Positions 1-33,884 of a DNA stretch of 33,884 bases are shown here, piece after piece. Within the stretch, counting starts at the first letter, position 1. The number at the start of each line of letters is the position of its first letter. The translations under genes were made by a program, and so were the position numbers. Source of the DNA: Rhizobium sp. Q54 (GTDB lineage Bacteria > Pseudomonadota > Alphaproteobacteria > SMXS01); NCBI GenBank assembly GCA_945907245.1, contig CAMDTB010000034.1, positions 1-33,884 of the forward strand, read 5' to 3'. Under the pieces are notes generated by a model that made no database searches, was not told the origin of the DNA, and saw only the letters and a program-made list of their open reading frames with translations.

Positions 1-187
1 CGCCGCAACGCCACCCCGTCAAAATCATCCCGCAAGCCGATCGCTGATCCCATGGTCACGCCCTCCAAATGCAGGACGCCATTGATTCAGACTTTCGTCA
101 GTTTGGGAATCCCTGACGCGAGTCAGCCTCACCGCAGGTTGGTATTAGAACGCTGTTAAGCCGCTGGGGGTTTCGGAGGGGGTGACT
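1..187. other. Upstream region of the CsgG-type locus, no supported gene
   Basis: No convincing gene lies here. One plus-strand frame runs in from the window edge and stops with TGA at 45-47, so it could be the last codons of an upstream gene, but it is too short to identify. A short inverted repeat, CGTCAG at 96-101 and CTGACG at 113-118, lies upstream of the first gene and could be an operator; 6-bp arms are weak evidence. The only firm signal is the GGAGGG ribosome-binding site at 175-180. Confidence 0.4.
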
Positions 188-874
188 ATGAAGAGTGCCA
201 ACAAGTTGATGACGGCTGCCGCGTGTTCGGTGGTCACCGTCGTCTTGGGCGCATCTGCCGCGTTCGGAAACGGGTTCCTCGAGAACCGGCCGTGGCAGTT
301 CGATACCGCCAATGACAAGATTGCCAAGGCCTCGATCGCTGACCTTCGCGAAAAGAACAAGGGCGGCTATTACGATGGCTTCGACACGAACATCAACAAT
401 ACCTACACCACCAACATCGCCGGCGATCAGATCAACTGTAACCTGACCGCATCGGCGATCGGCAATACCGGGTCGAACGGGGTCAGCAGCAACGCCTCGT
501 CTCCGGTGATCGACATGCCGGGCAATATCGGCGCCAACGCGACCGGTAACGTCAGCGACACAGCCACCAATGGCTTCACGCGGTCGAACGGTGACGGCAA
601 CTCCGCCACCAGTACGGGCGGCACCGGATCGGGCAGTTCCGGCACCGCAGGCCAACTGAGCAACACCTCGCAGGGCAACACCAACAGCCCGCAAACTGCC
701 GGGGTGGACAATTCGAGCGTTTCCGGCAGCGTGGACGGCATGAATTCGTCCGGGGGCACGTCGGACGTCGCGCTGAATTCGGAAATGTCCAATATGGATA
801 GCCCGCAGACGGCCTCGGTGGATAACAGCGAAGCGTGCGGCTTCAGTGAATCGGCCGCGGCACCGCTGAACTAG
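188..874 (+). CDS. Small secreted Asn/Ser/Thr/Gly-rich protein, putative CsgG-exported fibre or adhesin subunit
   Basis: This 228-residue protein has a signal peptide (about residues 1-27, hydrophobic core and small residues before the likely cut). The ATG at 188 is chosen because GGAGGG at 175-180 sits 7 bases upstream; a GTG at 182 is too close. After an N-terminal segment beginning N-R-P-W-Q-F, the rest is low-complexity and rich in N, S, T, G and D, with very few charged or aromatic residues. A short unit, SPQTAxVDNS, occurs twice, near residues 167 and 205. A T-A-S-A-I-G-N-T-G stretch resembles the repeats of the large protein at 14121-17795. The next gene is a CsgG-type pore, so export as an amyloid-like or holdfast-anchor-like (HfaA-type) subunit is a reasonable inference. 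I saw no canonical curlin repeat, so the family is uncertain. Confidence 0.75.
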   Translation: MKSANKLMTAAACSVVTVVLGASAAFGNGFLENRPWQFDTANDKIAKASIADLREKNKGGYYDGFDTNINNTYTTNIAGDQINCNLTASAIGNTGSNGVSSNASSPVIDMPGNIGANATGNVSDTATNGFTRSNGDGNSATSTGGTGSGSSGTAGQLSNTSQGNTNSPQTAGVDNSSVSGSVDGMNSSGGTSDVALNSEMSNMDSPQTASVDNSEACGFSESAAAPLN

Positions 875-934
875 GCGGTTAGTCCGGTAGCCGGCCAGCG
901 CCGGTTGAGGGGCAAGGGCAAGAGTGGGAATATC

Positions 935-2248
935 GTGATTACCGGCTACAATTTGTGCAGGAAAATCGTCACCGCCGCAGCGATCGTTTCGCTGACAGGG
1001 TGCATGGCGTCGGTCGATCACTACAAACGAAATTCCGATGAGGCGCCTACGGTCCAGGGCCCGCCCGTCACCGACAACACCACGCCGCTGGAAGGCACGT
1101 TCCAGTGCATGGCGCAGAAAATTCGCGAGAGCGGTCGCAACAGGATTCGCGTCGCCGTCGGTACCGTGAAGGATTACACCGGCAAGTTCAGCGAGTCCGA
1201 GGGCGGCAACCCGATCACCCAGGGCGGCTCGCTCATGGTGATGTCGGCGCTCGGCAAGCTGGGCGACGCGGTGCGGCTGCAGGAACGTTTCGACACGCAG
1301 GTCACCGAACTGGAACTGCGCTACCTCGACCGACGCTACCTGGGCGACGGCTCGGTGCACGAAGTCCGCGGCAAGACCGGCGGCTCGCAGAAGGTTCCAT
1401 GGAAGCCTTATTATGGCGGCACGGTCATCGAGTCCGACTACTTCATCGTCGGCGGCATCACCGAGCTGAACTACAACGTGCAGACCGGCGGCCTGGAAGT
1501 TAACATCGACGGCTTCGGCGGCAAGGGCCGCGTGTTCACCGTCAACGTCGCGGCCGACCTGCGCATCGTCGACACCTCCTCGCTGGAAGTGCTCAAGACG
1601 GTCAGCCTGCAGAAGCAGATCACCGGCTACGAAGTCGGCGCCAACATCTTCAGCTTCTTCAAGAACACCCTGGTCGACGTCAACGCCGGCATGAAGAGCC
1701 AGGAGCCGCTGCAGCTCGGCGTCCGCACCGTCCTGGAACTGGGCGTGCTGGAACTGGTCGGCTCGGTCACGGGCGTCGACGAGAAGCCGCTGGTGAACTT
1801 CGATGGCGTCAATTCCTGCCCGTCGGTCTCCGGCGTTCCGGTCGCCGTCGCGCCGACCGAACCCCCGCCGCCACCGGAAGCGCCTGCTCCGGCCAAGGCC
1901 AGCACCTTTACCGTGTATTTCGCCACCGCCAGCGCGCAGCTGACATCGGAAGCGGAGAAGACCGTCTCCGACGCCGCTGCTGCCGCCAAGGCCGGTCAGG
2001 CCGCGAACCTTCTGCTCGAAGGCCACGCGGACACCCAGGGCGGCGAGCTCTACAATCTGGATCTGTCGCGGCGCCGCGCCGTGGTCGTCCAGGATGCGCT
2101 GGTCAAGGAAGGCATTCCGAAGAACCGCATCTCGCTGGTGTGGTACGGCGAAAGCCAGCCCGCGGTGAAGACCGGCGACAATACCGCCGAGCCGCTCAAC
2201 CGCCGTGTGGTGATCCAGATCCTGGAAGATACCGCGCTGCTGAAGTGA
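935..2248 (+). CDS. CsgG/HfaB-like outer-membrane lipoprotein fused to a C-terminal OmpA domain
   Basis: This is a 437-residue lipoprotein. The signal peptide ends in the lipobox L-T-G-C with the lipidated Cys at about residue 23. GTG 935 is preferred over TTG 905 because AGTGGGA lies just upstream and it gives a normal lipoprotein signal. Residues about 65-295 resemble CsgG, including a V-A-V-G-T-V-K-D-Y-T-G-K strand, a Y-F-I-V-G-G-I-T-E-L segment and an A-D-L-R-I-V-D-T-S-S-L-E-V-L segment. A Pro/Ala linker (about 303-320) leads to an OmpA-like domain (about 323-437) with G-H-A-D-T-Q-G-G, L-S-x-R-R-A and N-R-R-V-V-I motifs, which bind peptidoglycan in that family. CsgG forms the outer-membrane channel for curli subunits, and HfaB is its Caulobacter holdfast homologue. 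The fusion should tether the pore to the cell wall. It lies between two secreted-protein genes, its likely partners. Confidence 0.88.
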   Translation: MITGYNLCRKIVTAAAIVSLTGCMASVDHYKRNSDEAPTVQGPPVTDNTTPLEGTFQCMAQKIRESGRNRIRVAVGTVKDYTGKFSESEGGNPITQGGSLMVMSALGKLGDAVRLQERFDTQVTELELRYLDRRYLGDGSVHEVRGKTGGSQKVPWKPYYGGTVIESDYFIVGGITELNYNVQTGGLEVNIDGFGGKGRVFTVNVAADLRIVDTSSLEVLKTVSLQKQITGYEVGANIFSFFKNTLVDVNAGMKSQEPLQLGVRTVLELGVLELVGSVTGVDEKPLVNFDGVNSCPSVSGVPVAVAPTEPPPPPEAPAPAKASTFTVYFATASAQLTSEAEKTVSDAAAAAKAGQAANLLLEGHADTQGGELYNLDLSRRRAVVVQDALVKEGIPKNRISLVWYGESQPAVKTGDNTAEPLNRRVVIQILEDTALLK

Positions 2249-2288
2249 GGCTCCGGATGCAGCCGTCGCTTAACCAAGGGGAACAGCG

Positions 2289-3503
2289 GTGAGCGTATGG
2301 CGGTTCGGATCGGGGATGGTGGCGATGATGGTGGTGGCGGTCTTCGCCACCGCCGCGCAGGCCCAGCCGCTCAATACCGAAAAGCCGGTCGAGCCGGTCA
2401 CAGGCGATGCCTCCCCGCTCGGCGACGCCGAGGATGACGGCGAGGCCGTTCGCCGGCCTCTTCCAGGCATGACACCGCCGCCGCCCTCGATTACCGGCAA
2501 GCCGGCGCCCGGCGTTCAGTGGGCCGAGCACGTGTCGCCATCCTTCCGCCGCTGGATCGAGGGCGACGTCATGCCCGCTCCGCGCGCGGCACCGGCCGAT
2601 CCAGCCATCCGTAACCAGCCTGACGCCCTCCAGCGCGGCAGTGACCTGAGCAGCGTCGAGAACGCGCTCGACAGGGCTGCCCCGGCGACACCCGACAAGG
2701 GCGGCGTCGGCGCCCGCACCCTGTTCATGAAGCGGGTCAGCCGCGCCCACGCGCGGTCGATCGTGGGTCCGGAAGGGGCACTGATGGGCGCCGAGCTGGC
2801 CGACGGCATTTCCCTGGCGCCGCTGGCGCGCAGCCGCTCGAAAGGCACGCTGTTCGACCGCCCGCTGCCCGAGACCGGAGCGCCGCCCAAGCTGACGACC
2901 GGCCCGCTTCCCGGCGATGGCCCGCTGCAGGATATCCCACCAGAATTACGCGATGACGGCGGCCCGCTGTTCGATCCCGGTGCCGCGCCCGACGAACCGG
3001 CAGACGACAAGGCCTATATGCTGGCTTTGGCCAGGGGCGACCTGGTTGGCGTCGAACTGGGCGACAAGGTCACCGTCGTCCACGTGTCGCAGTTCGCCAA
3101 GGGCGAACGGCCGGAAGGCGGCGAGTTCGTCGTCTATCCACGCGGCCGATTCCGTCCTTGGGGCCCCATCAATTCGTTCGAGAACGTCAACTCGTTCCAG
3201 GCCATCAACGTCGAGCCGCTGCAGAGCGCAGAGGATCCCTCCGACCCGTCGCCGGTGGCGCGCAGTGCCTATTCCATCGGCAACTGGGACCTGCCGGGCG
3301 AGGTGCATCTGTCCCTGTCCGACAGGTCCATGTACGAACGCCGCGAGTGGCTGATCCGCCACCTGCATGACTGCTGCGGCCGCAACTCCGTCACCGTGAT
3401 GCACGATCCGCTGGCGCTCGTCCTGCACTACAACGGCATGTTCTTCGTGCCCGGACAGGTCGCAACGGTGATTCCGCTCGCCCCCGGCATCCGGGCCTGG
3501 TAG
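2289..3503 (+). CDS. Secreted protein of unknown function, third gene of the CsgG-OmpA locus
   Basis: I do not recognise this 404-residue protein. It starts at GTG 2289 with AAGGGG about 8 bases upstream and only 40 bp after the CsgG-OmpA stop, so it is probably co-transcribed. It has a signal peptide with a likely cut after T-A-A-Q-A (residue 25). Residues about 26-245 are Pro-, Ala-, Gly- and Asp-rich and look disordered. From about residue 245 the sequence becomes ordered, with aromatic-rich segments (V-Y-P-R-G-R-F-R-P-W-G, S-F-E-N-V-N-S-F) and an H-D-C-C-G motif near residue 360. The adjacent Cys pair may form or shuttle disulfides in the periplasm. Position suggests an accessory to the CsgG-type exporter, analogous in placement to CsgE or CsgF, but no sequence similarity to these was recognised. 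Confidence 0.8.
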   Translation: MSVWRFGSGMVAMMVVAVFATAAQAQPLNTEKPVEPVTGDASPLGDAEDDGEAVRRPLPGMTPPPPSITGKPAPGVQWAEHVSPSFRRWIEGDVMPAPRAAPADPAIRNQPDALQRGSDLSSVENALDRAAPATPDKGGVGARTLFMKRVSRAHARSIVGPEGALMGAELADGISLAPLARSRSKGTLFDRPLPETGAPPKLTTGPLPGDGPLQDIPPELRDDGGPLFDPGAAPDEPADDKAYMLALARGDLVGVELGDKVTVVHVSQFAKGERPEGGEFVVYPRGRFRPWGPINSFENVNSFQAINVEPLQSAEDPSDPSPVARSAYSIGNWDLPGEVHLSLSDRSMYERREWLIRHLHDCCGRNSVTVMHDPLALVLHYNGMFFVPGQVATVIPLAPGIRAW

Positions 3504-3613
3504 TCGCCGCCCCGCCCGCGGGAACCGGCATCCTGCCGCCACGCTACCTATAGGAAGCCCCATAGGGGCATGTATGATGCGTCGGCGATTCATCGGCGTG
3601 AAGGAGAGTGTGC

Positions 3614-4768
3614 ATGCGGATCGGTATCCTGACAGGCGGCGGCGACGTCCCGGGCCTCAATCCCTGCATCAAGGCCGTTGCGACCAGCGCCGCCGAGCTC
3701 GGCTGGGAGACCATCGGCTTCCGGCGGGGCTGGGCCGGTCCGCTGTATATCGATCCCGACGACCAGGAATCGATCGACATGCACACAATGATCCTGGACC
3801 GGGGGCGGGTTCGCGGCATCGACCGCACCGGCGGCACCGTGCTGCACACCTCGCGCACCAATCCGGGGCGGGTGCCGCTGAACGATCTGCCGCCGTTCCT
3901 CGAGGCGCCCTACGCCATCGACAAGAACGCCCGGATCGACTGCACCGACCATGTGCTCGAAGTGCTGGAGAAGCTGGGAATCGGCGCTCTCGTCGCTATC
4001 GGCGGCGATGACACGCTGTCCTACGCCGCGCGCCTGCACAAGGAGGGCGTCAAGGTCATGGCCTGCCCCAAGACCATGGACAACGACGTGTTCGGCACCG
4101 ACTACTGCATCGGGTTCGGCACGGCGGTCAGCCGCAGCGTCGAGGCCATCGACGCGCTGCGCACGCCCACCGGCAGCCATGAGCGCATCGCCGTGGTCGA
4201 GTTGTTCGGCCGCAACAGCGGCGAAACGGCGCTGATTTCGGGCTATCTGGCCGCGGCCGACCGGGTGCTGATCAGCGAGGTGCCGTTCGACGTGGAAAAG
4301 GTTGCCGAGCTGATCATGCGCGACAAGACCGACAATCCCGCGTCCTACGCGATGATCGTGATCTCCGAGGGCGCCACCATGAAGGGCGGCACAACCATCG
4401 AGACCGGCGAAGCCGATCCTTATGGGCACCGCAAGCTGGGCGGCATTGGCGACATCCTGGGCGATGAGCTGAAGCGGCTGACCGGCCAGGGCATCGTCAA
4501 CCAGTCGCTGGCATACCTGATGCGCGCCGGCGCGCCGGACGCTCTCGACCGCATGGTCGCGTCGGCCTACGGTGCTGGCGCAGTGCAGCTGTTGTCCCAG
4601 GGCAAGAGCGGCCTGATGATGGCGATCCGCGACGGCAACTATACCACCGTGCCGGTCGACACCTGCGTCCAGGGCAAGAAGCGCGTCGACGTGCCCGAGC
4701 TTTACGACACGGACCAGTACCGCCCGGTGATCCGCCAGGTGCAGGGCAAGCCGATGTTCCTTTACTGA
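3614..4768 (+). CDS. 6-phosphofructokinase, probably pyrophosphate-dependent
   Basis: This 384-residue protein belongs to the phosphofructokinase family, which phosphorylates fructose 6-phosphate to the 1,6-bisphosphate in glycolysis. ATG 3614 is chosen over GTG 3608 because AAGGAG at 3601-3606 is spaced 7 bases from it. Visible motifs are the N-terminal G-G-G-D-V-P-G-L-N (residues 8-16), G-G-D-D-T (130-134) and P-K-T-M-D-N-D (152-158, with catalytic Asp156). The second Asp in GGDDT and the Lys in PKTMDND are the known marks of pyrophosphate-using enzymes; ATP enzymes usually have GGDGS and PGTIDND. The phosphate donor is therefore inferred to be PPi, making the step reversible. The gene stands alone, and its last 7 bases overlap the end of the convergent PEP-CTERM gene. 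Confidence 0.9.
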
Positions 4769-5463
4769 GGCCGGCGGCGGGCGCCGGATGGCGCCAGCAG
4801 CGCCAGACCCAGAAGCAGCAACGCGCCAGGCTCCGGCACCGGATGGTCAGCTGTCTCAACCGTCATGGCATCCAGATAGAATGCCGAGTCCACGGCTTGG
4901 AAGCTCCATGCGCTCGCGGCGTCGAGCACCGAGAAGTCGCCGTCGCCGAACGAACGCGCAGCCCCGTTCAGCAGGTATTTGCCGTCCTCGATGGGCTTTC
5001 CGTCGGCGCTGGAGAACAGCAGTTTCTGCAGGAACACGTCGCTGCTGAAGGTAAGGGTAAGGATTTCCGCGGTCCACATCCCGGTGTTCACCGCTTCCTC
5101 GCTCGAGGCGCAGTCCTCCTTTTCGCTCAGACCGCTGCAAACGCCCAGGCCGCCCGGTTCGTCCGACAAATAGGCATAGGCCTCTTCCGGGGACTCGACG
5201 CCCTTGACGTCGACCAACTGGCCGGTAGCCACGACCTCCAGTTCCTCGCCTCCCGTGAATGTGGTGCCGATCAGGCCGCCGCCCGACGAGAAAGCGAGGC
5301 CTGCGGGCACTGCGTCCAGTTCGGCAGGGCTCCCGGTGCCGCCCTTGAGCGCATAGGAGGCGAAGTCGAAGTTGACGGGGGTCGCCCCGGCGGACGTAGA
5401 CGCCGCTAGCAATAGTCCGGCGGCAAGGAGACCCCGCCGCAGCCGGTGTATCTCAATCTGCAT
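4762..5463 (-). CDS. PEP-CTERM sorting domain protein
   Basis: This is a 233-residue exported protein. The ATG at 5463 gives a signal peptide (basic [10 protein letters not shown] start, Leu/Ala core, likely cut near S-A-G-A). The C-terminus is a textbook PEP-CTERM signal: V-P-E-P (209-212), a Leu-rich membrane segment, then G-A-R-R-R. In this family the signal is recognised by an exosortase/EpsH membrane protease that processes proteins for the surface or extracellular polymer. The body is acidic, has an internal pair of Cys residues ([10 protein letters not shown]) and matches no enzyme I know. No exosortase or polysaccharide gene is nearby, so it is probably a scattered target of a system encoded elsewhere. 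An upstream ATG at 5547 would only lengthen the N-terminus unnaturally. Confidence 0.85.
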
Positions 5464-5557
5464 TAGCGCCCAGCATCGCTGGCGCAGCGGCCCGCCACGC
5501 CATGAACTCAATCTAAAGTAACATGTCCATCGGGAATGAAGCCACAACAGGTTACTA

Positions 5558-7105
5558 TCAGGGCCGCATGTGAAATGCCGAGCGGCCGGGCGTGCGCAGC
5601 GGGGCGGCCAGGTTGGCGAATTCGCACAGCAGAGGCCGGGTATCGCGCGGGTCGATGATGTCCTCGATGAGGAAGGCCTCCGCCGTGCGGAACGGCGAGC
5701 GGACCCGGTTCAGCCGTTCTAGGATGTCCGCGAGCATGGCCTCGGGATCCTCGGCCTCGCGCAGTTCCTGGGTATAGGCCGCCTCGATGCCGCCTTCGAT
5801 GGGCAGCGAGCCCCAGTCACCCGAGGGCCAGGCATAGCGATAGCGCAGCCGCTCGTGGTTGGTGTGGGCGGACCCGGCGACACCAAATGCCTTGCGGATC
5901 ACTACCGAGCACCACGGCACCGTCGCCTGGTAGACGGCGGCAAGCGCGCGTGAGCCGTGGCGGATGGTGGCGGCCTGCTCGTGCGCCACGCCGACCGCGA
6001 ACCCCGGATTGTCGACGAAATGAATCACCGGCAGGTGGAAGGTCTCGGCCATGTCGCAGAAGCGGATGCATTTGTGGGACGCGTCCGCCGTCCAGCCGCC
6101 GCCATAGAAATACGGATCGCTGGCCATGATCGCCACCGGCCATCCGTCCATCCGGGCGAGCCCGGTGATGAGCGGCCGGCCGTTATACTTGCCGATCTCC
6201 ATGAACGAGCCCTGGTCGACCACGGACTCGACGATCTTGCGCATCTTGTAGACCTTGCGCCGGTCCTTCGGGACGATCGACAGCAGCGATTCCTCGCGCC
6301 TTTCCGGATCGTCGGTGACCGGGCCGCGCGGCGGCAGGTCGAACACGCTGGACGGCAGGTAGGACAGGAACCGTCTTGCATTGGCGATGGCCTCGTCCTC
6401 GGTGGCGACCTCGTCGTCGACCGAGCCGTTGCGGGTGTGCATCCAGCTGCCGCCCAGTTCTTCCTTGGTGACGTCCTCGCCCACATGCTTGGCAACCGGC
6501 GGGCCGGCGGCGAACATCTGGCTCAGTTCCTTGACCATCACCGAATAGTGGCTGGTGACGAGGCGCGCGGCGCCCAGGCCGGCGACCGGACCGAGGCCCA
6601 GCGCGACGACCGGCACCACGCCCATGTTGGCGACCACGTAGTCCCAGCCGGGATTGCGCGGCAGGTAGGTGCGGCCGTCCTTCTCCAGCATCTTGACCGA
6701 ACCGCCGCCGCCGGTGCCGTCGATCAGCCGCACCAGCGGAATGCGCAGCTCCAGCGCCATCTGCTCGGCATAGGCCTGCTTGCCGGCGATGGCTGCGTCC
6801 GACGCGCCGCCGCGCACGGTGAAGTCGTCGCCCTGCACCATGATGGTGCGGCCCTCGACCTTGCCGCGACCCATCACCGTGTTGGCCGGCATCACCTCGA
6901 GCAGGTTGCCGTTCTCGTCATAGGTGCCCTTGCCGGCGAGACCGCCGACTTCCCGGAACGAGCCGGGATCGACCAGCCGGGCGATGCGGTCGCGCACTGT
7001 CAGCTTGCCCCGCGAGGTCTGCTTGAGGACCTTGTCGTCGCCGCCCATCTTCAGCGACATTTCCTGGCGGCGGCGCAGTTCCGCGACGTCGGCTTCCCAA
7101 CTCAT
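5558..7105 (-). CDS. Acyl-CoA carboxylase beta (carboxyltransferase) subunit
   Basis: This 515-residue protein is a biotin-dependent carboxyltransferase of the propionyl/methylcrotonyl-CoA carboxylase beta family, transferring CO2 from carboxybiotin to an acyl-CoA. The two crotonase-like halves are visible. The N-half has G-G-A-S-D-A-A-I-A-G-K-Q and L-I-D-G-T-G-G-G-G motifs (about residues 100-135). The C-half has F-V-D-N-P-G-F-A-V-G and A-F-G-V-A-G-S-A-H. The start ATG is preceded by GGGGAGA. No biotin carboxylase or biotin carrier gene lies in the window, so the alpha subunit must be elsewhere or this paralogue has another partner. The substrate cannot be read from sequence. Confidence 0.88.
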   Translation of the reverse strand: MSWEADVAELRRRQEMSLKMGGDDKVLKQTSRGKLTVRDRIARLVDPGSFREVGGLAGKGTYDENGNLLEVMPANTVMGRGKVEGRTIMVQGDDFTVRGGASDAAIAGKQAYAEQMALELRIPLVRLIDGTGGGGSVKMLEKDGRTYLPRNPGWDYVVANMGVVPVVALGLGPVAGLGAARLVTSHYSVMVKELSQMFAAGPPVAKHVGEDVTKEELGGSWMHTRNGSVDDEVATEDEAIANARRFLSYLPSSVFDLPPRGPVTDDPERREESLLSIVPKDRRKVYKMRKIVESVVDQGSFMEIGKYNGRPLITGLARMDGWPVAIMASDPYFYGGGWTADASHKCIRFCDMAETFHLPVIHFVDNPGFAVGVAHEQAATIRHGSRALAAVYQATVPWCSVVIRKAFGVAGSAHTNHERLRYRYAWPSGDWGSLPIEGGIEAAYTQELREAEDPEAMLADILERLNRVRSPFRTAEAFLIEDIIDPRDTRPLLCEFANLAAPLRTPGRSAFHMRP

Positions 7106-7212
7106 CGGTGTCTCCCCTGTTAGTTGGAAGGCATTGTCACGGATAAGCCGGCGGGACGCAATTCACGCACGCAGGTAAGGCGCATTGATGCTCCCAACCC
7201 CCTCGATTGTGA

Positions 7213-7237
7213 TCCCGGCCTTCGCTGGGCTGGCAAC
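7213..7237. repeat. Degenerate half copy of the GTCATCCC/GGGATGAC palindromic repeat
   Basis: These 25 bases match 22 of 25 positions of one arm consensus (TCCCGGCCTTCGCCGGGATGACAAC) of the element found whole at 29575-29661. It lies in the gap between the carboxyltransferase start and the phasin terminator, as expected for a decayed intergenic repeat. Confidence 0.5.
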
Positions 7238-7250
7238 ATTTCGGAATGTA

Positions 7251-7289
7251 AAAAAACGAAAAACGGCGCCGGCTTCGCGCCGGCGCCGT
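7251..7289 (-). terminator. Strong rho-independent terminator of the phasin gene
   Basis: A perfect 11-bp GC-rich stem (7263-7273 pairing with 7279-7289) closes a 5-base loop. On the minus strand it is followed by a T-rich tract (complement of 7251-7262). It lies just past the phasin stop at 7313 and should separate the abundant phasin transcript from the downstream carboxyltransferase gene. Confidence 0.88.
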
Positions 7290-7312
7290 CCAATCCCGGA
7301 AAGGGGGCGGGA

Positions 7313-7732
7313 TTACTTCTTGCCGATGTTCTTTTCGAACTGGGCGGTCAGCACGCCCCAGATGTCGGTCTGCGCCTTGCGGGCGATCTCCGACAGGTCG
7401 CCGAAATTCTTGGCGGCTTCCTCGGCCTTCGAACGGAAGGTCTCGAGCGAGCCGGTCAGCACGGTCTGAGCGTCGCCCTTGGCGAGCTTGCCGGCGGTTT
7501 CCTGCCATTCGGCGACGGCCTGGGTGGCAATTGCCTGCTGCTGCTTGACGATGTCCTGCAGCGCATTCGCGGCGATCTTCGCCACGTCGCCCATGGCTTT
7601 CATGTTGCCCTGGCCGGCTTCGGTCAGCGACTTCATGTCCACGGCCGGAAAGCTGCCGCCGACCATCTTCTGGATGTTCTCGTACCAATCCGCGAACGGG
7701 TTCGCCGGCGTGCCGGTGTTCTTGTTAGCCAT
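7313..7732 (-). CDS. phaP: Phasin, polyhydroxyalkanoate granule surface protein
   Basis: This 139-residue soluble, helical protein has the size and layout of an alphaproteobacterial phasin. The N-terminus contains N-P-F-A-D-W-Y-E-N, followed by long amphipathic Ala/Gln/Lys-rich helices (for example A-L-Q-D-I-V-K-Q-Q-Q-A-I and S-K-A-E-E-A-A-K-N-F). Phasins coat polyester granules and control their size and number. GAGAGGAA precedes the ATG. The gene is monocistronic: it has its own terminator (7251-7289) and a TGC-rich operator-like sequence upstream (7819-7862), consistent with PhaR-type control. No polymer synthase is present here. The Lys-rich C-terminus (K-N-I-G-K-K) is typical of the family. 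Confidence 0.88.
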   Translation of the reverse strand: MANKNTGTPANPFADWYENIQKMVGGSFPAVDMKSLTEAGQGNMKAMGDVAKIAANALQDIVKQQQAIATQAVAEWQETAGKLAKGDAQTVLTGSLETFRSKAEEAAKNFGDLSEIARKAQTDIWGVLTAQFEKNIGKK

Positions 7733-7818
7733 ATTCAGTTCCTCTCATTGTCGCCTTGCGGCGGGTCGACCCCGATGCTCAGTGATGAAAAGGTTCCAAA
7801 ACGGCCGGGGCTGCTGTT

Positions 7819-7862
7819 TTGTGCACTGCAACATAACAATGATCTTTTGTATTGCAAGTGCG
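7819..7862 (-). promoter_or_regulatory. Putative PhaR-type operator upstream of phasin
   Basis: Two TGC-rich elements lie about 90-130 bp upstream of the phasin start. TTGTGCACTGCAACA at 7819-7833 is close to a palindrome, and TATTGCAAGTGCG at 7850-7862 resembles its inverted half. PhaR repressors of alphaproteobacteria bind TGC-rich sites before phasin genes. The match is by motif only; no PhaR gene is in the window. Confidence 0.45.
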
Positions 7863-7890
7863 AAGTATCCGGTGGTGGCAAAAACCTCTT

Positions 7891-8904
7891 TCAGGGGAAC
7901 GCGGGCAGCCGGTAGACGCGAGTCGCGGTGCCGGAAAAAAGCGCCAGCTTGTCGGCGGGGCTGAAGCCGGCGGCGATCTGCTTGAACGAATTCCACAGCA
8001 CGCCATAGGACACCGAAAGCTTGTCGACGGGGAAGTTGCTCTCGAACATGCAGCGCTCCGGCCCGAACACATCGATCATATGCAGGTACCAGTCCCGCGT
8101 AGCCGTGGTGAGTTCGTCCGAGGTCGGCGGTTTCTCGTTCTTGTGCCAGCCGAAGCCGTTCACCGCCATGTTGATGCCGCCCAGCTTGGCGTTGACGTTG
8201 GGGCATGTCGCCAGCTCCGCCACGTCCTTCTTCCATTGTACGAAGATCTCGTCGCGCTTGCCCTCGTAGGGACCGACGCCCAGCGGGCCGCCGAAATGGT
8301 CGAAGATCACCGGGATGTCCGGGAAGGCCCGCGCCAGGTCGGTCAGCTCCGGGATCTGCGGATGGTACAGCCAGGAATCGAAGCTCATGCCGAACTTGCC
8401 CAGCTGGGCGTAGCCCTCGCGGAAGGTGGCATCGAGCAGCAGGTGCTCGGTCGGGTTGGTGTGCGAGCGGCGCACCCGGTCGTCCTTGTCCCAGCCAGCG
8501 GCGTGGCGGATGCCGCGGAACCGGTCGGGTGCGGTGTTCATGTGCGCCTCCAGCACCTCGGCGACGGGCGCGCCCAGCGTCAGGTCGGCGAAGCCGACGA
8601 TCCCGGCGCAGGCCCGGGTCTTGCCATAGAGGCCGCTGGCGCTCATGGCGGCGATGCCGTTGACGAACTCGGTCTCGCCGACCGGCGCCATCCGCACCGG
8701 CCCTTCGGCGCGGTACATGGCGGCGCATTCCATGAATACGGTGGCGATGACGTTATGGCCGCTGCCGGTATCCCGCAGCAGCTCGTCGAGCAGGTACCGC
8801 GAGCCCGGATGGTCCCACAAATGATGGTGCGGATCGACGATCGGCAGGTCGGGCTCCAGCGCCGCTTCCTGCACCTTGGCCAGCCAGGCCGCATCTCCCG
8901 CCAT
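7891..8904 (-). CDS. Amidohydrolase-2 family metal-dependent hydrolase
   Basis: This 337-residue TIM-barrel protein belongs to the amidohydrolase-2 group (relatives of lactonases and ACMS decarboxylase). The N-terminal strand carries the metal-binding D-P-H-H-H-L-W motif (residues 24-30). An F-D-H-F-G-G motif and a late E-S-N-F-P motif fit the remaining active-site loops. GGGGAGAAG precedes the ATG. Members hydrolyse or decarboxylate cyclic and aromatic carboxylic compounds; the actual substrate is unknown. It is followed 61 bp upstream by a glutathione S-transferase on the same strand, so the two may be co-transcribed. Confidence 0.85.
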   Translation of the reverse strand: MAGDAAWLAKVQEAALEPDLPIVDPHHHLWDHPGSRYLLDELLRDTGSGHNVIATVFMECAAMYRAEGPVRMAPVGETEFVNGIAAMSASGLYGKTRACAGIVGFADLTLGAPVAEVLEAHMNTAPDRFRGIRHAAGWDKDDRVRRSHTNPTEHLLLDATFREGYAQLGKFGMSFDSWLYHPQIPELTDLARAFPDIPVIFDHFGGPLGVGPYEGKRDEIFVQWKKDVAELATCPNVNAKLGGINMAVNGFGWHKNEKPPTSDELTTATRDWYLHMIDVFGPERCMFESNFPVDKLSVSYGVLWNSFKQIAAGFSPADKLALFSGTATRVYRLPAFP

Positions 8905-8964
8905 CGTCTTCTCCCCATTCGGTTCGGCAGCGAGCCTAACCCAGGGATGGTTACGGGAAAAAGG

Positions 8965-9645
8965 CTAATCCGGTTCCGCGCAGGGCGCCTTGCGGGCGAA
9001 GCCGCCGAACAGGTCGAGCAGGCGCTGGCGCCAGTGCTCGATGACGTCGTCCTGCTCGAGGATCGGACCGGTGCTGATCCGCGCCCACATGAAGCCGCCG
9101 AAGGCGCAGTAATCGGCATAGGCCGGCGCGTCGCCGCACAGGAACGGCTGTTCCTTCAGGGCCAGGCGCATGGGCTCCAGGCTGGCGCGTACCCGCTTGA
9201 CGCTGCCGGACTCGCGAATCTGTTCCATGGTCATGCCGGTCCACTGGAAGCGGCTCTCGCGGTAATAGGGCTGATCGGCCTCGGGCGTCAGGTCGAAGGT
9301 CGGCGCGCAGCACAGCATGAACAGGCTGGACAGGAACTGGCTGTCGCACCAGTGGTTGAACACCCGCGCCAGCGCCCGGCCGCCATCGCCGCCAAACAGG
9401 CTGGGCCGGTCCGGATAGCGGTCCTCGAGATGACAGGCTATCCGCCAGGAATCGCTGACGACGGTGTCGCCGTCGACCAACACCGGCACCCTGTCCTGGC
9501 CGGAGAATGCGAGTTTCGCCTTGTCGCCATAGCCGATGGCGACGGTCTCGGGCGCGAAGCCCTTGTGGGCCAGCGCCATCTTCGCCCGCCAGACGAACGG
9601 GCTGACCGAGCGACCGTTATTGAGGACGAGTTCGTAGAGCTGCAT
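8965..9645 (-). CDS. Glutathione S-transferase family protein
   Basis: This 226-residue protein has a thioredoxin-fold N-domain with the cis-Pro glutathione site (R-V-P-V-L, residues 52-56) and the S-D-S-W-R-I-A-C-H-L-E-D-R-Y-P segment (64-78) that binds the glutathione gamma-glutamyl group. A helical C-domain runs from about residue 90. The S-P-F-V-W-R stretch near residue 15 resembles the N-terminus of the beta-etherase (LigE/LigF-like) branch, but assignment to lignin ether cleavage would be a guess. No clear ribosome-binding site precedes the ATG. It neighbours an amidohydrolase, so a shared catabolic or detoxifying role is possible. Confidence 0.85.
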   Translation of the reverse strand: MQLYELVLNNGRSVSPFVWRAKMALAHKGFAPETVAIGYGDKAKLAFSGQDRVPVLVDGDTVVSDSWRIACHLEDRYPDRPSLFGGDGGRALARVFNHWCDSQFLSSLFMLCCAPTFDLTPEADQPYYRESRFQWTGMTMEQIRESGSVKRVRASLEPMRLALKEQPFLCGDAPAYADYCAFGGFMWARISTGPILEQDDVIEHWRQRLLDLFGGFARKAPCAEPD

Positions 9646-9796
9646 GGACGAAGACTAGCGCGGCGTGGTGCCTATTGCGCGGCGTATCCGACATAGAGCC
9701 GCGTGCTGTATTCGAAAGCGACCGTGCCGTTTCGCGCAAGGCCGCCATCTTGGGCCCGTGGCTCGAACGGCCGGTATCTGACGGGACGGCGCCGTT
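9646..9796. other. Spacer between GST and tamB, with an open minus-strand frame
   Basis: No supported gene. One minus-strand frame, open from within the end of tamB to a TAG at 9672-9674, would encode a peptide ending in F-E-Y-S-T-R-L-Y-V-G-Y-A-A-Q, which resembles an outer-membrane strand. It has no start codon or ribosome-binding site, so it is either chance or a gene remnant. Confidence 0.3.
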
Positions 9797-12700
9797 TCAG
9801 TAATCCAGCTTGTACTGCACCTTGAACTTCTGGTTGCCGGTGGTCGTCGCCTCGGTGCCGACGCTCAGGTTCTTGGTCAGGTTGATGTCCACCGAGACCG
9901 ACTGCGCGTCCTCCTCCTCGGTGGCGCTGCCTGCCTCGATGTAGATGTTCTTGGTGATGTACTTGCCGCCGCGGATCACCGGCTTGCCAGCATCTTCCTC
10001 GTCGTCGGCGCCCGGCCGGGCGAGGGTGCCGACGGTCAGACGGTCCAGGGTGAACGCGCCGCGCAGCTTGCCGATCACGTCGAAGCCCGACCCGGACGAC
10101 CCCAGCGAGGCGACGGCGGCGGCGAGCTGGGCGGCCTCGAACGCCGACAGGTTCTGCTTGCCCTGGCCGAACAGCACGCGGGAGATGATCTCGTCCTGCG
10201 GCATCTCCGGATTGGACGACAGCTTGATCTGCGGATTGGACGCGCGTCCGGTCAGCGCGATCTCGGCCGATAGCGACGTGACCGAATAGACCGCCCGCGC
10301 GGTGATCACCGGATCGATGTCGGTGCCGCCCAGCAGCTCGATGCGCGAGCCGTCCTGCAGCACGAACCGCCGGCCGGCGAAATCGAACTCACCCTTGACC
10401 AGATCGACGCGCCCCTGCATGGCCAGTTGATCGGTGGTGCCGCGCAGGCGGACCTGCCCACGCCACTCCGAATCGAGGCCGCGGCCGCGCACGAAAACGC
10501 GGTTGTCCGCGGTCACATTGATGCGCATCCGGGTCTTGAACGCCCGTTCCGACGGCTTCTCCGGCAGGCTGATCAGCCCGGGGGGACGATTCAGCTCGAC
10601 CACGTAGAGCTTGACGAAATCGTCCGACGCCTTGGCATTGAGCGTGTACTCGGCCTCATTGATGGCGGCCTCGCCCTTGAGCAGCGCGCCGTCCTTGTCC
10701 TGGGTGTACTGGATCTGGCCGGTGGCGCGCGCCGTCATGTCGCGCAGCTTCAGGATGCGCGCCTTGGTGAACTGGGCGCTGATGTCGGCCTGCATGCCGC
10801 CGGGCGCCAGCGGCTTCACCCAGCCCGACAGCACGATCGATCCCTTGCTTCCGTCGGTGGCGTTGGTCGACGGCAACTCGAGCAGACTGTCCTTGAGCAC
10901 GAAGCGCAGGTTGGCCGCCTCCAGCCTGGTGCCGGTGGACAGGTTGCGATAGGTCATGCCGGCGATGGCGAAGTTGCCGTTGAGCGTGGGATTGGCGATC
11001 GAGCCGGCGACCCGCGCGTCAACCGTCGCCCGGCCGCCCAGGATATGTTCGTAAGCGCCGGTCAGCGGCCATAGATTGGCGAGCTCCGCGTTACCCTTGA
11101 TTGTCATGGTCAGCGGTTTGTCGACCTCGACGGCAAGCGCGAACGGACCCTTGACGCCGCGCGCCACGGGCAGGTCCAGCGTGAGATCCAGCTTTCGTTC
11201 GCCGCGGGTGTCGAGGTTTAGGCCACCCTTCACCCGGCCGTCCAAGAGAGATACGTTGCCTTTGATGTCGACCGGCCTGTGTTCGAGCGTGTCCTCGACG
11301 ATCAGGTTGGCGATCTGCAGCTGGGCGGTGCCGCGCGGCACGCCGCCAGTGAAATCGATCTGGCCGTCGATGGTCAGCTTTCCGGCCACGTCCTGGCCCT
11401 GGACCAGCACCGACAGCGCTGCCAGGTCGAGATCCTTGCCAGAAATCCTGGCCGTGCTGCCGCTGTCGCGCAGGGTCGCCTGCAGTTCGAGCGGCGCGCC
11501 GTTGTAGCTCAGCCTGACCGGGCCGATGTCGGTGCGGCCCTCGGCGAGCACCGCCATTGCCGGCGCGGACAAGGCGATCTTCTGGCCGGCGATGGTGCCG
11601 TCGAGGCTGTCGAGGGTGATGGTGTTGGGCGCGGCCAGCATCGCACGGTCGGCGCGCCCCTTCAGCGACAGGGAAAGCGGCCCCTCGAAATCGCCCTTCG
11701 CCGACGCGGCCAGCGACAGTCCGCCGCCGCTGGGCGTGATCGTGGCATCGAGGCTGGCCAGCTTGGCGCGGTCATAGACGATGTCCTTGCCGTCGAGGGT
11801 GATCCGGCGCACGTCGAGCGCCTCGCCGATGGCGACATCGCCTTTCAGCTGAGCGCTGGCGACCGTAACGGCGGTCTCGCGGCCGGTCGCGAAGGACGCC
11901 TTGGCCACGGTCACATCGAAGCGCAGTCCCTGCGCGTCGCCTTCCGGATCGAGCGTCACGGTGCCGTTGACGGTTCCGGCCGCCGGCGTTCCCGCCAGCG
12001 CGGTCAGCACCCCGCGCCCGGACAGGCGCAGGTCGAGCCTGCCGGCCATCGGCGCACCCAGGCTCGCGGCAGCCAGTTCTCCCGACAGGCTCGCTGACTT
12101 GCCCGTGAGTTCGATGGGATCGGACCGCCATGCCCCGTTTTCGTCGAACACGAACGGGATCGCCGCGGCCATCGGCTCACCGTCCATGGCGAAGGCGGCG
12201 TCAATCCGGCCGCGCGGCGCCGCGACGACGTCGGCCGCTTCGGCGCTTAGCGTCAGGCCGGTGATCCTGACGCCGGACAGCGACGCCTGCGCCAGCGCCG
12301 TGCGCAAGGTCACGTCGGGCGAGCCCGTGTCGCCGGTCAGAGTGCCCGCGATGGTGACGGGGCCCGCCGCCTTTAGCGCGCCGTCGCCGACGATGTTGGC
12401 GATGTTGGCGAAGCGCGCCTCATAGGCCGCGTCGATGGTCTCGCCGATCCGGCCTTTCAGGCTGGCCGTTACCTGCGCGCCCGCGACCGCGCCATACAGT
12501 TCGCCCTGGCCGCGGCCGGCGGGATCGTCGAGCATCAGCCGGAACGTCGGCGACGGACCGAGCAGCGCCGACAGCCGCGCGTCGGCCATTTTCAGTCCCT
12601 TGCCCGCGCCTTTCGCCCTCACCATCAACCTGCCGCTGTCGGGCTGCCACTCGAAGCTGCCATCGGCATCGACGCCGCCGCGCACACCCGCGTCCACCCA

Positions 12701-14077
12701 GCGTCTCACATTGGCGATGGCGACGCTGGCCGAGCCCTTCACCGACAGCGGCGACAGGACCACGTCACCCTTGGCGGCGATACGCGAGCCGTTGTCGGAC
12801 AACTGCAGGTTGGCGATGGCGATGCGGCCCTTCGCCGGGTCGTAGCGTCCGTCGAGCACCCAGTCGGCGCGCAGGTTCCGCTCGCCCGCGTCGACACCCT
12901 CCAGCGCGCCCTTGCCGTCGAGCGCATAGACCATCGCCGCACCCGAGCCGGTGGCGGTCAGGCTGACGTCGCCCGACGCCTTGCGCGCCGCGAAGCCGTC
13001 GCCCTTGAGCTGTTCGATGGCGATGGCGGCATTGACGTTGGGGCCGTCGCCGGTCTGGGTCACGGTGCCCGCCAGCGATGCCGAGCCATAGGTCCAGCCA
13101 CCCAGCACCGGTTCGAACCAGGCAGCATTGCGGGAGACGATCGAGAAGCGCGGCGACAGCATGGCCTGCCGGTCGGCCAGGCTTCCCGCCAGCCTTATCT
13201 CGGCGCCCTCGTTGACGATGCTGGCGGTGTAGGCATCGGGCATGCCGTCCTTCAACCTGAGATCGAAGACGACGCGCGGCGCGCCGATCAGTGCCGTGGT
13301 CTCGTCCGTGGGCAGGAACGGGCGCGGGTCGAGCATACCCTCGATATGCAGCCGGTCGGTGACCGTGATGTCGAGCGCGGCAATGGAGGTGTCGCCGCGC
13401 CTGCCGTCCAGCCGCCCGCGCCAGTTCTTCACCGATCCCGAGCCGTCGAGGACGAGAGAAATGTCGCCCTGCTCGCCCGGGAACAGGAATGCGCCCAGGC
13501 CCTGGCCAGCCTTGCTGACGAGCCTGCCGTCCAGCACCAGCCGGTCGTCGCCCGGATCGTAGTCCACGGCGAGGCGGATATACTCGCCCTGCGGATCCTG
13601 CGGCGCGAGCGCGAGGCGGAGTTCAACCACCGGATCGGTCGTCCACCGTCCGGCGCCCACCAGGGTAAAAGCGGTGGGCGAGCGCTCGAAGCGGACCTCG
13701 TCCACCTTCAGCCGCTCGAGCCGCACGTCGACTGGCAGCGTAGGCAACTCGGTGGGCAGCGGCTCGTCCGGGCCGTCCGGCGGCGCCGCGGCGATCAGCA
13801 GCCGCTTCGCGGTCAGCGCCTCGACCCGCACCTTTCCGGCCAGCAGGCCCAGATGGCGCCAGCGGAGGGCGATGTCTTCGGCGACGACCGTGGCCTTGCC
13901 GCGTTCGGCGATCGTCAGCCGCCGGATGACGACATCGGAAAGCGGGTCACCTTCCAGGCCGTCGACGGTGGCCACGGTGCCGGTCGCCTGATCGCTCAAC
14001 GCGTCCTCGACGATGCCGGCGATGACGCCGTTGAAGGCGCCGACGCGTACCAGCACATACATCAGGACGACCACCAT
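9797..14077 (-). CDS. tamB: TamB-like translocation and assembly module protein, 5' end probably truncated
   Basis: About 1426 residues from the in-frame ATG at 14077. TamB is a periplasm-spanning beta-taco protein that works with the Omp85 protein TamA or in lipid transport to the outer membrane. The long body has alternating Gly/Ala/Asp beta-strand sequence. The last 300 residues form the DUF490/TamB domain, with D-P-V-I-T-A-R-A, P-E-M-P-Q-D-E-I-I-S-R-V-L-F-G and a terminal V-Q-Y-K-L-D-Y. The N-terminus is abnormal. The signal anchor is only a short hydrophobic stub (M-V-V-V-L-M-Y-V-L-V), there is no ribosome-binding site, and upstream codons are the antisense of the repeat-protein gene. 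The tamA gene that normally precedes tamB is absent. The gene therefore looks truncated at a junction near 14.08 kb. ORF extension to 14551 is spurious. Confidence 0.85.
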   Translation of the reverse strand: MVVVLMYVLVRVGAFNGVIAGIVEDALSDQATGTVATVDGLEGDPLSDVVIRRLTIAERGKATVVAEDIALRWRHLGLLAGKVRVEALTAKRLLIAAAPPDGPDEPLPTELPTLPVDVRLERLKVDEVRFERSPTAFTLVGAGRWTTDPVVELRLALAPQDPQGEYIRLAVDYDPGDDRLVLDGRLVSKAGQGLGAFLFPGEQGDISLVLDGSGSVKNWRGRLDGRRGDTSIAALDITVTDRLHIEGMLDPRPFLPTDETTALIGAPRVVFDLRLKDGMPDAYTASIVNEGAEIRLAGSLADRQAMLSPRFSIVSRNAAWFEPVLGGWTYGSASLAGTVTQTGDGPNVNAAIAIEQLKGDGFAARKASGDVSLTATGSGAAMVYALDGKGALEGVDAGERNLRADWVLDGRYDPAKGRIAIANLQLSDNGSRIAAKGDVVLSPLSVKGSASVAIANVRRWVDAGVRGGVDADGSFEWQPDSGRLMVRAKGAGKGLKMADARLSALLGPSPTFRLMLDDPAGRGQGELYGAVAGAQVTASLKGRIGETIDAAYEARFANIANIVGDGALKAAGPVTIAGTLTGDTGSPDVTLRTALAQASLSGVRITGLTLSAEAADVVAAPRGRIDAAFAMDGEPMAAAIPFVFDENGAWRSDPIELTGKSASLSGELAAASLGAPMAGRLDLRLSGRGVLTALAGTPAAGTVNGTVTLDPEGDAQGLRFDVTVAKASFATGRETAVTVASAQLKGDVAIGEALDVRRITLDGKDIVYDRAKLASLDATITPSGGGLSLAASAKGDFEGPLSLSLKGRADRAMLAAPNTITLDSLDGTIAGQKIALSAPAMAVLAEGRTDIGPVRLSYNGAPLELQATLRDSGSTARISGKDLDLAALSVLVQGQDVAGKLTIDGQIDFTGGVPRGTAQLQIANLIVEDTLEHRPVDIKGNVSLLDGRVKGGLNLDTRGERKLDLTLDLPVARGVKGPFALAVEVDKPLTMTIKGNAELANLWPLTGAYEHILGGRATVDARVAGSIANPTLNGNFAIAGMTYRNLSTGTRLEAANLRFVLKDSLLELPSTNATDGSKGSIVLSGWVKPLAPGGMQADISAQFTKARILKLRDMTARATGQIQYTQDKDGALLKGEAAINEAEYTLNAKASDDFVKLYVVELNRPPGLISLPEKPSERAFKTRMRINVTADNRVFVRGRGLDSEWRGQVRLRGTTDQLAMQGRVDLVKGEFDFAGRRFVLQDGSRIELLGGTDIDPVITARAVYSVTSLSAEIALTGRASNPQIKLSSNPEMPQDEIISRVLFGQGKQNLSAFEAAQLAAAVASLGSSGSGFDVIGKLRGAFTLDRLTVGTLARPGADDEEDAGKPVIRGGKYITKNIYIEAGSATEEEDAQSVSVDINLTKNLSVGTEATTTGNQKFKVQYKLDY

Positions 14078-14120
14078 CACCGGTCCGGGAATCGATCCAG
14101 ACGAGGTTGCCCTCGGCTTT
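14078..14120. other. Junction where tamB and the repeat-protein gene both lose their 5' ends
   Basis: Within about 40 bp, minus-strand TamB homology ends (to the left) and plus-strand repeat-protein sequence begins mid-repeat (to the right). No promoter, ribosome-binding site or signal peptide for either gene fits in the gap. No insertion sequence or target duplication is visible. A deletion, inversion or assembly join would explain it. Confidence 0.55.
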
Positions 14121-17100
14121 ATGACCCGTGCTTGGCACTCGAACCTGGTGGCGAGCGCCGCGACGGACATCGCGCTGGTAAGCAACCAGCATGTCGAGGA
14201 CAGCACGGTGCAGTCGACGACCACGGGCAGCTTCGTGGTCGACGCGGCCAATATCGGCGGTGCCGGCGGCGCGGTCACCGACTCGTCGATCAGCCTCTCG
14301 GGCAACAGCGCCAGCGCGCTGACCGTGGGCAACGCGGTGGGCGAGAACGTCATTGAGGTGGCCGACGCGGTCACCTTCGCGGCCTCGGTTGGCCTGGTGA
14401 GCTTCCAGCTGGTCCAGGACAATGCCAACGGTGCCGGCTTGGTCATGTCGGCCGTCGTAGAGCCGAGCGACGATGACATCGACATCGCCATCGTCGACCT
14501 GACCTCCAACGCCCTGACGACGACCGGTTCCCGGTTCGACATCGACGGCAACGCGATCAGTGCCCAGGTTTACGGCAACCTGGTCGCGGGCGACACCAAC
14601 GCCATTCGCATCGACGCCGTGACCGTCGGCGACAACGACATGGGCGCCCGCACGGGCGCCAACTCGTCCATCGACGTCAGCATCGGCGCCGTCGAGGCGG
14701 TGGTCGACCGCAACATCGCCACCGACGACCTGCCGCAGACCACGGTGAACTCGGGCTTCTCGCTGATCAGCGACCAGAGCTTCGAGGACTCGGGCCTCAA
14801 CCCGGTCATCGCCAGCATCAGAGGCGATGGGGACCTGATCGACGTTAACATCGGCTCTAACGACCCTGCGGCTTTGGTCGAACGCGTGGACGTGTCGGCG
14901 AGCGACAACGGCATCACCGCCCGGGTCAACCTGAACACCGCCAGCAACGCCATCGAGATCGGCCAGAACAGCAATGTCGAGACGCTCGATGCGAACATCA
15001 CCCTGGTTAACACCCAGACGTTCTGGGACGAGGAACTCTTTCCCAACGGCTCCGGCCAGATCCAGGTCGACATAAACGGCCAGATCGACATCGATGTCGA
15101 TGCCGGCGCGACCACCATCACCGACGTCAATGTGGAAGCCAACGGCAATGCGTTCCTCGGCGAGGCGCGGATCAGCGGCGCCACCAACACCATCGCCGTG
15201 TCCACGCAGACCCAGGTGGTCACCGGCCTGATCGCCGGCGCCGACGTCCAGTCGGTCAATATCGGCGACGGCAAGAGCACGGTCCGCTCCGAGATCGGCC
15301 TGGTCAACGACCAGGATTTCAACGGCCTGATATTCGGCGGCTCTTTGTCGACTGCCGGTGTGTCTGTCGAGTTGAACGACAACGACATCGATGTCGATAT
15401 TGACACGGACGATGGCTCGCTCGCCGACAGCGTCGTCGAGGCCGACGGCAACAGCCATCGCGCGCTCGCGCTCGGCAACGACGCCACCAATGCGCTGTCG
15501 CTCGACGCCGGCACCATCGATCTGTCCGACGCGCTGATCGGCGGCGGCGCCGGCAACGCACCGCTCGCCATCATCAGCAACGCCCAGCGCGGCAGCGATG
15601 CCGACGACACACCGGCCGGGTTCGCCATTTTCGCTGCAAGCATCGACAACAGCGACATCGAGGTAGACTTGAACGGCGTCGATAACGATATCGACAATGT
15701 ACACGCCTCGGTCGACGGCAATCAGTATGTGGCGCTCGCCCGGGTGAACAACGGCAACAACGTTCTCGACGTCACCGGCGGCACCTACGAGCCGGTGGCC
15801 GCCACCACGCCGCTGGTCCAGGCCCTGAACATTCCGGTAACCGGCGGTGAGATCGCGGCCGAGGACCTGGCGTTCGGCGTCGCTTCCTATCAGCTGAACG
15901 GCTATGACGTGTTTGCGGTCGGCGAGGACATCGAACTGGAGGTTTCCGCCGACTCTCTGGGCGTTCAGATCGACTCGAGCAGCTTCTCGGTCAGCGACAA
16001 TACCCTGCTGTTCCAGGCCCGCAGCAACGACAACATCAACGACGCCTCGGTGGCGTTCACCACCAACAACGTCTCGGCCTTCGTCGCCAACGTGCAGAAG
16101 CCTGGCTCGGACGGTGTCCAGGCGGTCGTTATTGGTGAAGACATCACCCTCCGGATCGATGGCGAGGACGCCACCGACACCACGGTGGATGTCGATGGCA
16201 ACAATGTCTCGCTGATCGGCACGATCAACCGGGCGCTGCTCAACACGCTGAGCCTGGATGGCAACAAATTGCTCAGCGGCACCGGCACCACGACACCGTC
16301 GGCGCTGATCGATCCAGCCGGCGCCGGCGCCGACGTGTCCGTGGTCTCCGACGCCAGCGTGATGAACGTCCAGGGCGAGGACTCTGTCGGCTCGGGTTTC
16401 GATGAAACGGTCTTTGTCTTTGGCGAGGACATCGATTTCTTCGTCCGTTTCGAACAGTTCGACAGCGGTTCGGTCTCCATCGACAACAACCTGCAGCTCA
16501 ACCAGGGCATCATCCACAGCGCCAACAACCTGCTCGGCATGGGTGCGTCCTACGCCTACAACGAGGCCACCGGCGCGGTCAGTTTGGCGGCGACGGGCAA
16601 TGTCGCCAATATCTCCGCCACCGGCTCGATCATCTCGCAGCAGATTGTCACCGTTGACAGCGGCGTGTTCGTCCAGGGCGAGGACACCGACCTGCAGATA
16701 GACGTCGACGACATCTCGTCGACCGATGCCGTCGCCCTCAGCGTGTCGAACAACGACCTGCTGAACCAGGCCATCGGCGGCACCGTGCTCAACCGCATGG
16801 ACGTGCTGGCCGGCGTCACCATTACCGGCGTCGTCGCCACGCCCACGCCGGAGATCGGCGATCTCTCGGTGGGCAATCCGCTCGTCGCCAACGCCGACTT
16901 CAACATCGTCAACTACCAGGCCGGCGAGACCGAGGTGTTCGCCTTCGGCGAGGACAGTGAACTCAGCATCGAGATCGAGTCGGACGCGGTCGGCGATTCG
17001 CTCACTGTCAGCGGCAACGAGCTTGAATCCAGGGCAACCGGCTTCAACGCGTCCAACATCATCGTGCTCAACGCCGGCGCCGCCAGCGACGCCACCGCCA

Positions 17101-17795
17101 ACGTCGTCAACAGGCAGGATATCGCCAACGCGACGGTCCAGGCGCTCCAGGACGAGAATCCAGACCTTATCGATCCGCAACCAATCGCGCTGTTCATCGA
17201 CGCCAACGGCAACGGCGCCGACGGCAGCAGCGTCACGCTGGACGACAACATGGTCCGCAGCGTGGCCAGCGGCAACGTCGCCCTGAACGCGATCTCGACG
17301 ACCGCGGGCGCGACCCTGCAGGAATCGTCGGGCGCCGGCATCACCATCGATCCGGCCGGCCCGGTGTTCCTGGCGCCGACCGACAGCGATTACGCGGTGC
17401 TCAACTACCAGAGCTTCACCGACGCCGAGGCGCTGTCCGGCACCAATGAGGTCGGCATCTATATCGATGGCTTCAGTGGTGCGACCGGTGTCGACAACAG
17501 CTCGATGAGCGTCAGCGACAATACCGTGACGGCGGCCTCCACCGCCAACCGGGCCGAGAACCATCTGGTGCTCAACACCGGCACGTTCCAGCACCCGAGC
17601 GCGACCGTGGGCAACCTGCAGTCGACCAGCGGGGCGACCATCTCGGCGACCGCCAGCAACGTGACCATCGGCATCGGCAACGGCGACAACATCGCCGCGA
17701 CCAGCAACAACAGCTCGTTTACGGTGCGTGGCAACCAGATCGGCGCCACAGCCATCGGCAACACCGCCGTCGGCAGCATCACCAGCGGCAACTGA
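14121..17795 (+). CDS. Giant acidic beta-repeat protein, putative surface adhesin, 5' truncated
   Basis: About 1224 residues from ATG 14121 (an in-frame ATG at 14013 lies inside tamB). It is very rich in Asp, Asn, Ser, Val, Ile, Ala and Gly and almost free of Cys and Lys. It is built of degenerate modules of roughly 70-100 residues: a N-Y-Q-like strand, a V-F-x-x-G-E-D box, a short acidic strand, an S-V-S-[DG]-N-x-L segment, then A-x-G-N-x-x-N-x-I. Five GED boxes start at 15921, 16134, 16422, 16677 and 16947. This suggests an elongated, perhaps calcium-binding, beta-solenoid. There is no signal peptide, membrane segment or autotransporter barrel; the first residues (A-W-H-S-N-L-V-A-S) are already mid-repeat. 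The end (I-G-A-T-A-I-G-N-T-A) resembles the small protein at 188-874, hinting at the same CsgG-type route. A good terminator follows. Confidence 0.72.
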   Translation: MTRAWHSNLVASAATDIALVSNQHVEDSTVQSTTTGSFVVDAANIGGAGGAVTDSSISLSGNSASALTVGNAVGENVIEVADAVTFAASVGLVSFQLVQDNANGAGLVMSAVVEPSDDDIDIAIVDLTSNALTTTGSRFDIDGNAISAQVYGNLVAGDTNAIRIDAVTVGDNDMGARTGANSSIDVSIGAVEAVVDRNIATDDLPQTTVNSGFSLISDQSFEDSGLNPVIASIRGDGDLIDVNIGSNDPAALVERVDVSASDNGITARVNLNTASNAIEIGQNSNVETLDANITLVNTQTFWDEELFPNGSGQIQVDINGQIDIDVDAGATTITDVNVEANGNAFLGEARISGATNTIAVSTQTQVVTGLIAGADVQSVNIGDGKSTVRSEIGLVNDQDFNGLIFGGSLSTAGVSVELNDNDIDVDIDTDDGSLADSVVEADGNSHRALALGNDATNALSLDAGTIDLSDALIGGGAGNAPLAIISNAQRGSDADDTPAGFAIFAASIDNSDIEVDLNGVDNDIDNVHASVDGNQYVALARVNNGNNVLDVTGGTYEPVAATTPLVQALNIPVTGGEIAAEDLAFGVASYQLNGYDVFAVGEDIELEVSADSLGVQIDSSSFSVSDNTLLFQARSNDNINDASVAFTTNNVSAFVANVQKPGSDGVQAVVIGEDITLRIDGEDATDTTVDVDGNNVSLIGTINRALLNTLSLDGNKLLSGTGTTTPSALIDPAGAGADVSVVSDASVMNVQGEDSVGSGFDETVFVFGEDIDFFVRFEQFDSGSVSIDNNLQLNQGIIHSANNLLGMGASYAYNEATGAVSLAATGNVANISATGSIISQQIVTVDSGVFVQGEDTDLQIDVDDISSTDAVALSVSNNDLLNQAIGGTVLNRMDVLAGVTITGVVATPTPEIGDLSVGNPLVANADFNIVNYQAGETEVFAFGEDSELSIEIESDAVGDSLTVSGNELESRATGFNASNIIVLNAGAASDATANVVNRQDIANATVQALQDENPDLIDPQPIALFIDANGNGADGSSVTLDDNMVRSVASGNVALNAISTTAGATLQESSGAGITIDPAGPVFLAPTDSDYAVLNYQSFTDAEALSGTNEVGIYIDGFSGATGVDNSSMSVSDNTVTAASTANRAENHLVLNTGTFQHPSATVGNLQSTSGATISATASNVTIGIGNGDNIAATSNNSSFTVRGNQIGATAIGNTAVGSITSGN

Positions 17796-17820
17796 TCGCC
17801 GTCACTTCGACACACGGGCA

Positions 17821-17854
17821 AGGGCCGGAACGCACGTTCCGGCCCTTTGCTTTT
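17821..17854 (+). terminator. Rho-independent terminator after the repeat-protein gene
   Basis: A 10-bp GC-rich stem (17821-17830 with 17837-17846) with a CGCACG loop, extendable inward, is followed by TTGCTTTT. It lies 25 bp past the repeat-protein stop and before the ribosome-binding site of the next gene. Confidence 0.8.
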
Positions 17855-17890
17855 GCGCTATACTGCGGACGCCGTTAACGGGGGAGCCGC

Positions 17891-18970
17891 ATGCTGATAT
17901 TCCGCCAGCTGTTCGATCCGCAATCGTCCACCTATACCTATCTGCTGGCCGATCCGCGCAGCCGCGACGCGGTGCTGATCGACCCGGTGTTCGAGCAGGT
18001 CCGGCGCGAGGTGGCGCTGATCGAGGAGCTGGGCCTGGACCTGAAGCTGACCATCGAGACTCACATACACGCCGACCACGTCACCGGCGCGTGGCTGCTG
18101 CGCCACCGGCTTGGCAGCCGGATCGCGGTGTCCGCCCGCTCGGGCGCGGCGGGCGCCGATATCTATTTCAACGACGGCGACCGGCTGGACTTCGGCAACC
18201 GGCATCTGACGGCAATCGCCACGCCGGGCCACACCAGCGGCTGCTCCACCTTCGTCCTCGACGACAGTACCATGGCGTTCACCGGCGACTGCGTGCTGAT
18301 CCGCGGCTGCGGCCGCACCGACTTCCAGCAGGGCGACCCGTCGGCGATGTACCGCTCGGTGCACGACCGCATCTTCCGCCTGCCCGACGAGTGCCTGCTG
18401 TATCCGGCCCATGACTACAAGGGCTCGACGGTCACCAGCGTGGCCGAGGAGAAGCTGTTCAATCCGCGCCTGGGTGAAGACATCGGCGAAGGTGACTTCA
18501 CCGGCTACATGCGCAATCTGGGGCTGCCGCACCCCAACAAGATCGACATCGCCGTGCCGGCCAACCTGCGCTGCGGCGAGCCGGAGGCGGCGGCCGCCGC
18601 CGATCCCAGCATCGCCGAGCCGGACTGGGCCCCGCTCACCTACACCTATGCGGGACTGTGGGAGATGCAGCCGGAATGGCTCGAGGAGCATCTCGCCCAG
18701 GTGCAGATCGTCGACGTGCGCGAGCCCAGCGAGTTCAACGGCATCCTGGGCCATGTGCAAGGCGCGGTGCTGATGCCGCTGGGCGAGTTGAAGCAGCGGG
18801 CCTCGTCCCTCGACAAGGCGCGGCCCGTGGTCACCGTCTGCCGCTCCGGCGCTCGGTCGGCCCAGGCGGCGGTGATGCTCGACAAGGAAGGCTTCGGCAA
18901 GGTCGCCAACCTGGCCGGCGGCATGCTGCGCTGGCGCTCCCAGCGCCTGCCGGTTGAGGGGATGGAGTAG
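17891..18970 (+). CDS. Persulfide dioxygenase (ETHE1-like) fused to a rhodanese domain
   Basis: This 359-residue fusion has two domains. Residues 1-240 are a metallo-beta-lactamase fold of the ETHE1 type with H-I-H-A-D-H (58-63), G-H-T-S-G-C (113-118), T-G-D-C (131-134) and Y-P-A-H-D-Y (171-176). His58, His114 and Asp133 match the mononuclear iron ligands. Residues about 262-356 are a rhodanese with active-site Cys317 in C-R-S-G-A-R-S. ETHE1 enzymes oxidise glutathione persulfide to sulfite with O2; the rhodanese moves sulfane sulfur between glutathione persulfide and thiosulfate. The product should detoxify sulfide in the cytoplasm. GGGGAG precedes the ATG by 4-9 bases. It stands alone after a terminator and ends 13 bp from a convergent SDR gene. 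Confidence 0.92.
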   Translation: MLIFRQLFDPQSSTYTYLLADPRSRDAVLIDPVFEQVRREVALIEELGLDLKLTIETHIHADHVTGAWLLRHRLGSRIAVSARSGAAGADIYFNDGDRLDFGNRHLTAIATPGHTSGCSTFVLDDSTMAFTGDCVLIRGCGRTDFQQGDPSAMYRSVHDRIFRLPDECLLYPAHDYKGSTVTSVAEEKLFNPRLGEDIGEGDFTGYMRNLGLPHPNKIDIAVPANLRCGEPEAAAAADPSIAEPDWAPLTYTYAGLWEMQPEWLEEHLAQVQIVDVREPSEFNGILGHVQGAVLMPLGELKQRASSLDKARPVVTVCRSGARSAQAAVMLDKEGFGKVANLAGGMLRWRSQRLPVEGME

Positions 18971-18983
18971 CGCGGCGTCGCCG

Positions 18984-19808
18984 CTACCCGCGCTTGCCCG
19001 CTTCCCGCAGGATCGTCGGTTCCTGCTGGTGGAACGCACCATTGCCGACCGCGGTCGTCGCGCCGGCGTCTACCGCCAGCGTCTGACCGGTCACGTAGCG
19101 CGCCTCGTCGCTGGCCAGGTACAGCAGCGCGTTGGCGATATCGATCGGGAACGCGGCGATGCCCAGCGGCGAGGACGCCTTGAACGCGGCGGCGGTCTTT
19201 TCCTCGTCGTTGACATCGCCGGTCACCGCGCTCGCCGTCATCGGCGTCACCGTGCCGGCCGGCGCGACCGCGTTCACCCTTATGCCTGACGCGGCCAGCT
19301 CCGACGCGGCCGACTTGGTCAGGCCGACGACCGCGTGCTTTGCGGCCGTGTAGGCGTGCGGACCCAGCCCGCCCAGAATGCCCGCCGTGCTGGACAGCGA
19401 CAGGATCACGCCGCTGCGGCGCGGCTGCATGACCCGCGCCGCATGCTTCATGCCCAGGAACACGCCGCGCAGCAGGATGGCGATGGTGGTATCCCACGCC
19501 TCGACCGAGGTCTTGGCGATGGGGCCGATGGCGCCGACGATGCCGGCATTGTTGACCATGATGTCGAGTTGGCCGAACTCGGCCACGGCGAGGTCGACGG
19601 CCGCCGCGATATCGACCTCGCGGGTGACGTCGCAGCGGACGAAGCGCGCCCGGTCGCCGAACTCGGCGGCGGCGGCGACGCCGGCTTCGGCCTGCAGGTC
19701 GGCTATCACGACCGATGCGCCTTCCTCGACAAACCGCCGCGCCGTGCCCAGCCCGATTCCGCTCGCCGCGCCGGTGATGACGGCGACCTTGCCCTGAAGC
19801 CTTGCCAT
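18984..19808 (-). CDS. Short-chain dehydrogenase/reductase (SDR), classical type
   Basis: A 274-residue NAD(P)-dependent oxidoreductase. It shows the Rossmann T-G-A-A-S-G-I-G (12-19), D-V-T (60-62), N-N-A-G (86-89), catalytic Ser139/140, Tyr153 in Y-T-A-A-K with Lys157, and the late Y-V-T-G-Q-T-L-A-V-D-A-G strand. Asp37 after beta-2 suggests NAD(H) preference. GGGAGGG lies 5-11 bases before the ATG. The C-terminal tail of about 20 residues beyond the usual end is a modest extension. The substrate is unknown; SDRs of this group often act on hydroxy-acyl, steroid or cyclic alcohol substrates. Confidence 0.88.
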   Translation of the reverse strand: MARLQGKVAVITGAASGIGLGTARRFVEEGASVVIADLQAEAGVAAAAEFGDRARFVRCDVTREVDIAAAVDLAVAEFGQLDIMVNNAGIVGAIGPIAKTSVEAWDTTIAILLRGVFLGMKHAARVMQPRRSGVILSLSSTAGILGGLGPHAYTAAKHAVVGLTKSAASELAASGIRVNAVAPAGTVTPMTASAVTGDVNDEEKTAAAFKASSPLGIAAFPIDIANALLYLASDEARYVTGQTLAVDAGATTAVGNGAFHQQEPTILREAGKRG

Positions 19809-19891
19809 GAATCCCTCCCGTATTTGATTGGCTGCGCGATCCTAGATCGGCGGTGGGAATCGACGAAGGGGTTTTTCAGGGCGCTTTGTCG

Positions 19892-20728
19892 CTAGGCCAA
19901 CCAGGCGGTCAGATCGCGCCCGGCCAGTCCCGACAGCCGGCCGACGTCTTCGGCGTAGTAGTCCGCCAGCTTGCGGCGCTCCGTCTCGCCCAGCGGCGGA
20001 TAGGACAACTGGCCGGAGACCAGCCGCAGCAGCGCCCTGCCGGCGGCGGTGGCGCCGACGGCGTCCGAGATCGCGCGGCGCACCCGCTCGGTCCGCACCA
20101 GCGGCTTGAACAGCCGCTTGTAGACATGCGGGATACCGGTTGCCTTCCTGGCGTTGGCTCGTTCCGCAACCGCGCTGGCGTCGAACACGTGTGGCGCGCC
20201 CAGGAACGCGCTGATTTCGCCCAGCAACTCGGCCGGCCGGGCCTTGATGTCGTCGTACAGCGCCACATGCAACTGCTCGCGCGGATAGAGCGCGAGGAAG
20301 CGGGACAGCTGCCGGTGGTACAGTCCGTTCTCGAGGATCTCCCGCGACAGCGGGTTTGCCGGATCGAGATGGGCGGCGACGTCACGGGTCACCTTGGCCC
20401 GGTCGAGACGCATGCAATAGCCGGAATAGGCGCGGTCGACGGGATTGCGCAGGATGGCAACCAGCCTCGCGTCGGGCGCCGCGTCGTGGATACGTGCGGC
20501 TGCCAGCGGGTTGATCATGTAGGAGTTGGAGCGCTCGCCCCGCAGCTGGCCGGGCCGCGCCGCCGCGAAGTGCGCGGCGTACCAATCCGGCGTCTCGCGC
20601 CCGAAATAGGTGCTGAAATAGTGCACCTCGGTGTCCGCGAGGAAGCAGGCGGGATTCCGGCTCAAGCCGTCGGCCAGCCATCTGGTGCCGGATTTGGCGG
20701 CGCCGATGATCATGAAGTCCGGTGTCAT
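19892..20728 (-). CDS. Sulfotransferase family protein
   Basis: A 278-residue PAPS-dependent sulfotransferase of the Sulfotransfer_1 type. The start M-T-P-D-F-M-I-I-G is the family's usual first strand, so ATG 20728 is chosen although the frame stays open upstream. The 5'-phosphosulfate loop G-A-A-K-S-G-T-R-W-L (residues 9-18) and the 3'-phosphate motif L-R-N-P-V-D-R-A-Y-S-G-Y (93-104) are intact, as is a G-E-R-S-N-S-Y segment near 64-70. Related bacterial enzymes sulfate polysaccharides, lipids or small molecules. No glycan or PAPS-synthesis gene is adjacent, so the acceptor is unknown. It resembles heparan-sulfate-type enzymes in layout. Confidence 0.87.
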   Translation of the reverse strand: MTPDFMIIGAAKSGTRWLADGLSRNPACFLADTEVHYFSTYFGRETPDWYAAHFAAARPGQLRGERSNSYMINPLAAARIHDAAPDARLVAILRNPVDRAYSGYCMRLDRAKVTRDVAAHLDPANPLSREILENGLYHRQLSRFLALYPREQLHVALYDDIKARPAELLGEISAFLGAPHVFDASAVAERANARKATGIPHVYKRLFKPLVRTERVRRAISDAVGATAAGRALLRLVSGQLSYPPLGETERRKLADYYAEDVGRLSGLAGRDLTAWLA

Positions 20729-20897
20729 GCCTGGTGGAGTCCCCCTTCGCGCCCGCAGTCTATCCCGGCGGGAATCGGGCGTCAAAACAGCGTGCGAGGC
20801 GTCCGCCGTGCGAGGTTCCCCCACAGCCGTGCAAATATACCGCTGGATTTTCAGGCGTGCTCCGCACAAACAGGCCGGGCGATGTCCGGAGACCCCG

Positions 20898-21716
20898 ATG
20901 ACCCTGAAGACGGCTGAAGATTTCCTGGGCCTGAAGCCCACCCACAATCCGCACCGCTGGATCCTGCCGATCGTCGATGCGGTGTCGACGCCCGGGCATT
21001 TCCTGTTCGGCGGCTGCGGCCTGGGCGCGGCGGTTTCGGCCATGGAGCAAACCTGCGGCCGCCCGGCCGTCTGGGCGACGGCACAGTATCTGTCCTATGC
21101 CCGCCCGCCCAGCATCATGGACCTGGATGTCATCGTGCCGGTCTCCGGCAAGAGCAACACCCAGGCGCGCGTGGTCGCGCATGTGGGCGACACCGAGATT
21201 CTCACCGTCAACGCGGCGCTGGGCGCCCGCGCCATGGAACTCAGCGGCCAGTGGGTGACGCCGCCCGACGTGGCGCGGCCGAACGACTGCGATCCGGTGC
21301 CGCGCTGGTCGAAGCGGGAGGGCTTCATCGACAGCCGGGTGGAGCTGCGGGTCGCCCATGGTCGCTGGGGCATGCATGACGACGGCACGCCCGGCGACGG
21401 GCGCTCGGTGCTGTGGGCGCGGATTCCCGAAGGCGTCGAGATGACCGCGCCGATGCTGGCGGTCATCGCCGACTGGATGCCGTCGGGCCTCAGCGGCGCG
21501 CTGGGCCGCCGCGCCGGCGGCAACAGCCTCGACAACACCATCCGCATCCACCAGCTCAGGCCGACCGAATGGGTGATGTGCGACATCCAGGTCCACGCCG
21601 TCCATGCTGGTCACGGCCATGGCCGCATGCATCTGTGGAGCGAGGACGGCACCCTGCTCGCGACCGCCAGCCAGTCCGTCATCGTCCGGATTCACAAAGA
21701 AACGCCAACGGGATAA
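20898..21716 (+). CDS. Double-hotdog acyl-CoA thioesterase family protein
   Basis: This 272-residue protein fits the TesB-like/4HBT_3 double-hotdog acyl-CoA thioesterase group. Two hotdog halves are visible: an early one (G-G-C-G-L-G-A-A-V-S-A-M-E, then A-Q-Y-L-S-Y-A-R-P) and a later one (A-D-W-M-P-S-G-L, then D-N-T-I-R-I-H). The end, H-L-W-S-E-D-G-T-L-L-A-T-A-S-Q-S, is the classic last strand of TesB-type enzymes. GGAGA at 20888-20892 sets the ATG at 20898. The family hydrolyses acyl-CoA to free acid and CoA, which fits the many CoA ligases downstream. It is divergent from the sulfotransferase and upstream of a TonB-dependent receptor. Confidence 0.83.
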   Translation: MTLKTAEDFLGLKPTHNPHRWILPIVDAVSTPGHFLFGGCGLGAAVSAMEQTCGRPAVWATAQYLSYARPPSIMDLDVIVPVSGKSNTQARVVAHVGDTEILTVNAALGARAMELSGQWVTPPDVARPNDCDPVPRWSKREGFIDSRVELRVAHGRWGMHDDGTPGDGRSVLWARIPEGVEMTAPMLAVIADWMPSGLSGALGRRAGGNSLDNTIRIHQLRPTEWVMCDIQVHAVHAGHGHGRMHLWSEDGTLLATASQSVIVRIHKETPTG

Positions 21717-21735
21717 ATCATCCGGTCCGGTAAAG

Positions 21736-21766
21736 ACCTGTTGTCTGCGGACAGGTGTCAGTTTTA
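21736..21766 (+). terminator. Weak hairpin after the thioesterase gene or operator of the receptor gene
   Basis: ACCTGT at 21736-21741 and ACAGGT at 21751-21756 form an inverted repeat followed by GTCAGTTTT. The stem is short. It could be a weak terminator of the thioesterase gene or a regulator site for the receptor 90 bp downstream. Confidence 0.3.
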
Positions 21767-21853
21767 ACATGGACTGGTTCCGATGGGCGGGGGTGTGCGT
21801 CGGGCCGGTCGTTTCAGTTAGTTCATTCTGCATCCGACACGGAGGCCAATGCC

Positions 21854-24196
21854 ATGGTGACGAATGCGGCCGCATCGCGGTCGACCGTCGCCCTAATGTG
21901 CCTGCTGACGACAGGCATCTGGTTTGAAGCAAAGACAGCGGCCGCCGAGCCCGTTGCCGGAGCTTCGCGCCCAGAATACCAGAAGGTGGATCAGGTGGTT
22001 ACCACCGCCCGCCGACGGGAGGAATCTGTCCAGGACGTGCCGGGCACCATCTCGGTGCTGCCCGAGGCGCTGATGCACAGGCTCGGCGTCGAAAGTCTGG
22101 CTGACCTGTCGGTCATCGCGCCCAACCTGCTGGTCGCGCCCGACAACGTGTCGTCCCGCGCGTCGCGCATCACGCTGCGCTCGCAGGTCCAGAACGACAC
22201 GCTGATCACCGTCGATCCGGCGGTAGGCTTGTACCTCGACGGCGTCTATGTGGCGCGCAGCGCCGCCTCGCTGTTCGACCTGGTGGATGTGGAGCGTGTC
22301 GAGGTGCTCAACGGTCCGCAAGGGACGCTGTACGGCCGCAACACCACGGGCGGCGCCATTACCGTCACCGCCAACAAGCCGACCCGGGAATTCGAAGGCC
22401 GGGTCAGTGCCGGCATCGGCCTGTACACCGACAAGCCGGGCAGCGGCAACGGCGTCAACCACGACGTGTCCGCCGTGGTCAACGTCCCGCTGTCCGACAA
22501 GCTGGCGGCGCGGTTCGTCGCGCAGAGCTCCGGCCTCGCCGGCTACAGCGACAACACCTTCCTCGGCCGCGACCTGGACGACGACCGTACCCTGTCGTGG
22601 CGGGCCAGCATCGCCTGGCAGGTCAGCGACGACGTGGACGTGCTGCTGATCCATGACGGCATGCGCTCGCGCGGCCACGAGCGGCTCACCCAGGTGGCCG
22701 AGATCGTTCCCGCCGGGCTCGACCCCAATTGCAGCCTGGCCGATCCCAACCCGGTCAACGCGTCGGCCTGCGCCATCAACCTGTTCCTCACCGGCGGGCA
22801 GTGGGGCGCGGCGGCGCTCGACGGCGATCCCCGCCGCAACGAGCAGAACCCGCTGCTGCTCACCGGCGAGCCGGGGCGGCTGGCGGCCGACGTGCAGGGC
22901 GTGGCGCTGATCACCACCGCCCGTCTCGACGGCGTCGTGCTGAAAAACATATCGGCCTGGCGGCATTTGGAGCAGTACAGCTCGTTCGATTTCGATGGCA
23001 CCGCATTCGACATCGGCGAGGCGGTGCAGACCGACAGCCAGCACCAGCTGTCCACCGAGTTCCAGCTGATCGGCGACAATCCCGGCGCCGCCCTGGAATG
23101 GCTGGTCGGCGCCATCTACCTGGACGAGGCCGGCCGCACCGACAACACGGCACGGGCGCTGTCGTTCCTCAACCCGACCAATCCGTTCACCGCCACCGGC
23201 CGCGGCGTCAACAGCACGGCGGGCGTCTATGGCCATGCGGTCTGGGCGCTGGACGAGGTGTTCTCGCTGGTCGGCGGCGCGCGCTTCACCTGGGAGCGCA
23301 AGCGGCTGACCGCCGACAGCCGCGACGCGCTGGTCGGCTGCCTGGTGCCGCCCGAGCTGAACGAGGACCTGGCGACCGGCGGCTGCCGCGGCGAGTTCGG
23401 CAAGAACTTCACCCGGCTCACCTGGGAGGCGGGTGTCAACGCCCAGGTCGCCGAACATGCGCTGCTGTTCGCCAAGGTCGCGACCGGCTTCAAGAGCGGC
23501 GGCTTCAACCTGCGCGCCAAGTCGGACATCTCGTTCGAGCCGTTCAAGCCCGAACGCGTGCTAAGTGTCGAGAGCGGCGTGAAGTCGTCATTCCTCGACG
23601 GCAGGGCGCTGGCCAACCTGACCCTTTTCTATGCCGACTACACCAACATCCAGCGCACCGACTTCACCATCGAGGGCGGCAACATCACCACCTTCATCAC
23701 CAATGCCGCCAAGGCCAATGTGTGGGGCGGCGAGCTGGAACTGGACGTGGCCGCGCATGACAGCCTGCGGCTGCGCGGCACCCTCGGTGTGTCCATCGCC
23801 CGCTACCGCACGTTCGATTTCGGCGGCGAGGACTTCTCCGACAAGCGGTTCCCGCTGGCGCCCGATTTCTCGGCCGGCATCGCCGCCATCTACACCCTGC
23901 CGATCGACTGGTTCGGCGCCGACTGGACGCTGACCGGCGATTTCACCTGGCGGTCCAAAACCTACGAGGACGTGGCCAATACCGAAAGCCTCGCCCAGGG
24001 GTCGTTCGGCCTGCTCGACCTGCGTCTCGACGTCGAGCTGCGCGACAGCCCGGTCAGGGTCAGCGTGTTCTGCAGGAACGCCACCAACAAGCTCTACAGC
24101 ACCACCGGCACCACCTTCCTCGACCAGCTCGGCTGGGCGTTCAGCCAGTATGGCGAACCGCGCCGCATCGGCATGCAGGTGGACGTGGACTGGTAG
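21854..24196 (+). CDS. TonB-dependent outer-membrane receptor
   Basis: A 780-residue receptor with signal peptide (likely cut after T-A-A-A, near residue 31). ATG 21854 is set by GGAGG at 21841-21845. The N-terminal region V-D-Q-V-V-T-T-A-R-R-R-E-E-S serves as TonB-box/plug start, followed by Q-D-V-P-G-T-I-S-V and the plug motifs V-E-R-V-E-V-L-N-G-P-Q-G-T-L-Y-G-R-N-T-T-G-G-A-I. The rest is a 22-strand barrel with F-K-S-G-G-F-N near residue 550 and a C-terminal M-Q-V-D-V-D-W ending in an aromatic. This subfamily in sphingomonads and caulobacters imports diverse organic substrates as well as iron complexes. With acyl-CoA ligases next door, uptake of a carboxylic compound is possible. It converges with the ligase gene 27 bp away. 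Confidence 0.92.
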   Translation: MVTNAAASRSTVALMCLLTTGIWFEAKTAAAEPVAGASRPEYQKVDQVVTTARRREESVQDVPGTISVLPEALMHRLGVESLADLSVIAPNLLVAPDNVSSRASRITLRSQVQNDTLITVDPAVGLYLDGVYVARSAASLFDLVDVERVEVLNGPQGTLYGRNTTGGAITVTANKPTREFEGRVSAGIGLYTDKPGSGNGVNHDVSAVVNVPLSDKLAARFVAQSSGLAGYSDNTFLGRDLDDDRTLSWRASIAWQVSDDVDVLLIHDGMRSRGHERLTQVAEIVPAGLDPNCSLADPNPVNASACAINLFLTGGQWGAAALDGDPRRNEQNPLLLTGEPGRLAADVQGVALITTARLDGVVLKNISAWRHLEQYSSFDFDGTAFDIGEAVQTDSQHQLSTEFQLIGDNPGAALEWLVGAIYLDEAGRTDNTARALSFLNPTNPFTATGRGVNSTAGVYGHAVWALDEVFSLVGGARFTWERKRLTADSRDALVGCLVPPELNEDLATGGCRGEFGKNFTRLTWEAGVNAQVAEHALLFAKVATGFKSGGFNLRAKSDISFEPFKPERVLSVESGVKSSFLDGRALANLTLFYADYTNIQRTDFTIEGGNITTFITNAAKANVWGGELELDVAAHDSLRLRGTLGVSIARYRTFDFGGEDFSDKRFPLAPDFSAGIAAIYTLPIDWFGADWTLTGDFTWRSKTYEDVANTESLAQGSFGLLDLRLDVELRDSPVRVSVFCRNATNKLYSTTGTTFLDQLGWAFSQYGEPRRIGMQVDVDW

Positions 24197-24223
24197 GCGC
24201 CGGCGCGCTTCCGGGGCGGTCCC

Positions 24224-26029
24224 TCAGTAAAGCGCGTCCAGCACGTCCTTGTACCGGCGGACGATCACATGCCGCCGGATCTTCATGGTCGGCGTCATCT
24301 GCTCGTTGTCGATGCTGAACGGCGCGGTCGCCACGGCGAAGCGGCGCACCTTCTCAGTCGACGACAGCCGCTGGTTCACCCGGCTCACCGCCTTGTCCAT
24401 GACCGAGTGGAATGCCGGATCGGCCGACAGCGACGGCATGTCGGCGGGCTTGCCGTTCTCGGCCGCCCATTTCGCCGCCCATTCCATGTCGGGCACGAGG
24501 AGCGCGACCATGTGCGGCCGCCGGTCGCCATACAGCATGGCCTGGCCGATTTCCGGCTCCAGCGTCAGCAGCCCTTCGACGCGGGCCGGCGCGACGTTGT
24601 CGCCCTTGTCGTTGACGATGATGTCCTTCTTGCGGTCGGTGATCTGCAGGTGGCCGTCGTCGTCGATGATGCCGATGTCGCCGGTGTCCAGCCAGCCGTC
24701 GATAATGGTGCGCGCCGTCGCCGCCTCGTCGCGCCAGTATCCCTTCATCACCAGCTCGCCGCGGATCAGGATCTCGCCGTCCTCGGCGATGCGCACCTCG
24801 GTCGCCTTCATCGGCGGGCCGACGGTGTGGATCTTCACCAGCCCCGGCCGGTTGACGCTGACCACCGGGCCGGACTCGGTCTGGCCATAGCCCTGCAGCA
24901 GCCGCAGGCCCAGCGCGTGGAAAAACAGGCCCACGTCGGAGTTGAGCGGCGCGCCGCCCGACACCAGCGCCTTCACCCGGCCGCCGAAGCGCTGCTGCAC
25001 CTTGCGGCGCACCAGCCGGTCGAGCACGCGGTTCTGCAGCAGCTCCGCCAGGCTCAGCGACCGCCGGTCGATGAAGCGCTTCTCGCCCAGCGCCAGCGCC
25101 TTGTGGAACAGCCTGGCGCGGGTGCCGCCCTGCTCCTCGATGGCGCGGGTCACGCGGGTGCGCAGCATCTCGAACAGGCGCGGGACGACGGTCATGATCG
25201 TCGGGCGGCACTCCGCCATGTTCGCTGCCAGCTTGTCGATGCTCTCGGCGTAGTAGATCTGCGCGCCGATCGACAGCGGGAAGAACTGGCCGCCGGAATG
25301 CTCGTAGGCGTGCGACAGCGGCAGGAACGACAGGAACACCTCGGTCCTGTCGAGGCCGTCGTCCAGCCCCAGCTCGGCGATCACCTCGCGGGCGCCGGCG
25401 CAGTTGTGCAGGATGGCGCCGTGGCTGATCATCACGCCCTTGGGCGCGCCGCCGGTGCCCGAGGTGTAGATCAGGCAGGCCAGGTTGTCGCGGGTGGTGG
25501 CGGCGATGGCGGCGCGGGTCTCGGCGACGGTGCCCGTGCTGCCGGCCAGCACGTCCTTCCAAAGGTGGACGTCCAGGTCGAGGCTTTGCGCCAGCTTGGG
25601 CGGTTCCATCGCGATGACGAAATCGACCGAGCCGGCGTCCATGGCCGCGGGCAGCAACTCGCGCGCCAGCCTGGCGGTCGAGACGATGGCGCCCCGCGCA
25701 CCGCTGTCGCGCAGGATGTGGTCGTGATCGCGCTCCGTGTTGGTGGTGTAGGTGGGCACGGTCACCGCGCCGGCCGCCATGATGCCCAGATCGGCGATCA
25801 GCCATTCCGGCCGGCTCTCGCTGACCAGCGCGACCCGGTCGCCGGGCTGGATGCCCATGGCCTTCAGCGCGGCCGCAAGCTTCGCGGCCTGCTCGGCGAC
25901 CGAGCGCCAGGACACCGGCTTGAACGGCTTTCCCTTGTCGGGCTTCGACCACACGCAGGGCCGGTCGCCCCGCCGGTCGGCCTGATCGAGGAACATCTCG
26001 ACGAGATTGCGCGCGGTTTCGGCGGTCAT
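24224..26029 (-). CDS. Long-chain acyl-CoA synthetase (AMP-forming)
   Basis: A 601-residue ANL-superfamily ligase of the long-chain FACS type, activating a fatty acid to acyl-AMP and then acyl-CoA. The P-loop is Y-T-S-G-T-G-G-A-P-K-G (188-198). G-Y-G-Q-T-E-S-G-P, a G-W-L-D-T-G-D-I-G hinge motif and I-T-D-R-K-K-D-I-I are present. The C-terminal P-T-M-K-I-R-R motif carries the catalytic Lys. ATG 26029 follows GGGAGGGGC by 7-8 bases, preferred to an upstream ATG at 26083. Substrate length cannot be read. The first of three AMP-forming ligases in this 10-kb stretch. Confidence 0.9.
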   Translation of the reverse strand: MTAETARNLVEMFLDQADRRGDRPCVWSKPDKGKPFKPVSWRSVAEQAAKLAAALKAMGIQPGDRVALVSESRPEWLIADLGIMAAGAVTVPTYTTNTERDHDHILRDSGARGAIVSTARLARELLPAAMDAGSVDFVIAMEPPKLAQSLDLDVHLWKDVLAGSTGTVAETRAAIAATTRDNLACLIYTSGTGGAPKGVMISHGAILHNCAGAREVIAELGLDDGLDRTEVFLSFLPLSHAYEHSGGQFFPLSIGAQIYYAESIDKLAANMAECRPTIMTVVPRLFEMLRTRVTRAIEEQGGTRARLFHKALALGEKRFIDRRSLSLAELLQNRVLDRLVRRKVQQRFGGRVKALVSGGAPLNSDVGLFFHALGLRLLQGYGQTESGPVVSVNRPGLVKIHTVGPPMKATEVRIAEDGEILIRGELVMKGYWRDEAATARTIIDGWLDTGDIGIIDDDGHLQITDRKKDIIVNDKGDNVAPARVEGLLTLEPEIGQAMLYGDRRPHMVALLVPDMEWAAKWAAENGKPADMPSLSADPAFHSVMDKAVSRVNQRLSSTEKVRRFAVATAPFSIDNEQMTPTMKIRRHVIVRRYKDVLDALY

Positions 26030-26097
26030 GGATTGCCCCTCCCAAGGAAGGGTTACGTTACGGCAGGCACGCGGGGCGGGCAACCCGCCACCCTCTC

Positions 26098-26358
26098 ATT
26101 GTCACCCCAGAACAAGTCCCATCGGCGTCAATTTCACGCGCGAGCCTACCCTCTTTGTCATCCCCGCCAAGCGAAGCGCGCGCGGGGACCCATCTCGACC
26201 CGGGGCTCGCAACTATCACGTGGAGACATGGGTCCCCGATCGCAAGTCTCGCAGCCGCGAACCTGCCGGTTCGCGGGCTCGACTAGCGTCGGGGATGACA
26301 ACTTCAGAGAGTGCGACCGCTAAGTTGACGCCTATGGGAACAAGTCCGGGGTGACAAT
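26098..26358. repeat. Nested palindromic intergenic repeat
   Basis: Two sets of inverted arms nest in the spacer. The outer arms are 26098-26131 and 26325-26358: the 11 outermost bases pair perfectly and the inner 15 pair with one mismatch. Between them an 8-10 base core (GAACAAGTCC) reads the same way in both arms, so it is swapped. The inner arms include TTGTCATCCCC at 26155-26165 paired with GGGGATGACAA at 26291-26301, and GGGGACCCAT at 26184-26193 paired with ATGGGTCCCC at 26228-26237. The inner part is a longer variant of the element at 29575-29661. No coding sequence. Confidence 0.7.
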
Positions 26359-26379
26359 TCAAAGAAAAAGTCGACGAAC

Positions 26380-26751
26380 TTAGGCCAGCCGGTAGACGCA
26401 GTATTCGTTGCAGCTCGGCCGCGCCACCTTCACCCAGGCCAGGCCCGGGAACGTGGCGGCGAGCCGGTCGGCGATCCAGCGCGAGATGGTCTCCAGCGAC
26501 GGAGTCTCCAGGCCGGGGATGTCGTTCAGGGTGTTGTGGTCCAGCGTGTCCTTCACGGCGTCGAGCGCCCTGGCCACCTCGGCGAAGTCGGCCACCCAGC
26601 CGGACACCGGATCGGGCACGCCGGTCAGCGCCACCTCCACATGATACGAATGCCCATGCATGCGCTGATAGCCATGCCCCACGGGCATGTGCTGGAAGTG
26701 GTGCGCCGCCTCGAAGGTGAACGCCTTGACGATTTCAAGCCGACCGGTCAT
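26380..26751 (-). CDS. 6-carboxytetrahydropterin synthase/PTPS (QueD-like) family protein lacking the catalytic Cys
   Basis: A 123-residue T-fold protein of the 6-pyruvoyl-tetrahydropterin synthase/QueD family. QueD makes carboxytetrahydropterin from dihydroneopterin triphosphate for queuosine. Zinc ligands are in A-A-H17 and H32-G-H34, and the L-D71-H72-N pair matches the catalytic Asp/His. The Cys that lies four residues before the HGH motif in QueD is Tyr28 here (G-Y-Q-R-M-H-G-H), so classical activity is doubtful. The end, P-S-C-N-E-Y-C-V-Y-R, keeps the CxxxC spacing of QueD. It may be a paralogue with another pterin reaction. It has no neighbouring queuosine genes and no obvious ribosome-binding site. 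Confidence 0.83.
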   Translation of the reverse strand: MTGRLEIVKAFTFEAAHHFQHMPVGHGYQRMHGHSYHVEVALTGVPDPVSGWVADFAEVARALDAVKDTLDHNTLNDIPGLETPSLETISRWIADRLAATFPGLAWVKVARPSCNEYCVYRLA

Positions 26752-26837
26752 GGCGCGGCTGTGTACGGGAAAGGTGGGGTTTAGGCAAGCGGGATGAGGG
26801 TCGAAGGACAGCTATCGATGAAACGTGGACATCCGCT

Positions 26838-27044
26838 TCAAGCGAGAATTCGCCTGATGCGTCGCCCAGCAAGCGCTGCAAGCAGTCCGAGTAGGAACCC
26901 GACAAGCGTCCAGCCAAGTGCAACCGCAATATACACTACGGCTGTCCGGCTAAAGTCATTTACGTAGTACTCCGCGAGTGTCGTATCCGCGCCAAATCGG
27001 GGTGCGACAAGCATAAGGGGATAGCTTGCTCCCCACGCGAGCAC
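26838..27044 (-). CDS. Small membrane protein, start uncertain
   Basis: A 68-residue frame from GTG 27044 encodes a Leu/Ala/Gly-rich helix (A-V-V-Y-I-A-V-A-L-G-W-T-L-V-G-F-L-L-G-L) followed by basic R-R-I-R-R-I-L-A, a positive-inside end. The same frame is open further upstream to a TGA near 27135-27137 and there encodes two more hydrophobic segments (I-I-S-A-V-L-A-A-S-V-G-I-V and V-A-A-A-L-C-V-G-I-A-V-L), but has no ATG, GTG or TTG before 27044. Either a rare start (CTG, ATT) or a small frameshift from the neighbouring frame that begins M-D-H-F is implied. The product is not recognised. The surrounding 26752-27196 stretch is less GC-rich than its neighbours and holds no other supported gene. 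Confidence 0.5.
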   Translation of the reverse strand: MLAWGASYPLMLVAPRFGADTTLAEYYVNDFSRTAVVYIAVALGWTLVGFLLGLLAALAGRRIRRILA

Positions 27045-27196
27045 TGCGATGCCAACACACAGAGCAGCCGCGACCTTGAAGGATCGAGGCCGGACAATCC
27101 CGACAGAAGCGGCTAATACCGCCGAAATGATCCATCAAATGTAGAGAGGGCTCATGAAGACAGGTTACGTCAGCAGTTGAAGCTCTGCTATGAATT

Positions 27197-28768
27197 TTAA
27201 CCCAAGGCTTCTGCCATGCGCCTTAGGTCTGTACGCCGAATTTTGACGCCATTGGCGCTCTCTGTGATCGGGAACGCTTCCACCGCCACGAACCGCACCG
27301 GCTTCTTGTAGCGGGCGAGGCTGCCGCAATGGGCGAGCAGCGCCGTCTCGTCGCAGTCGTGGCCCTCGCTCGGGATCACGAACGCCACCGCGCGCATCCC
27401 CTGCGGCGTGCCGATGGCCACCACCTGCGCCGCATGGACCGACGGGTGCGCCTGCAGATGCTCCTCGATCTCGGCCGGGTTCACCAGGAAGCCGCCGAGG
27501 CGCAGCACGTCGCCCATGCGGCCGAGGAACTCGAAGGCGCCGTCCGGCTCCAGCCGGGCCAGGTCGCCGGTGCGGAAGAAGCCGTCTTCGGTGAAGGCGG
27601 CGCCGGTCGCGTCCGGGTTGCCGTCATAGCGGGCGAACAGGCTGGGGCCGGCCACTTCCAGCGCGCCGGCTTCGCCCATGGGCAACACCGCGCCGGTTTC
27701 GGGATCGACCACACGTACGCGGGCCTCGGGTGACACCGGCGTGCCGCCGCCCTTCTTGCGCTCGGCTACCGAAGCGTCGATGGGGCGGACGCTGTAGAGC
27801 GCCATGCACTCGCTCATGCCGTAGAGGCCGCGCAGGGTCACGCCGCGCGCCTGCGCCCGTTCGACGATGTCGTCGAGGGCGCTGTTGAAGGCGGCATAGC
27901 CGATGAATTTCAGGCTGGGAAACGGCTCGGGTCCCGCGTCGAGGATGCGCTGGATCATGTCGTCGCTGGCGGCGAAGCTGTCCACGTTCCATTGCCGGAT
28001 CAGGCCGGCGGCCAGCGGACCGTCGAATTTCGCCAGCATCACCAGCCGGCCGCCCGACGCCAGCACCGCCATGGCCTGGGCGAAGCCGAACACGCCGCAC
28101 AGCGGCAGCGCCTGCAGCGAGACCGTCTCCGGCCCGAAGCCGAATCCGGCGGCCACGTCCAGCGCGTGCCGGGCGATGGAGCCATGGGCCTGCACCACGA
28201 TCTTGGGCGCGCTGGTGGTGCCGGAGGTGGTGAAGGTGGCGCAGTCCATGTCCGGCGCGGCCAGCGACGCGTCCATCGGCGGGTCGTCAAGCAGCGCCTC
28301 GAAGCGGATGCGCGGCGCGTTCTCCCAGCCGGGCGTGGCGACCGCGCCGCCGCCCATCTCGATCAGCATCTCCAGCTTCGGCAGGGCCAGCGGATCGATG
28401 CGCGCCAGGATGTCCTGGCTGGCGATGCCGTCGAAGCCGGGCCACAGCGCCAGCGCCTTCGCCCCGGCGCGGCCGACGATGTCGGCGACCTCGCCCGCGC
28501 CGAAGCGGGTGTTCACCGCCACCGCCGTCACGCCCAGCCGGGCGCAGGCGAGCAGCAGGATCACATAGGCCGGCATATTGGGCAGCCAGAAGGCGATGCG
28601 GTCGCCCGGCATGAAGCCCAGGCTTTTCAGGCCGCCCGCCACGTTCGCCGCCTGCTTCACCATCTGGCGATAGGTGATAAGCTCGTCGTCCCATATCAGG
28701 GACACGCGGTCGGGATGCCGTTGGGCAGCCGCGTCCAGCACTTCGGGGAGGGTATCGAGCCGTGTCAT
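27197..28768 (-). CDS. AMP-forming acyl-CoA ligase (class I adenylate-forming)
   Basis: A 523-residue ANL-superfamily ligase. It has the P-loop T-S-G-T-T-S-A-P-K (181-189), in which the usual Gly before Ala/Pro is Ser, then G-L-Y-G-M-S-E-C (adenine site), F-F-R-T-G-D-L-A and G-R-M-G-D-V-L-R-L-G-G-F-L-V-N-P-A-E-I-E. Catalytic Lys509 lies in N-G-V-K-I-R-R. The substrate is unknown; short or aromatic acids are possible for this branch. Its ATG overlaps by 7 bp the start of a divergent SDR gene. No clear ribosome-binding site is seen, so the ATG is taken from family alignment (T-L-P-E-V-L-D-A-A-A start). Confidence 0.88.
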   Translation of the reverse strand: MTRLDTLPEVLDAAAQRHPDRVSLIWDDELITYRQMVKQAANVAGGLKSLGFMPGDRIAFWLPNMPAYVILLLACARLGVTAVAVNTRFGAGEVADIVGRAGAKALALWPGFDGIASQDILARIDPLALPKLEMLIEMGGGAVATPGWENAPRIRFEALLDDPPMDASLAAPDMDCATFTTSGTTSAPKIVVQAHGSIARHALDVAAGFGFGPETVSLQALPLCGVFGFAQAMAVLASGGRLVMLAKFDGPLAAGLIRQWNVDSFAASDDMIQRILDAGPEPFPSLKFIGYAAFNSALDDIVERAQARGVTLRGLYGMSECMALYSVRPIDASVAERKKGGGTPVSPEARVRVVDPETGAVLPMGEAGALEVAGPSLFARYDGNPDATGAAFTEDGFFRTGDLARLEPDGAFEFLGRMGDVLRLGGFLVNPAEIEEHLQAHPSVHAAQVVAIGTPQGMRAVAFVIPSEGHDCDETALLAHCGSLARYKKPVRFVAVEAFPITESANGVKIRRTDLRRMAEALG

Positions 28769-29556
28769 CCGTAACAGTTAACGAACGCCTGCAGCAGATC
28801 ACAAGCGCCGAAAGCAGGCTGCTCGAAGGAAAGGTCGCCATCATCACCGGCGCGGCTTCGGGCATCGGCCGGGCCACCGCCCAGCTCTTCGCCGTCCACG
28901 GCGCGAAAGTGCTGGCCGTCGACCTGCCGGACCACGGGCTGGTCGACGCGCATGCCGACTATGACGACGTCATCGGCCTGGAGCACGACATCACCGGCGC
29001 CGACGCGCCCGAGAGGATCGTCGACACCGCCATCGCCACCTGGGGACGGCTCGACATCCTGTTCAACAATGCCGGCGTCAGCGGCCGGGCCAACACCGTC
29101 GACATGCCCGACAGCCACTGGGACAAGGTGATGAGCGTCAACGTCACCGCCCAGTTCCGGCTGGCGAAGGCGGCGATCCCGCACCTGCGCGAATCCGGCG
29201 CGGGGCGCATCATCAACACCGCCTCGGTGATGGCGCAGGGCACGGATTACGGCCTCGCCGCCTATTGCGCGTCGAAGGCCGGCGTCGCTGGCCTGACCCG
29301 CACCATCGCGCTGGAGGAAGGCCGCTACGGCATCACCGCCAACTACATCGAGCCGGGCGCCGTCGTCACCGGCATGACCACGGCCATGCACCAGGACGAG
29401 AACGTGGCGGCGATCTGGGCGAAGAAGTCGCCGCTCAAGCGCCTCGGCCAGCCCATCGACATCGCCAAGGGGGCGCTGTTCCTGGCGTCCGACCTGGGCG
29501 GCTTCGTCACCGGGCATGGCCTGCGGGTGGATGGCGGGCTGATGCTGCGGGTGTGA
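28762..29556 (+). CDS. Short-chain dehydrogenase/reductase (SDR), classical type
   Basis: A 264-residue NAD(P)-dependent oxidoreductase with T-G-A-A-S-G-I-G (29-36), N-N-A-G (102-105), Ser155, Tyr168 in Y-C-A-S-K with Lys172 and a final T-G-H-G-L-R-V-D-G-G strand. GTG 28762 is preceded by GGGGAGGG about 10 bases upstream and overlaps the start of the divergent ligase by 7 bp; no later ATG fits the family N-terminus. Asp54 at the end of beta-2 suggests NAD(H). Head-to-head pairing with a CoA ligase suggests a shared pathway and promoters lying inside each other's coding sequence. Confidence 0.85.
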   Translation: MSSVTVNERLQQITSAESRLLEGKVAIITGAASGIGRATAQLFAVHGAKVLAVDLPDHGLVDAHADYDDVIGLEHDITGADAPERIVDTAIATWGRLDILFNNAGVSGRANTVDMPDSHWDKVMSVNVTAQFRLAKAAIPHLRESGAGRIINTASVMAQGTDYGLAAYCASKAGVAGLTRTIALEEGRYGITANYIEPGAVVTGMTTAMHQDENVAAIWAKKSPLKRLGQPIDIAKGALFLASDLGGFVTGHGLRVDGGLMLRV

Positions 29557-29574
29557 CGCCAATTCCTCAATTCG

Positions 29575-29661
29575 TTGTCATCCCGGCGAAGGCCGGGACC
29601 CAGAACGGGGAAAGGGCGTAGCTTTACGATCACTGGGTCCCGGCTTTCGCCGGGATGACAA
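29575..29661. repeat. Palindromic intergenic repeat (GTCATCCC...GGGATGAC), possible bidirectional terminator
   Basis: Two 29-bp arms, 29575-29603 and 29633-29661, are inverted copies with one mismatch, separated by 29 bases. It lies between convergent genes, and the plus-strand side is followed by ATAATTTTT, so the RNA hairpin could stop transcription. This consensus is a familiar dispersed element of many proteobacterial genomes; other copies are at 26098-26358 and, decayed, at 7213-7237. Confidence 0.85.
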
Positions 29662-29673
29662 TAATTTTTGGGT

Positions 29674-30513
29674 TCAACCCAGCTCGAAACTGGTGACGCC
29701 GAATACTTCGCCCAGCGGCAGCAGCGGCTTGGGGCCGAGATACATGCGCGCTGTCTCGAACGAGGGCGTCAGGCCTTTCTTCTCGGCCAGCGCCACGGCG
29801 TCCTTGTTGGGCTCGGGCACGTCGAGGAATACCGGGCCGTCCACGCCCGTGGCCGCCGCGTCGAACAGACGCTCGGCGATCTCGGGCGACACCGCGAACA
29901 GCGGGCCGATCTTGGTGCCTTCGCGGCACGGGCGCGTGACGGCATAGCCGTCGAGCCGGGCGCCCTGGAAGCAGCCCAGCGCCCTGTGGCCGCCTGTGTT
30001 GAGCCAGGCGTCGAGGAAGGCGGGGCGCGGATAGCCGAAGCAGGCCAGGTCCATGGCGTCCATATGGCGCTGGTCGCCTTCGGTCAGCAGCCGGACAGCC
30101 GGATCGGCCGGGGCAGAGGATGGCGCGCCGCCGAAGCGGATGTTGCGGTGGTCCAGCACGAAACCGGACTTGGCGTAGTTGTCCTGCTGGGCGACGACGC
30201 CGTCGAGGCCGATGGTCCTGACCTTCTCCAGTTTCGCCATGCCGGCTTCCCAAGCCTGGATGCCATAGCCCTTGCCGCGGTGCTCGGGCACGCACAGGTA
30301 GAAACCGAGGAAGCCGAACGACGGGCCGTAGGACACGGCCGAGATCGCGGTGACCGGCTCGCCGTCCAGCAGGCCGATCAGGAAGCCGTCCGGGTCGGCG
30401 GCGTGGAAGCAGTCGGCATCGCGCAGCCCGGGGTTCCAGCCCTCGTTCGCGGCCCAGCCGACAATGAGGTCCAGTTCGGGGCGGGTCGCGGTTCGGACGA
30501 TGAAATCGGCCAT
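29674..30513 (-). CDS. Tandem GNAT family N-acetyltransferase
   Basis: A 279-residue protein with an N-terminal GNAT domain (about 1-130) carrying the acetyl-CoA motif P-E-H-R-G-K-G-Y-G (76-84), and a second GNAT-like domain (about 140-279) with I-G-P-L-F-A-V-S and V-F-L-D-V-P-E-P-N segments. The pair fits the Acetyltransf_1 plus DUF-type C-terminal acetyltransferase layout. It starts 3 bases after the stop of the feruloyl-CoA-synthase-like gene, so the two are translationally coupled. It probably acylates a product or amine linked to that pathway, but the substrate is unknown. Confidence 0.85.
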   Translation of the reverse strand: MADFIVRTATRPELDLIVGWAANEGWNPGLRDADCFHAADPDGFLIGLLDGEPVTAISAVSYGPSFGFLGFYLCVPEHRGKGYGIQAWEAGMAKLEKVRTIGLDGVVAQQDNYAKSGFVLDHRNIRFGGAPSSAPADPAVRLLTEGDQRHMDAMDLACFGYPRPAFLDAWLNTGGHRALGCFQGARLDGYAVTRPCREGTKIGPLFAVSPEIAERLFDAAATGVDGPVFLDVPEPNKDAVALAEKKGLTPSFETARMYLGPKPLLPLGEVFGVTSFELG

Positions 30514-30516
30514 GGC

Positions 30517-32373
30517 TCAGCCCAGATCGATGACGTCCGGACCGGGCGTCTTGTCGAACAGCCTGGCTTCCAGGTCGGCGCGCCGCTCCAGGGCCGCGCG
30601 CTGGTTGACGTAGCCCTTCTCGGTGATCTCGTGGTTTTCCATGGATGGCGGCTCGACCATCAGCAGCGCCCGCTGGATGCGGGTGGACGAGCCCGGCCTG
30701 GTCTTGTTGTGCGCTGCGAGGCCGTCGCGGATGTGCTGGACGACTTTCGGATGGCGGATCAGGTCCGCCACCGGCAGGTCGTCGCCGACGCCGGCGATCT
30801 TGCGGCACGCGGCCACGTTGGGCCACAGCAGGCTGCCGACGAAATCCTTGTCGTGGCCGGCGATCAGATTGTCGGCGACGGCGGGCGCGCAGGCGTCGTT
30901 TACCTGCACCCGTAAGGTGCCCACGGACACGAAGGTGCCCGAGGTCAGCTTGAAGTCCTCGACGACGCGGCCGTTGAAGCGCAGGCCCTGGTTGATGTCA
31001 TCTTCGTCGACCAGCGCCAGTGCGTCGCCGATCTTGTAGAAGCCTTCCTCGTCAAACGCCTCGGCGGTCTTTTCCGGCTGGCGGTAATAGCCGGTGAAGA
31101 TGTTCGGGCCCTTCACCCGCACCTCGAGCTTGTCGCCGTTGGGCACCAGCTTCAGCGTGGTGCCGGGCATGGGCAGGCCCACATTGCCGGTGCCCTCGAT
31201 GGGCCAGTGCAGCGTCGACGACACCGGGCCGGTCTCGGTCGAGCCCCAGCCGGTGCGGAACAGCAGCCGCTGGCCGGTCTCGCGCACCGCCAGGTCCTGG
31301 TAGCGCTGCCAGATCTCGTGCGGCAGGCTGGCGCCGCCATAGCCCAGCTTGCGCACGCTGGAGAAGAAGTGGCGGGCGAGCGCCTTGTCTTCCTCCAGCG
31401 CATGGACAACCAGCGCGTGGCCGGCGGCGACGGACAGGTACTCGGTCGGCGCGATCTCGCGCAGGTTCTCGACCGTGCGGCCGAGGAATTCGGGCAGCGG
31501 CTTGCCGTCGTCGATGTAGAACGAGCCGCCCTGGCTCAGCACGCCGTTGAAGTTGGAGTTGCCGCCGTAGCAGTGGTTCCACGGCAGCCAGTCCACCAGC
31601 ACCGGCGCGTAGTCGGGATCGCGCGGGAAGATGATCTCGTTGGCCTTCTGGTTCGAGCACATCATCCGCTGGGTCTGCGCCACGCCCTTGGGCATGCCGG
31701 TCGAGCCGGATGTGAACAGGTACTTGCCGACGGTGTCGGGCCCGGTGCGGTGGTATGCCGCCTTGACCGCGTCGGTCGGCGTCGTCGCCGTCAGGTCGCT
31801 GAACGGTGTCGCCCGGAAGCCGCGCGGCGGATCGTCATGGGCCACCAGCTCGACGCCGTCCAGGTTCAGCGACGCCAGCGCGCCCTCGAACGGCGTGCCC
31901 TGCTCGACGAAGATCAGCTTCGGCTCGATCAGGTTGAACACGTGGTGCAGCTTGGAATGGGCGCCCGGCATGGTCGAATAGGCGGTGGCGACCGGCGAGG
32001 CGGGGATGCCCACCTGCATGGCGCCCATCACCAGCAGCGCCTGGTTGATGGAATTGCCCGACAGGATCATGACCGGCTTCGAGCCGTCGAGGCCGCGGTC
32101 GAGCAGCGCCTGCGAGATCGCGTTCACCTTCCGCAGGCCCTCGCCATAGGTGATGCTCTCCCAGCTGCGGTCCTTCGCCCGCTGCGCGATCCACAGCCGG
32201 TCCGGCACCTTCGCCGCCCACTGGTGCAGGAACGCGACCACGTTGGGCTCGTAGTCGCCCAGCTGCAGCAGGGTGTCGACGATGATGCTGCCGTCGGGCC
32301 GGCGCACCATCTTGCCCTGCGGCTCGGCGTACGGGATCGGCAGGAATGGGGCGAGGTTGGTCTTCTGGTCCAT
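30517..32373 (-). CDS. Feruloyl-CoA synthase-like AMP-forming ligase
   Basis: A 618-residue ANL-superfamily ligase of the feruloyl-CoA synthetase-like group, longer than usual acyl-CoA ligases. The P-loop is T-S-G-S-T-G-M-P-K-G (221-230). Other markers are L-V-D-W-L-P-W-N-H-C-Y-G-G-N-S-N-F-N, G-W-G-S-T-E-T-G-P and Y-K-I-G-D-A-L. The D-F-K-L-T-S-G-T-F-V-S-V motif replaces the common GGxKI hinge and is shared with feruloyl-CoA synthases. The family activates hydroxycinnamic or related aryl acids. The gene sits in an operon: crotonase-like gene upstream (9-bp gap), GNAT gene downstream (3-bp gap). The actual substrate is inferred, not shown. Confidence 0.87.
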   Translation of the reverse strand: MDQKTNLAPFLPIPYAEPQGKMVRRPDGSIIVDTLLQLGDYEPNVVAFLHQWAAKVPDRLWIAQRAKDRSWESITYGEGLRKVNAISQALLDRGLDGSKPVMILSGNSINQALLVMGAMQVGIPASPVATAYSTMPGAHSKLHHVFNLIEPKLIFVEQGTPFEGALASLNLDGVELVAHDDPPRGFRATPFSDLTATTPTDAVKAAYHRTGPDTVGKYLFTSGSTGMPKGVAQTQRMMCSNQKANEIIFPRDPDYAPVLVDWLPWNHCYGGNSNFNGVLSQGGSFYIDDGKPLPEFLGRTVENLREIAPTEYLSVAAGHALVVHALEEDKALARHFFSSVRKLGYGGASLPHEIWQRYQDLAVRETGQRLLFRTGWGSTETGPVSSTLHWPIEGTGNVGLPMPGTTLKLVPNGDKLEVRVKGPNIFTGYYRQPEKTAEAFDEEGFYKIGDALALVDEDDINQGLRFNGRVVEDFKLTSGTFVSVGTLRVQVNDACAPAVADNLIAGHDKDFVGSLLWPNVAACRKIAGVGDDLPVADLIRHPKVVQHIRDGLAAHNKTRPGSSTRIQRALLMVEPPSMENHEITEKGYVNQRAALERRADLEARLFDKTPGPDVIDLG

Positions 32374-32381
32374 GTGTGGCC

Positions 32382-33188
32382 TCAGCGTCCGGTGAATTGG
32401 GCGGGGCGCTTCTCCAGGAAGCTGGCGACGCCCTCCTTGTGGTCTTCGGTCTGGAACAGGATGCCCAGGATGTGGGCGATCCAGCTGCCGATCTCGCGGT
32501 GGTCGCCATAGGTGGTCTTGCGCAGCCCTTCCTTCAGGTGCTGCACCGCGAGCGGCGGATTGGCGGCGATCTTGCCGGCGAGCGCATAAGTCGCCGGCAT
32601 CAGCTCGGCGTGCGGCACCGTCTTCAGCACCAGGCCGATGCGCTCGGCCTCGGCGGCGTCGATGACGTCGCCGGTGAACAGCAGCTCGGCCGCCTTCTGC
32701 ACGCCGACGATCAGTGGCAGCCGGGTGAGGCCGCCCAGGTCGGTGATCAGGCCGCGCTTGACGAACAGCTCGGCGAATTTCGCCTTGTCCGAGGCGATGC
32801 GGATGTCGGCCATCAGCGCGACATCCATGCCCCAGCCCATGGCCGCGCCGTTGACCGCGGCGATGATCGGCTTGCCGCAGTCCATGATCGCCGTGGCGGC
32901 CGGCGTCGGCACCGGCTTGACGCGGGTCAGGCGGTGCACGCTGCCCTCGCGCTCGCTGCCGGCCATGATGGCGCGCACGTCGTCGCCCGAGCAGAAGCCC
33001 GGGTCGGCGCCGGTCAGCACCACGACACGCACGTCAGCGTCGTCATGGGCGAGCAGGAACGACGTTTCCAGCTCGTCATAGGCGCGGCGGTTTAACGCGT
33101 TGTAAATCTCCGGACGGTTCAGGGTGACCGTCGCGACATGATCCTTCACGTCATAGACGACGTGGACGAAGTCTTCAGGTTTCAGCAT
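32382..33188 (-). CDS. Crotonase (enoyl-CoA hydratase/isomerase) family protein with both hydratase glutamates replaced
   Basis: A 268-residue crotonase. ATG 33188 is preceded by GGGGAAACGGG; an upstream ATG at 33233 lacks support. The oxyanion-hole segments are present (C-S-G-D-D at 66-70 and G-W-G at 118-120). In ordinary enoyl-CoA hydratase two Glu residues (rat Glu144, Glu164) add water; here the aligned positions are Asp122 and Phe142. Asp150 in G-L-I-T-D-L-G-G matches the Asp of dienoyl-CoA isomerases. The enzyme is therefore unlikely to be a standard hydratase and may be an isomerase, lyase or thioesterase. It is the first gene of an operon with the feruloyl-CoA synthase-like ligase. 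Confidence 0.87.
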   Translation of the reverse strand: MLKPEDFVHVVYDVKDHVATVTLNRPEIYNALNRRAYDELETSFLLAHDDADVRVVVLTGADPGFCSGDDVRAIMAGSEREGSVHRLTRVKPVPTPAATAIMDCGKPIIAAVNGAAMGWGMDVALMADIRIASDKAKFAELFVKRGLITDLGGLTRLPLIVGVQKAAELLFTGDVIDAAEAERIGLVLKTVPHAELMPATYALAGKIAANPPLAVQHLKEGLRKTTYGDHREIGSWIAHILGILFQTEDHKEGVASFLEKRPAQFTGR

Positions 33189-33458
33189 CCCGTTTCCCCA
33201 GCAACGCGCCAGTCTATGCGGCGCAGGAAGCACTTGGCAACGCGGGGATGACGGAGATCCACTGCCCGGAGGGCGAAAAGTTACGATTGATTTTTATACG
33301 GCGATCCAGATATTGAATTGACTTTAGTTAAATCCGTGGAAGTATATGAATAGAAGCAGATTACACGGCCAATTTAATGTAATGGTGCGTGTAAATAAAC
33401 AAATAAACTTCAGTATAAAAATTACCATACAACGGGACTTTATTGGGGGAGTTCAACC
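33189..33458 (+). promoter_or_regulatory. AT-rich promoter region of the second TonB-dependent receptor
   Basis: After about 33280 the spacer is strikingly AT-rich, unlike the rest of the window. TTGACT at 33318-33323 and TATATG at 33343-33348 (19-base spacing, slightly long) could form a sigma-70-like promoter. An inverted repeat TTACACG at 33361-33367 with CGTGTAA at 33388-33394 lies downstream and could bind a regulator. GGGGGAG at 33445-33451 precedes the receptor ATG by 7 bases. The promoter assignment is by eye. Confidence 0.4.
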
Positions 33459-33884
33459 ATGGCTGTCAGACATGGCATCCGCGCCGGAGCAGTGTTCGCG
33501 CTATCTGCATCGTTGTTAGCCGGCGTCGCCACGGTCGCGCCCGCGTCGGCGCAGGACGCACCGCCGCCGGCGGTCCACAGGACCGAAAGCATTACCGTCA
33601 CCGCGCGCAAGCAGGAGGAAACCCTGCAGGAGGTGCCCGTGGCGGTGACGGCCATCGGCGGCGCCGATGTGGAGCGGTTCGACTTCGACAAGATCGAGGA
33701 CGTGGTGACCCGCATCCCGACGCTGAACGTCCAGATCGGCGGCTCGGGTTCGGGCGCCCAGCTCAGCCTGCGCGGCGTGGGATCGTCCAACATCTCGGCG
33801 GCGTTCGATTCCGCCGTGGCGCTGGACTTCGACGGCGTCCAGGTCAGCACCATGCGCATCCTGCAGTCCGGGTTCATGGACGTG
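33459..33884 (+). CDS. TonB-dependent receptor, N-terminal part (cut by window end)
   Basis: The first 142 residues of a receptor; no stop before the window end. A signal peptide ends near A-P-A-S-A-Q (about residue 31). A TonB-box-like E-S-I-T-V-T-A-R-K-Q-E-E-T follows, then L-Q-E-V-P-V-A-V-T-A, a plug segment I-P-T-L-N-V-Q-I and L-S-L-R-G-V-G-S-S-N with A-L-D-F-D-G-V-Q-V. ATG 33459 is fixed by GGGGGAG. It is divergent from the crotonase/ligase operon, so it may import that operon's substrate. Confidence 0.9.
   Translation, partial: MAVRHGIRAGAVFALSASLLAGVATVAPASAQDAPPPAVHRTESITVTARKQEETLQEVPVAVTAIGGADVERFDFDKIEDVVTRIPTLNVQIGGSGSGAQLSLRGVGSSNISAAFDSAVALDFDGVQVSTMRILQSGFMDV

Follow-up and report, generated by a model that had tools for sequence, protein, structure and literature searches.

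A holdfast-anchor-type lipoprotein with an OmpA domain and its probable role in adhesin export and anchoring in Rhizobium sp. Q54

What kind of export system is encoded by a locus of Rhizobium sp. Q54 in which a CsgG-like lipoprotein with an OmpA domain lies between two secreted proteins? A preliminary description had proposed an amyloid-like or adhesin export system with a wall-anchored pore, which replaces CsgE/CsgF with something else. We analyzed the first 33,884 bases of the contig (the window), and because the contig begins 187 bp ahead of gene 1, the context upstream of this gene was read from relatives. The three open reading frames were confirmed where that description had placed them (Table 1). 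In the family loci compared, gene 1 and gene 2 were 61-96% and 70-96% identical to their window counterparts, respectively, and gene 3 was 50-82% identical in genomes G001, G002, G005 and G006 and 32% identical, over about the last 160 residues, in G007. As all three genes are conserved across family loci, chance open reading frames are very unlikely. A survey of the neighborhood had also been proposed, and it showed that the genes adjoin elsewhere: they were found together in 6 of 10 family genomes, with the locus of a seventh broken by a contig end.

Table 1. Coordinates of the features discussed in the text (window positions).
Feature	Position	Strand	Description	Basis
Gene 1	188..874	+	228-aa secreted N/S/T/G-rich protein	
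ENRPWQF motif	281..301	+	directly after gene 1 signal peptide	
Gene 2	905..2248	+	HfaB/CsgG-type lipoprotein fused to OmpA domain, 447 aa	
HfaB-type CsgG domain	986..1777	+	gene 2 residues 28-291	NF037935, E 1.5e-67
Lipobox cysteine	1001..1003	+	gene 2, LTGC, Cys33	motif; alignment
Pro-rich linker	1778..1915	+	gene 2	comparison of pore tails
OmpA domain	1916..2203	+	gene 2 residues 338-433	PF00691, E 9.5e-21
Gene 3	2289..3503	+	secreted 404-aa protein; C-terminal part conserved, CCG motif	
1,260-aa ORF	14013..17795	+	C-terminal part of giant surface protein; N-terminal part missing	
Conserved C-terminal unit	17718..17792	+	FTVRGNQIGATAIGNTAVGSITSGN, of window giant	alignment

Gene 2 starts at TTG 905, with GTG 935 as an alternative. 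Its best full-length match was the NCBIfam HfaB model NF037935 (aligned to model positions 3-263), and because its score of 227.6 bits is under the 300-bit equivalog cut-off, we regard it as HfaB-type and not as an HfaB equivalog. Pfam CsgG (PF03783) matched with an E of 5e-15 and 55.8 bits against a gathering score of 20.8, and Pfam OmpA (PF00691) matched with 74.4 bits against a cut-off of 27.2. These matches and the lipobox, the cysteine of which is invariant in a 14-row alignment, bear out the earlier reading of a lipoprotein with a CsgG-like core, a Pro-rich linker and an OmpA domain, and profile searches, which had been suggested for the three proteins, returned both CsgG and HfaB models for the CsgG region.

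The OmpA domain of gene 2 is intact and contains the signatures GHAD and NLDLSRRRAVVV (pattern NxxLSxxRA), and the motifs GHxD and NxxLSxxRA were present in all of the family gene 2 proteins (6/6). A peptidoglycan-binding signature is likewise found in Pal/YiaD-type OmpA-domain lipoproteins, but here the domain is on one chain with a pore domain. Six of 71 distinct CsgG/HfaB-like ORFs compared contained an OmpA domain, all of them from this family. The fusion is real, and an assembly artefact was ruled out by its occurrence in six genomes. The tail of the Variovorax pore resembles OmpA (Pfam E 0.044, under the cut-off) but has no peptidoglycan-binding signature, and we counted it as degenerate OmpA and not as a fusion.

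In a phylogenetic tree, gene 2 grouped with the pores of Arenicella, a Variovorax plasmid and genome G087 in a single clade next to canonical HfaB (support 89/99). Sequence comparison places the pore in the holdfast-anchor (HfaB) branch; it is not a curli pore with CsgE and CsgF replaced. Part of the earlier interpretation stood, namely the CsgG/HfaB-like pore, the OmpA domain and the non-curlin neighbor, but the proposed replacement of CsgE/CsgF, as worded, did not, because the nearest relatives are HfaB-type loci. Furthermore, CsgF (PF10614) was detected in 4 of 289 class genomes and in none of the four family genomes in that sample, and curlin repeats (PF07012) were found in 0/6 family genomes in a search that detected the E. 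coli control. The system resembles that of curli in its CsgG fold, its lipoprotein pore and the putative export of a small protein rich in polar residues, and differs from it in the OmpA fusion, the lack of curlin repeats and CsgF in the family genomes searched, and the pore loop. A 14-row HfaB-type profile matched the fold of solved CsgG (E 8.2e-23), and both this match and the alignment showed that the CsgG core is kept across the HfaB branch, but the loop at the CsgG constriction was 3 residues shorter in the profile alignment and without Y51, N55 and F56, the constriction residues of CsgG.

The Caulobacter-type HfaA-HfaB-HfaD system is similar in having an HfaB-type pore across the full domain, a small secreted protein before the pore and a large surface protein beside it. 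It differs from the present system in that the pore here bears an OmpA domain, gene 1 and the giant surface proteins described below are not detectably HfaA and HfaD, respectively, the surface proteins reach about 1,870 aa with 2-13 matches per family genome, and there is an extra gene 3.

The preliminary description of gene 1 as a small secreted N/S/T/G-rich non-curlin protein agreed with our results. Its signal peptide is followed by a conserved segment, ENRPWQFDTANDKIAKASIADLREKNKGGYYDGF, then by GDQINC, SAIGN and two SPQTAxVDNS units. No Pfam or NCBIfam family matched at E<=1, and nothing was found at E<=1 in a profile search against HfaA (NF037934); once signal peptides were removed, hhalign with HfaA gave a score of 13.1 and a probability of 0.2%. 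The sole match in a PDB profile search had an E of 0.4, and the AlphaFold2 model (mean pLDDT 32) was too poor for use. Within the ENRPWQF motif, E, R, W, Q and F were invariant across 8 rows, and there is a weak hint that this motif may be shared by small proteins from a different HfaB-type branch (branch III). Without signal peptides, hhalign of gene 1 with these proteins scored 23.4 versus 13.6 for the best of 40 shuffles, with a probability of 7% (11% without G175) that became 0.9%, at a score of 17.2, when the Loktanella row was dropped; the reverse direction aligned a different stretch. The branch III small proteins themselves look homologous to HfaA (88.6%, score 40.0 versus 17.4 for the best of 40 shuffles, no signal peptides). 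We had considered identifying gene 1 as HfaA by way of branch III, and rejected this because the probability of 94% with signal peptides kept dropped to 7-11% upon their removal.

Gene 3 was, as described previously, an unrecognised secreted protein. Searches of Pfam and NCBIfam at E<=1 and a profile search of the PDB gave no match, self-BLAST reported no internal repeat, and the AlphaFold2 model (mean pLDDT 34) was too poor for use. The gene was found only in this family, to which the search was limited, and none was seen beside the pores of Arenicella, Variovorax and G087.

The more likely main cargo, judging from gene neighborhoods and profile searches, is a set of giant surface proteins (mostly 1,680-1,870 aa) that the preliminary description had missed. 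In three genomes a giant immediately follows gene 3; in G002 and G005 it has a signal peptide and starts 188 and 186 bp past gene 3, respectively. Most giants of a genome sit far from the pore; in the window, the nearest is truncated and 10.5 kb from the locus, its N-terminal part having been lost, by either a deletion or a misjoin, at a junction near 14070-14081. Pores flanked by large surface proteins and by a small protein resembling gene 1 were found in Arenicella, on the Variovorax plasmid, and in G007, G002, G005 and G087. In G087, surface proteins of 362 and 404 aa are encoded about 1.6 kb and more upstream of the pore, divergently and with another ORF between; these were found by profile search, and an 863-aa ORF from an ORF screen with a 700-aa limit was dropped as unrelated. 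A profile built from the family giants alone, with a strong composition bias, found the proteins of Variovorax (E 1.4e-40), Arenicella (1.5e-25) and G087 (5.6e-9 and 2.4e-7), and matched 0/3 shuffled copies, 0/3 HfaD and 0/4 branch III surface proteins. Nothing was found at E<=1 when giants were compared with the HfaD model (NF037936).

Among the 289 class genomes, the giant C-terminal profile was found in five and gene 1 in five, with four in common (genus-level chance 1.2e-4). G175 had a weak gene 1 match (E 7.9e-8) and no match in the giant C-terminal profile search. G003 contains giants, but of gene 3 it has the C-terminal part alone, fused to unrelated sequence, and profile searches gave no gene 1 or HfaB match. 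It had been considered as an operon cut by a contig end, an idea that we dropped as it holds just this part of gene 3.

Altogether, we observed an HfaB-type/OmpA lipoprotein, a small secreted protein placed as HfaA is, a further secreted protein specific to the family, and co-occurring giants, and this arrangement probably represents a holdfast-anchor-type system for adhesin export and anchoring. This reading is favored because HfaB is the best full-length match of gene 2 and canonical HfaB its neighbor in the tree, because gene 1-kind and large surface proteins flank pores in several lineages, and because of the OmpA fusion, the pore-adjacent proteins found by the giant profile and the co-occurrence of giants with gene 1. 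It is weakened by the sub-equivalog score of gene 2, the lack of likeness of gene 1 to HfaA and of the giants to HfaD, the distance and truncation of the window giant, the location of most giants far from the pore, and the unpaired matches in G003 and G175. According to this model, the HfaB domain would form a CsgG-like outer-membrane ring through which gene 1 and at least one giant pass as unfolded chains. Gene 1 would remain where the pore opens to the outside and serve in assembly or anchoring. The OmpA domains would hold the ring to peptidoglycan and so transfer the pull on the adhesins to the wall, and gene 3 would be an accessory factor seen in this family alone.

We also considered that gene 2 might be a wall-anchored structural ring or tether and no translocon, with the giants and the products of genes 1 and 3 exiting otherwise. 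Pure anchoring could suit both the fusion to OmpA and the changed loop at the constriction, but the CsgG core is conserved throughout the HfaB branch and cargo-like genes co-occur with the pore, and we consider this unlikely. Quite unlikely, too, is a curli-like functional amyloid with gene 1 as its main fibre subunit, gene 3 in place of CsgE/CsgF, and no connection to the giants: although the fold match to solved CsgG and a small, N/S/T/G-rich gene 1 with its two repeated units are consistent with it, gene 2 matches HfaB more closely, its loop is of the HfaB type, giants are next to the pore in several lineages, and the family genomes searched yielded neither curlin repeats nor CsgF. Finally, the genes might be close by descent within one family and have no joint function, as could be suggested by the six full-operon genomes all being of one family, by gene 3 being found there alone in the family-limited search, and by the retention of giants without a detectable pore in G003. 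However, Arenicella, Variovorax and G087 again show gene 1 paired with a pore and large proteins next to it, which makes such an explanation very improbable.

A C-terminal [AST][AS]xGN unit was found, post hoc, in 26 of 29 putative cargo proteins of three HfaB branches, with 3.2 expected, and in 33/39 when rows first left out were added, likewise post hoc. A broader and more speculative proposal, which we hold to be possible but doubtful, sees in HfaB-type pores a wide class of adhesin exporters apart from curli, with cargo marked by this strand-GN-strand unit. In the family studied here, a single wall-anchored pore would serve many interchangeable giant adhesins, and gene 1 would assist assembly at the pore exit like CsgF and HfaA combined. 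The shared unit is a candidate export or anchoring tag and may allow the cargo of HfaB-type pores to be predicted. That a pore of the holdfast-anchor type is fused to a peptidoglycan-binding domain suggests that load passes to the wall, and this alphaproteobacterial combination of a presumed pore, a wall-binding domain and giant surface proteins may help to explain how bacteria attach adhesives firmly to the cell.

The three genes of the locus form codirectional open reading frames, and a phosphofructokinase gene lies next downstream. Profile matches to NF037935, PF03783 and PF00691 bore out the preliminary description of gene 2 as a lipoprotein in which a Pro-rich linker joins a CsgG-like core to an OmpA domain. 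For genes 1 and 3, searches of Pfam and NCBIfam profiles gave no family match at E<=1. Because the window is the beginning of contig C34, in an assembly of 136 contigs, sequence further upstream of the locus is unreadable there.

Features of the locus, its surroundings and two compared loci (window positions unless another sequence is named)
Feature	Position	Details
Gene 1, small secreted N/S/T/G-rich protein	188-874	
Gene 2, HfaB/CsgG-type lipoprotein	905-2248	
Gene 2 lipobox		LTGC
Gene 2 HfaB-type CsgG domain		NF037935 E 1.5e-67, 227.6 bits (below the 300-bit equivalog cut-off); PF03783 above cut-off
Gene 2 Pro-rich linker		between CsgG domain and OmpA domain
Gene 2 OmpA domain		PF00691 E 9.5e-21; signatures GHAD, NLDLSRRRA
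Gene 3, secreted protein	2289-3503	
PEP-CTERM protein gene	4762-5547, minus strand	adjoins phosphofructokinase gene; relative in G006 only, among loci compared
Giant-protein open reading frame	14013-17795	N-terminal part gone
Junction	14070-14081	tamB start (minus strand) meets mid giant-protein gene
Gene 3 junction of family genome G003	L085 1-910	~900 bp without match among sequences compared
Variovorax plasmid locus	L046, CP063168.1 216058-236765	flanks carry two EAL-domain proteins and a Crp/Fnr regulator

The OmpA fusion was confined to the window's family: among 71 distinct CsgG/HfaB-like open reading frames, taken from the loci of each search's best matches only, an OmpA domain was detected at E<=1e-3 in six, all from this family. 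Canonical HfaB proteins end in Pro/Gln-rich, charged or short tails, the G087 pore in a Ser/Thr/Pro tail, and the Variovorax pore in a degenerate OmpA-like tail. A tree of 39 CsgG domains placed the family with the Variovorax, Arenicella and G087 pores (support 89/99). Its other groups were a clade of canonical HfaB proteins, a branch III whose pores have their own secreted companions, one small and one large, and the distant pair G175/G271. The program flagged long branches (Variovorax, Loktanella, Vibrio) and warned that grouping the G175 pair and branch III together may be false. A 14-row HfaB-type profile matched solved CsgG (E 8.2e-23). The constriction of CsgG is formed by Y, N and F residues, which are missing from the HfaB-type loop, three residues shorter in the profile alignment; the CsgG C-terminus faces the periplasm.

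Other CsgG-related genes were also encountered. One further HfaB-type branch (L038, L034, L039-L041, L113-L116, L048), with five HfaB matches in G024 and one on a Vibrio alginolyticus plasmid, has a pore often accompanied by a protein starting FD..NW.W or similar after its signal peptide, and its small protein resembles an HfaA homologue in profile comparison. G175 and G271 (L117, L118) carry a small protein followed by a distant CsgG-like gene, and the G175 small protein has EKAEGGYYDGFDT, resembling the gene 1 core (E 7.9e-8). The window's own genome, G000, has a second CsgG-family gene on contig C28 (L001), without an OmpA domain, adjoining a secreted protein with an apparent resemblance to Hcp.

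Adjacency of the three genes was upheld in relatives: all three are present and in order in six of the ten family genomes, the window's own included (G000, G001, G002, G005, G006 and G007). G004 has gene 1 and a partial gene 2 at a contig end. G008 and G009 gave no gene 3 match and at best an unconvincing HfaB match (G008, E 2.3e-4). G003 has only ~262 C-terminal residues of gene 3, preceded by the ~900 bp that lack a match, and genome searches found no HfaB or gene 1 match there; operon loss, insertion and misassembly are alternative explanations of its junction. Outside the family, HfaB-type genes are preceded by a gene 1 relative in Arenicella (38% identical), in G087 and, recognised by motif, on the Variovorax plasmid, where the EAL-domain and Crp/Fnr neighbours suggest control by c-di-GMP. 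Across the class sample of 289 genomes, gene 1 was detected in five, HfaA in 10 (nine above its cut-off) and HfaB in 32 (15 above its cut-off); the HfaB model matched 48 of 398 genomes in the phylum sample, 11 of them above cut-off.

One component was overlooked in the preliminary description, namely giant surface proteins rich in N, S, T, G, A, D and V. A giant lies directly 3' of gene 3 in G007, and giants of 1,731 and 1,732 aa with signal peptides start 188 and 186 bp past gene 3 in G002 and G005, respectively. A 1,597-aa relative is found 5' of gene 1 in Arenicella, and a 1,566-aa 'S-layer family protein' 3' of the Variovorax pore. G087 has relatives of 362 and 404 aa (79% identical to each other), upstream and divergent, the nearer ~1.6 kb from gene 1 with one open reading frame intervening. 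Built from 12 family giants alone, a profile recovered the Variovorax (1.4e-40), Arenicella (1.5e-25) and G087 proteins (5.6e-9, 2.4e-7), with a large composition bias; at E<=10 it left gene 1, three HfaD, four branch III proteins and three shuffled sequences unmatched.

With the window giant as query, matches were obtained in 9/13 genomes: 2-13 per genome, fragments included, in seven same-genus genomes (among them G000) and in G007, and a single weak match in G008. Each of the seven genomes that matched gene 3, including the G003 remnant, has a giant on the same strand no more than ~12 kb downstream; these cases are not independent, because most of them represent a single orthologous region. 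In the class sample, the giant C-terminal profile matched five of 289 genomes (G000, G002, G003, G005, G087), four of which are among the five with gene 1. The probability of this overlap by chance is 9e-8 counted by genomes and 1.2e-4 by genera, the latter being fairer because genomes are related; the exceptions are G003, which has giants but no gene 1 match, and G175, where gene 1 matched weakly and no giant was found.

The putative cargo proteins also share a C-terminal unit. We found [AST][AS]xGN within the last 40 residues of 26 of 29 such proteins (three from HfaB branch I, 16 from branch II and 10 from branch III), whereas its frequency over the rest of these sequences would predict 3.2; near variants are present in the remaining three (one G000 protein and both G087 proteins). 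Ten further proteins, initially left out, added seven (33/39 in total), the misses being one giant of G006 and two Loktanella proteins whose genes adjoin a distant pore. The P of 3e-25 is not to be taken at face value because the motif was picked post hoc and many rows are related; what counts is its occurrence across three HfaB branches. Beyond this unit, no kinship of the giants was detectable with three HfaD and four branch III proteins. A similar unit is internal in HfaA and in gene 1 (SAIGN).

The window's own giant lacks roughly 540-640 N-terminal residues, judged from its G005 relative. Compared with G005, ~4 kb is absent, which in that genome encodes a TamA-like protein and the giant's N-terminal portion, and the missing segment is bounded by two points having ACCACCATCACC or nearly so in common. 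A genome search, run without a positive control, did not find this segment elsewhere in G000. The junction is either a deletion or an assembly misjoin at the short shared sequence. The two other giant matches of G000 (C56, C104) are also short, with open frames of 933 and 461 aa.

In the part of the literature consulted, CsgG belongs to a larger family, csgE is absent from the Alphaproteobacteria studied, and csgF is also absent in about half of the alphaproteobacterial genera studied (PMC3521004). A full-text search of open-licence PubMed Central papers found no OmpA-fused HfaB/CsgG protein described in titles or the starts of abstracts, which is weak evidence, as most subscription papers and preprints lie outside it. 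Beyond the domain make-up, conservation, neighbourhood and co-occurrence observed here, we propose that rings of gene 2 would export gene 1 and the giant adhesins, and that these rings may be tethered to the wall through their OmpA domains, at most one from each subunit.
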